DNA of 48,566 nucleotides from a virus, in the IMG/VR virus record IMGVR_UViG_3300035698_027457, positions 1 through 48,566 of that record. One strand, given 5' to 3'. Positions 1 through 48,566 of the stretch are shown here, in pieces; the first letter of the stretch is position 1, and each line of letters starts with the position of its first letter. Under the pieces are notes generated by a model, which did no database searches, was not told where the DNA came from, and was given only the letters and a program-made list of their open reading frames with translations. The position numbers and the translations under genes are program-made.

Positions 1-127
1 CTCAACATTGTCAATTACCGTGGCCCAAGCACTTGAGGCGGTGTAAAGAAAACCATCTTCCCAGCTGGAAGTCGTGGTGCCGTCGAACGTAGCATCAGTC
101 ACCACCGGATAGACGGCACGCCTGAGC
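1..127. repeat. 127-bp terminal overlap, left copy
   Basis: Bases 1-127 are identical to 48440-48566. The repeat lies inside a long open frame that reads continuously across the join. A 127-bp exact overlap is a common largest k-mer of de Bruijn assemblers, so the simplest reading is a circular assembly of about 48,439 bp. It gives no evidence about the true virion ends. Confidence 0.95.
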
Positions 128-951
128 CATTCGGCGGGCAAGTGCTTGATGAGGTAAACGTCACCAGAGACAACCCGTATCTCCGTCTCGATGGGTATTC
201 GGTAATCTTCCCCGGGCACATCAGGGTCGCTGTGAGACGCATAGGCTCGCTTAATGCCTATCTCCCTGCCCGCCCCGCAGTCGATACCAATATTCTTGCG
301 CAGCTTTACCGGCTTGGCCGGAGAGACGGCCTTCCCCCCGTGGCGTACAACCGCTCCTGGGGGCACATTGAGCCTGAACCAAACCTCCAGATACTTCGCG
401 GCGGTGGGTATTCTCCCCAGGGCATTGCGACTCTCGATCTCTATTTCCTTGAGAAGCGAATTCCGCCTCGGCGTAACGTGAAGATGCACACCTGCTATGG
501 GGGTATTTGGGTAACTAAGCGAACAGTCGTTCCACCCGTGCCTCGTCCCCACGATGGGCACCGTCGAAGAGAGCGCACCGATCTTTTTCCCGGTGTCCCA
601 AGACAATCCCGTCAGCGTGGCCTCAACGGTAGAGCCGAGGAAGGAAAAACCCAAAGTGCTTTCGTCCATGATATTCGAGGCGACCCTGGCGGTGTAGATG
701 CTCTTCCGCATCTCCCATCCGGCGGCGTCGGCCTTAAAGGGCCGCGGATCGATGTTTTGGAAACCCTCAGCCTCATCGGGCCTATAGTGGATGGGGCTGG
801 TGTGCCCCTCAAAAATATTGAGGCGTCTCTTGCTACCTTTAAAATGTTTAGCATTGGCGCTTCTTCGGGAGACAATTTCAAAGAAGTCCTCTGTCTCCCG
901 ACTCACGGGGTTATACCGCTGTGAAATCGGTGCCTCATAGACAACTGGCAT
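1..951 (-). CDS. Adhesin-like structural protein, N-terminal 317 codons (continues at 48439)
   Basis: This is the first part of a 502-residue gene cut by the window ends. It starts at ATG 951 (MPVVYEAPISQRY) behind a GAGGGGAG ribosome site and stays open down to base 1. It then resumes in the same frame at 48439 and stops at 47882. The stretch around 'AEWLRRAVYPVVTDATFDG' leads into a beta-rich C-terminal domain of the kind seen at the ends of virion and adhesin proteins (DNRLRE-like). No catalytic motif was seen. It overlaps the end of the upstream gene by 17 bp, so it is probably cotranslated with the fibre gene. A role as a virion surface or tail-associated protein is inferred from position and composition. 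The opposite-strand open frame here is a shadow. Confidence 0.85.
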   Translation of the reverse strand, partial: MPVVYEAPISQRYNPVSRETEDFFEIVSRRSANAKHFKGSKRRLNIFEGHTSPIHYRPDEAEGFQNIDPRPFKADAAGWEMRKSIYTARVASNIMDESTLGFSFLGSTVEATLTGLSWDTGKKIGALSSTVPIVGTRHGWNDCSLSYPNTPIAGVHLHVTPRRNSLLKEIEIESRNALGRIPTAAKYLEVWFRLNVPPGAVVRHGGKAVSPAKPVKLRKNIGIDCGAGREIGIKRAYASHSDPDVPGEDYRIPIETEIRVVSGDVYLIKHLPAEWLRRAVYPVVTDATFDGTTTSSWEDGFLYTASSAWATVIDNVE

Positions 952-1309
952 ACTCCCCTCCCCTCTGCGGAGATGCTATCTGCTCAATACGGTGCCCACC
1001 TCCATCAGCCCACCAGATACCCAAGGGCCGGGCATTCAGCCGGTGCGTGTCGCCATAACTGCGATACTCAAACACATCGGGGTTCGTGAACACCTTGCCC
1101 AGCCGCGCCCAATATCCCGCACGCTCCATCGTCCAGAAGTCGGCGCTGGAATCCACCAGGCGCGGATCAATATCCTCCATCCCGCCGCCGAACCGCCCCA
1201 GCTTATCCTCGAAATGGATATGCCCACAGTGGAACTCGGCACGGCGTTGGCGCGTGCCGACCCAAATCTTGTGATTTAACCCTCTTAACTTATAACTCTC
1301 TTTAAACAC
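935..1309 (-). CDS. Hypothetical protein, 124 aa
   Basis: The function was not recognised. The frame starts at GTG 1309, which overlaps the TAG stop of the fibre gene by one base (TAGTG), and it ends inside the start of the next gene. This coupling on both sides supports a real gene. The protein is rich in Trp, His and Arg (for example HCGHIHFEDKLGRFGGG and WTMERAGYWARLGK) and has no signal peptide or membrane segment. It lies between a tail-fibre-like gene and a long adhesin-like gene, so a small tail or host-interaction accessory such as a fibre chaperone is possible, but nothing in the sequence proves it. Confidence 0.75.
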   Translation of the reverse strand: MFKESYKLRGLNHKIWVGTRQRRAEFHCGHIHFEDKLGRFGGGMEDIDPRLVDSSADFWTMERAGYWARLGKVFTNPDVFEYRSYGDTHRLNARPLGIWWADGGGHRIEQIASPQRGGEYASCL

Positions 1310-2898
1310 TATCTCACCGTATCTTCGTAGAGTTTAATCGTGCTTTCGAGATCTTCCATGTTGTCTCCAACAGTAGCGGCAAGGAGAAGAATAACATCAT
1401 TCGCGTTTACTACGGTTGCGCTAAAGGCGAACGCCCGTCCGCTTGCATGCGCTTCGGTTGTTTTATCCGCTGGTATCTGAAGGGATGTAGAGGTAATCGA
1501 ATTCCATCCAACAGTTGCTGCCATTGATGCGGCAGTGCATCGGTAGAGATGAAAAGAACTCACTGCAGTAGGGGCGATTGCACAGGCGATGTGAAGACTC
1601 TCTAAGTGTCCTGTCGCCGGAATGACAAGAATCCCAATTGTTCCTGCACTGACAGAGTCAGGCGCGAAAATCTTGCCGTAACGAGGAAATTCTGAGACTG
1701 TGTTGTTGGCAGGGTTAAGAGTAACACTGTCTAAGATAGCATCAGCGACTGTTCCAGCAACTACAGTTGCTCCAAAAGATACAGGTTCAGAGAAGTGGGC
1801 TGTTCCAGCGAACGTAGCATAACTCTCAGCTTCAAAAGTCGCACCTGCTGTTACCGTTGCAGCAAAGCGCGCCGTCGCGGCAAAACCCGCATAACCAGCG
1901 ACGTCAATTGCTGCGGCAAATGAAACACTGCCTGCATAATGTGCCGTCCCTGCGTGGTTTGCCCAGCTCTCAAAGACAGCTGTGCCGCCAAAAAAGCTCG
2001 TCGCTGCATTACGAACCGTGCCAGTATGAACTTCATGTCCTGCGTGTGTGCCCGCATGAGTCGTCGTCGCGGCGAGAGTGATGTTGGTGTAGATCCCTCC
2101 TACCATTGTCCCTGCATTAGTTGTATCACCTGCAAGAGTAATTCCATTATAAACGCCGCCTACGAAGGTTCCACCCGTCACTGTTCCAGCAAGATGATAG
2201 GCCCCGGCGAACGTCCCACCAACGGCAGTAGTTCCTGCAAGAGTAATCGAAACGTAGACTCCGCCTGTTGCTGTCCCTCCAACGGCCCGCGCTCCATCAA
2301 AGGCTCCTCCTGTAAGAGTCCCTCCAAAGGCAATCGCGCCGGTGAGGATGCTAAGATCAACCGTTGAGGCAAAAACATGCAGCCCAGTCCACGTCATATC
2401 ACTAGTAGCTGCGACAACTCCCGTCGCTGCCTCAGCAGCACGATCAATCGGGCCAAGCGAAACTAGCGTTGCCGTTGTGCCGTCGTAGAGCGCGAACCCA
2501 ATCGGGCCGTAATCGGTATTGACAACTGGTCGGGTCGTCGCTGCATATGCCGTCCCACCGGCGGAAGCGTAGATATACGTCATGACAGGGTCGTCCTGCG
2601 TTGCTCCCGTCGTCGCAATCGCTACGTTTGTCGCGGCTCCCATCGTTACGGTCGCCGCGCCTATCCACTGAGTATGAGCAGTCCAAGCGACCGCCGTCGT
2701 ACCTCCTACCCCAACGGCCATCGTAACATTTGTTAAAGGACCGTTTCGACGACAGAGCGTTTCCTGAACGACATCATCAACCTTTCTAGTAAAGTGCTCA
2801 TACCCGTGCCAGAAGCGGTTGCCTTGAACTGCCCCACCAAGACCTTGGCCATCATCGATCAGGGACTTCTTAAATTTTTCTGTGCTAGTGATGGTCAT
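1309..2898 (-). CDS. Repetitive tail-fibre or spike-like protein, 529 aa
   Basis: A short N-terminal region (about residues 1-50, with FWHGYEHFTRKVDD) may be the attachment part. From about residue 170 to 380 follow many short degenerate Ala/Gly/Thr repeats, such as AVGGTATGGVYV and ITLAGTTAVGGTFAGAYHL, which give alternating small and beta-branched residues typical of beta-helical or collagen-like fibre shafts. The last 120 residues are less repetitive and may form a head domain. The start at 2898 has GGAAGGACC upstream and overlaps the stop of a 31-residue gene (ATGA). A receptor-binding or decoration fibre is the best guess. No enzymatic motif was seen. Confidence 0.8.
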   Translation of the reverse strand: MTITSTEKFKKSLIDDGQGLGGAVQGNRFWHGYEHFTRKVDDVVQETLCRRNGPLTNVTMAVGVGGTTAVAWTAHTQWIGAATVTMGAATNVAIATTGATQDDPVMTYIYASAGGTAYAATTRPVVNTDYGPIGFALYDGTTATLVSLGPIDRAAEAATGVVAATSDMTWTGLHVFASTVDLSILTGAIAFGGTLTGGAFDGARAVGGTATGGVYVSITLAGTTAVGGTFAGAYHLAGTVTGGTFVGGVYNGITLAGDTTNAGTMVGGIYTNITLAATTTHAGTHAGHEVHTGTVRNAATSFFGGTAVFESWANHAGTAHYAGSVSFAAAIDVAGYAGFAATARFAATVTAGATFEAESYATFAGTAHFSEPVSFGATVVAGTVADAILDSVTLNPANNTVSEFPRYGKIFAPDSVSAGTIGILVIPATGHLESLHIACAIAPTAVSSFHLYRCTAASMAATVGWNSITSTSLQIPADKTTEAHASGRAFAFSATVVNANDVILLLAATVGDNMEDLESTIKLYEDTVR

Positions 2899-2990
2899 TT
2901 GCGGTCCTTCCCATACGATGACCGACCATAGGGTTGACGTCCGTAGCCGCCATAACCTAGTCTATACCAGTTAATCGGCGTCGCTGCCAT
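2895..2990 (-). CDS. Small Gly/Tyr/Arg-rich protein, 31 aa
   Basis: This short gene lies in the gap between two structural genes. It starts at ATG 2990 inside the 3' end of the 197-aa gene and ends in a TGA that overlaps the fibre start (ATGA). The product begins MAATPINWYRL and is then rich in YGG, YGR and SYG, ending GKDRK. The four-base overlap and the strongly biased composition argue for translation. No good Shine-Dalgarno is visible before its start, so it may depend on translation of the upstream gene. Function unknown. Confidence 0.55.
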   Translation of the reverse strand: MAATPINWYRLGYGGYGRQPYGRSSYGKDRK

Positions 2991-3564
2991 TGGTGTGAAC
3001 GTTATCGTCGACGCCGCGATCACCGTCCACGAAACTATCGTTGGTGTCGCCATGTTCAAACTCCCAACCTGTAACTGTCAACATTCCTTGAGCAACATCG
3101 TAATAGATCGTAACGATTCCGACAAAGTTTAAGCTCTGAAGGACGAGACGTAACGGTGTGAGAAGCTTCGTGCGATCGAAGTCGTTAGATAGAAGGTCTT
3201 CCTCTTCCCAATCCTCAGCACCAACGCTTAGTTTAAATCTTGTCGCCTCTCCCTCAAACACCGTTCCATCGAACGTTGCTCGGAGGATTCTTTTCTCTTT
3301 CCCCGGATCGCACCGAGTAACGATTAAGGTCTTTCGCCTCTCCTCAAGATCCCAATGTACAAGGGTGCTCGCTGCCTCCCCCTGCAACTCCAAAACACTG
3401 TTTGGTCGTGAGGCCCTTGCGACTTGGTAAAAGCCTTTTTTCTCTCCAATAAACGCCTCAATCACGTTTGGATCATCGCTCTGGATCTCTCGATAAATAG
3501 AGAGGCCTAGAGTTCCCGCGACGGAGCGAAACTGTCGTTGCAAACTGTCAATGCTAATAACCAT
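2971..3564 (-). CDS. Hypothetical structural-region protein, 197 aa
   Basis: The family was not recognised. The product is acidic and beta-rich in the middle (VLELQGEAASTLVHWDLEER, KEKRILRATFDGTVFEGEA) with a polar Asp/Asn-rich tail (SFVDGDRGVDDNVHTNGSDAD). It follows the 1604-aa ejection-type gene by nine bases and precedes the fibre gene. The ATG at 3564 lies inside one copy of the dispersed 24-bp palindrome and has no strong ribosome site, so initiation may be coupled or controlled. A tail or head-completion accessory role is inferred from position only. Confidence 0.75.
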   Translation of the reverse strand: MVISIDSLQRQFRSVAGTLGLSIYREIQSDDPNVIEAFIGEKKGFYQVARASRPNSVLELQGEAASTLVHWDLEERRKTLIVTRCDPGKEKRILRATFDGTVFEGEATRFKLSVGAEDWEEEDLLSNDFDRTKLLTPLRLVLQSLNFVGIVTIYYDVAQGMLTVTGWEFEHGDTNDSFVDGDRGVDDNVHTNGSDAD

Positions 3565-3575
3565 AATGGTCTTTT
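3552..3575 (-). repeat. Dispersed hyphenated palindrome, copy 1
   Basis: Minus-strand reading is AAAAGACCATTATGGT followed by TATTAGCA. The core ACCAT-T-ATGGT is palindromic. It covers the stop of the 1604-aa gene and the start codon of the 197-aa gene. Three other copies are at 14848, 24900 and 31640. Confidence 0.6.
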
Positions 3576-6500
3576 ACCATTCTAACAAGGCCCCGATAGC
3601 TTCCTTCTGATAGCGGCGGCTCTTTCTTGCTCTTGTCGCAAACGCCTTTGCTGCGCCGAGCTGACTTTTCGAAAGTTTAATTCCGTAAGTATCACGGTAG
3701 AATTTAATCAAGTTCCTAATCGTTTTATTCTTCTTTGCGCGGCTCCGATCGCTATCCTCGATCTCCGAAATCTTTTCAATTAGTTGGTATTTGGCGGAGC
3801 GGGGAGATTTTGATAGGCCCATTCCAAGACCAACAGCTTCCCCGAATGTCGTATCACGGCGATACTTCGTTCCCCCTGGAGTTTTCCAGCCCATCTCGTG
3901 TCCAATCTTTGCATCAAGCGCACGCCTTAATCCCGGAATGACTCCTGATGCGAGTAAAAAGTCTCCTCTCTTTCCCGCGTCAAACAATGTCTGAATCGAA
4001 CTCGCCGTCGGACCTAGTAACCAACTTGAGTCTGTCGGAACATCTCCAATCGAGAACATCTGTTGTGTTGAAACATCCATTCCAAGAACGCGAGACAACG
4101 CCATATCCATTGGACTTCGGACAAAGAGCTCCCTTACTTTAGGATCAGCATCGTCAAAGAGTCCCGACTTCTCCGCTATATACTGCAATGCGGCGATAGC
4201 AGGAAGCGCTCCTGTTCCGGCGAGTGCAACTGACATCGAGAGCATTCTCGTAAACGGTTTGTAATCTCCTGTGTTATGACCAATACGCCAATTTTTCATC
4301 AAGGTCGAGTAGTAATGCATCGGGAATGATTTGAACTGAAAAACCACTCTAGCAGTCTTCCCCTTCATTGCCGCCGGTCTGTTGTAGGAACTGTAGTTGA
4401 ATGCGATATCGTCAACGACTCGTGAAGCGAATAGATGAACCTCAGTTGGGTCAGAAATGTTCTTAAGGGAAGCCTCTGCCAGCCCCATATTATACGCGGC
4501 GACTCGCACCATCTCCTCAGACCAAACGGCGGGTTTCCCTATTGTCCCCTCTATTTTACCTCCCCCTGCTCCAGGCATCTCCCCTGAAAACCACGGCTTA
4601 AATGACGTCGCACCGGCGTTCCGCGCCCTTTCCCGTCCTTCATGGGAGAATGTCGCCTCAATCCCAAACTTTACCGCTTCGTTGCTTACCTGCCCTGACA
4701 TCAAAGCAATCTGAGACAGGTTTTGAAGCACAAAGCGAGGATTAAGATAAATCTTTGAAAAGAGTTGTAACCTCATCGCCTCTGTTGCGCCATCCTCAAG
4801 ATCCCCAAGTATCTCGTATAGACGGGCAGGAACCACGCCGTCTTTTTTAATCAAACGCTGGATAAACTCAGCTCCCCGAATCACCGCTGACTTCCCAATG
4901 TCCATATAAGGAGTGGCATTTTTGATTGTCTGTTCTCTTGTCCACTGTATAAGGAATGCTTTATTCTTTCCTTCCGGATCAAATTTGCCTCGCACAGGCA
5001 TTGCATCAACTTGGGGGATCACAACGTGCTCCATAAACGCCGAGAGAATCCGTGCGTTCATTTCGTTAAGGCCGTCACGCATTCGATACTCAGGTGCCTT
5101 GCCATCGACAAGACCAAAGTCACCTCTACTTGTGCTTGCTCTGAAGTTCTTCCTTACTAAGTCATTTCTTAGCCCAAGCAATCGCTCAAGTCCTACCGCC
5201 GCTGACTTCTCAAAAAACCTTTGCTGCTTCTTAATCAATGGATCAAAATGCTCAATTTTTTGCAGATCAGCGGCAAACCGCGCGTGCGTTCCATCACGGA
5301 GTTGCTCAATACTGACTGGATCAGCCGTTGCAGGACCAACGTAATCACTTGGGTAAAGGGATATCTTCTCGACGCCAGCGAACTCTGCAATAGCCTTAAG
5401 ATATCTATTAGTCCAATCAGTAGCTCTTTTCCAGACTTGGCGTTCAGCTTCTACAAAAGCCCTAACCTCAGGCCGCACCATGTTATAGGCCTCAGAACGC
5501 GAGATTGGAACACTCGTTACAGGGTTCGTCTCGTGTAGAGCAGTATGATATTCAAACATTATCCGAGGGTCTTTCCAACCAACTGGATGATTAGCGCCAA
5601 GCTGTTTAAATGCTCGTTGAATATGAGCGAACTGTCCTCTCACAATCGCCTCATGACTCCTGAATGGATGCACGACATAGCGGATTGCCTTATGGGCTTC
5701 GCTTGCATAAAATGCGCCTGTGGCGAGTCTAGCAAGCCCGCCGATGCTTGGGTTTTGTGCAAGGGTTCGATCCCATTTCTGCCTATGGGCGTCCTGCTCA
5801 AACTCGTTCATGTCAGGAATGCACATGTCCTCTTCAACGGAAAGCGAAGGAGTGACGCTAATTCCTTCCTCTTGGCGTTCTCTTTCCTTTTTTACCCTTG
5901 GCGAGTATGACGTCGGGTCAGGATAAGGTAACGGTCCCTTAAGAGGTGAGTAAAGAACCTCCATAATCCGCTCCCGATCCTGCGCTACCTGTGCCCCTTT
6001 CTTCCACGCTGCGTGAGCATAGCCATGATACTCCGCTTGCTGAGCCATCAGATAACGATCTTTTGCCTCAATCACATCAAGGCTCTCTGCGTTTGGATCA
6101 GCCTCAAGTTTTTTCATCTCTTGGAACGCAGCAGTAGGATCAGCTTCCCTTCCAAACTTTCCCGTTCCAGGGAGTTCAGTATAGCGACGGCCTTTCTTTC
6201 CCGTTACCTCTTTAATGCTAAGGCCAAGGTTTGGAAATTTTCCTTTGATAAAATCTTTGGCTTCAAAAGTCTCAGTGCGTTCACTAGGAAATAACGTCCT
6301 ACCAGACTTACCTCCTGGGAGAACAATCTCAGAACGAAGGCCCGTTTCTCGCTCGACTATTGAGTCGACCATCTCGCCAAAGTATCTCTCAGGAAGAGGC
6401 TTGCCCATTGCCTCAATCGCAAGGGTCTGGTGGATCTGCGCGACGTCGTTAAGGGGAATACCCCGATCATAGGCATCATTAAAGACTGCCTGGATCGCCC

Positions 6501-8388
6501 TCTTTTCATACGGGTCGTCCCAATACTTAGGTTCATCAGGCATCGGCGCGCGATAACCAGGATCAGGAGGGTCATCCCTAAAGGCTTTCGCGTGCTCTCG
6601 CTCATGCGCGACTGTAAATTGAAGTTGGCGTCGAAGAGCTGAGTTAGGATGATCAGTCTCAAGACGTTCGAGCTGATCGCCCCGGATTAAAACATTCGGA
6701 ATGCCCTTAGCAGTTATACCGCCAGTGAATTCATCGACTCCAAAACGCACACCCTCAATAGCGACAGTTCCATGCTTATCTAAGGCGTCACGTAACCTTG
6801 TGCCAAACTCTTGGGAGGAGAAATCAATCGGACCTTCAACTTGAGGAAGCTCTTCAAGAGAAGGAACAATGACACGCTTAGGCTGCTCAACGGGACGTTC
6901 TTCTTCTGCCCTCTCCACGAGGTTATCAAGAATCTCCCTTACAGGATCAGGGGGTCTCTCCTCTTGAACGACTTCAGCCCTTTCTTCAATCGCTTTAGGG
7001 TCGACAACCCCTTGCTCTTCTATTTCCTCAGCGACGGTTTTTTCAGGAGGCCTTCTAGGATCAAGCCAACCCTTTCTGCTTTCTGCCGCATCCCGAAGAT
7101 ACTTCTGTGTCGCTCGATCTGCTGACCAAGTTTTTGGCCCTTCCTGTTCAAGCAACCCTCTCTCAACAAGTCCCTGAAGTAAGTCGTCTTGCTGTGCCCT
7201 TGGTGTCTTTGTAAACTCAGGACCAAGAAGTTTTCGAAGATCTTTTCGTCGAAGAGTTTGAGGCCCTTCATATCGAGCCTTCTCACGAACCCCTTTAGCC
7301 CAATCACGGGCTATCTCAGGAGTTAAGCCTTCAGAGGGAAGTCCTTCTCGCGCTTCTTGTATCTGCTCACGAGGGACACCTTCCGCCTCAGTCATGCTTG
7401 ATAATTCATCAACATAGCGACGAGAAAGTTTATTAACGAACTCCTCGACGTTGAAGTCTTTCCCTTTATAACGTCTCCAGGACTCCTTTAATCCAGGACG
7501 TTCCAGGAGTTCTCCTTTAACGAATTGCTGCGCCTCTTTATGACGCCCTCCATGAATAAGACCCAGCGCGCCCATAACCACGCCAGAGGCGATGATGTCA
7601 TCAGAGTCACCTCCCGTTACGCCTGCCTCAGCCATTCCGTAAGTGCCAAGACCTATCATTTTCCCAAGTTTCGCTTTCGACCAAGCCCAAGGAAGCTTGC
7701 CAAAGCCCCCCATAGCAGCACCAAAAGCTGCACCGTGGGCCATCGACGATACAACATCGCCAGCAGCAACCTCATCGCTAAGAGGCGCTTTGAGCGCCGA
7801 CGGCAAGCCAAAGGTCAAAGCGGAGTGGATCGTCGCGCCGACAATTGGCTTACGCGCCAACATCGAGGCAAACTTTGCCATTCCGAAACGCCCTGACTTT
7901 GCAGCCAGCCCAATCCCTTGCGAAACTGCCCCACCCGCCATCGCTAACTCAGCAATGACAGGAGCAGCACCGAACGCCTGCCCAAGAACCTGATCCCCAA
8001 AGTTTTCTGACGGAACATCCCCAAGCAATCTTGTGTATTTGAGGGCCTGCTCAGCGCCAAAGATCGACGCAAGTTTCTCCATTCCAGGAACCATCCGTGA
8101 CGCACCTGCCATGAAAGGACCAACGACACGGGTGAGATAACGATCATCAGGGCTAATTCCGAAGACTTCTTCCATTCCGGGCCCTTCAGAGACGGCCTTG
8201 ATCTCTTTCTCTCGCCCGTGGCGCAGCATTTGATCAAAGACCTGATCGATCCTTTCGTCAGGATCCTTCCCTCTCACCTTCGCCGGAAAAGTCTTGTTGT
8301 ACTTCCAAAGCTCAAGTTTCTCCATTGAATCAAGATCCGGAAGGAGTTGATCAAGAAGAGGATTTCCGTAGTATTCAGAAGGTTTCAT
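3574..8388 (-). CDS. Giant internal virion/ejection-type protein with HExxH motif, 1604 aa
   Basis: The size and position, after two other internal-type genes and before the fibre, match the large DNA-ejection or core proteins of podoviruses. About residues 130-280 are Ala/Gly-rich and hydrophobic, a possible membrane-interacting part. A long charged linker follows (about 440-520, rich in Glu and Arg). VAHEREHAKAF near residue 590 supplies an HExxH zinc-metallopeptidase motif (His595, His599), which may be an embedded peptidase domain. The C-terminal half is helical and Arg/Lys-rich. The start MKPSEYYGNPLL follows the previous stop by one base with only a weak ribosome site. The ejection role is inferred. 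The HExxH motif is seen directly, but activity is not shown. Confidence 0.8.
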   Translation of the reverse strand: MKPSEYYGNPLLDQLLPDLDSMEKLELWKYNKTFPAKVRGKDPDERIDQVFDQMLRHGREKEIKAVSEGPGMEEVFGISPDDRYLTRVVGPFMAGASRMVPGMEKLASIFGAEQALKYTRLLGDVPSENFGDQVLGQAFGAAPVIAELAMAGGAVSQGIGLAAKSGRFGMAKFASMLARKPIVGATIHSALTFGLPSALKAPLSDEVAAGDVVSSMAHGAAFGAAMGGFGKLPWAWSKAKLGKMIGLGTYGMAEAGVTGGDSDDIIASGVVMGALGLIHGGRHKEAQQFVKGELLERPGLKESWRRYKGKDFNVEEFVNKLSRRYVDELSSMTEAEGVPREQIQEAREGLPSEGLTPEIARDWAKGVREKARYEGPQTLRRKDLRKLLGPEFTKTPRAQQDDLLQGLVERGLLEQEGPKTWSADRATQKYLRDAAESRKGWLDPRRPPEKTVAEEIEEQGVVDPKAIEERAEVVQEERPPDPVREILDNLVERAEEERPVEQPKRVIVPSLEELPQVEGPIDFSSQEFGTRLRDALDKHGTVAIEGVRFGVDEFTGGITAKGIPNVLIRGDQLERLETDHPNSALRRQLQFTVAHEREHAKAFRDDPPDPGYRAPMPDEPKYWDDPYEKRAIQAVFNDAYDRGIPLNDVAQIHQTLAIEAMGKPLPERYFGEMVDSIVERETGLRSEIVLPGGKSGRTLFPSERTETFEAKDFIKGKFPNLGLSIKEVTGKKGRRYTELPGTGKFGREADPTAAFQEMKKLEADPNAESLDVIEAKDRYLMAQQAEYHGYAHAAWKKGAQVAQDRERIMEVLYSPLKGPLPYPDPTSYSPRVKKERERQEEGISVTPSLSVEEDMCIPDMNEFEQDAHRQKWDRTLAQNPSIGGLARLATGAFYASEAHKAIRYVVHPFRSHEAIVRGQFAHIQRAFKQLGANHPVGWKDPRIMFEYHTALHETNPVTSVPISRSEAYNMVRPEVRAFVEAERQVWKRATDWTNRYLKAIAEFAGVEKISLYPSDYVGPATADPVSIEQLRDGTHARFAADLQKIEHFDPLIKKQQRFFEKSAAVGLERLLGLRNDLVRKNFRASTSRGDFGLVDGKAPEYRMRDGLNEMNARILSAFMEHVVIPQVDAMPVRGKFDPEGKNKAFLIQWTREQTIKNATPYMDIGKSAVIRGAEFIQRLIKKDGVVPARLYEILGDLEDGATEAMRLQLFSKIYLNPRFVLQNLSQIALMSGQVSNEAVKFGIEATFSHEGRERARNAGATSFKPWFSGEMPGAGGGKIEGTIGKPAVWSEEMVRVAAYNMGLAEASLKNISDPTEVHLFASRVVDDIAFNYSSYNRPAAMKGKTARVVFQFKSFPMHYYSTLMKNWRIGHNTGDYKPFTRMLSMSVALAGTGALPAIAALQYIAEKSGLFDDADPKVRELFVRSPMDMALSRVLGMDVSTQQMFSIGDVPTDSSWLLGPTASSIQTLFDAGKRGDFLLASGVIPGLRRALDAKIGHEMGWKTPGGTKYRRDTTFGEAVGLGMGLSKSPRSAKYQLIEKISEIEDSDRSRAKKNKTIRNLIKFYRDTYGIKLSKSQLGAAKAFATRARKSRRYQKEAIGALLEW

Positions 8389-8389
8389 G

Positions 8390-9571
8390 CTATTTTACGC
8401 CTATTCTAATAGTATTTAGATATTCATTTAAAAGTCCATCCCGTCCAGCAAAGTTGAGGATTTGATGACGCTCCAAGACAGCATCTAGCTTTTCCTGGGT
8501 TAAACTGCGTTGCCTAACGATTTTGTCGATTTCTACGGCGCGCTCCTTCTCGTCAAGGTCAGTGCGCATTAAAGTATCGATGTAAAGCTCGTCATGGTCC
8601 ATTAATGTCTTGACATAAATAGTCGCCATCGTGCGGTCTAAACGCTGAACGCCTGTTTCCCCTAGCATAAGTTGGATCTTCTGTTGATCCTCAGCGAGCT
8701 TAGCCTGCTGATTTGCAATATCTACTTTCAATCTTCGGTCGATTTGTGATTGCTCAAGACGTATAGCAAGTTCGTCCTTTTTCTGGTTAAGAGTTGCTAA
8801 GAACTGATCTGTGTTCTGCTCAAGTCTTGCCACCTCATAAGACGACATATTATCGAATTTTTCTTGCGCGAGAAAGAGCTGTCCTTTCTGAATCTTAACC
8901 TGATTTTTCTTCAGACCGATATCTTTGGTTGCAATCTCTTTTTGAACGTCATGCTCCCGAATCGTCTCATCAAGCGTAGCAGCGCGATGGCCTTCTAAAC
9001 TTTCTTGAGAACGGAACGAGAGCCCCAACTTCTGCACATCAACACCCTGTTGATTGAGCCAACGAACGTGGTCTTCGTTGAACCCTCGCTCCTTAAACGC
9101 TGCTAACCAGGCAAACCTCTCTGCTTCGGGGATTTCCTTAGCTTTTGATTTCCCTCGTGCTTGCGAAAGCCCTGTAAAATAACCCGTTCCAAATCCTGCC
9201 GTTTTAGCGATCTCATCAAGACCGGAAAGATTTTCTGTTGCGCTCAATGTTCCTGGGACATCTTTCTCAGTCTTCGTCAAGAGCTTTACAATGTCAAGTT
9301 GATCGTCGGATTTTTCTGCCGTTTCAACAACGTCAGTCGCCGTCTCTGCCTGCTCTTCCGACACCTGCGCTGCTCTTTCCTTCTCCTTCTGATCATCCCT
9401 GGCAAGAGCGATCTTTCTCTGCTCTGTCGCTAGGCGATCCTGACGCTCCCTCTCCCTCAACTCGAGCTCTTTCGTTCTCGTAGCGAGCTGGATCAACGAA
9501 GGAAGGATCTGCATCCCGACGTTTTCAGGCTGAGGTAAGACTGTTGGAGATACTTGTCCGCTAACAGGCAT
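8390..9571 (-). CDS. Coiled-coil internal virion protein, 393 aa
   Basis: The first 30 residues are Pro/Gln-rich (MPVSGQVSPTVLPQPENVGM). Nearly all the rest is heptad-like and rich in Glu, Lys, Gln and Leu, for example LELRERERQDRLATEQRKIA and QIDRRLKVDIANQQAKL. No enzyme motif was found. It lies between a Gly/Gln-rich protein and the 1604-aa ejection-type protein with gaps of six bases and one base, forming a three-gene set like the internal virion proteins of short-tailed phages. A structural role in the ejection apparatus is inferred. Confidence 0.75.
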   Translation of the reverse strand: MPVSGQVSPTVLPQPENVGMQILPSLIQLATRTKELELRERERQDRLATEQRKIALARDDQKEKERAAQVSEEQAETATDVVETAEKSDDQLDIVKLLTKTEKDVPGTLSATENLSGLDEIAKTAGFGTGYFTGLSQARGKSKAKEIPEAERFAWLAAFKERGFNEDHVRWLNQQGVDVQKLGLSFRSQESLEGHRAATLDETIREHDVQKEIATKDIGLKKNQVKIQKGQLFLAQEKFDNMSSYEVARLEQNTDQFLATLNQKKDELAIRLEQSQIDRRLKVDIANQQAKLAEDQQKIQLMLGETGVQRLDRTMATIYVKTLMDHDELYIDTLMRTDLDEKERAVEIDKIVRQRSLTQEKLDAVLERHQILNFAGRDGLLNEYLNTIRIGVK

Positions 9572-9577
9572 GATTCT

Positions 9578-10882
9578 TTACCCCATCATCGAGGTGATCA
9601 AAGGCATAATCGAATTAATCAATCCACTAACGTTTTGCTGACCAGGGGGAAGGACGAAAGGCTGATTTGCAGGAGCAACATCGCCTGGAGCGGTCGTTTG
9701 CATTCCAGTCGCGCCGAGGAGGCCCTGGAGCAAGGTTGCAAGTCCTTGCTGATTCTGCGCCCCTACCTGCCCGCCGATGTTACCGAGGATTCCGGCGGCG
9801 CCAAGGGCCTGCTGTCCACTGGCCTCTCCCATCTGTTGACCAATCCCTAAACCGCCAAGAAGTCCTTGGAGCTGGGTTTGTCCCATCTGCTGACCAACCC
9901 CAAGAGCGCCCAAAGCATTCTGCTGACCTGCAAGACTAGCCCTCTCTTGTCGCTCACGGCTAGAGGCAAAGATCCCCCCCATTGCTCTGGTCAAATCCTC
10001 GCTCATCGCCTCACCTAAGCGGCCTACTCCCTGCTCCGTCCCTGAAGAGAAGAGCATCTTCCCTCTTCCCCGCATGAAGCCGCCCATTTCCTCGCCGAAG
10101 GCTTCGCGGATCGCCGGCGCGTAAGACTCCTTAAAGAGTTTAACATCCTCAGCTGGGTCAACCTGATAGGCGGGTTCGCCTGAAAGCATTCCTTGCAAGG
10201 CACCTTGAACACCCTCTGGAAATTGCGTGCCTCCCTCAAGCAACCCTTGCAATGCTGATGTAACGGAGGGATCATACTCTGGCCCGCTAGCGGCGCCTTG
10301 AGCAATTCCTGCTCCTGCTTGCTGTGCAGACGTTGCGCCCGGTGTGAAAGCTCCTCCTCCGAAGGCGCGTTGCTGCCCAAGGAATTTTAACAGTTCCTCA
10401 AGTTGAAGAGCCTGTCCGCTTGTTTGAGTAGGAACGCGAGGGATGTCTTTATAGGTGATCGGGACGTTCTTGAGAGTGTAACCTCCCCCACCTCCCCCAA
10501 GAGACTGAGTAAGACCCTTAATCGCCGAAGCAACCTTTCGAGTGGAGGTGTTAGATTGCGTCATTAATGGTGAACCTATAACACCTGGATTTTCAGCATA
10601 TGTGAACGTTCCAGGGCCGCCCATTGTATTTCCGCGAGTTGAAGGAACCCATTTACCTGAGCGTGGATCTTTAGTCATTCCTCTGTTAAAGCCACCTCCC
10701 CCAAGAGTCGGTGAACGACCCCCACCTGAACCCGAAAACGACCTCAATCCTGCTTGTTGAAACGACGTAGGTGCCGTTCCTGCTTTAGGTGGCGGGAGAT
10801 TTCCCGCTCTAAGGGCTGTGGCGTTGAAACTTTGCTGTCCCTTCAGTAACTGAGCCCGCTGTTGTGCTGTTAATTGAGCCAT
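9578..10882 (-). CDS. Gly/Gln-rich internal or tail protein, 434 aa
   Basis: Low-complexity composition dominates. The N-terminal third is Gly/Ser/Thr-rich (GSGGGRSPTLGGGGFNRGMT), and the C-terminal half has repeated Gln/Gly/Leu blocks (LGALGVGQQMGQTQLQGLL). A middle segment (about residues 230-310) looks helical and ordered, with FKESYAPAIREAFGEEMGGF. It starts MAQLTAQQRAQLLKGQQ with AGGA upstream. It is the first of three consecutive genes for large, non-enzymatic virion-type proteins. Its role as an internal virion protein is inferred from order, as no family was recognised. Confidence 0.75.
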   Translation of the reverse strand: MAQLTAQQRAQLLKGQQSFNATALRAGNLPPPKAGTAPTSFQQAGLRSFSGSGGGRSPTLGGGGFNRGMTKDPRSGKWVPSTRGNTMGGPGTFTYAENPGVIGSPLMTQSNTSTRKVASAIKGLTQSLGGGGGGYTLKNVPITYKDIPRVPTQTSGQALQLEELLKFLGQQRAFGGGAFTPGATSAQQAGAGIAQGAASGPEYDPSVTSALQGLLEGGTQFPEGVQGALQGMLSGEPAYQVDPAEDVKLFKESYAPAIREAFGEEMGGFMRGRGKMLFSSGTEQGVGRLGEAMSEDLTRAMGGIFASSRERQERASLAGQQNALGALGVGQQMGQTQLQGLLGGLGIGQQMGEASGQQALGAAGILGNIGGQVGAQNQQGLATLLQGLLGATGMQTTAPGDVAPANQPFVLPPGQQNVSGLINSIMPLITSMMG

Positions 10883-10891
10883 CTTTTTATC

Positions 10892-11158
10892 CTACGTTAA
10901 ATTGACATAACGGATCGATCCATTTATCTTTGTATAGAGTTGGCGCGTAACGCCGCTTTCGTAAAGGATTAACTCGCCCTCTTCGCATGTTGTCGCAGAC
11001 GGAATCGTAGCAGTGACACGTCCTCGTGAGATTTTCGACTCCTGGGCAGCAGCAATAACAAACTTTCGTAACCAACGACAAACTGCGCTTGCCCAAGTTT
11101 TTGTGTCATCTTGAGAAGGAATAGGAACATTCAAATCAAAATTTGGAAACTTACTCAT
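10892..11158 (-). CDS. Small structural-region protein, 88 aa
   Basis: The product begins MSKFPNFDLNVPIPSQDD and has a compact beta-rich second half (GRVTATIPSATTCEEGELIL, then YESGVTRQLYTKINGSIRYV). Its ATG overlaps the TGA of the upstream tail gene (ATGA), so the two are translationally coupled. The second half resembles the small beta domains of tail or head-completion proteins, but this is only an impression. Function unknown. Confidence 0.75.
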   Translation of the reverse strand: MSKFPNFDLNVPIPSQDDTKTWASAVCRWLRKFVIAAAQESKISRGRVTATIPSATTCEEGELILYESGVTRQLYTKINGSIRYVNLT

Positions 11159-12729
11159 TGTGTAATATCATCCTTTGAGGCAAAGGGAAGGATATTTGAA
11201 ATCTCAGGAAATCCTGTATTCGTGCCAATCGCAAATCTAAGAAATAGATACTGACTTTGAAGATTTGGATAAAAAGTTAATCTCGTCACCTTTGCATTAG
11301 CTGTGGCAGAATGAACGGCATAAAGACAAGCAGCTCCCCATGTAACACCATCAGCTGACGAATACATTCCTAATCCACAGGTTTCGTCTGTCCTCGTGCT
11401 TTGCACGTCAACTTCAACAGCTGACCAATTAGTTCCAGGACCAAAAGCCTTCCATGGCCCTATGTCAAGAACAAAAGCAATACTAGAGCCAACAGCACCA
11501 TCCCAAGGTGCGTCGTTTCCGTCAACTCCTGTGACAAATGTTTTTTTTGCCGTTGACGTGCCATAAATAAATTGACCCCACTGTCCATTACGAAAATCAT
11601 TTCCATACGCATATCCTGCAGCGTGATAATCACCTTCGGACCAGACACCACGATATAAATCATATACAAAATAATTCGCCGGAATTGTATCAGTTCCGTC
11701 AGGATAAAAGACGTAAACAAGATTTCGTGCACGATCAAAACGAAAAGAAATTAGATAATTATATGTCTTATTTAAATTCGTTCGTAGTCCTGTAACAATC
11801 GGATCACCGATACAGGAAAGATTTGTTCCTCCCTGGTATTGATAGACATTATAATCAGCACCAAGAAAGAAAATTCCTTGATGCGTTGTGCACGCAGCAT
11901 TAGCAAAAACACCTCCGAATTTGATCGGTGTCTCGTATGACCATTCATCATCTCCACCAACAAAGAAAATTCTTGATATTGCATTCGTACGAACTAGCCA
12001 AATCTCTTCGCTTATAACATCCCAAAAGATAGGCCATCCACCGCCATCCCAAATGTCAAAATAATTAGCGAGCCAATTTGTATCATACGTTCCAACATCA
12101 GCCCACTGAACTCGCGCCATCCATTGAGCGTGATTATATCCTCCTTTTGCCGAAGATCCTCCAACACAAAGAAGGTAATTATTCAGCGTTAAGTAAAGGT
12201 GCGTATAGGGAGCATCTGCATGGATAATTGTCGGTCCCGCAGCACGATTCCAGTGCACAGGGTTAGAATATCCACTTGCAAAAATCGTCGTCCCATGAAA
12301 ATCAAAAATACTTGGGGGCCAAACGACACTTGAAGCAACATTAGCGTCTGTTGCACTCTCACCCCATGCCGGTGCTGCAATTCCCCAATCCCAAAAGGCT
12401 AACTTGCAAGAATTTATCCCTCCTAGTTCATAACAACAAAGAGCAAGCCGTTCGGGATTTGCTACTCCTGCTGACTGAAAAAATCCAGTTCCAAAAGCTA
12501 AAGGAGGTAGTGTCAACGTCGCGCCAAAAACAATTGATCCAGGTCTTTTTATTACTTTGCCGTCCTCAAAAAAACAGTTTCTTGCACCCCCGACAAACTC
12601 CAAACCAAGCGCCCTTGTTGAAGAACGATAAAGTCCTTTAGGCGTGATTGGATTCCCAACAGGGACATGAGTCTGCTCTGATCTCTCACCCCTCGACGTC
12701 AAACCCCATGTTAAAGTTTCTTTTCTCAT
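11155..12729 (-). CDS. Tail nozzle-like protein, paralogue B, 524 aa
   Basis: The chosen start is ATG 12729 (MRKETLTWGLTSRG), whose codon overlaps the previous stop (ATGA); an upstream in-frame ATG would lie inside the preceding gene. The protein is beta-rich and shares a core with its upstream neighbour: FFVGGDDEWSYETPI here matches SYVGGRDEWAYQTPV there, followed in both by a GxFFL motif and an aromatic YQY/FWAFDGQ segment. The pair looks like a tandem duplication. Length, position after the adaptor and beta-rich composition fit a tail-tube or nozzle subunit (T7 gp12-like in role). The role is inferred. Confidence 0.75.
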   Translation of the reverse strand: MRKETLTWGLTSRGERSEQTHVPVGNPITPKGLYRSSTRALGLEFVGGARNCFFEDGKVIKRPGSIVFGATLTLPPLAFGTGFFQSAGVANPERLALCCYELGGINSCKLAFWDWGIAAPAWGESATDANVASSVVWPPSIFDFHGTTIFASGYSNPVHWNRAAGPTIIHADAPYTHLYLTLNNYLLCVGGSSAKGGYNHAQWMARVQWADVGTYDTNWLANYFDIWDGGGWPIFWDVISEEIWLVRTNAISRIFFVGGDDEWSYETPIKFGGVFANAACTTHQGIFFLGADYNVYQYQGGTNLSCIGDPIVTGLRTNLNKTYNYLISFRFDRARNLVYVFYPDGTDTIPANYFVYDLYRGVWSEGDYHAAGYAYGNDFRNGQWGQFIYGTSTAKKTFVTGVDGNDAPWDGAVGSSIAFVLDIGPWKAFGPGTNWSAVEVDVQSTRTDETCGLGMYSSADGVTWGAACLYAVHSATANAKVTRLTFYPNLQSQYLFLRFAIGTNTGFPEISNILPFASKDDITQ

Positions 12730-14231
12730 TGAGCGTTGAACTCCCCAATCCAAGGTAAGATCCGCCTGATTCGAACCGTCGCAGCGTGTGAAGTAAAACG
12801 AAGCTTCATTCTCTCACTTGGCTCATGGATACTAAAAATACTCCTATTAAATACTGTTGCGGACGCTGGAGTAACCAAAGTATCCCCTATTGCTCCAGTC
12901 GTATCATACCAAGCCGTCCCTGTCATCGAATATGCGATCCGGAACGTTCCACCCTGACTCTCTAACAACACCCTGTCCCAGTCGACTTCAAGAAAGGGGA
13001 AGTGGAACCATCCACTCTCTGTCATTAACGTAATCGCAAATCCGGCGTCTGTATTCTGTCCTCCACAGCGATAGGCCGTTCCATTAATACTACTTAAAAG
13101 AAGGCCTCGAAGCGGAGTATTACTAATATTCGATGAAAGCAAAGCCCCGACAGCGTAGCCGCCGTGGTAGAATTTCCCAGGCGACCAAGTCTTAAATTTA
13201 AACGAATAACGCCAATATTTATGAAAACGCTTCGTTGATGCTGTCGGAACGAAGATATACATAGCATCTTCATTCCATACGTAAACCATCGTAATGTAGC
13301 GAAAATGATCTGCGTAATGGGCGTCTTCGATTTGCTGCCTGATTTCTTGCCAGACTTCCTGAACGCTTTGACCGTCAAAAGCCCAGAAACGGAAATCGTC
13401 GCTAAGAAAGAAAAGTCCGTAAGGAGTCATTGCATGGCCACGGAACGACGCGCCCCCAATCCCCGATACGGGTGTTTGATAGGCCCACTCATCTCGCCCA
13501 CCAACGTAACTAACAAGCGAGATTGCATTTTGCCTTAACACAGCAAAGGTTCCGTTTGGGAGCTTCTCCGCTGCAAGCACGCCCCCACCATCATCCTCAA
13601 AATTGAAATAAGAGTCGTTTGACCAATCGGACGTGTTTCCTCTTACTGACCAGCCAATTCGCACTGATGGTTCATTGTAACGCTCACAACCAGCCCCTGT
13701 AGGAGCATCAACGTAGATTCCGAAAGCAAGGAGATAACCGTGAGAAGCTCTAAGGATTCCCGTTCTCGGCGCGTTTGTTGCATCGGCGAACGCCACGCCG
13801 TCGTGCATATTCGTCGCGACTAGCACTGTTGTCGCTGCTGTCGCAATGTAAGTCCCCTTGCCGTGGACGTAGACAGCCGTAGGAGGCTGAAGCAAATTAC
13901 ATGTCGTCGTCGCACCCGTTGCATCCTCAACCCACGCCGCCGTATTCCAATTATAAAACGCTATAGATGATGCCGTAAAAGCAAGCGTGGTTTCTTGAAC
14001 AGTTGTCCCATTCGCAGCAAATGTTCGGGCAAAGCCAACCGGAGTCGCGGCAAGCGTGGTGCCCACAATGGCGTATCCCCGGCGAATTGAAAACCATTCA
14101 CCATCAAAGATTGCATTGGTCGAGGAGTTTGAGATCTCCGGCCCGTGCACGCCGTCGGCGGGCTGCGCCGTAACCGTTCGAATCGTAATCGACGATCCCA
14201 TTGGTGTTTCGATCTGTTGAAACTCTTGCAT
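12726..14231 (-). CDS. Tail nozzle-like protein, paralogue A, 501 aa
   Basis: A beta-rich protein of about 500 residues, directly after the adaptor gene (stop and start share one base, TGATG). Features include an N-terminal strand-rich part (GSSITIRTVTAQPADGVHG), a WSVRGNTSDW segment and the conserved block SYVGGRDEWAYQTPV...YGLFFLSDDFRFWAFDGQ, which recurs in the next gene. The C-terminus is rich in Arg and Thr (MKLRFTSHAATVRIRRILPW). It probably forms the short tail tube or nozzle with its paralogue. No enzymatic motif was seen. Confidence 0.75.
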   Translation of the reverse strand: MQEFQQIETPMGSSITIRTVTAQPADGVHGPEISNSSTNAIFDGEWFSIRRGYAIVGTTLAATPVGFARTFAANGTTVQETTLAFTASSIAFYNWNTAAWVEDATGATTTCNLLQPPTAVYVHGKGTYIATAATTVLVATNMHDGVAFADATNAPRTGILRASHGYLLAFGIYVDAPTGAGCERYNEPSVRIGWSVRGNTSDWSNDSYFNFEDDGGGVLAAEKLPNGTFAVLRQNAISLVSYVGGRDEWAYQTPVSGIGGASFRGHAMTPYGLFFLSDDFRFWAFDGQSVQEVWQEIRQQIEDAHYADHFRYITMVYVWNEDAMYIFVPTASTKRFHKYWRYSFKFKTWSPGKFYHGGYAVGALLSSNISNTPLRGLLLSSINGTAYRCGGQNTDAGFAITLMTESGWFHFPFLEVDWDRVLLESQGGTFRIAYSMTGTAWYDTTGAIGDTLVTPASATVFNRSIFSIHEPSERMKLRFTSHAATVRIRRILPWIGEFNAQ

Positions 14232-14845
14232 CAGATCACCTTCATGATTCCTCTGGTTTTTTCTCTCGCTGACGGAAACAGTTTAATCTCAAGAATCTCC
14301 GCCCTTGCATTATGATACTCTCGTTGCTTATCACTCTCTCGATGAAGACCGAAAAGAAGCTCAAGCGTGCGATGAACGATCAAGTCATCAGCATGGCCGA
14401 TTGGGATTGTATCGGTTCCTGAAAGCTCTGTAAAGTAATGATCAAGATGTAAACGAACAGTGTAAGTCGTTGCAGTTGGAGGAACGATCCAGAATTTATC
14501 ACCATCAACCGCCCACTCTCTTGGATAACTCGCCGTCATGTTCGGAAGATTTGGAAATCTCTCATCAAGCTCACTCTTCGTCATTGGATTAGGAAGCTTT
14601 GTAAATTTCGTTGTGGTTTGTTCTACAATAAGGCTTCGGGCAAATTTATTACTTGAGGGGAATTGGAAATAGTGACTTCCCGCTGATAACACTCCCCGAT
14701 ACGTATCCCTAGCCTCCTGCACTTCGTGCATAGCGACGACGTTCTTGATCACCTGATTAATCCAGAAATAACGAATCGACGCCGCAATATCAGGACGTTT
14801 AAAGACCGCCGTTACTTGAGCGTCGATTTCGTTAAAAGTCGTCAT
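14231..14845 (-). CDS. Head-to-tail adaptor-like protein, 204 aa
   Basis: A mixed helical protein starting MTTFNEIDAQVTAVFKRPDI, with FYxxxxxxxxx-type helices (SIRYFWINQVIKNVVAMHEV) and a C-terminal helical region (VHRTLELLFGLHRESDKQRE). Size (about 200 aa) and position between capsid and nozzle genes match the T7 gp11-like tubular A/adaptor role. Its start sits 3 bases after a copy of the dispersed palindrome and lacks a clear ribosome site, which may mean special control of the tail gene block. Function is inferred from context. Confidence 0.7.
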   Translation of the reverse strand: MTTFNEIDAQVTAVFKRPDIAASIRYFWINQVIKNVVAMHEVQEARDTYRGVLSAGSHYFQFPSSNKFARSLIVEQTTTKFTKLPNPMTKSELDERFPNLPNMTASYPREWAVDGDKFWIVPPTATTYTVRLHLDHYFTELSGTDTIPIGHADDLIVHRTLELLFGLHRESDKQREYHNARAEILEIKLFPSAREKTRGIMKVI

Positions 14846-14847
14846 TT

Positions 14848-14871
14848 TTTAATACCCGTAATGGTCTTTAG
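14848..14871 (-). repeat. Dispersed hyphenated palindrome, copy 2
   Basis: Minus-strand reading CTAAAGACCATTACGG then GTATTAAA, ending three bases before the adaptor start codon. It shares AAAGACCAT and GGnTA.TA with copies at 3552, 24900 and 31640. Confidence 0.6.
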
Positions 14872-14873
14872 GT

Positions 14874-14920
14874 TAAGGAGAGGAGCTGACAACCCGGTGC
14901 TATCAGCCCCCCTTCCTTCT
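14874..14920 (-). other. Long GC-rich hairpin after the head genes
   Basis: On the minus strand GGGGGGCTGATA pairs with TGTCAGCTCCTC around a nine-base loop GCACCGGGT. The stem has at least 13 consecutive pairs including G-U and extends further with one mismatch. No T-tract follows, so it is not a textbook intrinsic terminator. It may attenuate or process the transcript between the abundant capsid genes and the tail genes. The 121-bp gap holds no credible gene. Confidence 0.6.
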
Positions 14921-14966
14921 CCTGAGAGGAGACACTACCCTGGGATCGCCAAGGCAGTTTGGTGAA

Positions 14967-15635
14967 TTACCTCATGTCAAACCAACGGACATAGATGTTT
15001 CCATATCCTCTGGTTGCCGCCAGCGCCGATCCCGCCGCGCTAATCTGCAGCGCCACCGTCGCAGTGGTGTTGATAATGATCGGAGTTCCTTGAATCACAC
15101 TCGTCGCAGCATACGCATAGACTGCCGTTGCTGAGCAGTCGATTGAACTGCAGAAAGCGTCAGTGTCACCAAGAGTTCCAACGGCAACGACCATAGCCGT
15201 TCCTGCCGTGATTGGCGCAGCGAAAATCCGTGTGATTACCATTCCAGGCCTAGTCACAAGCCCTGTATTGATGATCGTCCCCGCCTGTGACATATAGGGG
15301 ATCTTCGTCATCCTCTCGCCGTGGAACGAGTAGACTTCGATCATCATTCGATGATCACTCCACGGATAGATGCGTTGTCTGCCAAGATGACCACCATCCA
15401 TGGTCATTAGAGTAACATCGTAAGTGCCCGCTGCAGCCCAAAACTCAACCTTCTCCGCTGCGTCGAACACCGTCTCCGAGATCGGGTTTGTCATTGCAGT
15501 TAGTTGATCATCGGAGTAGATAGTCGCGAGGTCCATGGTTCCCATGTCGTAGACCCAGGCCATGCAGCCTGCGGTTCCGGCGTAACCACGAGTTTCGATG
15601 GCCTCGAACCAGAACTTTCTTAACCCATAGTTCAC
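14967..15635 (-). CDS. Head-associated protein, 222 aa
   Basis: The start is GTG 15635 (MNYGLRKFWFEAIETRGY), chosen because a perfect ribosome site lies three bases upstream. The protein is hydrophobic and beta-rich with many Ala, Thr and Val (ITRIFAAPITAGTAMVVAVG, SVIQGTPIIINTTATVALQI) and ends NIYVRWFDMR. It follows the capsid gene directly and has a very strong ribosome site, so high expression is likely, as expected of a capsid decoration or head-fibre protein. The family was not recognised. Confidence 0.75.
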   Translation of the reverse strand: MNYGLRKFWFEAIETRGYAGTAGCMAWVYDMGTMDLATIYSDDQLTAMTNPISETVFDAAEKVEFWAAAGTYDVTLMTMDGGHLGRQRIYPWSDHRMMIEVYSFHGERMTKIPYMSQAGTIINTGLVTRPGMVITRIFAAPITAGTAMVVAVGTLGDTDAFCSSIDCSATAVYAYAATSVIQGTPIIINTTATVALQISAAGSALAATRGYGNIYVRWFDMR

Positions 15636-15637
15636 GA

Positions 15638-15650
15638 GATCACCTCCTTA
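15638..15650 (-). promoter_or_regulatory. Perfect 13-base Shine-Dalgarno
   Basis: TAAGGAGGTGATC on the minus strand is complementary to the usual 16S rRNA 3' end over 13 bases. It begins in the stop codon of the capsid gene and ends two bases before the GTG start. It decides the start of the 222-aa protein and implies very strong translation. Confidence 0.85.
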
Positions 15651-16688
15651 TGCGTGGTCAGTGCCCGTAGGCGCCGGTGCAGAGCAGTCCATGCAAATGC
15701 ACCCGAGGTCCTTAGAGTTAAAGCGAGCCTTCTTAAAGCCCCAAATCCCACCAACGGCGAATCCCTGCTGGCGGCCGTAGTCAAAGGATTTCTCCCTCCA
15801 CCACTGCGCCTGGATACGCGCGTAGGCAGCAGCCTGCGCTCCGAAGAAGATTACACGGCTCGCGGGGAGATCAGTGGCCGCTCCGTAGTTAGTGAACATC
15901 TTGACCCTCGGATGGCTGTAAACAGCTACCGAGTTCCACCAACCCTGGAAGAACGAGTCCCGCTTGAAAAAGGGCATCGCATCCCCTTTTCCCGTATATG
16001 CCGCTTGATTCGCATTGACCCACGCCGCATCGTCCCATAGAGTATATGCGTTGCGAGGATGGATGACACAGACGTGTCCTTCCGTTCCCCCCTGCACACG
16101 ATAGGGTCGAACAATCGGGTCAAGCGTTTGCGCTGAGTAGACGAGACGGTCGATTTCCTGTGTCGTGAACGTGTCACCCGCGGTTAGGGTAATCACCGAC
16201 GCTGCATCACCGCCATACATCTGGTGAGCAGTGTCAGGAGCTACGGGCGTGTTCGCGAACGTCTCTCCTGTATCCCCGCTCATCTGGTTGAAGATGATCT
16301 GATCCATACGCTGAGCGGCCCAGTTACGGAGCAACTGCTTAGCCTTCAGTCGTAAGTTATCAGCCTGCTTTTGTTCCTCCATGTATCCAGCCAGACGAAT
16401 ACCGTTACAGAGTTCATCTATTGTCATCTCCATATCGTATTCGTCGAAGTTTTCTTCACTTCCCTCCAGGGCCGTCCCGGAGGTGACACCTGCGCCGTCC
16501 AACTGCATTGTAAAGCCCCACTTGATCGTGTCGCCAGGCTTTTTATTCAGCTCTGTGCGAATAACGATCGGAGAGAGCTCGGACGTTCCCATGAACCGTG
16601 CCCAAAAGACCCGGTCGAGTCCTTCCTTCCAGGTCAGGGTCGCCCATTGGGTTGGCGTCAGGTTGGAGTTAGCATATATTAACGCCAT
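15648..16688 (-). CDS. Major capsid protein, N4-gp56-like, 346 aa
   Basis: The sequence resembles the N4-gp56 family of HK97-fold capsid proteins: an N-terminal TPTQWATLTWKEGLDRVFWA segment, LNKKPGDTIKWGFTMQLDG, a helical spine with EEQKQADNLRLKAKQLLRNW, and IFFGAQAAAYARIQAQWW near the end. It lies directly after portal and scaffold genes. The ribosome site is TAGGAGAAC. The C-terminus is unusual, with a cysteine cluster CICMDC near residue 330. The product forms the icosahedral shell. Capsid identity is supported by both sequence and gene order. Confidence 0.88.
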   Translation of the reverse strand: MALIYANSNLTPTQWATLTWKEGLDRVFWARFMGTSELSPIVIRTELNKKPGDTIKWGFTMQLDGAGVTSGTALEGSEENFDEYDMEMTIDELCNGIRLAGYMEEQKQADNLRLKAKQLLRNWAAQRMDQIIFNQMSGDTGETFANTPVAPDTAHQMYGGDAASVITLTAGDTFTTQEIDRLVYSAQTLDPIVRPYRVQGGTEGHVCVIHPRNAYTLWDDAAWVNANQAAYTGKGDAMPFFKRDSFFQGWWNSVAVYSHPRVKMFTNYGAATDLPASRVIFFGAQAAAYARIQAQWWREKSFDYGRQQGFAVGGIWGFKKARFNSKDLGCICMDCSAPAPTGTDHA

Positions 16689-16700
16689 AGGCGCGTTCTC

Positions 16701-17492
16701 CTACCTTTTGCCGTGAATAATTAGTGCTGCTTGCTGCTCATCGTCGAGTTGTGAGAGGGCATCCGCAGTCATGGCGGTTAAAGGGGCCTCTAAGGATTTT
16801 TTTGAGCCTTTAACACGCCGTGGAAGCGTCTTTGCCTTTGCAGCACGAGCCTTCGTTTCCTTCGCTTTAGGATTCTCCCCCTCGTCGGCAAGCCCAATTT
16901 GAAAGGCCGCCTCGAACGGGTTCGCTGAGGAGAACAGCCGTTGGTGCAGGCGCTTATCGGTCTGTGCTTTCTTCATGACCGGCCCTGCTATGGCGTTGAA
17001 TCGCTCAATGGTCTCAGGCGACCCAGACTTTACAATCGCGAGCAGTTCCGCAACTGAATAAGTCAGAGCAGTCAGGTTGCCGAGATTTGCATCGTTGAGC
17101 TTCGTTAAGTTCTTCCTCACATCGGCGACGGAAACTTCATCAGCATCATCAAGCTCGCCAAAGTCGAACTCCAGGGCTGCAGGGGGCTCTGCTTCAGAGA
17201 CGGCCTGAACAACCTGAAGCGTCTGCTCAATCTCTTGGCGTGCGCGACGTTCCTCTTGCAACGCAGCTTCGAGCTTTACGAAACGATCAGACTCCTCATC
17301 GTCGTCCCCATCTTTCTCCTCTTCAGAGGAGGTTTCCTCGCCCTCGTCGTCATCTTCAGCGGCTTCATCGACGACTGCCGTTGTATCGTCGTTCTCGTCC
17401 TTTTCCTCTTCTTCATGAACGAGGTAAGTAGGCTCGTCGTTGTCAGGCTGAAATGCCTCTTTGGTTCTTTCTTCTACCTTGTCTTTTGCCAT
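16701..17492 (-). CDS. Scaffolding protein, 263 aa
   Basis: A strongly acidic N-terminal half with long Asp/Glu runs (EEEEKDENDDTTAVVDEAAE) and coiled-coil segments is followed by a basic C-terminal half (KAKETKARAAKAKTLPRR), the arrangement typical of phage scaffolds whose basic end binds the capsid. It sits between the portal and capsid genes. I chose ATG 17492 (MAKDKVEERTK) over the ATG at 17504 because GGAG lies seven bases before it, inside the longer version. Function is inferred from order and composition. Confidence 0.8.
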   Translation of the reverse strand: MAKDKVEERTKEAFQPDNDEPTYLVHEEEEKDENDDTTAVVDEAAEDDDEGEETSSEEEKDGDDDEESDRFVKLEAALQEERRARQEIEQTLQVVQAVSEAEPPAALEFDFGELDDADEVSVADVRKNLTKLNDANLGNLTALTYSVAELLAIVKSGSPETIERFNAIAGPVMKKAQTDKRLHQRLFSSANPFEAAFQIGLADEGENPKAKETKARAAKAKTLPRRVKGSKKSLEAPLTAMTADALSQLDDEQQAALIIHGKR

Positions 17493-17527
17493 TTCAATCT
17501 CCATTTAACGGATGAATCCGCGTTGTG

Positions 17528-19261
17528 CTAACCTTGTTGGTTAGCTTTTGTCTGAGCTTCCATCATCTCCTGAAAATCCTGCAAAATTTCTTCCTTATCG
17601 TGAATTGGAGCCCGCTTAATCAATGCCTGGGGTGGTATCATCACACCCTGTGTTGCGAGTTCAGCGAGGGCATAAAATTCGATTATCTCAGCAGTCGGAC
17701 CGCTCGGACGTTCATCAATAACGAGCTTGTATTCTCCATGAGTGAGATCGAGAGGGGGAAGTTCCATTGCATTCTTATCCCCTGTGATACGGAATAAGTC
17801 TTTTGGAGCATAAAATTCCCTGAAATAATTGATCATTACCTTTCCAAGTTGGTGGCGAAAGATTCTGACATTCTGCAGGAACTCCCAAATCATCGTTAAA
17901 CCACTTGACTGACGAAGCGCCGCTGCTTTTCCACTCTCATCAGACGATGCCGCAAAGCCTTGCATTGAAACGTTGATCCCAGAGAGAGTATCGAAAAGCT
18001 CTTGGATCGTTTGAATGATCTGAACAAGGGCGATGGCTGGTTGCATTGGAGATGCAAACGTTGGAGGTGGACGGCCAAACTTATACGGTACGCGAACGCC
18101 AGGAAAACTGCCGATCTCAAGGTGCTCCTCTGGATCAGTCAACGAGCCGTCCTCATAGACAACAGCCATCTGCGGATGAGCATTGACGGCATGGGCAAAT
18201 TTCGAGACGAGCTTATTCCACCATTGCTGAGGATCCCTCATTTCTTGAACAAGGCTTTCACAACGACCACTGTCGAAGGAGAAGGCGAAACGGAGAAGAG
18301 GAAAGATGTCATCGTGAAATGGGTCTCTCTTCTCTTCAAGAATAAGATTACCGACGGTCACGATTTGACTGACAATACTCTTCTCACGAACAATCACATC
18401 AACGGCCTCACCGGATGACAGCATCGCTTCGGCTTTAACGGGATCAAAAGCCGTTTGAGTATTTCCCTCCCGATCAATCAAAATCCAATATTCGACGTTT
18501 TCTCGATACCAAGTATCGATAGTCCTTAACTCTGCGTTCGCATCATACTCGCCCGCATAGGGCAAAACGCCGGTGGTTGCATCTTCAGTATAGCCAGTCT
18601 GATCCCCCTCGACGTAACTTGCATCAGTAAGACGATATTTGCGCCCTTCGTCACCAAAAGAGAAAGAAATAAGGCTTGCAATGTCGTCTTTGTCAATATC
18701 GTATTCGTCTCGGAGTTCACCAAGAGTTTTCAACGTAACAACATGAACACGGTCGGCATCTCGAAGAGTCATCGACTCATGACGAGGATCAACAAAGACA
18801 CGGAGAGGGTTGATTCTCTCAAATGATATTCGAGGTGAAAGATCATCATGGACGTCAGGAAGACAATACATCCACGCGACGGAGCGCGCGCCTGCGTCGG
18901 GGACCATTTGAGTAAATTCTTCCTCAAACCCTTCACTAGCAAACTGGCTTTTTAGAGCTTTCGAGTAGAGTGTTGAGACAGCATCCGTCCCCCCAGAGGC
19001 AGTGAAAGTAGTGACGTCGAAACGGTTAGTCTGAAGATACCCGTTCAAAAAACGCATCTTAGGCTTTATCATGTTAAAGGTCAGAGCAGGAGCGCCCTTA
19101 GCCTTTAACGCTGCGACGTCACTTGCTTCCCACTGAGCGCCGTGGTAGAAATCGTCATCCCGAAGTATTTCTTTAGTCTTCTCACCCGCAGCGCCTTCAG
19201 CGAGACGGAAGAGATCCTGGACACGTTCAGCACGACGTCTTTTTTCGTCAGCCTGAGCCAT
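17528..19261 (-). CDS. Portal protein, P22-like, 577 aa
   Basis: The protein forms the dodecameric ring at the packaging vertex. It begins MAQADEKRRRAERVQDLFRL and continues with FYHGAQWEASDVAALKAKG and LTFNMIKPKMRFLNGYLQTN, typical of P22-type portals. Later come the Asp/Arg-rich wing (VFVDPRHESMTLRDADRV) and the helical region MRDPQQWWNKLVSKFAHAVN near residue 340. Length is usual for this family. It precedes the scaffold and capsid genes as expected and follows a 248-aa structural gene by eight bases. Confidence 0.88.
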   Translation of the reverse strand: MAQADEKRRRAERVQDLFRLAEGAAGEKTKEILRDDDFYHGAQWEASDVAALKAKGAPALTFNMIKPKMRFLNGYLQTNRFDVTTFTASGGTDAVSTLYSKALKSQFASEGFEEEFTQMVPDAGARSVAWMYCLPDVHDDLSPRISFERINPLRVFVDPRHESMTLRDADRVHVVTLKTLGELRDEYDIDKDDIASLISFSFGDEGRKYRLTDASYVEGDQTGYTEDATTGVLPYAGEYDANAELRTIDTWYRENVEYWILIDREGNTQTAFDPVKAEAMLSSGEAVDVIVREKSIVSQIVTVGNLILEEKRDPFHDDIFPLLRFAFSFDSGRCESLVQEMRDPQQWWNKLVSKFAHAVNAHPQMAVVYEDGSLTDPEEHLEIGSFPGVRVPYKFGRPPPTFASPMQPAIALVQIIQTIQELFDTLSGINVSMQGFAASSDESGKAAALRQSSGLTMIWEFLQNVRIFRHQLGKVMINYFREFYAPKDLFRITGDKNAMELPPLDLTHGEYKLVIDERPSGPTAEIIEFYALAELATQGVMIPPQALIKRAPIHDKEEILQDFQEMMEAQTKANQQG

Positions 19262-19269
19262 TGTTTGCC

Positions 19270-20016
19270 TTAGTCAGCGTAAGTCGCCGTTCGCGCTGCG
19301 ATCGTACGAGTTGTCGTTGCCGCAACCTCAGCATCAATAGTAGCAGGCGGCAGGCTGATGTCGCTGTTCAGGTGCGAGATATCGTAGCGGGTGATTGAAG
19401 CTGCGTCGATGTCCCATGCGCCCGGTGTGATTACGGTAGCAGCGGCGGTGATTAAGATCAGTGAACACCAGACTATTGTCGTACCTGTCGAGACAGGCTG
19501 AGCAGCGAGACCTGCATTAGTCCCTGCGGTTGCTCCCCACTGAGCAGCAGCCGTTCCCCCTCCTGGTGCAATACCAAGAGCGAGCCACATGAAGGGGATT
19601 CCGTTTCCGATAGATCCAGGCGCGCCAGTGGCATCGGAGAGGCTCCAAAAATTCGTGGCTGTGGCCATCTGACGGATGTAACCATCGTATTTGTACTGGA
19701 ACGTGCAGCAAGCAAAACACGTCCCGTTCGCCGCGATGGTCGCGATGGCGCTCTGAGCAATGGCGACTGAAGATCCTCTAGCACCCATTCCAATCGTGCA
19801 GCGCGTCTGTGTGAGTTGAGTTGACCGCGCCGCTTCTTTAAAAGTTGCATGGTCGGTCCTTAGCTCATTCGCGAGCGTGACCAATCCCGTTCGATCTGCT
19901 AGGGCCGCGAGAGTGTCTGCTAGGATTGCGTCCAGATCCGCACAGAGACTTTTAATCCACGGATAAAGTTGCCCCTTCACCCAACCTTCTGCCATTGCTT
20001 TATAAAACGTGGACAT
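19270..20016 (-). CDS. Hypothetical structural protein, 248 aa
   Basis: The first 80 residues look helical (KGQLYPWIKSLCADLDAILA...LANELRTDHATFKEAARS). The rest is Ala/Gly/Thr-rich and beta-like (GIAPGGGTAAAQWGATAGTN, VITPGAWDIDAASITRYDIS). It has a strong ribosome site GGGAGGT and sits between a glycosyltransferase and the portal. A helical stem plus beta domain suggests a head fibre or decoration protein, perhaps a target of the neighbouring sugar enzymes, but this is inference. Confidence 0.7.
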   Translation of the reverse strand: MSTFYKAMAEGWVKGQLYPWIKSLCADLDAILADTLAALADRTGLVTLANELRTDHATFKEAARSTQLTQTRCTIGMGARGSSVAIAQSAIATIAANGTCFACCTFQYKYDGYIRQMATATNFWSLSDATGAPGSIGNGIPFMWLALGIAPGGGTAAAQWGATAGTNAGLAAQPVSTGTTIVWCSLILITAAATVITPGAWDIDAASITRYDISHLNSDISLPPATIDAEVAATTTRTIAARTATYAD

Positions 20017-20031
20017 CGTATTCTACCTCCC

Positions 20032-21222
20032 TTAAATCAGGTGAGCAAACTGCCGTACTTCTTTCCCGTGTTCTGTAGCTTCTTGAATGTCCCGCATGGC
20101 ACGTTCACGTAAGCGGTTCATTGCAAAATATGGAATCGCAATGTCGTAATAGGAGAGTTCGCCCGCGGTGCTATCAGGATACGAAGCATTTTCTTCTTGG
20201 GGAAATGTGCCTTCCTCGAGGTAATTCTCAAGGATCGTAGCGAGCCTCTCTATGTTGTGGTATTCGTTAACGAAATCTCGCATCTCTTTAGGTGTGATTA
20301 CGCCACGCCCCCAAGCTAATTCGACCACTCCCTTTGCATGTTTCGGTAAGTCAAAAAAGAAGAGCGGCGCTTCGTCACGATGTTCTTGCTTTAACGCAAA
20401 GTCATAACCACAAACAACCGGAATCCCCTGCGCCATGCACTCAACAGCGAAGAGCCCATACGTCCCTGTTGCATGAGGAAAGGCAACACGGGCGTGCTTA
20501 GTTAACTCAAGCACTTCACTTCTTGGACGCCCTTCAATCAGGCGAAATTCTTTTCCCTTACAGGCATCCTCAATAATCCCGAAATTCTTTTTTCTCCTAT
20601 CCGTCGCCGCCACTACAACATAGTCTTCAATCTCGTCCTCGTTTCGAAGCGGCCATTCGTCAAGAAGTAATCCCGTATCCCAGTAAGGCGCAGCGCGAGG
20701 GGTGAGAGATTTAAGACTCGGGGGAACGAGCCAACCGGAGAGCAAAGGATCAAGCCTTTCGATTAACTTACGCTGTGTTGGCGTCTGCTGAGGCGGACGT
20801 GGACAATCCACGCCGTTGTAATACAGATACCACCAGTGAAGATGACTTTGTGCTCGAACGTCCGATCCCCAAACTGACATTAAGACAGTCTTTCCCTTCT
20901 TTCGAAGTTTCTCAACATCCTCGTAAAGAGGACGATCAGGGTGAAAGGCAATGCCAAGAGGGGGAAAGTTGTAAAATGAGCACATGAAATCGAGAACAAT
21001 CACGTCGTATTTTAATGCGATTTCAAAGGCTGTGTCTGCGAATTCCTCAACAGGAATTGTCAAAGGACGCATGATCGAACTTTTATAACCCAAGTAATTC
21101 GGGAAGTAATCGATGCCATCGGCGCAGTAACCTCGCTTTTGCAGAACAGAGCAAAGCTGCGTGCTGTTGCCGGCGGTCACGAGAGGAGCAAACAAGATGC
21201 TAGGCTTCGATGATTGCGTCAT
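20032..21222 (-). CDS. GT-B fold glycosyltransferase, 396 aa
   Basis: The chosen start is ATG 21222 (MTQSSKPSILFAPLVTAG), with AAAGGAGG upstream; the longer in-frame start lacks a ribosome site. An N-terminal Rossmann-like part has LVTAGNSTQLCSVLQKRGY. The C-terminal part has the GT4-like pattern VVVAATDRRKKNFGIIEDAC and LTKHARVAFPHATGTYGLFAVECMAQG split around the nucleotide-binding Glu, then IPVVCGYDFAL. It overlaps the ATP-grasp gene by 23 bp and is the last of a four-gene cassette between TerL and the head genes. It probably transfers a sugar to a virion, host-surface or lipid acceptor. The donor is unknown. Confidence 0.8.
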   Translation of the reverse strand: MTQSSKPSILFAPLVTAGNSTQLCSVLQKRGYCADGIDYFPNYLGYKSSIMRPLTIPVEEFADTAFEIALKYDVIVLDFMCSFYNFPPLGIAFHPDRPLYEDVEKLRKKGKTVLMSVWGSDVRAQSHLHWWYLYYNGVDCPRPPQQTPTQRKLIERLDPLLSGWLVPPSLKSLTPRAAPYWDTGLLLDEWPLRNEDEIEDYVVVAATDRRKKNFGIIEDACKGKEFRLIEGRPRSEVLELTKHARVAFPHATGTYGLFAVECMAQGIPVVCGYDFALKQEHRDEAPLFFFDLPKHAKGVVELAWGRGVITPKEMRDFVNEYHNIERLATILENYLEEGTFPQEENASYPDSTAGELSYYDIAIPYFAMNRLRERAMRDIQEATEHGKEVRQFAHLI

Positions 21223-22237
21223 CTTGCGCCTCCTTTGTGAAAAACGTAGGCACGCCGTCAAGATCACGGATCATGAAGGTATTTGAATTGAACGGTTGTA
21301 ACTCCCTCACAGGCCAAGGAACTTCTGTCGCACAAGAGAGATAAAGCTCAACAAGATTTTCCCCTGCATGAAGTAAATGGGGGAGGATCATCGGGAAGCG
21401 GCCAATGTTGATCTCAGTTACTTTCCATCGCTCCTCGCTGTCCTGCTTTAGGTCAAGATTCCAAACGCCGTGAGGAAGAGGTTCAACAGCGCAGCACGCC
21501 TTTTCGGAAGCGTCATAGGCGTCTTTCTCGTCAATTGAAACGGTTAGAGCCGGTGTTGAAGAGTGCCAACCTTCCCCTGTATCACCAAGGAAGTAGGAGA
21601 GGCGTTCAAGAGCACCCCTGAACATTAGTTCACCCTCACGCCAAATTAGGGTGACGTTCATATCACGTCCAGGGAGGAACTCACAAAGGAGAAAGTCACT
21701 AATCAACTTTCCTTCTCTTCGTTCCCAAAGCCCGATCCATGCCATTGTGTCATACCAAGAGAGAACCTTCAGCGCGCCACGAGAGCCAGAGCCTTTACGT
21801 AGGCGGATAAAGAGTGACTCCACCCCAGAAAAAACTTTCGAGATGTCATTTTCACTTTCAAGAGGGCAGAACCAAGGCGTTGGCGCGTCGGTCTCATAAA
21901 ATTGTTCAGTGTCTTGACAGACCGCAATGGCCTTCTGCGAGGGAAGGAAAGTCTTCGGGAACATCTCAAGCTCTCGCAACATTCCACACGCATCAACCTC
22001 ACTATCGTTCGTCGGAATGATGACATCAATTTTCTCTTCCGCACAGATGTCACCGATTACGTGCCCCCATGCTCCTAATTCCCTCGCATGAGGAATACAA
22101 TACCTCGGCCCGAATTCATGGCGCATCAAAACGTTAGGATCACAGTTCGTTCCGACAATCTCACCTCTCAGCCCTGAGCAGATCGCCCGGGCTCCTGCAC
22201 CTCCTGCTCCAGTAACTAACACTCTTGGTTCTTTCAT
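21200..22237 (-). CDS. ATP-grasp ligase, CarB/PylC-like, 345 aa
   Basis: The N-terminal pre-ATP-grasp domain begins RVLVTGAGGAGARAICSGL and continues VIGDICAEEKIDVIIPTNDS, as in CarB- and PylC-like enzymes. The ATP-grasp core includes the Gly-rich lysine-arginine loop FIRLRKGSGSRGALKV, the acidic LLCEFLPGRDMNVTLIWREG and the metal-binding VTEINIGRFPM near residue 285. These enzymes join a carboxylate to an amine through an acyl phosphate. Lying between a deacetylase-like protein and a glycosyltransferase, it may attach an amino acid or other acid to a deacetylated amino sugar. That substrate idea is inference. Confidence 0.82.
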   Translation of the reverse strand: MKEPRVLVTGAGGAGARAICSGLRGEIVGTNCDPNVLMRHEFGPRYCIPHARELGAWGHVIGDICAEEKIDVIIPTNDSEVDACGMLRELEMFPKTFLPSQKAIAVCQDTEQFYETDAPTPWFCPLESENDISKVFSGVESLFIRLRKGSGSRGALKVLSWYDTMAWIGLWERREGKLISDFLLCEFLPGRDMNVTLIWREGELMFRGALERLSYFLGDTGEGWHSSTPALTVSIDEKDAYDASEKACCAVEPLPHGVWNLDLKQDSEERWKVTEINIGRFPMILPHLLHAGENLVELYLSCATEVPWPVRELQPFNSNTFMIRDLDGVPTFFTKEAQDDAIIEA

Positions 22238-22239
22238 CG

Positions 22240-22920
22240 TTAATCCCCTCTCAGGTCTTTGATCCAGGTTGTCTTATCAAGATGCTTAAGAAGATTAAGA
22301 AAAGCCGTCCGCACGCCGATACCCTTAAAACGAGGAATATCGCTAGGCTGACCGTTCCTAATCTTTGTCGCTACTGATACGTAGTCGTCGTAACTTCGTG
22401 TATTCATATAAACGTGGATTGGATGAAAGGCAAAGATTTGAACTCCCCCTCGCCTTAGCAATTTCGCTTGTGGAAAAAAATCTGGTTGATTAGAATTGAT
22501 CGTAAAAGAGTCATCCCAGCAAGTTGCAAGTCTTTGTAGGGTTGCTCCTTTCCACTCAAAAGTAAACGGTCTGTCATAATCCAGATCAGGAAGATGAAGT
22601 GAAACCTCATGGGTTATCTGTGTCTTTGCAAGAGCCGCAAGGATTGGAGTTGATTGGAAGAGAGAATGTGAACGAGATGATCGAGCATCAGGAGCGTTTC
22701 GAAAAGCTGCTTTCAGCGCGTCGCCAATCCCCCCTGAAGCAAAAAGCGGATGAATTCCTCGCTCGAAAAGTTCATGATCGAGACAAGGCATTGGATCTGT
22801 GAGGAACCAAGTCGCCTTGAGTTCACGCTCGATTAAAAGATTAGCGACTTCTTCGACAACAAATTCCGGCGCCCAATCAATATCGAGGCTTATACACTTC
22901 AAGTTCTGTTCCGTCATCAA
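22240..22920 (-). CDS. Polysaccharide deacetylase-like protein (WbmS-like), 226 aa
   Basis: The beginning KCISLDIDWAPEFVVEEVAN followed by LLIERELKATWFLTDP matches the first strands of NodB-fold deacetylases, with Asp residues in place of the catalytic motif. Later motifs THEVSLHLP and FAFHPIHVYMN supply His residues as in the WbmS-like subfamily found in O-antigen clusters. It would remove an acetyl group from a sugar. Two ATGs lie in tandem at 22920 and 22917, and GAGGATACTTG precedes them. It overlaps the upstream acetyltransferase gene by 44 bp and ends two bases before the ATP-grasp start, so the cassette is cotranslated. Confidence 0.75.
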   Translation of the reverse strand: MMTEQNLKCISLDIDWAPEFVVEEVANLLIERELKATWFLTDPMPCLDHELFERGIHPLFASGGIGDALKAAFRNAPDARSSRSHSLFQSTPILAALAKTQITHEVSLHLPDLDYDRPFTFEWKGATLQRLATCWDDSFTINSNQPDFFPQAKLLRRGGVQIFAFHPIHVYMNTRSYDDYVSVATKIRNGQPSDIPRFKGIGVRTAFLNLLKHLDKTTWIKDLRGD

Positions 22921-23398
22921 GTATCCTCAAAGCAGGAGCAAAGAGAGTCGTTTTCTTAATTACGAGGCCTGCCGGAACGATTGCTCTATCAGGGATGATT
23001 GACCCTGCTAGGATTACGGCGTTCGCTCCAATGAAACAGTTGTTTCCGATTGTAACCGGCGCGTTTCGATATCCCTGTCCAAACGGTCGATCAGAGATAG
23101 CCCATCCGACGGTATCGTGACTATAAACATGGACCCCGGCGGAGATGGAACAATGATCACCAATGGTGAGACCTCCGGCCCCGTCGAGAATGACGAGAGG
23201 GCCGATCCAACAATCTCGTCCAACAGTGACGTTGTCATAAACATAACTACCCTCGTAGATTGAGGTGCCTTCTCCAAAACCGTAAATCTGAGCCCTTCTC
23301 CATCGATTAAGGTTAATCTCAAAAACAGGAAGCCAACGATTCCAAATCTCGTGAGTCTTCTCCTGTCGCATCCTCTGTGCTTCAAAAGCGTCTGCCAT
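22877..23398 (-). CDS. Left-handed beta-helix acyltransferase, 173 aa
   Basis: Hexapeptide repeats run from about residue 40 to 150: YVYDNVTVGRDCWIGPLVIL, LTIGDHCSISAGVHVYSHDT and APVTIGNNCFIGANAVILAG. This is the LbH fold of sugar O- or N-acetyltransferases; the His in VHVYSHDT is a likely catalytic or structural residue. A helical N-terminus (RMRQEKTHEIWNRWL) precedes it. GAGGAGAGGAAA lies just upstream of the start. It is the first gene of the glycan cassette, 44 bp after TerL. It probably acetylates a sugar intermediate with acetyl-CoA, with exact substrate unknown. Confidence 0.85.
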   Translation of the reverse strand: MADAFEAQRMRQEKTHEIWNRWLPVFEINLNRWRRAQIYGFGEGTSIYEGSYVYDNVTVGRDCWIGPLVILDGAGGLTIGDHCSISAGVHVYSHDTVGWAISDRPFGQGYRNAPVTIGNNCFIGANAVILAGSIIPDRAIVPAGLVIKKTTLFAPALRILDDGTELEVYKPRY

Positions 23399-23442
23399 TT
23401 TCCTCTCCTCTCAGGATTTTTCCTTCTTTTTACCCTTTCTTT

Positions 23443-24897
23443 TTAAGCCGCCATCCACCCTCGAAGTGCCCCACTAGTCTCTGCATATTGTTTCCTAATC
23501 CTTCCACGATCCTTTCGATACCTTTCAGCGACTGGATTAAACGATTGCAGAACAGGTACAGTGTTCTCGAAGTAACGAACATCATCGCAAGCATGATCAG
23601 GAAAGTTTCCGTCAGGTTTCTCGGTCTTCTCATCCCAAGGCAACGCCGCCATTTCATTTATCGTATACTCAAGATGCGACATAAAGAAGCATTGAGGCGA
23701 GCCAAAGATGCCAGTGTAGGGGTTGAAGAGATCTGAGCGAACAAGTAACCTTTCATTCACTCTTTGCACGCCGGTATCAATTGTGTTGATCGCAGGCGTC
23801 CAGGCAATTCCGTTATCAAAATAATCTATCGCAACGGATGAGACCTGGTTGTTCTTTGATTGTGATCGATGGAAGATCGACGGATCAGCAATATCGGCGG
23901 CATAGATCTCTTTGTTTCCATCCGTATCAAATGAGAGCTCGATGATTCTTTTCGCATTCTCTGAAGGCACCCTACCATAAGCAACGTATTCACGGTAGTA
24001 AACCGAATAGCCCGTATCAGGATCACGTGCAGCCCAGATGCAAACCGTCGGATCAATCGTTTGCCCGTGGTCAAGAATTCGATACTTCGGCCAATACGCC
24101 GGAATCATATGAGGCTTAACAACGTGAGTTTTATAATTAAAATCGTAGACCAATCCAGCATATGCTTCGTAAGAGGCAAAGCGGAATCGCTCTTTCATTC
24201 GATCCGGAAGCTCTTCAAGAGTATCGAAATAATCTTCAGGAAGGTGCTCTTTATTGACGTCAGTAATTGCATCTACGCAGGTGCGAAAACGCTTCGTGGT
24301 TGGGTATTGACAGAACGTTTGCCAGACACCCTCAACGCCATCAACGTCCCAGATCAATCGTTTATCAGGATTGCGATGGAAGTGATTCCAGATCCAATTA
24401 TGCCCGGCAGGGTTATGTGTGATGAAAGATTCTCGGACCGTTCCGGCGTGTCGCGCCCGACCTCTCAGGGTAAAATACGCCTCATCATCAATCTCTTCAG
24501 CCTGATCGATCCCAAAGAAAGAGAGGTTCAATGATGCAAGGTCGTTATAAGATTGGCGACTGTCAAGGTGGCGAAAGAGAACCTGAGTGTTTTGCTTTCC
24601 TTCAGGCGATGCTAGATAACAGATATGGCGAGAGTCGTTGCGGCGTGCTATTACCGCAGGGGGCACGATGGCGTAGAACTCTGTCATCACCGTGTCTTCA
24701 AGCTCTTTATACGTTTTCCTGCAGAGAGCGACCCGCCCTCCTGGATTCAAATCATGATGCCTTAGCGCACGAAAGACCAGCGCCGTCGTCTTGCCATTCC
24801 CCCACCCACCCCCGAAGGCTGCCTCGATTTGCTCGGCCCCTACGGCTAGGGATTGCGCGACGTTGAATTGGATCTCTTCATCATACGCAGTCGCCAT
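23443..24897 (-). CDS. terL: Terminase large subunit, 484 aa
   Basis: The packaging motor and nuclease. The N-terminal ATPase has a Walker A loop GGGWGNGKTTA (residues 29-39), an adenine-binding region with LCRKTYKELEDTV, and Walker B NLSFFGIDQAEE near residue 130, with the coupling motif FITHNPAG about residue 160. The C-terminal nuclease domain holds acidic residues in RILDHGQTIDPTV, IYAADIADPSIF and NFPDHACDDVRYF. Length is normal for the family. It follows TerS and a small basic protein, and its start lies behind a dispersed palindrome copy with no clear ribosome site. Confidence 0.92.
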   Translation of the reverse strand: MATAYDEEIQFNVAQSLAVGAEQIEAAFGGGWGNGKTTALVFRALRHHDLNPGGRVALCRKTYKELEDTVMTEFYAIVPPAVIARRNDSRHICYLASPEGKQNTQVLFRHLDSRQSYNDLASLNLSFFGIDQAEEIDDEAYFTLRGRARHAGTVRESFITHNPAGHNWIWNHFHRNPDKRLIWDVDGVEGVWQTFCQYPTTKRFRTCVDAITDVNKEHLPEDYFDTLEELPDRMKERFRFASYEAYAGLVYDFNYKTHVVKPHMIPAYWPKYRILDHGQTIDPTVCIWAARDPDTGYSVYYREYVAYGRVPSENAKRIIELSFDTDGNKEIYAADIADPSIFHRSQSKNNQVSSVAIDYFDNGIAWTPAINTIDTGVQRVNERLLVRSDLFNPYTGIFGSPQCFFMSHLEYTINEMAALPWDEKTEKPDGNFPDHACDDVRYFENTVPVLQSFNPVAERYRKDRGRIRKQYAETSGALRGWMAA

Positions 24898-24899
24898 CT

Positions 24900-24922
24900 C
24901 TATTACCCACTATGGTCTTTAG
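24900..24922 (-). repeat. Dispersed hyphenated palindrome, copy 3
   Basis: Minus-strand reading CTAAAGACCATAGTGGG then TAATAG, spanning the stop of the 36-aa basic protein and ending two bases before the TerL start. It shares AAAGACCAT and TGG(G/T)TA with the other copies. Confidence 0.6.
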
Positions 24923-25029
24923 CGATTCTTGCCCTTACCTTTCGCTAAAGGGGTTTTACAACCCCCTCTTCCTTTGTTTGCTCTCGTTCCTTTTCCGCTT
25001 CCGTCTTTCTTAGGCTTTCCCTGAGCCAT
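24919..25029 (-). CDS. Small Lys/Gly-rich basic protein, 36 aa
   Basis: The gene fills the gap between TerS and TerL, starting at ATG 25029 (MAQGKPKKDGSGKGTR) and ending ...AKGKGKNR before a TAA. AGGATT lies upstream. The product is almost entirely Lys, Arg and Gly with a single Cys, so nucleic-acid binding is likely. Similar small basic proteins beside terminase genes are common in phages. No further function can be stated. Confidence 0.65.
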   Translation of the reverse strand: MAQGKPKKDGSGKGTRANKGRGGCKTPLAKGKGKNR

Positions 25030-25071
25030 GATTTTTAATCCTTTCTTAATCCCTCGCTCCCGACCTGCCGC

Positions 25072-25611
25072 TTACGCGACGTTCTCATCTTTCCGGATCG
25101 GGACAACCCTTCCCTGAGCCTCTTCTTGCGAACCTTCAATAACCCGAGGCTCTTCCGTCGGGGGGTTCATAAACACCCTGATTGTTTGCTTAACGTTTTC
25201 CTTCCCTCCCGGGGGATTTGCCAGCAACCCTAATAAATCATTGGCGGATCGGCGGCGCGTGTCTGGGCTCGACTCAAGATCATCTCTGATCGAAACAAGC
25301 GTATCTAAGCACGCCGACGCTTCCCCTTTTAACCTCTCCGTTAGATCGCCTTGCTGATCAATAGCTTTCTCTCTAACCTCTTCAAGCAGAAGCTGAAAGA
25401 CCTCCCCGTTGATATAATTCGTGATCGTCTTCTCACCAACCCCGATAATCTCAGCCGTTCTTTTATTCGTAAGCCCTTTCGCCTTCAACATCGCGATCTC
25501 AAGTCCACGACCCCTGAACGCAGTTTTGATCTCATCAAGGCCAGTCCTTCTCGCCCCTGACTCAATCCCTTTAACCGTCGCGATGAGAGCGTCCTGCTCT
25601 GGTGAGTTCAT
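25072..25611 (-). CDS. terS: Terminase small subunit-like protein, 179 aa
   Basis: A helix-turn-helix lies at about residues 35-70: EIAMLKAKGLTNKRTAEIIG followed by VGEKTITNYINGEVF, as in DNA-recognising TerS proteins. The centre is helical (LTERLKGEASACLDTLVSIR), suiting ring assembly, and the tail is polar and probably contacts TerL. Position just upstream of TerL supports the call. A sigma70-like promoter (25644-25672) is present about 35-60 bp upstream. Confidence 0.8.
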   Translation of the reverse strand: MNSPEQDALIATVKGIESGARRTGLDEIKTAFRGRGLEIAMLKAKGLTNKRTAEIIGVGEKTITNYINGEVFQLLLEEVREKAIDQQGDLTERLKGEASACLDTLVSIRDDLESSPDTRRRSANDLLGLLANPPGGKENVKQTIRVFMNPPTEEPRVIEGSQEEAQGRVVPIRKDENVA

Positions 25612-25643
25612 AAGAGAGACCTCTGATGTTTACAATTATCTTT

Positions 25644-25672
25644 ATGTTAAATGGTTTGATCTTAAAAGTCAA
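25644..25672 (-). promoter_or_regulatory. Sigma70-like promoter for terS
   Basis: Minus-strand TTGACT (25667-25672) and TAACAT (25644-25649) are separated by 17 bases. A second candidate, an extended -10 box TGGTATAGT, lies further upstream at about 25695-25704 on the same strand. Confidence 0.5.
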
Positions 25673-25786
25673 GCTTTAAATTGTTCGCCCTAGGGACTAT
25701 ACCAGTCTTTCGTTCGACCCTAAAAGTCTAGAGAGCAACCAAGAGGGTTTTCTTCTCTCCGCGCGGATAGGGGGGGGGGTCTACCC

Positions 25787-25872
25787 CTTTGTCGTAACCT
25801 TTATCGTAGTCTTTGCTGTAACCTTTGTCGTTACCTTATTTGAGACTTTGTCGTATGACTAAACTTTGTCGT
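25787..25872. repeat. Iteron-like array of 12-bp repeats
   Basis: The nonamer CTTTGTCGT or a close variant starts at 25787, 25799, 25811, 25823, 25846 and 25864. The first four are exactly 12 bp apart (unit CTTTGTCGTAAC); the last two follow at 23 and 18 bp. A run of ten G (25770-25779) lies just before the array. The stretch 25612-25973 has no credible gene. Such arrays are typical of replication-initiator or repressor binding sites. Confidence 0.75.
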
Positions 25873-25973
25873 TACCTTAACGATGGACCGCTATGCCCGG
25901 CCAAGCATAACGCTAGGCTAAAGAGCGGGGCGCTGTCACTAGCCGCCCCGTTGGTAGGCCTTGGTGTTGGTCT

Positions 25974-26168
25974 TTACATTCGGCGTATGGGCCATAGTGT
26001 TTCTTCAAATTCACGCAGGCAATGAAGCACTCGAAGCACCTCAGGGTATAGCTTGCCGTCTTCACCATAGCTTGCCTTGTCTGCATATAGCATGTTTATT
26101 GACGGGGTGATAAGATCATTCATTTCCTTTAGTGTTTCTTTAATACTCTCACTCGGTTTGTATTCCAT
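25974..26168 (-). CDS. Hypothetical protein, 64 aa
   Basis: A small acidic, helical protein (MEYKPSESIKETLKEMNDLI...PEVLRVLHCLREFEETLWPI). AAGGGGAATGCA before the ATG is a good ribosome site. It lies downstream of the 151-aa gene in the leftward unit, before the iteron array. Function unknown. Confidence 0.65.
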   Translation of the reverse strand: MEYKPSESIKETLKEMNDLITPSINMLYADKASYGEDGKLYPEVLRVLHCLREFEETLWPIRRM

Positions 26169-26230
26169 TGCATTCCCCTTTTGGGGTGCTCATTGCTTGC
26201 AACACCCCGTTGATCAGCGCTTTGGCGCTT

Positions 26231-26686
26231 TTAAGAAATCAGGTCGTCGCTGACAGCCGCAACACCCATGCTCCTGGACGTCTTAGCCCCGGCGGGTTTG
26301 CCATGCGTCTTGTAGGAATCGGCAATGGCATCTGCCATGAATTCCTGCCGAGCCTTGTTTGCATCGGTCGTTGAGAGAAGAATCGAAGCGGCCGCGTAAA
26401 CTGGGAGTTGCTTCTCGGACGGGCATGATTTCAAGATGTGCCTTGCAGGGACCGTCCATTCGTGCTTAATCTCGACAGGTGGGCCGTTCAAAACGGGGAT
26501 TTTCGTATTGGTGGCGACTCGGACTGGGAAGGAACCGACTTCAAGCTCTCCAGCCTTGATTGAAGCCTCAAGGTTTGCAACGACCTTTGAGTTGTTAAAC
26601 GACGCGTGCTTTTCCCCAGCTTCGGTTTTCAACATTGCCCACATGGCGGTGTCACTTAAAACCTTGTTTGCTTTTTTCAAGTCCAT
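26231..26686 (-). CDS. Early leftward protein with shared acidic C-terminal tail, 151 aa
   Basis: The first gene of the leftward unit. It starts MDLKKANKVLSDTAMWAMLK with GGGAGACACC upstream. A mixed alpha/beta body of about 115 residues (VGSFPVRVATNTKIPVLNGP) is followed by a flexible, basic linker (HGKPAGAKTSRSMGVA) and the end VSDDLIS. That last motif recurs at the ends of three rightward-unit proteins (PVDDDILS, GVDDDILT, PVDDAIIS). The linker-plus-tail layout resembles SSB C-termini that recruit partners. Family not recognised. The tail suggests that it joins a replication or recombination complex. Confidence 0.75.
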   Translation of the reverse strand: MDLKKANKVLSDTAMWAMLKTEAGEKHASFNNSKVVANLEASIKAGELEVGSFPVRVATNTKIPVLNGPPVEIKHEWTVPARHILKSCPSEKQLPVYAAASILLSTTDANKARQEFMADAIADSYKTHGKPAGAKTSRSMGVAAVSDDLIS

Positions 26687-27015
26687 GGTGTCTCCCTCTC
26701 TCTTTTGGGCTCTCGCCCGGGTATTGAATGGTTTTAACCTTTTCCTGATTACACAAGCATTCTACACTAAATGGTTGGGTAGAGTCAAGTAAATAATGCG
26801 GATCAAAAAGGCAAGGGGTATTTTTTGGGGTCCGGGGCTGGGGATTTTGGGGCTTGTAAAAAGACCAGGCGGGTGCTAAGGCATGTGGCGGGGCCAGGGT
26901 AGGTAAGGGGGCACGGCGCACCGGCGCGTGCGTTAGGGCGGGTTTGTTTGTTTGCTATACAATGCAAGGGATTATACCTTACCGAGACTGTAGCATATAA
27001 GTGTTTAATCAAGTG

Positions 27016-27021
27016 TTTATA
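27016..27021 (-). promoter_or_regulatory. Outer leftward extended -10 box
   Basis: Minus-strand TTGGTATAAA (hexamer TATAAA at 27016-27021). It is the exact mirror position of TATAAT at 27723-27728 about the centre 27372 and points to the leftward genes. A further minus-strand box GGTATAATCC lies at about 26969-26978. Confidence 0.5.
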
Positions 27022-27153
27022 CCAAGTTTTGGGTTTTTTGCTATAAAGCACTGATTTTATTATGTTTTTCGTTAACAATAACAATTCTTGGTCTAATCAC
27101 TGGATTAAACACTTAAAACGCTTTAAACGTTGGGTTTGCGGGTTCCCGCATTG

Positions 27154-27159
27154 ATTATA
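27154..27159 (-). promoter_or_regulatory. Inner leftward -10 box
   Basis: Minus-strand TATAAT in the context GGTTAGTATAATCAATG. It mirrors the rightward TATAGT at 27584-27589 to within one base and is followed on each side by CCCGCAAAC. Confidence 0.45.
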
Positions 27160-27287
27160 CTAACCGTAAGTCACTGATATTATTAAAAACCCTAAGTGTA
27201 AACTGTTGTACCCTAGGTTCTATGCTTTTTTTTAATCAGGGGTGCTTTGTCATGAGAATAAGGGTCAAGAGAAGAGCTAGAGAAGGG

Positions 27288-27354
27288 GTGTTGAAAGGGA
27301 AGTGTTGAAAGGGAAGTGTTGAAAGGGAAGTGTTGGAAGGGAAGTGTTGAATAG
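27288..27354 (+). repeat. Tandem 14-bp repeat, almost five copies
   Basis: The unit GTGTTGAAAGGGAA starts at 27288, 27302, 27316 and 27330 (one mismatch in the fourth), and a partial fifth starts at 27344. It is purine-rich on the plus strand, occurs only left of the palindrome centre and abuts the AT-rich core, as origin iterons often do. Confidence 0.85.
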
Positions 27355-27425
27355 TTCTCTTTCTTTTATATATTATACATTATTATATATATATAATTAA
27401 TACAATCTAAAGATTAATATCTCTC
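27355..27425. other. AT-rich palindrome core, candidate replication origin
   Basis: Almost pure A/T with alternating TATATATA blocks (around 27366-27410), flanked on the left by the 14-bp tandem repeats and lying at the centre of the long palindrome between divergent transcription units. This is the layout of a DNA-unwinding element beside initiator sites. Origin function is inference. Confidence 0.5.
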
Positions 27426-27583
27426 TCTCAATTCTTACGACTCCTCACTTAATCTTAAAGGCTTGGAATAGGCAAATCCTTATTTCGGCCTTCAAAAAAA
27501 GAGGTTGAAGATTGCAAGGGGTAGAACCTAGCGTACAACAGTTTACAGTTCGTGATTGTAATAAAATCAAGGGGTTATGGTGG

Positions 27584-27589
27584 TATAGT
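27584..27589 (+). promoter_or_regulatory. Inner rightward extended -10 box
   Basis: TGGTATAGTC with the hexamer TATAGT at 27584-27589, mirrored on the left arm at 27154-27159. Confidence 0.5.
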
Positions 27590-27722
27590 CAAGGGGTGAA
27601 GCCCGCAAACGTAGAGTCTAAGGGGTTTTAAGTGTTTAATCCAGTGATTAGACCAAGAATTAATCCTAATAACGAAAAAACCAATGAAAACAAAAGGTTA
27701 AAGCATTTTAGGCAAAATATGG

Positions 27723-27728
27723 TATAAT
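27723..27728 (+). promoter_or_regulatory. Outer rightward extended -10 box
   Basis: TATGGTATAATCAAGG with TATAAT at 27723-27728; the TGG before it makes an extended -10. Its left-arm mirror is at 27016-27021. Confidence 0.55.
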
Positions 27729-27782
27729 CAAGGGGTTAAACACTTATCTCCTACAAAACAGGTTTAGTATTAAAAACAAAAC

Positions 27783-27813
27783 TTGACAAGGTGCCAGCCC
27801 CCTATGGTATAAT
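27783..27813 (+). promoter_or_regulatory. Main early rightward promoter
   Basis: TTGACA (27783-27788) and TATAAT (27808-27813) are separated by 19 bases, with an extended TGG before the -10. Both hexamers are consensus. It lies 75 bp before the first rightward gene and just outside the palindrome. Confidence 0.75.
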
Positions 27814-27887
27814 GCCTTTACAATAAGGGCATAACCAAAAGTCCAAAATGGGTTTTAGCTTGTTAAGGGGAAAAGGGGAGAAAAGCA

Positions 27888-28106
27888 ATGGCATACGTCA
27901 ATCCGAATTTCAAAACAAAAAAGGCGCTCAAGGAAGCGGTCGTAAAGGGCGAGGAAGTCACAATTTTCCAACCAGGCGGAATGTTCCCTCTTGGAGAACC
28001 TTTTAACGGCTGGTTTAATATCGAGGGACCGCACTATCCCGAACCTCATCGATGGTATGGAGACGTCAAGACCAACGACGCCGGGCATGTGGTTAAGGTG
28101 AGATAA
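27888..28106 (+). CDS. First rightward early protein, 72 aa
   Basis: The product starts MAYVNPNFKTKKALKEAVVK and has a Pro/Gly/aromatic-rich centre (GGMFPLGEPFNGWFNIEGPH). GGGGAGAAAAGCA precedes the ATG. It is the promoter-proximal gene of the rightward unit, behind the consensus promoter at 27783-27813, so it should be made at once after infection. It may be a small host-takeover protein; no family was recognised. Confidence 0.75.
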   Translation: MAYVNPNFKTKKALKEAVVKGEEVTIFQPGGMFPLGEPFNGWFNIEGPHYPEPHRWYGDVKTNDAGHVVKVR

Positions 28107-28111
28107 CACAA

Positions 28112-28351
28112 ATGAACACACTCGACACAAAAACTCGCTGTAAGTGTGGAAGTCTAGGGAGAATTTCTACAGAGTATGTTGTAGGGAACACCAAATATGT
28201 AGTTAGAGGGAGACTCTGCGAAGTCTGTTTAGGTTACTTAGAAGCATTAGAGAAAACATCTCTTTCAAGCGAGGAAATTACAAGTAAACTCGCTGATTTC
28301 CAGGGGAGACAGTGCAATGATGCAAGCCTTAAGTCAAGAGATGGTGATTAA
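28112..28351 (+). CDS. Small zinc-ribbon-like protein, 79 aa
   Basis: It has two paired cysteine sets, RCKCGSLG near residue 10 and RLCEVCLGY near residue 37, the spacing of a small zinc ribbon. The second half is helical and charged (EALEKTSLSSEEITSKLADF). Its 3' end overlaps the next gene by 35 bp. Zinc binding is likely from the cysteines; the partner is unknown. Confidence 0.65.
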   Translation: MNTLDTKTRCKCGSLGRISTEYVVGNTKYVVRGRLCEVCLGYLEALEKTSLSSEEITSKLADFQGRQCNDASLKSRDGD

Positions 28352-28826
28352 AAAGAACGCAAGGCCTCTAATCAGGGCGCTTGCACAATTTGACACGGAC
28401 GGGATGATAAAGCCATTCACAGCGGGGTTCGTAACACCCCATGAGATTCAAGCGGTAATGGAGAGTCTCGAAGTCATTATTGGCGCGGCAGTTCTTGATG
28501 AGAAGAAGCTAAGTGCTCTCTTGAACAGCATTCAGTTGATTCTGAAATATGGAAATGTTGGATGTCACTGTGAGAACCGTGACGGGCGCTGTATTTATCT
28601 AGGCATTGATCAAAGCACCGGCGCGCCGATGTGTAAGGCGACTGGGAGGGAGCTTCCCAACGAGGCATATTCCTGCTTCCTAAGCACAAAGGATAGAACG
28701 GCAAAAGCACCCCTTCCCATTACGGGTGCTAGGCCGCAGGTTCAAAAAATCCCAAGTGATCGTTCAGGGAGAGTGACAAAAAAAGGAAAAGTGTATACTC
28801 CGGTGGATGATGATATTTTATCTTGA
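28317..28826 (+). CDS. Cys-containing early protein with shared acidic C-terminal tail, 169 aa
   Basis: The product starts MMQALSQEMVIKKNARPLIR and has a helical N-terminal region of about 85 residues. A cysteine-rich segment follows (GCHCENRDGRCIYLGI...GAPMCKATG...YSCFL), reminiscent of a metal-binding loop. Then comes a basic linker (SGRVTKKGKVYT) and the end PVDDDILS. The tail is shared with proteins ending at 26231, 31870 and 32857. GGGGAGACAGTGCA precedes the tandem ATGs. Function is not recognised; the tail suggests docking to a common partner. Confidence 0.75.
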   Translation: MMQALSQEMVIKKNARPLIRALAQFDTDGMIKPFTAGFVTPHEIQAVMESLEVIIGAAVLDEKKLSALLNSIQLILKYGNVGCHCENRDGRCIYLGIDQSTGAPMCKATGRELPNEAYSCFLSTKDRTAKAPLPITGARPQVQKIPSDRSGRVTKKGKVYTPVDDDILS

Positions 28827-28846
28827 CGAGAAAAGGAAGGAACAAT

Positions 28847-28954
28847 GTGTTATTTCAAAAGGCTATCTTCAAATTACAGCGAGAAGGGCATCGGTGGGTC
28901 GGTGTAGCCGCTCGAAAATCCTGTCGAGAGGCCAACGGACGGCTCTCGGAATAG
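28847..28954 (+). CDS. Possible small basic protein, 35 aa
   Basis: A GTG start at 28847 lies behind AAGGAAGGAACA and reads KAIFKLQREGHRWVGVAARK before a TAG. The composition is amphipathic and credible. An ATG two bases earlier opens another frame of only 20 codons, also behind the same ribosome site, so the choice of frame is uncertain. Confidence 0.4.
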   Translation: MLFQKAIFKLQREGHRWVGVAARKSCREANGRLSE

Positions 28955-29080
28955 TTTAGGTCGAAACCTGAGGGCCGGGAATAGTAAGCTCGGCCCTCCT
29001 CGCTAAGGACAGCCCCTAAGGAGACTATCATGATTTAAGAAAAAGAGCTAGCCCCGATTAATTACAAGCCCCGGGGAGCA
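28955..29080 (+). other. Non-coding gap with strong hairpins
   Basis: AGGT-CGAA-ACCT and GGGCCG(GGAATAGTAAGCT)CGGCCC are adjacent hairpins. CTAAGGA is repeated 12 bases apart and is followed by a ribosome site before a two-codon frame ATG ATT TAA at about 29030. The next gene then starts in the left arm of a further stem, CCCCGGGGAG/CTCCCCGGGG (29070-29107). No T-tract is present. It may be a structured leader RNA for the small genes that follow. Confidence 0.4.
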
Positions 29081-29257
29081 ATGAGAATAACCAAAACTCC
29101 CCGGGGTATTGACCGAGACAAGCTCCCCAAACCTTCAGAGGAACAAGTTCTCAGTTACCTCTGTTCCAAAGTGCAGGTTAGGCCCGACTCGGCGGGAAGG
29201 TGTGAGGGAGCAATAACACCGCGTATGCGGCACGGGAAGAAAGGGGAGCTGCAATGA
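29081..29257 (+). CDS. Small basic protein, 58 aa
   Basis: The gene was found by reading the gap. ATG 29081 lies behind GGGGAGCA, and the frame runs MRITKTPRGIDRDKLPKPSE to ...MRHGKKGELQ, ending in a TGA that overlaps the next start (ATGA). The coupling and the good ribosome site make it convincing. Two cysteines are spaced 12 residues apart. The first 30 bases also form a GC-rich stem that could shield the start codon. Function unknown. Confidence 0.7.
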   Translation: MRITKTPRGIDRDKLPKPSEEQVLSYLCSKVQVRPDSAGRCEGAITPRMRHGKKGELQ

Positions 29258-29475
29258 CGAAACAAAAACTCAGAGAACTCCTAAAAGAACATAGCATTAC
29301 AAGTGTTCTTGACGCCTTAGCTTCGTTAGCTAAGGATAGAGCTCACACTCTAAAGGACCAAAAATTAGATAACTGGGAGAAGCGTTGTGTTCGCCTTTAT
29401 AGTCTCATGGAGGAAATAGACTACGCCTCGGTTGGCTCTAATGAACTTTATTCCGCAGACAATCATTTACAGTAA
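29254..29475 (+). CDS. Helical early protein, 73 aa
   Basis: It starts MTKQKLRELLKEHSITSVLD behind GGGGAGCTGCA and overlaps the previous gene by four bases. Almost wholly helical and charged (ALASLAKDRAHTLKDQKLDN), with no recognised domain. Small helical proteins like this in the early unit often bind host proteins, but no target can be proposed here. Confidence 0.7.
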   Translation: MTKQKLRELLKEHSITSVLDALASLAKDRAHTLKDQKLDNWEKRCVRLYSLMEEIDYASVGSNELYSADNHLQ

Positions 29476-29487
29476 AAGGGAGCTGCA

Positions 29488-29832
29488 ATGAGTGAAGGAA
29501 AAGACACTAGTCATTTAGGACAGGTAGGTCAATCGCCAACAGCCCCCAGCAATATTGAAAATGATGTAAAAACGTTCGAGTTCAAGCCTCTCAATGAAAG
29601 TCCTGTTCGGATTTCAACTGAATCTCTGACTGAAGAGGAACAACCTGAAGTCTTTATCTACGTGATGAAGACTGCTAAAGGCTCTCGCTACATAGCCACG
29701 TTGACCCTTTCCACCATCGCGGGCATGATAGAGCAGAAAGCATACGGAGATACACCCGAAAAGGCGGCGGCAGGTGTCCTGCTGAAAATCAATCTTCTCG
29801 TTACGGACGTGAGGATTGCGTTTATACGATAA
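29488..29832 (+). CDS. Hypothetical protein, 114 aa
   Basis: An unstructured, polar first half (MSEGKDTSHLGQVGQSPTAP) is followed by a compact beta-alpha domain (PEVFIYVMKTAKGSRYIATL...GDTPEKAAAGVLLKINLL). The second half resembles small dsRBD-like or beta-clip folds, with residues DTPEKAAAGV typical of a helix capping such a domain. It repeats the AAAGGGAGCTGCA ribosome site of its neighbour. A strong terminator follows 48 bp later, making it the last gene of the first early block. Confidence 0.7.
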   Translation: MSEGKDTSHLGQVGQSPTAPSNIENDVKTFEFKPLNESPVRISTESLTEEEQPEVFIYVMKTAKGSRYIATLTLSTIAGMIEQKAYGDTPEKAAAGVLLKINLLVTDVRIAFIR

Positions 29833-29879
29833 AAGGATTGAAAAAGGTCTCCAGCTGCCCCTCGGAGTCCTCCCCAACA

Positions 29880-29928
29880 ACCCTCCCCTGTCTCTGAGGG
29901 GCTTCCATTGCAACAGGGGAGGGTTTTT
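29880..29928 (+). terminator. Strong intrinsic terminator
   Basis: ACCCTCCCCTGT (29880-29891) pairs perfectly with ACAGGGGAGGGT (29913-29924) around a 21-base loop and is followed by TTTTTAT. It would end the first early transcript or attenuate it before the metabolic and recombination genes. Confidence 0.88.
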
Positions 29929-29984
29929 ATGCAGGGTGAGAAGGCAACGCATAAACTTGGTTCAGGGAAGCGAGCGAGAAGGCA

Positions 29985-30134
29985 ATGACCTTCCTGGAAC
30001 CTCGGGCCTTCCACCTTGCCCCAAAGGAAAACCTTTCTTCCGAAATGAAAACCTTTATTCGGGGAATGCACGACACCTGGGGACTTGACAACGCAAAGAA
30101 CTACACAGAAATGTTAATTGAAGATGAGGACTAA
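29985..30134 (+). CDS. Small protein, 49 aa
   Basis: The gene was found by reading the gap. ATG 29985 follows GAGAAGGCA and reads MTFLEPRAFHLAPKENLSSE, continuing with FIRGMHDTWGLDNAKNYTEM and ending in an acidic IEDED before TAA. It ends five bases before the start of the next gene. The helical, amphipathic second half is credible for a real protein. Function unknown. Confidence 0.65.
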   Translation: MTFLEPRAFHLAPKENLSSEMKTFIRGMHDTWGLDNAKNYTEMLIEDED

Positions 30135-30138
30135 CCTA

Positions 30139-30327
30139 ATGCCTCTCATCGTACCTGACCCAATCCAAGAAGCATCGAAATACATCGCGGGGCGAGCAGC
30201 GCGCCGAATTCATTCCCTAGGCTGGTCACTCTGGCTATGGAAATGCCTTGCAATCGGCGGCTGGGCTTTTACTCTCGTCCTTGCAATCAGTTACTTCCGT
30301 TTCTGGTTAAAAATTCAAGGGAGTTGA
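30139..30327 (+). CDS. Small membrane protein, 62 aa
   Basis: ATG 30139 (MPLIVPDPIQEASKYIAG) is chosen over an upstream TTG because GAGG lies at the right distance and the start then clears the previous stop. Residues about 32-56 (LWLWKCLAIGGWAFTLVLAI) form one transmembrane helix, preceded by positively charged RAARR and followed by RFWLK. It may act at the host inner membrane early in infection; no family was recognised. Confidence 0.65.
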   Translation: MPLIVPDPIQEASKYIAGRAARRIHSLGWSLWLWKCLAIGGWAFTLVLAISYFRFWLKIQGS

Positions 30328-30330
30328 GCA

Positions 30331-30867
30331 ATGGATTCTTCTGTGATTGTTTGGTCAAAAGGAAACACGATTAATGGCTTCATCGAAGGGTTCAATAGCG
30401 AAGCAGCGATAGATGCCTTCGTTAAAAAGGAGACGGCTCGTTATTTCGATACTATCCTCTCAGTATATAATCATCATGGATGTGATATGCTGCACATCGG
30501 TGAAGTCTCGCTCTTTCCTCAACCAGACATCTCGATGATTTACATTGCAGGACCGTTCTCTTCAGATCGAATCCAAGGCACAGCCAACGCTGAAGCCGCT
30601 GGGGCAATTCTTTTCGAGCACGGAGTTCATCCTATCTATCCTCATCGTGTCGGATTTGAAACGACTAAACTTAATCCAAAACTCGACGATTACGAGCGCT
30701 GGATGGAATATGATCTTGATTTACTCCGTCGCTGTGATGCTTTGGTCGTTTTAGGGGGTTCTCGCGGTGTTCAACGTGAAGTTAACCATGCCCGTCGAGA
30801 GGATAAGCATGTCTTTCGAGGGATAAGTGAGGTGGTGAAATGGAAAAAATCGTTGACAAAATTCTAA
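30331..30867 (+). CDS. Nucleoside deoxyribosyltransferase-like (DUF4406-type) protein, 178 aa
   Basis: The C-terminal 110 residues match the nucleoside 2-deoxyribosyltransferase-like fold. MIYIAGPFSSDRIQGTANAE opens the domain, an Asp-rich middle (LDDYERWMEYDLDLLRRCDA) follows, and VVLGGSRGVQREVNHARRED carries the expected catalytic Glu after a Ser/Gly turn. The first 70 residues form a separate small domain. These enzymes cut or exchange bases on deoxynucleosides or nucleotides. Its stop overlaps the next gene, a nucleotide-modification-associated candidate. Substrate unknown. Confidence 0.7.
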   Translation: MDSSVIVWSKGNTINGFIEGFNSEAAIDAFVKKETARYFDTILSVYNHHGCDMLHIGEVSLFPQPDISMIYIAGPFSSDRIQGTANAEAAGAILFEHGVHPIYPHRVGFETTKLNPKLDDYERWMEYDLDLLRRCDALVVLGGSRGVQREVNHARREDKHVFRGISEVVKWKKSLTKF

Positions 30868-31175
30868 GTGTCGTGAAAGAAGAGCTTCTTCGGAAGAACG
30901 AAGAATATACACGCGAGGGAGAGTATCCCTTTCAGAACATTCTTGACAGAGCAGCAATGTTAGGAACAACACGCGAAAGGATTATTGCCTCAGATTTACT
31001 CAAGAAAACCTTATCAATCGTTCAACGACGCACCTCTGAGAGCAATCTACTTCTCCGCGTCTACATCAAGATCATCAACTACGGCATCATTGGTATCGCA
31101 GTCTTATTAGAGCGTGAACAAGTCACCCTAGAGGAGGCCCTCGAAATTCATGGAAATCACAAGAACACTACGTAA
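30840..31175 (+). CDS. Helical protein resembling DUF1599/Nmad1, 111 aa
   Basis: An all-helical protein with LLRKNEEYTREGEYPFQNIL near residue 17, then SDLLKKTLSIVQRR and a terminal RVYIKIINYGIIGIAVLLER. The pattern (Lys-x-x-x-Tyr, Phe-x-Asn, later Asn-Tyr) resembles DUF1599, also called nucleotide modification associated domain 1, and more distantly the MazG-type helical bundles. The usual Asp before the last helix is replaced by Ile, so catalysis is uncertain. It overlaps its deoxyribosyltransferase-like neighbour by 28 bp, suggesting a shared role in nucleotide handling. Confidence 0.5.
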   Translation: MEKIVDKILSVVKEELLRKNEEYTREGEYPFQNILDRAAMLGTTRERIIASDLLKKTLSIVQRRTSESNLLLRVYIKIINYGIIGIAVLLEREQVTLEEALEIHGNHKNTT

Positions 31176-31416
31176 AAAGAAGTGGTCGACGAGGGACCGG
31201 AAAAAGGTCCATATCCTGCTCGATCCTGATGTATGGGAGTTTTTCGACAAGCTCTCTCAAGACCCTGAAGACCCCGAAGCTGCAATCTACGGAAGGTTTT
31301 CAGACCTTATTCGGCAAGCGACGAGGGAGTTTATGGAGAGGGAGAAGGAAACCGATGCCTTTGCTAAAGCTGCTGACCGAGAGAGGAACCTAGACCCGCT
31401 TAATTCATTGGATTAG
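31150..31416 (+). CDS. Ribbon-helix-like DNA-binding protein candidate, 88 aa
   Basis: A basic N-terminus (MEITRTLRKKKWSTRDRKK) leads into VHILLDPDVWEFFDKLSQ, the strand-helix pattern of ribbon-helix-helix proteins, and then RFSDLIRQATREFMEREKE, a second helix. It overlaps the previous gene by 26 bp. It is the best candidate in the window for a repressor or activator binding the palindromic control sites, though the match is short and unproven. Confidence 0.5.
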   Translation: MEITRTLRKKKWSTRDRKKVHILLDPDVWEFFDKLSQDPEDPEAAIYGRFSDLIRQATREFMEREKETDAFAKAADRERNLDPLNSLD

Positions 31417-31427
31417 AAAGGAGACCA

Positions 31428-31661
31428 ATGAAAGCCAAGTGGAGGACCATCCAGTGCCCAGCATGTGCAGGCTACGGACTTGTTTCAGATTACGGGTATT
31501 TCGGCACAGATTTTTATGGGGCGAAAGACTGCCCTGACTGCGGAGGCGCGGGATACCTTTTCATCCTTCCTGGAGGTCAACTTGCAGCATACCCCGGCGG
31601 GCCGTTCTGCGGCTCCTGGCCGGGGGCGTATGAAACAGCAAAAGACCACAATGGTCAATAG
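31428..31661 (+). CDS. DnaJ-type zinc finger protein, 77 aa
   Basis: Two CxxCxGxG-like motifs, CPACAGYG near residue 10 and CPDCGGAGY near residue 36, can bind one zinc ion as in a half DnaJ cysteine-rich domain. The remainder is Gly/Pro/aromatic-rich (LPGGQLAAYPGGPFCGSWPG). The last codons lie within a copy of the dispersed palindrome (KDHNGQ). It probably helps folding or binds a nucleic acid; nothing more can be said. Confidence 0.65.
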   Translation: MKAKWRTIQCPACAGYGLVSDYGYFGTDFYGAKDCPDCGGAGYLFILPGGQLAAYPGGPFCGSWPGAYETAKDHNGQ

Positions 31662-31663
31662 CA
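31640..31663 (+). repeat. Dispersed hyphenated palindrome, copy 4
   Basis: Plus-strand reading AAAAGACCACAATGGTCAATAGCA is split here as AAAAGACCACAATGG and TCAATAGCA; GACCA and TGGTC are perfect arms. It agrees with copy 1 at 20 of 24 positions and lies 12 bases before the 64-aa gene start, spanning the end of the zinc-finger gene. Confidence 0.6.
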
Positions 31664-31675
31664 AAGGAGTAATCC

Positions 31676-31870
31676 GTGACGGACGAAAAGAAGACCACCC
31701 CCGTAACCTCGGCATTTGAAGAGATGGATTATGATCAGCTTCTCGCGGAAGTCAAGGAACTTCATGCTAAACGAGACGGGGTCGAGATTCAAAAGCCAAG
31801 GACGACGAAGGCAAAGAAAGCAAAAAAGGCAAGCACTTCAACAGGGGTCGATGATGATATCCTTACCTGA
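31676..31870 (+). CDS. Lysine-rich linker protein with shared acidic C-terminal tail, 64 aa
   Basis: A GTG start (AAAGGAGTAATCC upstream) gives MTDEKKTTPVTSAFEEMDYD, a single helix of about 20 residues, then a Lys/Ala-rich segment (KAKKAKKASTST) and the end GVDDDILT. It is little more than a helix, a flexible linker and the tail shared with three other proteins. It lies 12 bases before the nuclease gene that also carries the tail. It may be a competitor or adaptor for the tail's partner, which is inference. Confidence 0.7.
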   Translation: MTDEKKTTPVTSAFEEMDYDQLLAEVKELHAKRDGVEIQKPRTTKAKKAKKASTSTGVDDDILT

Positions 31871-31882
31871 GAGGATTAAACA

Positions 31883-32857
31883 ATGAAAGACGCATATCTT
31901 CCTTGGGAACCGTCCTTTCCTTCCCGTTGGGATAACTCCCAACTCGAAGAATCGCGCCGTTGTATGCGGTTGTTCCTTTATCGCTACTGCTGGCAACTTG
32001 TCCCTTTGAAAAAAGGCATTGCCCTTGTCTATGGTTCTGCTATTCACGCGATGCTTGCTGCTCTCTATACGGGTCATCCGAATCCAATCAAAGCTTTTGA
32101 GGCTACGGTGATAGAAGAAGGCTTTGATGATGCTTCTTGGGATAAGAAACGCAATCCTGAAGCTGCCCTCTCCTATCTCAAAGACTACGTCGCAATCTTT
32201 CAGAACGATCCTCTTATTCCTCTCCGAGTCGAGGTAAAGCAATCTTTTCCTCTTGACGAGCACGTTTACACAACTAAAATCGATCTTATCGGGAAATTCG
32301 AAGAGACCGGGATCGTTGCAGGGCTAGATCATAAAACGACCAGCCTCAACCGTAATCTTTTTATGAAAACTGCCCCACTCGCAAACCAATTCGCAGGGTA
32401 TGCTTGGGGGCTCTCGCAGATATTCGACACGACGACATTCGGCTTTAATGCCCTCTACGTTGGGGTAGCATCGCGAGACCTTCGTTTCCAACGCTATTAT
32501 CATACGTATTCTGATGCAGAACTTCATGAATGGTTCGCCTCTGTCCTTTGGCGAATTCAAATGCTTGAGAAATTAAAGCATCTCATTCTTCAACCAATCT
32601 TTTGGGAGAAGAACGCTCCAAAAACCTGCTGTGATTATTTCTCCCTCTGTCCTTACCAAATAATCTGTGATAACGTCGAAGATTCGAAATATCTCATTGA
32701 GGATAATTTTAGGCAGGAACTTTGGGAGCCCGACAAGGCAGATGACGGAGCAGAATGTAAACCAATCACCTATGTTCCAGAAGAGGTTGAACCAATCGAA
32801 ATGACTAAACCTTTCGAGGTAAAGAAAGCCCCGGTGGATGATGCTATTATTTCGTAA
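31883..32857 (+). CDS. RecB/Cas4-like PD-(D/E)xK nuclease with shared tail, 324 aa
   Basis: A phage recombination-type exonuclease. GSAIHAMLAAL (His55) is the nuclease motif I; YTTKIDLIG (Asp134) and AGLDHKTTS (Asp149, Lys151) give the catalytic D-DxK set; QFAGYAWGL is the conserved QxxxY helix. Four C-terminal cysteines (CCDYFSLCPYQIIC, from about residue 250) suggest an iron-sulphur cluster as in Cas4 and AddB. It ends in a 55-residue acidic and flexible region and PVDDAIIS. It is followed by a Sak4-like ATPase and an SSB-like gene, together a recombination module. Confidence 0.85.
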   Translation: MKDAYLPWEPSFPSRWDNSQLEESRRCMRLFLYRYCWQLVPLKKGIALVYGSAIHAMLAALYTGHPNPIKAFEATVIEEGFDDASWDKKRNPEAALSYLKDYVAIFQNDPLIPLRVEVKQSFPLDEHVYTTKIDLIGKFEETGIVAGLDHKTTSLNRNLFMKTAPLANQFAGYAWGLSQIFDTTTFGFNALYVGVASRDLRFQRYYHTYSDAELHEWFASVLWRIQMLEKLKHLILQPIFWEKNAPKTCCDYFSLCPYQIICDNVEDSKYLIEDNFRQELWEPDKADDGAECKPITYVPEEVEPIEMTKPFEVKKAPVDDAIIS

Positions 32858-32899
32858 GAAGGGCGCTAAAATAATTAAACTCTTTGAGAGGAGGGAAGA

Positions 32900-33763
32900 A
32901 TGACAGCATCAACAGGAAAAGGCTCAGGTGCGAAAGGCACCGGTCCAGCAATCGGCAAAGCAGAGCAAGCCTGGACACCCGAAATCATCAAAGCCTCGGA
33001 TTTACCATCTCAAGACGTCACCATTATCCTCATGGGAATGGTTGCCTCTGGGAAAACACACGCCGTAGCATCCCTAAGTGCTGAGATCCCAACCCTCATC
33101 ATCAATTGTGACCAACACACCGAGGATCTTAGGGTTCGGTGGCCTGACGCATCCGTGATTGAGATCGTTCCTGACGAACTAACCACGACCAAACCTATCA
33201 TTACAGCTTACAGTCACATTATGCGGACGATTCAACTCCTCATCCAAGGTAAAGGTGCACTCGAAGAGGGCGACGAGCCATTCTCAGCCTTCGTCATCGA
33301 TCCGCTCACTCCGATCATTCTCTGGGCACGGAACCATGCGAAGAAGATGGTTGGGAAATCTCCTTTCGAAGCGACCTCTCAGCCTGATTTCGGCAATGAA
33401 CAGCTTTACATTGGACGATTACTCCAACAATTCAGGCGCCTTCCTGGGATTAAAATCGTCACTGTTCACGTCGAGAAGGAGTTCGAGGCTCAGCCTGACG
33501 GGCGCACGTTGCCGAAGTTCCTTCCGATGGTCACGGGGAAACAATCTGCATCACTCGGGGATGGTTTTGGGGAAATCTGGTTCGCAACCACGCAATCAAC
33601 AGAGAAAGGAACAAACTTCGTTATTCAATCGAAGACAGGCGAAAGGTTCACTGCCCGGACAAGTGTAGGTCTGCCTGACGGGTGCGATAACGACCTGGCA
33701 GTGAATCTCCTTCCTCTTCTCAGAGGAGAGAAGAGTCCTGGAGTTAAGTCAAGAAGAGGATAA
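32900..33763 (+). CDS. Sak4-like RecA-fold ATPase (AAA_24), 287 aa
   Basis: The Walker A loop is MGMVASGKTHAVASL with Lys52 binding phosphate. Walker B is AFVIDPLTPI near residue 133, and VTVHVEKEFE near residue 197 is the usual strand and sensor in Sak4/AAA_24 phage recombinases. Ser/Lys-rich ends flank the core. Such proteins anneal or pair single strands with the help of SSB. AGAGGAGG precedes the ATG. It is flanked by the Cas4/RecB-like nuclease and, four genes on, an SSB-like protein, which fits homologous recombination or replication restart. Confidence 0.85.
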   Translation: MTASTGKGSGAKGTGPAIGKAEQAWTPEIIKASDLPSQDVTIILMGMVASGKTHAVASLSAEIPTLIINCDQHTEDLRVRWPDASVIEIVPDELTTTKPIITAYSHIMRTIQLLIQGKGALEEGDEPFSAFVIDPLTPIILWARNHAKKMVGKSPFEATSQPDFGNEQLYIGRLLQQFRRLPGIKIVTVHVEKEFEAQPDGRTLPKFLPMVTGKQSASLGDGFGEIWFATTQSTEKGTNFVIQSKTGERFTARTSVGLPDGCDNDLAVNLLPLLRGEKSPGVKSRRG

Positions 33764-33765
33764 TC

Positions 33766-33960
33766 ATGACCAACGAAGAGATGAGGAAATGGATCGACGA
33801 GGCGTCTTACGAGCGACTCCTCGGAAAGTGGCGTTTCGCTCCTCCAGGCGACCCATTCTTTCAAGGAGACACCGGAAAATACTACAGCGAAGTTATGGCA
33901 AAGAAGCGAAGTGAAAACCCTGGCCGTCATGTTACGGCGAGCAAATCCCTAGGCTGGTAA
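33766..33960 (+). CDS. Conserved small phage protein, 64 aa
   Basis: MTNEEMRKWIDEASYERLLG continues with KWRFAPPGDPFFQGDTGKYY and HVTASKSLGW. This pattern is familiar from small proteins next to recombination genes in many phages, but no function is known to me. It starts two bases after the ATPase stop and is surely cotranslated with it. Confidence 0.75.
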   Translation: MTNEEMRKWIDEASYERLLGKWRFAPPGDPFFQGDTGKYYSEVMAKKRSENPGRHVTASKSLGW

Positions 33961-34005
33961 CGACTTGGCAAAGAACCTTTTGCCTTTGCTAAGGAGGGAA
34001 AAGCA

Positions 34006-34284
34006 ATGAGTTCCGATTTTTATCCACTTGCAGCTTTCACGATCAAAGACGGCAAAGAAGGTGTGCTCCAATTCCCCGGAGGCTGGGTAATTACCGCGAC
34101 GGCGAAAAAGACCACAAGTTTGCCCGGAAGAGCACAGATTAAATTCGTCCTTACCCATAACACGAAGGAAAAAGCGAAAGGAGAGCTTTACGTCGCAAGT
34201 AATTCAGAGATTCCCTTGGAAAACCAAGAAATCACCTTCGGAACCGACTCGGCTGACATACGGATCGAGGTCGGCGACGAGTAA
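34006..34284 (+). CDS. Hypothetical protein, 92 aa
   Basis: A beta-rich small protein (MSSDFYPLAAFTIKDGKEGV...ITFGTDSADIRIEVGDE) with a basic middle (KKTTSLPGRAQIKFVLTHN). AAGGAGGG precedes the start. Its strand pattern could fit a small OB-like or beta-sandwich domain. It lies between the ATPase and the SSB-like gene. Function unknown. Confidence 0.7.
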   Translation: MSSDFYPLAAFTIKDGKEGVLQFPGGWVITATAKKTTSLPGRAQIKFVLTHNTKEKAKGELYVASNSEIPLENQEITFGTDSADIRIEVGDE

Positions 34285-34305
34285 TTAACGAGAGGAGAAG
34301 GAGTA

Positions 34306-34503
34306 ATGGGCGACGAGGAAAGGTTTGACGAGGAAAGATTCTACGTGGGCAACGATGAGTATCTTCGAAGCAAAATGCTAAGGTTCTCAATTGAAATCGC
34401 CTGTGCCCGTGCAATGGTTGCACCTTCCGCAAAGGCCATCACGGAAGATGCCCAAATCCTTTATAACTTCGTCAAAAAAGGAGAGAAGACCGCGGAAAAC
34501 TAA
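34306..34503 (+). CDS. Hypothetical helical protein, 65 aa
   Basis: An acidic start (MGDEERFDEERFYVGNDEYL) leads to a helical region (KMLRFSIEIACARAMVAPSA) and a Lys-rich end. GAGAGGAGAAGGAGTA lies just before the ATG. It sits 42 bases before the SSB-like gene and could be a small partner of it. No family recognised. Confidence 0.65.
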   Translation: MGDEERFDEERFYVGNDEYLRSKMLRFSIEIACARAMVAPSAKAITEDAQILYNFVKKGEKTAEN

Positions 34504-34545
34504 ACCCTAAAACAACAACCCACAAAACAACGAGGAGACCCTGAA

Positions 34546-35046
34546 ATGCCAGTAAAAAACGGACTGGACGACGAATACGCCGCTGATCTTGAAACTACAG
34601 ACGCAATTGCAGACCGGCTCGACTTCGAGCCTGACGACCCTGACTTGCTCACCACGGCTATTGAAGCCGGTCGTGAGGTCAAACGCCTTCCTTGCGGGAC
34701 ATTTCTCTTCCTGATCGAAAGAATCGACCTGGGCAAGACGAGAAAAGACAACCCGATGCTTTCCTTTCAGGCCACGTGCCAGGAGCCCGACGAGGATGTC
34801 TCCGGTAAGCGAGGCTTCTTCATCATCGCCTGGCCTTTCCTTCCCGGCAAAGGCATGTCGGCAGACCAGTGGCGGTCGCTCTGTCGTGCGGTCGGCTACG
34901 AACCAAAGAAAAGGGTTGTTGAATTCACCACCGAAGAGCTCGAAGCGGCGTTCCTCTCCCAAGAGATCACCCTGGATGTTACGGCTGAATGGACTAACGA
35001 ATACGGGAAGCAAAATCGCTTCGCCGTTTCGAAGGTTCAGCTTTAG
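34546..35046 (+). CDS. SSB-like (DUF669-type) protein, 166 aa
   Basis: The region KRLPCGTFLFLIERIDLGKT followed by MLSFQATCQEPDEDVSGKRG and FFIIAWPFLPG resembles the DUF669-type OB-fold proteins that act as single-strand binding proteins in phage recombination modules. A helical part follows (SADQWRSLCRAVGYEPKKR). A final VTAEWTNEYGKQNRFAVSK strand completes the fold. The N-terminus is acidic. It does not carry the VDDDILS tail itself. Its place behind a nuclease and a Sak4-like ATPase supports an SSB role. Confidence 0.6.
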   Translation: MPVKNGLDDEYAADLETTDAIADRLDFEPDDPDLLTTAIEAGREVKRLPCGTFLFLIERIDLGKTRKDNPMLSFQATCQEPDEDVSGKRGFFIIAWPFLPGKGMSADQWRSLCRAVGYEPKKRVVEFTTEELEAAFLSQEITLDVTAEWTNEYGKQNRFAVSKVQL

Positions 35047-35090
35047 GTTCTGCTCTCACCAAACAGTCATTTCATATAGGTAGAGTCTTC

Positions 35091-35125
35091 AGGGAGGGCA
35101 AACCTGCAACGGGGGCGCCCTCCCT
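35091..35125 (+). terminator. GC-rich hairpin after the recombination module
   Basis: AGGGAGGGC (35091-35099) pairs with GCCCTCCCT (35117-35125) around a 17-base loop. Only TCTT follows, so it is a weak terminator or attenuator, placed just before the ribosome site of the methyltransferase gene. Confidence 0.5.
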
Positions 35126-35141
35126 CTTAAGGAGGCAAAGA

Positions 35142-36431
35142 GTGAAAATCCCCGTTGATTCAATTCTTGTCGGTGAACGCTATCGCCAAACTTTTCTAGC
35201 AATGGACGAATTAGAGCGTTCAATTAAAGACTACGGCCTTCTCCATCCTATCGTTGTGAGTAGAGATCCCGAAAACTTAAGTCGCTTTATTCTCGTTGCA
35301 GGGGAGCGTCGCCTCCGTGCTGTTAAAGCTCTTGAATGGGAACAGGTTGATGCCACTCTTGTCGAAGATCTTGACGAACTCGGTCGTCGGGAGCGAGAAC
35401 TCGAAGAAAACGTAATCCGAGAAGATCTCACCTGGCAGGAGCATGTTCGTCTAATCAAAGAGCTTCATGACCTTAAGTCTGAGAAATACGGAAGAGCACG
35501 CCGAGGCCGTGGAGGCTTCGGTGATCGAGCGATCAATCCCCCAGGTGTCCATCGCTTGAAAGATACCGCTGCAATCGTCAACGCTCCTCGTTCAACAGTT
35601 ACCCGCTGGATTGAGATCGGCCAACATCTCGCCGATGGGGATATTCCTGGCCTAGAAAAAGCAACGCACAGGCGGGACGCTCTCAAAATGATTGAGGATA
35701 AGAAACGCCATGACGCCGCAGCCGCCCTTGTTAGGCAAATGAAGAAACTCCCCATTAAGAACGTTATCGTTCATCACGGCGATTGTATCCCTGCCTTGAA
35801 GGAGTTCCCAGACGAGCTTTTCGCAATGGCGGTTCTTGACGGACCCTACGGTGTCTCAAGCGATCTCGCACACTTTGATGATTCTTACCAAGCATGGAAA
35901 GATTTTTACACAGCCCTTCTCCCAATCCTCTATCGCACAGGGCAAGAGCAATTTCACGCCTATATCTTCGGCGCGGGGGATTACGAACTTCTTCCAGAAC
36001 TTCGCGCAATGGCTCGTGATGCTGGTTTCGACGTTCCCCGCTATCCCATCCACTGGTTAAAAAACAATCATGATCGAGTGGGGAACTTTCGCCTTGAATA
36101 TGCACCAATAACTGACTGCATTCTTTTTATCTCCAAAGGCGGAAAGATGCTCAATCAAGAATTCTCGCGGAATATTATCGACGTTCCGAGCGTGCCTGTT
36201 CCGCGCCGCTTAATTAAAAATGAGAAACCAATGGGGCTCTTAGAAGCCCTAATCGAGAACTCTTCACTCGAAGGCGATTTGATTCTCGACCCTGCTTGTG
36301 GAGTGGGTTCGGCTCTGATCACTGCTGCAAATATCGGGCGACGTTCGATTGGCTTCGAGAAAGACGATGATACGTTTGGGAAGTTGATTACGAATTTAAC
36401 CCTTTGGGCGGAAAGATTAGAGGTGGACTGA
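35142..36431 (+). CDS. ParB-like nuclease domain/DNA methyltransferase fusion, 429 aa
   Basis: The N-terminal 180 residues are ParB-like: YGLLHPIVVSRDPENLSRFI, VAGERRLRAVKALEW and NVIREDLTWQEHVRLI, then a helix-turn-helix (TAAIVNAPRSTVTRWIEIGQ). The C-terminal 220 residues are an N4/N6-type DNA methyltransferase: FAMAVLDGPYG (residues 229-237, catalytic motif IV) and LILDPACGVGSALITAANIG (motif I, Asp383). Motif IV reads DGPY where DPPY is usual, and motif I reads ACGVG where FxGxG is usual, so activity or specificity may differ. GTG start with AAGGAGG. It may protect phage DNA from restriction. Confidence 0.82.
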   Translation: MKIPVDSILVGERYRQTFLAMDELERSIKDYGLLHPIVVSRDPENLSRFILVAGERRLRAVKALEWEQVDATLVEDLDELGRRERELEENVIREDLTWQEHVRLIKELHDLKSEKYGRARRGRGGFGDRAINPPGVHRLKDTAAIVNAPRSTVTRWIEIGQHLADGDIPGLEKATHRRDALKMIEDKKRHDAAAALVRQMKKLPIKNVIVHHGDCIPALKEFPDELFAMAVLDGPYGVSSDLAHFDDSYQAWKDFYTALLPILYRTGQEQFHAYIFGAGDYELLPELRAMARDAGFDVPRYPIHWLKNNHDRVGNFRLEYAPITDCILFISKGGKMLNQEFSRNIIDVPSVPVPRRLIKNEKPMGLLEALIENSSLEGDLILDPACGVGSALITAANIGRRSIGFEKDDDTFGKLITNLTLWAERLEVD

Positions 36432-36432
36432 A

Positions 36433-36927
36433 ATGGAAGTCCTTCACCCAAACTTAAAACGTCAAATCATCAATATGCTCAAGGGCTTTGGCGAATTACC
36501 TTCTAAGCAGAGGCAGCTCACCGAAACGAGAGAATTGCTTGAGCCTCTTAAGGCCTTGATCGATGAAATCATCCCAGAGAAACGCTCCGTCACGTCCTTA
36601 CCTAACGAGGTCGCCAAGAATATTGATTTCCTCGATACTTACGAGTGGAGTGATGACGAGATCCTCTTTGACCTCTTCCATCTCTATCCTAAAGAGCTTG
36701 CGTTTCCAAACGGCTTTTACGATGCGCGTTTCTTTCACCTCATCGCTTACAACTCAACGACGATGAAACGCCGAAACTTCGGACGTAATCATGATAAGAT
36801 CAATCTTTGGAAGATTCCTTGCAGTGAGCTCAAGATTTTCGCTGACGGATCAACACTCTTAAAACTAGAAACGCCCTTGGAAATTCTACCCGGACAACTT
36901 GTTAGCTTCTCGGAGGTGAAAAAGTGA
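36433..36927 (+). CDS. Hypothetical protein, 164 aa
   Basis: Family not recognised. A helical N-terminal half (LKRQIINMLKGFGELPSKQR...LKALIDEIIPEKRSV) is followed by an aromatic, mixed domain (IDFLDTYEWSDDEILFDLFH, then YPKELAFPNGFYDARFFHLI) and a strand-rich end (LKLETPLEILPGQLVSFSEV). It starts one base after the methyltransferase stop and its TGA overlaps the GTG of the next gene, so it is part of the same translation chain. It might assist the methyltransferase or the sugar enzymes. Confidence 0.7.
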   Translation: MEVLHPNLKRQIINMLKGFGELPSKQRQLTETRELLEPLKALIDEIIPEKRSVTSLPNEVAKNIDFLDTYEWSDDEILFDLFHLYPKELAFPNGFYDARFFHLIAYNSTTMKRRNFGRNHDKINLWKIPCSELKIFADGSTLLKLETPLEILPGQLVSFSEVKK

Positions 36928-39116
36928 AAAAAGCAACCGTATTTGGAGGAGCAGGCTTTATCGGCTCCGCTCTTATTAAAGCCTTGCACACCACCGGCGA
37001 GTGGGAAATCACTGTCGTCGACGATCTCAGCAATGGGTCGTTCGATGAGCTTCCTGATGACGAGCGCTGTCAGCACCATAGAATGGACATCTCAAGCAAA
37101 GAACCACAACCTGCTTACTTCATCGAAGAAGGCGCCGTGGTCTTTCTTCTTGCGGCCATTCCACTCCTTACCTGTGAAACTGACCCTGCACGAGCAATCA
37201 AAGTTAACATCAAAGGTTCGTGGAATGTCTTTAACGCCGCCGTGATAAAGAAGGCATCACGGATCATTTTCTCATCGTCGGCATCAGTCTACGGGAATAT
37301 TCACGCCCAGAGTAGGTCATACACCGATACTAAGGACGGACCCATAAACAATCGTAACGTCTACGGCGCGACAAAAATTGCGGGCGAGCAAATCCTCCGT
37401 GCCGTTCATGATCAATCAGGGATTCCTTTCGCTTCTTTCCGTTACGCCAACGTCTACGGGCCCCGAATGGAGACATCAGCAGGCACAGTCTATACAGATG
37501 TGATCACGCAAATGATTAATCGAGTCAAGGAAGGGAAGGCACCGAGTATTTTTGGCATCGGCGATGAGACGTTTGATTTCATCCATGTTGATGATGTCGT
37601 GAGGGTGAACATCCTTGCTGCAACTCGCAGCGCTTCTGAAAGTGAGCAAAAAATCTTCATCGCCCTTCCTAACACCGAACTCGACATCGGAACAGGAATC
37701 GGGACATCAATACGTGAGCTAGCAGAGCTTGTCAAAGAACTCATCGATCCGACTTTAGGAATCACTTATCTTCCGGCGCCTGAAGAGCGAAAGGGTCTTG
37801 TCACAATGAGAGTCCTAAACCCTCGCCCTGCCGTCAAGGCACTCAGATTTAACAGCATGGTTTCGCTTGAAGAAGGGCTGAAAAGGCTAATCGATCCAAG
37901 GGAGAATCCATTCGGTAACATCGTAGCAACCAAACCTTGGATCACCGAAACGAACGAACCGATCCCAATCGCCAAACCCTGGATCACTGACGCCGATATA
38001 CTCGCCGTTACTAACGTCCTTCGATCCGGCTGGCTTGTTCATGGAGATAAGGCCAGGGAGTTTGAGAAGCAACTCGCCGATTACACCGGCGCAAAGCACG
38101 CCATCGCCACAACCTCGTGCACCGCAGGGCTCCATATGCTGCTCCTCGCTGCTGGTGTTGGTCCTGGAGACGAAGTCATCGTTCCTGCCTTAACCTACAT
38201 TGCGACTGCTCACGTTGTTGAATACACCGGTGCTACGCCTGTGTTTGTCGATATTGATCCTTCAACTTTCTGCCTTGACTTCCAAAAAACCATAATAGGC
38301 ATTAGCGCCAAAACAAAAGCGATTATTCCGGTGCATCTCTTTGGGTATCCGGTTGGTGTCGAAGCACTAAAAGATATGATCACAATCGCTGTTGACCGAT
38401 ACATTCCAATCATCGAAGACTGTGCATGTGCCCTTGGTGCTAAGACACAGCTGGGATTAGCTCTTTCGCTCCACAGCGCGCACGTTGGTCTCTCAGGCAT
38501 TGGTGGCTCAATCTCCTTTCATCCCCGCAAGGGCATTACGACAGGTGAGGGCGGCATGGTCATTACAAACAATGACGACGTCGCCGAGCATATCCGTTGC
38601 CTTCGCGATCATGGCTCCTTCGTTGAACGTACGGCCTTTACAACTAGCCTCCCCCCATACACCAGGCTTGGCTTCAAGTATCGAATGACTGACATTCAAG
38701 CCGCTCTTGGTGTCGAGCAGATGAAGCGTTGGCCTGAGATGCTTAAGAAAAGGAAAGAGCAAACGGCTTACTACTATCGGTATTGTCAAATAGAGGGCGT
38801 AAAACCCCCTCTAGGCAATCCAGGCCACTCTTGCCAAGCCTATGTTACTACTCTTAGTCATGATATCTCCGCCGCCAACGTCAGAGCAACAATGATCGCT
38901 GAGGGTGTTAGCGTTCGGGAAGGGACACACGCCGTTATAGAAACGGCACGATATCGTCAGGCTCTCCTCAAAGCAGGAATTAGGTCCTATGAGGAATATC
39001 CTAACGCCATCTACGCGGCAGACCAAACAATCGCTCTTCCTCTCTTTTACGAAATGACCACAGCACAGCAAGATCGTGTAATCGAGACGCTTGCAAAGGC
39101 GATAAAAAAGGAGTAA
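36924..39116 (+). CDS. SDR sugar epimerase/dehydratase fused to DegT-family aminotransferase, 730 aa
   Basis: Two sugar-nucleotide enzymes in one chain. Residues 1-330 are an extended SDR: VFGGAGFIGSALI (Gly8-x-x-Gly11-x-x-Gly14 NAD loop), SSSASVYG and the catalytic NVYGATKIAG (Tyr147, Lys151). Residues about 350-730 are a DegT/DnrJ/EryC1/StrS PLP enzyme: SGWLVHGDKAREFEKQLADY, TSCTAGLHMLLLAAGVGPGD, IEDCACALGA and SFHPRKGITTGEGG, with Lys536 the probable PLP lysine. It would oxidise, epimerise or dehydrate a nucleotide sugar and then aminate it. GTG start with GGAGGTG. This fusion is unusual and is translationally coupled on both sides. Confidence 0.88.
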   Translation: MKKATVFGGAGFIGSALIKALHTTGEWEITVVDDLSNGSFDELPDDERCQHHRMDISSKEPQPAYFIEEGAVVFLLAAIPLLTCETDPARAIKVNIKGSWNVFNAAVIKKASRIIFSSSASVYGNIHAQSRSYTDTKDGPINNRNVYGATKIAGEQILRAVHDQSGIPFASFRYANVYGPRMETSAGTVYTDVITQMINRVKEGKAPSIFGIGDETFDFIHVDDVVRVNILAATRSASESEQKIFIALPNTELDIGTGIGTSIRELAELVKELIDPTLGITYLPAPEERKGLVTMRVLNPRPAVKALRFNSMVSLEEGLKRLIDPRENPFGNIVATKPWITETNEPIPIAKPWITDADILAVTNVLRSGWLVHGDKAREFEKQLADYTGAKHAIATTSCTAGLHMLLLAAGVGPGDEVIVPALTYIATAHVVEYTGATPVFVDIDPSTFCLDFQKTIIGISAKTKAIIPVHLFGYPVGVEALKDMITIAVDRYIPIIEDCACALGAKTQLGLALSLHSAHVGLSGIGGSISFHPRKGITTGEGGMVITNNDDVAEHIRCLRDHGSFVERTAFTTSLPPYTRLGFKYRMTDIQAALGVEQMKRWPEMLKKRKEQTAYYYRYCQIEGVKPPLGNPGHSCQAYVTTLSHDISAANVRATMIAEGVSVREGTHAVIETARYRQALLKAGIRSYEEYPNAIYAADQTIALPLFYEMTTAQQDRVIETLAKAIKKE

Positions 39117-39907
39117 TGATGCCGCACGAAATCGTTGAAAGAATGTCCAAGCTCTGTCATTACGATGAACCCTGTGCCTGCTATATCAGTGGGGGGCTTG
39201 ACTCTACGATTGTTCTACATCACCTCGTTGAGAATGGTATGGCCGTAAAGGCGTTTACTGCTTCCTTCGACGAGCGGACTCTGATTGAAGATATGAAGAT
39301 AATTAATCGTCTTTCAAGTCATTACAAGGTCATTACCGAGATCATTTGGATCAAAGATATCATCCCTGAATTCCCTGAAATTCAACGGCATCTCCCTCAA
39401 CCTCGCTACAACGTCTGGCCTTGGTGGCTTGCTCGTGCTGTTCACGCCGATGGATTTAAAACCGCCTTCGTTGGTGAGGGCGCGGATGAGATTTTCGGAG
39501 GTTACAATGACCGTTCTTACCTCGAAGCCTGGGCAAGCCAAATCGAATACATTAGAAGAACTTGGGATGTCCTCCATGCCGTTCACGACGTCAAGATCGT
39601 TGCCCCTTTTAGTGAGCTTAATTCGTTCAAGATGGCCAACTACTTCCACCCGCCAAATAAGCAATTCCTCCGTGATGCCTACCGAGGAATTCTCCCGGAT
39701 TTCGTCATCGACCGACCCGCAGAACCGCCTCATTACGCCAATTACAGATCTCTTTGGGAAAGAGAGTTGAAGAATTACTTTCCCCCTTGCGAGGATATCT
39801 CAGTTGTTGAGATTAAGCGCCTCCTCCAACTCTTTGTTACAAGGGTTTGGTTAAACGTTCATGAGATTATGGAGCTTGAGAGGAGTAACAGTGCCTTTCA
39901 TTCATAA
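39116..39907 (+). CDS. Asparagine synthetase C-domain-like amidotransferase/ligase, 263 aa
   Basis: A single ATP-pyrophosphatase domain of asparagine synthetase type. CACYISGGLDSTIVLHHLVE gives the PP-loop (Ser25-Gly-Gly-Leu-Asp-Ser-Thr), and FVGEGADEIFGGYNDR is the second conserved block. The usual glutamine-hydrolysing N-terminal domain is absent, so ammonia or another nitrogen donor must be used, or a separate glutaminase. Within the sugar cassette it could amidate a uronic acid or another acid group. Its start overlaps the previous stop by one base (TAATG). Confidence 0.82.
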   Translation: MMPHEIVERMSKLCHYDEPCACYISGGLDSTIVLHHLVENGMAVKAFTASFDERTLIEDMKIINRLSSHYKVITEIIWIKDIIPEFPEIQRHLPQPRYNVWPWWLARAVHADGFKTAFVGEGADEIFGGYNDRSYLEAWASQIEYIRRTWDVLHAVHDVKIVAPFSELNSFKMANYFHPPNKQFLRDAYRGILPDFVIDRPAEPPHYANYRSLWERELKNYFPPCEDISVVEIKRLLQLFVTRVWLNVHEIMELERSNSAFHS

Positions 39908-40346
39908 GACAGCCATCGTCGAAACTCCTGCCATCGGAAAACGCACCAAGATTTGGCATTGGACTCACGTTATGCCAAAGGTTCGGATAGGTGAAGATTG
40001 TATTTTAGGGCAAAACGTCTTCGTCGGAAACAACGTGATCATTGGTGACAAAGTGAAAATCCAAAATAACGTTTCACTCTACGATGGAGTTATCATTGAG
40101 AATTGTGTCTTTATCGGACCAAGTGTTGTCTTTACAAACGTAAAACATCCTCGGGCTGACCAAGAGCAGAAGGATAATTTCCGCACAACTCTCGTTCGCC
40201 GTGGTGCCGTCATCGGTGCAAACGCTACTATTATATGTGGAGTTGAGATCGGTTCTGGTGCCTTTGTAGGCGCAGGCGCCGTCGTTACGAAGAATGTCCT
40301 TGCCGGAACTACCGTCGTCGGAAATCCAGCAAAGGAGCTAAAATGA
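39891..40346 (+). CDS. WlbB/WbpD-like N-acetyltransferase, 151 aa
   Basis: The start is GTG 39891, behind GAGAGGAGTAACA, so it overlaps the previous gene by 17 bp. Hexapeptide repeats cover most of the chain: IWHWTHVMPKVRIGEDCILG, QNVFVGNNVIIGDKVKIQNN, VIIENCVFIGPSVVFTNVKH and GANATIICGVEIGSGAFVGA. The IWHWTHV start and FTNVKHPRADQ loop are familiar from WlbB and WbpD, which acetylate the 3-amino group of a UDP-2-acetamido-3-amino-uronic acid. The aminotransferase upstream would make such a substrate. Confidence 0.87.
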   Translation: MPFIHKTAIVETPAIGKRTKIWHWTHVMPKVRIGEDCILGQNVFVGNNVIIGDKVKIQNNVSLYDGVIIENCVFIGPSVVFTNVKHPRADQEQKDNFRTTLVRRGAVIGANATIICGVEIGSGAFVGAGAVVTKNVLAGTTVVGNPAKELK

Positions 40347-41134
40347 GAATTGCCCTAATCGGATGTGGACGGTGGGGAAAGAATCTTGCAAGGGTTCTTA
40401 GCGAACTAAACGTGCTCAAGACTACCGTAACGCGCCATACTGCAATGGATGGTAAGGGCTGGATTCAACGTTACGCTCATACTGTTGACGGCGTCGCAAT
40501 CGCTACCCCCTCCGAAACTCACTACGAAATTGCCCTAGCCGCTCTTGAACATGACCTTCACGTCTTCGTTGAGAAGCCAATGTGCTTCTCTACCACGCAG
40601 GCGCAGCGCCTAGTCGAGACCGCGAAGTTTGAAAATCTAACCTTAATGGTTGGGCACATCATGTTCTATCACGCAGGATTTCAACGGCTTTTGGAAGCTC
40701 CTATTCAATATTCCAATCTTCACATTAATGCTCTACGAATCAAAGATCAAGCACCACATTATCAAGAGAGTGCTTTGTGGCGTCTCGCTCCCCATGATGT
40801 AGCGATGGTATTAAGGCTTGTTGGAAGAGCGCCTGATAAAATTATATATTCAGGGACTTCAAGATATGGAACTTTGATCCTTCTTTGGCGTCCTGAAGAT
40901 ATTGAAGCAACGATCAAAGTTGGTCATGCTCAGGTAAAGACAGAAAGACAATTCTCGGTTGGTCCTCATCGTCTTGTTACTTTCACCGTTAGTGACGATC
41001 CTGAGCCTCTCAAAACTGAAATGCAACACTTCATTGATTGTGTTAGAACAAGCACCTCGTCAATAACCAATGGTGAAACGGGCCTTGAAGTCATCCGTGT
41101 TCTTGCTAAGGCAGAAAGGTCTTTAAAGCAATGA
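40343..41134 (+). CDS. Gfo/Idh/MocA sugar dehydrogenase (WlbA/WbpB-like), 263 aa
   Basis: An N-terminal Rossmann fold (MRIALIGCGRWGKNLARVLS, Gly8-x-Gly10) is followed by VDGVAIATPSETHYEIALAA and HVFVEKPMCFSTTQAQRLVE, where the Glu-Lys-Pro motif binds NAD and sugar. The C-terminal domain is shorter than usual (family members often have 330 or more residues) and has WRLAPHDVAMVLRLVG with the expected catalytic-region His. In the Wlb and Wbp pathways this enzyme oxidises C3 of UDP-GlcNAcA before amination. Both its start and the next start are ATGA overlaps, so it is coupled to the DNA polymerase. Confidence 0.87.
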   Translation: MRIALIGCGRWGKNLARVLSELNVLKTTVTRHTAMDGKGWIQRYAHTVDGVAIATPSETHYEIALAALEHDLHVFVEKPMCFSTTQAQRLVETAKFENLTLMVGHIMFYHAGFQRLLEAPIQYSNLHINALRIKDQAPHYQESALWRLAPHDVAMVLRLVGRAPDKIIYSGTSRYGTLILLWRPEDIEATIKVGHAQVKTERQFSVGPHRLVTFTVSDDPEPLKTEMQHFIDCVRTSTSSITNGETGLEVIRVLAKAERSLKQ

Positions 41135-43512
41135 GAGAATTCGGTCGAATCCCTGAACTTGAAGATGGCAAAGCCTTCAACTACGTTCCAGGCGTTGGTC
41201 CTCAAAACCCTTCCATAATGATTATTGGTGAGGCCCCTGGAAAGGAAGAGAATGAACGCAAACGACCTTTTGTCGGTTTTGCAGGACGACTACTCAACAG
41301 CCTACTTCAACGAGCTGGACTCGACACTATACCATATCGAACCAACGTTGTTAAGTATCGCCCGCCGAACAACAACTTCGATCATTTTCGCGGCACAGCC
41401 ATCCTGCGTTGGAGTCAGATGGAGTTACGAGATGAGATTTCAACGGTCAATCCCCGAATCCTTGTCCCTGTTGGAAATGAATCTCTTGAAGCAATTTGCG
41501 GCCTTCGCGGCATTACGAAATATCGAGGCTCAGTTTTGGAGACTAACGGGCGCACCGTTATCCCAACTATCCATCCTGCAGCAATTTCTCGAAATCCACG
41601 ATATCGGTCACTTATCATTAGCGACTTCAGAACTATCGCGGCATGTCTTAAAGGAGAATCTTTTGCGTCTGATAACGACGTTATCTTAACAAAGCCTCAT
41701 TATAGAGATGTGATAGAGTGGCTTCGCTCAGCAGGCGATACAATTACATTTGACATTGAGCTTATCGGTTACAACATTGCCTGCTTAGGATTGGCAGACT
41801 CCGCTCATAATGCAATCGTTATTCCGTTTTACGATATTGAAGGGAACATTCTTCGAAACTACTTTACCGTCGAGGAAGAGGTCAATGTATGGTCGCTACT
41901 CCAGGATTTTTTCAAAACCCCACGCCGCTTCGTCAATCAAAATGTCGCCTTCGACTTGTGGTTCCTTGGAAAACTTGGAATCCGCTGCAAGCATCTATGG
42001 TTCGACACTATGCTCGCACATCATACGTATGATTCTACACAACCGCACGATCTAGCTTTTCTCACATCCGTCTACACAAAGAGACCTTATTACAAGGATG
42101 AAGGGCGCTTCTGGAAGCTAAAGGGTGACACTAATATTGAAAGGTTCTGGAATTACAATGCTCTTGACGTGCTCGCCACCTGGGAAGTTGCAGAAAAGCT
42201 CGATAAGGATTTAGAGAAAACAAAGCTCGATAAATTCTTTTACGACTACGTCATTAAGCTCGTCAATCCTGTTTTGAAGATGCAAAGACGCGGCGTTTTA
42301 ATCAATAAGACGTTACGGGAAAGGCTCCGTAGAAAAACACAGAAAGAGCTTGATCTGCTCACTTTGAGTTTAAACACCGTCGCTAATCGTGAGATTAATT
42401 GGAACTCGTCAAAACAAGTTCGTGAAATTTTTTATGACGTTCTTAAGTTCCCAAAGCAATACGGTAAGACTGGGAGTCTCTCAACAGATAAAAAATCCGT
42501 AACGAAAATCTTAGTCTATCATTATGAAAGAGAGCTTCCAATTCCACAACTCCTTCTCGATTTCAAAGAACGAAGTGAGAAGCAAGCATTTATGTCAAAA
42601 GCTCTCAAGGTAGATACTGATTCTGATGGGCGTGCCCGGACTTCTTACTTAATCCACGGGGCAGGAACGGGGCGCTTTGCCTCTCGTAAATCTTTCGAAG
42701 GTTCCGGCACGAACCTTCAGAATCGCACCGTTGATGAACGTGAGATGTTCATCGCTGACCCAGGCATGGTAATGTTCCAAGCCGATCTTACCCGAGCAGA
42801 AAATTGGCCTGTTGCAGCACTTGCGAACGACTATGCTTTGCTTGATCGCTTGCGCGCCGGCGTCGACCTCCACACCTTTAACGCCGCTTATATTTATGGA
42901 GTTACTGAGGAGGAGATTGCTGAGGAACACGAACGCTCAAAACGTGGGGAGATTCCTGAGAATAAGACTCGGCGCTTCCTTGCAAAGCGCGCCGGGCACG
43001 GCTTTAACTACGGTATGGGAGCAAAAACACTCCGCGATCTTATCCTTCAGGACGATTACACCTACCCAATGACCGTCCGTGAAGCAGGATTTCTGCTAAA
43101 CAAATTCAAAGCAATTTATCGCAAAGTGGTTATTTGGCAAAATTCAATGGAACGGCACATTCAAGCAAACCGTGAGATTCGCTCACCAACAGGCCGACGT
43201 CTGGTCTTCGCGGGGCGAATAGGCTCTCACGAAATCCGAACAGGACTTTCATTCATTCCCCAAGATGTCGTTTGTTGGCTAATTGGAAAGGCGTTAATCG
43301 AGCTTGATGAAAAAGATCAAATCCAACCATTGCCTTTGTTTCCCTTGATGCAGGCGCACGACGCGATTATAGGGCAATCACCAGAAGAAAAGGAAGCCGA
43401 AGCCAACTTTTTACTTAAAGATTCAATGGAACGAGAGATTCGGATCAACAAGCATGAGTTTACTATCCCTGTCGAGATAGGATGGGGGAAGAATTGGAAG
43501 GAGGCGAAATGA
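41131..43512 (+). CDS. Uracil-DNA glycosylase/DNA polymerase I (family A) fusion, 793 aa
   Basis: The replicative polymerase. Residues 1-175 are a family-4-type uracil-DNA glycosylase: IMIIGEAPGKEENERKRPFV and TIHPAAISRNP (His148). The 3'-5' exonuclease follows, with TFDIELIGYN (Asp208, Glu210), FVNQNVAFDLWFLG and YNALDVLATWEV. Polymerase motif A is MFQADLTRAENWP (Asp552), motif B RRFLAKRAGHGFNYGMGA, and motif C LMQAHDAIIG (His743, Asp744), where Ala replaces the usual Glu of HDE. UDG-polymerase fusions are known from SPO1-type phages with modified thymine. Its ATG overlaps the previous stop by four bases. Confidence 0.92.
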   Translation: MREFGRIPELEDGKAFNYVPGVGPQNPSIMIIGEAPGKEENERKRPFVGFAGRLLNSLLQRAGLDTIPYRTNVVKYRPPNNNFDHFRGTAILRWSQMELRDEISTVNPRILVPVGNESLEAICGLRGITKYRGSVLETNGRTVIPTIHPAAISRNPRYRSLIISDFRTIAACLKGESFASDNDVILTKPHYRDVIEWLRSAGDTITFDIELIGYNIACLGLADSAHNAIVIPFYDIEGNILRNYFTVEEEVNVWSLLQDFFKTPRRFVNQNVAFDLWFLGKLGIRCKHLWFDTMLAHHTYDSTQPHDLAFLTSVYTKRPYYKDEGRFWKLKGDTNIERFWNYNALDVLATWEVAEKLDKDLEKTKLDKFFYDYVIKLVNPVLKMQRRGVLINKTLRERLRRKTQKELDLLTLSLNTVANREINWNSSKQVREIFYDVLKFPKQYGKTGSLSTDKKSVTKILVYHYERELPIPQLLLDFKERSEKQAFMSKALKVDTDSDGRARTSYLIHGAGTGRFASRKSFEGSGTNLQNRTVDEREMFIADPGMVMFQADLTRAENWPVAALANDYALLDRLRAGVDLHTFNAAYIYGVTEEEIAEEHERSKRGEIPENKTRRFLAKRAGHGFNYGMGAKTLRDLILQDDYTYPMTVREAGFLLNKFKAIYRKVVIWQNSMERHIQANREIRSPTGRRLVFAGRIGSHEIRTGLSFIPQDVVCWLIGKALIELDEKDQIQPLPLFPLMQAHDAIIGQSPEEKEAEANFLLKDSMEREIRINKHEFTIPVEIGWGKNWKEAK

Positions 43513-43724
43513 TAGAAAGTAGCCAAGAAACTCTCTGCATTAATTGTAAACAGCCGTTTCACAACGATGACTTTGTTCACCCTATCTTTCAACGTGATAC
43601 CTTTGAAAGTAGGGATGGTATTGTCATATCACAGAGTGGTATCTACTACCTTTGTCAAAACTGTTTCATAGCAAAGCAACAGCTCAAAAAACAGAAGGAG
43701 AAAGAAGATGCCAAAATCACATAA
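43509..43724 (+). CDS. Small zinc-ribbon protein, 71 aa
   Basis: ATG 43509 (MIESSQETLCINCKQPFHND) overlaps the polymerase stop (ATGA) and has AAGGAGGCGAA before it; a longer in-frame start at 43482 lies inside the polymerase gene and was rejected. Two CxxC pairs, CINC and CQNC 43 residues apart, can form one zinc ribbon. The end is Lys/Gln-rich and helical. It may be a small polymerase accessory. Confidence 0.7.
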   Translation: MIESSQETLCINCKQPFHNDDFVHPIFQRDTFESRDGIVISQSGIYYLCQNCFIAKQQLKKQKEKEDAKIT

Positions 43725-44148
43725 GAGAGAAACCGTAAGTGAAGAAACGACCACCCCAATCGAGGAAGTCGCACCTGTATGGGTGCCGGACGGGAAGAAA
43801 GCTGATAAGCCGCCTCTCGATAAGCCTCCTCCCCCTCCTGAACGTGAGCTTATCACTCATGATTTGAGCGGCTCACAGCGCCAACACTTTTACTGTCCTG
43901 AGTGTGGACAGCGGAAATTCGTTCGAAGGGTCATAAGCAAGTCGTTTACGATTGATGACGAGACAAAGGAGCGGCTCGAAGAGATCCATACAATCGAACT
44001 TCCTTACGAAATGCGCGGGATGGGCCTTAAAACCAGAGCTTACACCCAACAGCTTAAACGTGGTGAGGTCTGGCGAGATCGATCCCTCTTTTGCAGCGTT
44101 TGTAAGGATGAAAACGGAGAGCCTATCAAAGCTGTCAAAGGTGACTAG
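43708..44148 (+). CDS. Zinc-finger protein, 146 aa
   Basis: A disordered Pro/Lys-rich N-terminus (ADKPPLDKPPPPPERE) precedes YCPECGQRKFVRR and, 70 residues later, LFCSVCKDENGEP, two CxxC knuckles enclosing a helical and strand region (ETKERLEEIHTIELPYEMRG). This is a likely treble-clef or zinc-ribbon domain. AAGGAGAAAGAAG before the ATG is strong. It overlaps the previous gene by 17 bp and is followed two bases later by the helicase-like gene, so a role in replication is likely. Confidence 0.7.
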   Translation: MPKSHKRETVSEETTTPIEEVAPVWVPDGKKADKPPLDKPPPPPERELITHDLSGSQRQHFYCPECGQRKFVRRVISKSFTIDDETKERLEEIHTIELPYEMRGMGLKTRAYTQQLKRGEVWRDRSLFCSVCKDENGEPIKAVKGD

Positions 44149-44150
44149 CC

Positions 44151-45380
44151 TTGTCAATAAAACGGCCTTACGAGAATTGGCTCACTGGATACGTCACATA
44201 TGCGTCGCGAATGACTGAAGCCCCTGACTTTTACCATGTCTGGGTTGGACTCTCGACAATCGCCGCCGTTCTTGGCCGAAAGGTGAAACTCGCATGGGGG
44301 GACGATTGGCTTTACCCAAATCTTTACGTCGTCCTTGTAGCAGGCTCTGCCACTTGCAAGAAGTCGTCAGCTATTATGGTTTCACAGAGGATGCTTCAAC
44401 GCGTTCTCGACGTCACTGATTGGCTCGAGCCTCCCTATACGCTTTTCACTGCACACTTGACAAAAGAAGTCTTGATCCAAAGGCTCTCCGAAATCGAGGC
44501 ATTACGGGGTGATGGAGAACTGATTGTCCACGCCGACGAACTAGGCGCTTGTCTTGACCGTGACGCATACAAAGCGGGATTTTTTGAACCTCTTATTAAG
44601 TTCTACGACTGCACGCCGTGGGGATCAGACACAAAGACTCAGGGAACGTATCCTGTAGATCGTCCTTGTGTAAATTTCCTTGGGGGCACGATTCCGACGT
44701 GGTTCCAGGATGTCCTTCCGAAAGGAGCTTTAGAGGGAGGGCTCGTCCCACGGATGCTTTTTATCTACGCCGAGAATCCCGACAGGCGCATTGCCATTCC
44801 AACAATGACACCAAAACTCCAGAAGATCCGCGATGCACTTGATATAGGACTTGCCCATGTAGCAGAACTTGAAGGAGAGATAACGTTCTCTGATGAAGCA
44901 CGAGCGATGTATGTTGAAGATTACGAGAACGCCCATTTCACCGGTCCTGAATACATGGCCGCGTATTGGGGACGGAAATACACTCACGCATTAAAACTTG
45001 CAATGCTTTTCTCAGTTATCTATAGTGACGAGTTAATCCTTCGACGTGAGCACTACGTGCTTGCGATGAGGTTTCTTGACGAACTTGAAGGCTCGATGTC
45101 TCGCCTCTTCTCAATGATTACGAAAGCTTCTGCGGCTGAGAGAGGTCAATCGATTATTAAGATTGCTCGGTGGATTTACGACAACGGACACAAGGAATTT
45201 TCATACCGTCAAGTAATGCAACGATTTGTGCGGGAAACAACAGTTCTTCAATTACGCGCCGACCTTGAGGCTTTCTCCGAAGGAGGGTATCTTAAAAAAC
45301 AAAGTAGAGGTAGAGCACTACATTACGAAGTGGATATGACAGCAATCGCGAAAATGCTAGGAGAGGAGCTTTTAGAATGA
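44151..45380 (+). CDS. DUF3987-like primase/helicase ATPase, 409 aa
   Basis: A TTG start at 44151 (MSIKRPYENWLTGYVTYASR) is chosen because the product then contains the whole WLTGYVTY...DFYHVWVGLSTIAAVLGRKV lead of DUF3987 ATPases; AAAGGTGAC precedes it. The P-loop reads LVAGSATCKKSSAIMVSQ (Gly65, Lys70-Lys71-Ser72), with Lys where Gly is usual, as in other members. Walker B is ELIVHADELGACL near residue 125. A C-terminal winged-helix-like part (YRQVMQRFVRETTVLQLRAD) could bind DNA. It is the only helicase candidate seen and lies beside the polymerase. Confidence 0.72.
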   Translation: MSIKRPYENWLTGYVTYASRMTEAPDFYHVWVGLSTIAAVLGRKVKLAWGDDWLYPNLYVVLVAGSATCKKSSAIMVSQRMLQRVLDVTDWLEPPYTLFTAHLTKEVLIQRLSEIEALRGDGELIVHADELGACLDRDAYKAGFFEPLIKFYDCTPWGSDTKTQGTYPVDRPCVNFLGGTIPTWFQDVLPKGALEGGLVPRMLFIYAENPDRRIAIPTMTPKLQKIRDALDIGLAHVAELEGEITFSDEARAMYVEDYENAHFTGPEYMAAYWGRKYTHALKLAMLFSVIYSDELILRREHYVLAMRFLDELEGSMSRLFSMITKASAAERGQSIIKIARWIYDNGHKEFSYRQVMQRFVRETTVLQLRADLEAFSEGGYLKKQSRGRALHYEVDMTAIAKMLGEELLE

Positions 45381-46759
45381 CACTAAGCGTATGTATGATT
45401 GTTAGAAATGCAGAGGAGTCTCTGTCAAAAGCCCTTAAAAGCGTTAAGGGACTCGCTAGTGAAATCATCGTCGTCGATACGGGCTCAACTGATAGAACGA
45501 TTGAAGTCGCCAAAGCTAACGGCGCAATAGTTCAGGAGCATCCCTGGAAGGACAGCTTTGCGGAGGCGCGGAATCACTCTCTTGTTGCTGCCGAAAGCGA
45601 TTGGATTTTAATTCTTGATTCCGACGAAGAGCTTCGTAAGAAAGACCATCAAAAGATCAAAACTGCAATGCGGGCAGTCAATATCGATGCTTATCTCTGC
45701 CCTAATGTTAGTTACGATACAAGCGGCGTGCTAAAAGGCCGTCACTATAACATCCGTCTCTTCCGTAATACAGGAAGAGAGTTCTACGTCTACCGTGTTC
45801 ATAACCAACTAATGGGGGTTGATCCTGCGAAGGCAGCGCCTCTTGAAGTTCCGTTCTACCATAAGGGCTATGCGCTGGCGAAAGAAGAAATGGTGAAGAA
45901 GTGGAAGCGAACTGAGCATCTCCTAGAACTTCAAATCAAAGACGAGCCAAACATTGCCTTCCATCACTACAATCTCTGTGTCGTTCAGAACAATCTTGGA
46001 AGCTATCTTGAGGGTCTTAAGAACGCCGACTTCGCCCTCACACTCGCAAGGGCGAAAGGCCAGATAGAATTATCAATCGTTCTTATGTCGCTCTACATGA
46101 AAGGAAACATGCTCGCAGCGCTCAGAAATACCCCCGAGGCAGAGGCTGCTTGTCGAGAGGCAATTGCAATTCAGAGTGAATTCCCTGATACACTTTTCCT
46201 TCTCGGCGACATTCTTCACCAAACCCACGGGGACAAGCTCGAATGTATCGTCTCAATGGAGCGTTACATCAAGATAAATAAAAAGATCAAAGATAAACCT
46301 CTCCCAAATGCGTTAATTCTTAATACTCTTGGTCACGAGGCTATTGCTTATCATCATATCGGATGGGCATATCTTGGTGCGACGGCGTTTGAGCGAGCGA
46401 TCAAAGCCTTTAAGAAGTGCTTAAAATCAAACCCAGTCCCGCTCTATAAGATTAGCACGTTGCAGGGCCTTGCCGTCTGTTTTTTAAACACAGGTAACTG
46501 GGCTCAAGCGGCGAGGACCGAACAGCAAGTGCTTGAGATTGATCCTGAGGATTTCACTGCAATGAGCAATCTCGCTGTTTGCCTTATTGAGCAAGGGAAT
46601 AAGGAAGAGGCGAAGCCGTTTCTTGAATCTGCCCTTGCGGCATCGCCGACGTATCCTGACGCTGTGATAAACTTCGCACGGCATTTTACTTCTTTACAAG
46701 CGGAGTCGCTGCCCCAGTCCGAAGGAAAATTGCCAGAAGAGAACCCAGACCAGTCATGA
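45377..46759 (+). CDS. GT2 glycosyltransferase with TPR repeats (SunS-like), 460 aa
   Basis: Residues 1-200 are a GT2 domain: LSVCMIVRNAEESLSKALKS, IIVVDTGSTDRTIEVAK (nucleotide binding) and WILILDSDEELRKKD (the DxD motif). Residues about 215-440 are TPR repeats (IALGYLGATAFERAIKAFKK-like; actual YLGATAFERAIKAFKKCLKS and LAVCLIEQGNKEEAKPFLES). SunS and related peptide or protein glycosyltransferases share this design, in which the TPR part binds the acceptor. It is the last gene of the rightward unit, coupled by ATGA to the helicase-like gene. Its 3' end overlaps the opposing holin-like gene by 74 bp. It may transfer the sugar made by the upstream cassette to a protein. Confidence 0.85.
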   Translation: MTLSVCMIVRNAEESLSKALKSVKGLASEIIVVDTGSTDRTIEVAKANGAIVQEHPWKDSFAEARNHSLVAAESDWILILDSDEELRKKDHQKIKTAMRAVNIDAYLCPNVSYDTSGVLKGRHYNIRLFRNTGREFYVYRVHNQLMGVDPAKAAPLEVPFYHKGYALAKEEMVKKWKRTEHLLELQIKDEPNIAFHHYNLCVVQNNLGSYLEGLKNADFALTLARAKGQIELSIVLMSLYMKGNMLAALRNTPEAEAACREAIAIQSEFPDTLFLLGDILHQTHGDKLECIVSMERYIKINKKIKDKPLPNALILNTLGHEAIAYHHIGWAYLGATAFERAIKAFKKCLKSNPVPLYKISTLQGLAVCFLNTGNWAQAARTEQQVLEIDPEDFTAMSNLAVCLIEQGNKEEAKPFLESALAASPTYPDAVINFARHFTSLQAESLPQSEGKLPEENPDQS

Positions 46760-46886
46760 CCGCTGTCTGAGGCTCAATGGTCTGGGTAAGTCCCCCAGCG
46801 ACGGCTCCACAAATGCCTAGGATGCCAGTCCAGAGAGTCTTGCTTCGATACCAATACTTTCCATCTTTTGGTAAGCTCATTGACAT
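46686..46886 (-). CDS. Holin-like small membrane protein, 66 aa
   Basis: AAGGAG lies before ATG 46886 (MSMSLPKDGKYWYRSKTLWT). Two hydrophobic segments follow, ILGICGAVAGGLTQTI and AVMTGLGSLLAIFLRTG, with a short basic end (PLVKK). The SKTLWTGILG...GSLLAIFLRTG layout is that of a small phage holin or membrane protein commonly annotated beside lysis genes. It is the last gene of the leftward unit and overlaps the GT2-TPR gene tail to tail. No endolysin was identified nearby. Confidence 0.6.
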   Translation of the reverse strand: MSMSLPKDGKYWYRSKTLWTGILGICGAVAGGLTQTIEPQTAVMTGLGSLLAIFLRTGAATPLVKK

Positions 46887-46903
46887 GACTAAAACTCCTT
46901 TGC

Positions 46904-47317
46904 TTAACGCTCGTTAATGTAAATGTCGAAGATTACGCCTAACGCGCTTCCTCCGGCAGTCACGCCAATCACGATTTCATCCTTTGCGCCCCGGCCATAC
47001 GCGCCGATAGGACATGAAGTCCACTGGGCACCAACCGTCGCGCCGAGGATTGTCGTTGCAGGATTGCCGGTGATGTCGCAGATCATTCCACGTGGATAAT
47101 GAATCGCCGTAACGGCGTTGTTTGTCAAGGTCAGAAAAGCATAACCTATTGGCGACGCTGTGAATGTGATGTCAGCCGTTCCTGCCTGAGGTGCGATTGG
47201 CGCCGCAGCAGGATGCCGAACTCTCACAGCATGAATCCGTCCTCCTTTCTCTGGTCGGACATTAAGCGCCAATGTGCCGCCCGCCGTCGTCGTCCCCTGA
47301 ACAGTATAGCGTTTCAT
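46904..47317 (-). CDS. Beta-rich virion protein, 137 aa
   Basis: A beta-rich Ala/Thr/Gly protein (MKRYTVQGTTTAGGTLALNV...ITFTASPIGYAFLTLTNNAV...IVIGVTAGGSALGVIFDIYI). The composition and regular strands suggest a small structural or decoration domain. Its ATG overlaps the previous stop (ATGA). It lies in the lysis or adhesin end of the leftward unit. Function inferred only from composition. Confidence 0.65.
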   Translation of the reverse strand: MKRYTVQGTTTAGGTLALNVRPEKGGRIHAVRVRHPAAAPIAPQAGTADITFTASPIGYAFLTLTNNAVTAIHYPRGMICDITGNPATTILGATVGAQWTSCPIGAYGRGAKDEIVIGVTAGGSALGVIFDIYINER

Positions 47318-47520
47318 CTTAACTCCTTATCGAGTTTGCTTTCGATTCGAGCTAACCGTGCGTTGATTTGCCCGAGAGATCGATCGAGCATCAAAATCAT
47401 GGTCGCTTTGGTCTCGTTGATGTGCGCCGTCGTCCAGCCAAAGGTAAGTGTCACGTAGGCAAAACATCCGACAATTAGAAGACTTCCAAAGATAACGACG
47501 ACTTTCGACCAACCGTTCAT
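47314..47520 (-). CDS. Membrane-anchored coiled-coil protein, 68 aa
   Basis: The ATG at 47520 (MNGWSKVVVIFGSLLIVGCF) is chosen because AAAGGAGTCTTA precedes it and it shares a base with an upstream stop (TAATG). One transmembrane helix (VVVIFGSLLIVGCFAYVTLT) is followed by a coiled coil (ATMILMLDRSLGQINARLAR...IESKLDKELR). This design fits an i-spanin or a holin-like lysis protein. A spanin role is possible because a small signal-peptide protein lies just upstream, but no lipobox partner was proven. Confidence 0.6.
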   Translation of the reverse strand: MNGWSKVVVIFGSLLIVGCFAYVTLTFGWTTAHINETKATMILMLDRSLGQINARLARIESKLDKELR

Positions 47521-47627
47521 TAAGACTCCTTTACGTATCCATGCTCTTCGAGGAGCCTGAGAAGCAACGTATCTTTCTCGGCCCGGCTCAGGTTCTTGTA
47601 GCCCTTGGAGCGGCCAGGCGGCCATTG
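47520..47627 (-). other. Open extension in frame after a TAG stop, 35 codons
   Basis: After the TAG (47628-47630) that ends the 80-aa gene the same frame remains open, reading QWPPGRSKGYKNLSRAEKDT and then LLLRLLEEHGYVKES, and ends in a TAA that shares its last base with the next ATG (TAATG). There is no ATG or GTG in it. The stop-start coupling suggests that it is translated, by amber readthrough or from a rare CTG/TTG start (AAGG lies before a CTG). Alternatively it is a recently broken longer gene. Confidence 0.45.
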
Positions 47628-47870
47628 CTACAGGATGTAGGCATAGCCACCGGGCAAGGTGTAAGTCACGCTCAGCTTCGGGTCTTTGTCCGTGCCGGTT
47701 TCTTCCGAGCAATACCAGTTGAATGCCTCGCCATCCGTTGGTGCCGCCCCCGACACGCTTGACGTTACGATGCCCGTATAAACGCGGATGGGCTGCTCGG
47801 CAATGAGGCTGTAGGAAAAGACCCCCAGGGCCAGCACCAGAACACTAACTATTACGATTATCTTCTTCAT
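47628..47870 (-). CDS. Small exported protein, 80 aa
   Basis: GGAGG precedes ATG 47870. An N-terminal signal peptide (MKKIIVIVSVLVLALGVFSY) has a likely cleavage near SLIAEQ. The remainder ends DPKLSVTYTLPGGYAYIL, echoing the C-terminus of the adjacent 502-aa protein (DPALHLVYGPPVTGSYAFIM). It may be a truncated or exported version of that terminal beta-domain, or an o-spanin-like partner of the membrane protein downstream. No lipobox cysteine was seen. Confidence 0.65.
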   Translation of the reverse strand: MKKIIVIVSVLVLALGVFSYSLIAEQPIRVYTGIVTSSVSGAAPTDGEAFNWYCSEETGTDKDPKLSVTYTLPGGYAYIL

Positions 47871-47881
47871 TTAATCCTCCG

Positions 47882-48566
47882 TTACATAATGAAGGCATAG
47901 CTGCCGGTGACGGGGGGGCCATAGACAAGGTGAAGCGCCGGATCATTCGCGTCCTCGTTGCCGTGAATGCCCAAAACCCGATTCTCGCCGGTGGGGCCAC
48001 TGCCGCTCGGCCAATCAAGATTGCCACCCGTGCTCGCAGTGGTCATGCGAATTGCAGTCTTCGCAGCGGTGAGGGAAATTCCCGCCTTCCCCGCTGCATT
48101 AAGATTAATGTCGCGGGTGGAGTCATAGGCCCACGTTGAATAATTCGTGGAACCCCAAACGGTTGATCCGAGGTTGTCCCAATCTGTCGTTACCAGGCTG
48201 TCGTTATTCGCCTGGGTGCCTTCCACCAATACGAGATAGTCACCATCTGGGTGGTCAAGACGGGCATTGTTCGCATACAAATCAAGATATAATCGCCAAT
48301 ACGATGTATCCCCGACGACGCTGCCTCCGGGTATTGACGAGGTATCGCAGTTCAAAAAGATCCGCCTGCCGCGCCAATCGGTCGAACCGTTGCGCCTGGC
48401 ACCTACCTCCAAAAACCCATCATAGTCGGCAGAGGTAGCCTCAACATTGTCAATTACCGTGGCCCAAGCACTTGAGGCGGTGTAAAGAAAACCATCTTCC
48501 CAGCTGGAAGTCGTGGTGCCGTCGAACGTAGCATCAGTCACCACCGGATAGACGGCACGCCTGAGC
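47882..48566 (-). CDS. Adhesin-like structural protein, C-terminal part (continues from base 1)
   Basis: The C-terminal 185 codons of the 502-residue gene that begins at 951; bases 48440-48566 duplicate 1-127. An ATG at 48544 is internal and not the true start. The beta-rich domain contains RGRRIFLNCDTSSIPGGSVV, DYLVLVEGTQANNDSLVTTD and WPSGSGPTGENRVLGIHGNE, and ends DPALHLVYGPPVTGSYAFIM, a last-strand pattern typical of DNRLRE-like and other surface-protein domains. It probably forms the distal, receptor- or glycan-facing end of a virion protein. GGAGGATTAA of the next gene follows the stop. Confidence 0.85.
   Translation of the reverse strand, partial: LRRAVYPVVTDATFDGTTTSSWEDGFLYTASSAWATVIDNVEATSADYDGFLEVGARRNGSTDWRGRRIFLNCDTSSIPGGSVVGDTSYWRLYLDLYANNARLDHPDGDYLVLVEGTQANNDSLVTTDWDNLGSTVWGSTNYSTWAYDSTRDINLNAAGKAGISLTAAKTAIRMTTASTGGNLDWPSGSGPTGENRVLGIHGNEDANDPALHLVYGPPVTGSYAFIM
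48440..48566. repeat. 127-bp terminal overlap, right copy
   Basis: Identical to 1-127. Joining the two gives a circle and restores an unbroken 502-codon gene across the junction. Confidence 0.95.

Follow-up and report, generated by a model that had tools for sequence, protein, structure and literature searches.

A large imperfect palindrome with an A/T core, recurring upstream of polA in dozens of divergent phages, is a probable origin of DNA replication

Introduction

The herpes simplex origins oriS and oriL carry inverted origin-binding sites on either side of an A/T core. In SaPIs, the Rep helicases bind iterons via their C-terminal domain, and two hexamers have been proposed (PMC7581432). 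The origin of the Vibrio cholerae PLE is a noncoding region with inverted repeats converging on a poly-A tract and is necessary for replication (PMC7145576). For the Xanthomonas phages Xp10 and Xop411, an A/T-rich noncoding tandem-repeat region in a 44-kb phage was suggested as a possible origin (PMC2248197). DUF3987 proteins were earlier predicted as helicases of mobile-element replication, and the winged-helix domains associated with them were suggested to recognise origins (PMC5862659).

Here we describe a phage element for which no prior description was found in the literature searched. The window, i. e. the whole stretch of DNA that was analysed, is a single virus record (48,566 bp) with an identical 127-bp repeat at its ends and is therefore a closed assembly. 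It contains an imperfect palindrome of 767 bp, centred at 27372.0, with a core of nearly pure A/T. As in SaPI/PICI origins, an initiator helicase would bind short repeats through its C-terminal domain, here a predicted domain of a DUF3987 protein. Unlike in SaPI/PICI origins, the repeats form long inverted arms, and DUF3987 is another Pfam family than the DUF927 or D5-type Rep proteins. Whereas the SaPI origin lies directly downstream of rep, the phage site lies kilobases from the helicase gene. The herpes origins belong to another virus realm, use the initiator UL9 (SF2) and have much shorter arms. The PLE differs in its units of tens of bp, its RepA_N initiator and the lack of an MCM-like helicase. 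In the accessible part of the description of Xp10 and Xop411, a large palindrome was not found (PMC2248197).

Results

Geometry and significance of the palindrome

Palindromes were scored as matches minus mismatches, with 78 Markov-1 simulated genomes as the null. The arms about 27372 are by far the best inverted repeat of the genome, scoring 100 against null maxima of 14-19; the next-best palindrome elsewhere in the same genome scores 15. A BLAST search of the palindrome region against its own genome recovered the same arm pair with E = 4.8e-40. The large imperfect palindrome claimed by a sequence-only reading of this DNA is thus confirmed, and the alignment of the arms proposed there gave 71% complementarity without gaps. 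Since the arms are only 71% alike, an assembly chimera is excluded. The main features are as follows.

26989 to 27222, no strand: left arm, 234 bp, 71% complementary to 27522-27755 without gaps
27522 to 27755, no strand: right arm, 234 bp, pairs with 26989-27222
27083 to 27119, plus strand: perfect 37-bp block of the left arm, mirror 27625-27661
27625 to 27661, minus strand: perfect 37-bp block of the right arm, mirror 27083-27119
26998 to 27024, minus strand: 27-bp element TGGTATAAACACTTGATTAAACACTTA, copy 1 of 4, overlaps an extended -10 box and is a candidate site of protein binding
27089 to 27115, plus strand: 27-bp element TGGTCTAATCACTGGATTAAACACTTA, copy 2 of 4, includes the dyad TAATC-N4-GATTA
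27629 to 27655, minus strand: 27-bp element, copy 3 of 4
27720 to 27746, plus strand: 27-bp element TGGTATAATCAAGGGGTTAAACACTTA, copy 4 of 4
27288 to 27351, plus strand: 14-bp unit GTGTTGAAAGGGAA repeated 4.6 times in tandem, lying between the left arm and the core
27366 to 27410, no strand: A/T core, candidate DNA-unwinding element, maximum A+T 0.95 over 40 bp

Two repeat pairs share the centre 27372.0: 26989-27142 with 27602-27755 (154 nt, 75%) and 27163-27222 with 27522-27581 (60 nt, 80%). The perfect 37-bp pair had been correctly noticed before, as had a 25-bp pair with one mismatch, which consists of exact blocks of 15 and 10 bp (27197-27222 and 27522-27547). The arms had been thought colinear for about 375 bp each. 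This holds for 234 bp per arm; the central 299 bp between the arms are asymmetric and contain the 14-bp tandem repeat and the A/T core.

Each arm has two facing copies of the 27-bp element (TGGTMTAATCA...TTAAACACTTA), the inner dyad of which resembles TAATC-N4-GATTA. Judged by sequence, the four copies and the 4.6 units of the 14-bp tandem are repeated candidate initiator sites in the window. An A/T-rich segment is present beside the repeats, as in iteron-type origins with an unwinding element. Immediately left of the palindrome, positions 26820-26945 are strikingly G-rich with many GGGG runs.

Genome context and promoter-like boxes

In this genome the palindrome divides two halves, as had been noted before. 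Starting at about 26.7 kb, the structural genes, namely those for the portal, the large terminase and the probable small terminase, are read leftward; the early and replication genes, which encode an exonuclease, a Sak4-like protein, a ParB-methyltransferase, the family A polymerase and the DUF3987 protein, are read rightward from about 27.9 kb. The minimum of the GC skew is offset from the palindrome, and the change in skew tracks gene orientation. The genes and promoter-like sites used below are these.

23443 to 24897, minus strand: large terminase (terL)
25072 to 25611, minus strand: HTH protein, probable small terminase (terS), directly upstream of terL
41131 to 43512, plus strand: family A DNA polymerase (polA), phrog_17, E 1e-81, start about 13.8 kb from the palindrome centre
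44151 to 45380, plus strand: DUF3987 protein, 409 aa, candidate initiator/helicase, PF13148, E 2e-13
27154 to 27159, minus strand: -10-like box TATAAT without a good -35
27584 to 27589, plus strand: -10-like box TATAGT, preceded by TGG, without a good -35
27783 to 27813, plus strand: best promoter-like site (TTGACA, 19 nt, TGG-TATAAT), reading into the early genes

Several neighbouring features were observed besides. At 25786-25837, in the interval from the probable terS to the early boundary, CCTTTGTCGTAA is repeated 4.3 times in tandem, possibly as a packaging or regulatory site. At 35142-36431 a ParB-like nuclease domain is fused to a DNA methyltransferase, and the gene order here is kept in three relatives described below (L006, L007, L008). 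A 730-aa fusion of nucleotide-sugar epimerase-like and aminotransferase-like parts (36924-39116) has QueC-like and glycosyltransferase genes near it (39116-39907, 45377-46759); together they are possibly a DNA or surface modification set.

The sequence-only reading had taken the palindrome for an inverted block of mirror-image promoters. TATAAT-like boxes do occur at mirrored positions. TATAAA at 27021-27016 (minus strand) faces TATAAT at 27723-27728 (plus strand), both preceded by TGG, and the second pair, TATAAT at 27159-27154 and TATAGT at 27584-27589, is one base off the exact mirror. These boxes may be used as extended -10 promoters. However, -35 elements are absent: each of the four boxes has at best 3/6 matches to a -35 hexamer, and the sole full sigma-70-like site of the region (27783-27813) is unpaired and situated beyond the palindrome.

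If the element were an inverted early-promoter/operator block, one regulator would control both divergent operons through the four 27-bp copies over the -10 boxes. The overlap of copies carrying TAATC-N4-GATTA dyads with TGG-TATAAT-like boxes agrees with this, as do the switch of gene orientation at the palindrome in the window and the position of the element near early genes in annotated relatives. Yet the flanks are not divergent wherever the element occurs: in L006, L008 and L181 the annotated genes on both sides run in the same direction. Thus shared control of divergent units, which fits this genome in part, is not what conserves the element. It would also leave the A/T homopolymer core and the size in other phages unexplained. 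Taken with the missing -35 elements, this makes a promoter block unlikely as the nature of the element.

Recurrence of the element in divergent phages

No DNA-level relatives of the window were found by megablast in the phage collection or by exact 24-mers in viral contigs, and next to nothing came from single-sequence queries with terL, exonuclease, portal and polymerase. Relatives were gathered from IMG/VR and GenBank by protein, the productive query being a polymerase alignment. Microcystis phage Mel-JY34 (L006), a Desulfofustis phage (L007) and MW202489 (L008) share a common gene order with the window at a polymerase identity of about 30%. In 3/3 of them the best palindrome of the genome lies in the early region and has an A/T run at its centre.

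The alignment of the four polymerases led to 80 further IMG/VR loci, from which 35 long records were taken. Most of these show a single outstanding palindrome with a score of 22-49 over a background of 15-18. Of the 26 records whose region upstream of polA is complete, 21 reach a score of 22 or more (null maximum 19), and in every one of these the palindrome sits 8.1-17.3 kb upstream of polA. G016 and G020, which belong to the 21, apparently have a different structure; they were left out of the core and periodicity analyses because their repeats flank small ORFs. In G020 (L140-L142) a row of small ORFs at about 26.7-27.6 kb of the contig, each between inverted repeats of 26-34 bp that are 89-92% identical, forms a cassette-like array unlike the origin-type palindrome. 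Two further annotated phages have the palindrome, MW202554 (score 45) and BK063670 (score 37).

The arm sequences differ from phage to phage and are mostly not alignable. What is constant is the form: inverted arms (about 30-115 bp) that flank a gap of some 50-350 bp, and an A/T core. The window palindrome is the largest example found. In L006, L183, L184, L185 and L186 the element lies in a CDS-free gap. The window and G008 have one arm stretch in common, with a score of 19 where the null reaches at most 15; this pair was chosen from many and is a hint only.

Core and periodicity were analysed in a set of 27 members, i. e. 25 discovery records (the window counted), MW202554 and BK063670. The longest A/T homopolymer of the genome lies between the arms in 15/27 members, where the gap averages 0.37% of the genome, and by A+T content the 40-bp windows of the gap are at a median in the top 0.01% of the genome. 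Across 94 pooled arms, self-matches are in excess at lags of 8, 9 and 10 (z 4.4, 2.3 and 3.6) and also at lag 4; control sequence 3 kb away did not show an excess at those lags. Singly, the periodicity is significant in just 7-8 of the 27 phages. In some phages the arms clearly contain short iterons, commonly spaced by about 10 bp; in others none are obvious. The contigs of G003 (L097-L099) and G011 (L115-L117) begin in, or within tens of bases of, the central homopolymer. These are probably assembly breaks; natural ends are possible.

The relatives also bear on a role in packaging, in which the terminase would bind the inverted arms of a pac or cos site and cut nearby. Repeats are common in such sites, and terS is just 1.7-2.3 kb from the palindrome in the window, L006, L007 and L008. 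However, several early genes separate the two in L006 and L008, about 6 kb lie between them in Vibrio L184, a pac site would not be expected to have a melting core, and the window has no fixed contig end at the palindrome. We regard a packaging site as improbable. Telomere resolution with N15-like hairpin ends was rejected, as the assembly runs through the palindrome and closes elsewhere via the 127-bp end repeat.

The inverted arms could further be kept because they pair in single strands, in a transcribed regulatory structure such as a long RNA hairpin. One strand of the palindrome folds much better than shuffled sequence (DNA parameters, z -12.7), as would any inverted repeat this long. Against such a structure, no curated RNA family was matched at gathering score in Rfam; the sub-threshold matches, mostly to plant microRNA models, are expected for hairpins. 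Moreover, conservation of the arms is blocky, many phages have loops of more than 150 nt and a homopolymer core, and transcription does not cross the element in the same direction in all phages. A conserved RNA is thus very improbable. Spontaneous extrusion of a cruciform from the DNA itself, the other option raised beside an origin, is also unlikely, because the loops are about 50-350 bp and the arms imperfect. Of that earlier suggestion, the origin is the part best supported.

Held-out test and range of the element

The position rule was fixed before the test records were fetched; for the test the score cut was loosened from 22 to 20. The 33 new long records were picked via another gene, DUF3987. 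The score reached at least 20 in 28/33 records, and 27 of these 28 palindromes lie within the predicted band, 8-17.5 kb upstream of polA. Against uniform placement this gives a binomial P of about 5e-18; the phages are related by descent, so this P-value does not stand for 28 independent events. Sequences at the held-out sites are mostly not alignable. In 18/28 matches the gap contains the longest A/T run of the genome; an A/T core is absent in three (G036, G045, G053).

Chance, a mobile-element remnant or an assembly artefact is refuted by this test and has a negligible probability: the position is constant despite a sequence that differs in every phage, and the null maximum is 19. A transposon or MITE was likewise rejected, as the arms differ in every phage while the place stays constant.

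Two other observations were made in individual records. In G056 (L329-L331), two perfectly matching 34-bp arms, separated by 776 bp, lie in inverted orientation 7.5 kb upstream of polA and probably represent a different element. In G055, G059, G065 and G066 (L326-L328, L356-L364) the polymerase is split at one profile position, about 539/540, into pieces 0.1 to 3 kb apart; this looks like an intein or intron site.

The element has limits in its range. Kuura has a DUF3987 relative (E 1.6e-60) but no palindrome, and the palindrome is missing in G005 and G017 too. Gordonia phage Pons and the records L009-L011 have neither a DUF3987 relative nor a palindrome, and the terL relatives L004 and L005 are without a comparable palindrome. 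Vibrio phage VS-ABTNL-3 has a short palindrome (score 20) with repeats of AATTTTTA around T8. In PaP2 and Tiera the expected place has repeats below the threshold (18 and 17, respectively), which are not significant alone. In all three phages these repeats are about 13 kb upstream of polA. The Jamesmcgillvirus group (Pseudomonas phages PaP2, 119X and PaMx41) thus resembles the window in having DUF3987 and PolA, and a small inverted repeat, intergenic in PaP2 (42772-42875), occupies the corresponding position 13.1 kb upstream of polA; unlike in the window, this repeat is below significance (score 18) and without a strong A/T core. Pseudomonas phage Shea, a 98.6% relative of PaP2 (L186), is reported to persist as a non-integrated episome (PMC13348215), for which a working origin would be required; sequencing reads from its host cells are public (SRR37263212, SRR35438347).

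The DUF3987 protein as candidate reader of the arms

The gene for the DUF3987 protein lies about 17 kb from the palindrome (44151-45380 and 26989-27755, respectively). An AlphaFold model of the protein (24 sequences) has a mean pLDDT of 86.6. Its best structure matches in the PDB are MCM helicases (E 1e-8), with a TM-score of 0.4-0.5 by query length, which indicates a shared fold and not close similarity; a PDB sequence search with the DUF3987 alignment gave no matches. By predicted secondary structure the last 75 residues form a winged helix. As a predicted fold, the protein would thus be an AAA+ helicase with a C-terminal DNA-binding domain.

Mean pairwise identity is 0.21 in the winged helix and 0.37 in the ATPase core. 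A winged helix that varies more than the core is expected if this domain reads arms that differ in each phage. Comparing the similarity of the arms between phages with that of the winged helices gave no correlation. The protein matches a PHROG named 'DNA primase' (phrog_14296). Proteins of this MCM-like kind are usually annotated as primase or DUF3987, and in view of the modelled fold the primase label is doubtful.

Discussion

What is observed directly is a significant palindrome with an A/T core that recurs at one genomic place in dozens of highly divergent phages. We consider it probable that this palindrome serves the phage as its replication origin. Of the earlier reading, the origin half is favoured, and the promoter half is not what is conserved. 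In an origin of this kind, the inverted arms would hold initiator-binding sites that face one another across the centre. The A/T core would melt, a helicase would be loaded on each side, and two forks would depart in opposite directions.

The likeliest initiator and helicase would be the phage's own DUF3987 protein as the subunit of an MCM-like AAA+ ring. Its C-terminal winged helix would read the arms, an architecture like that of SaPI Rep. We arrive at an origin with DUF3987-bound arms from the winged-helix prediction, the binding of iterons by SaPI Rep and the inverted repeats and poly-A tract of the PLE. For the binding of the arms by the DUF3987 protein, we see even chances.

A more far-reaching interpretation, which we offer tentatively and think less likely to hold than to fail, is that these palindromes are a class of origins with two-sided loading that is widespread in phages, where the arms recruit two MCM-like rings head to head around an A/T core. 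With the same reservation, and jointly with that class, such two-ring loading may be convergent with the loading of archaeal and eukaryotic MCM double hexamers at inverted sites, while the arms and the domain that reads them diverge fast.

One rule, the best palindrome with an A/T core 8-17 kb upstream of polA, locates a candidate origin in dozens of barely alignable phages. As a candidate initiator is paired with a candidate site, origin recognition by the MCM-like helicases of bacterial viruses becomes directly testable. Symmetry and place are kept in these phages and the sequence is wholly changed; the palindrome is thus a cis element conserved in its form, not in its letters.
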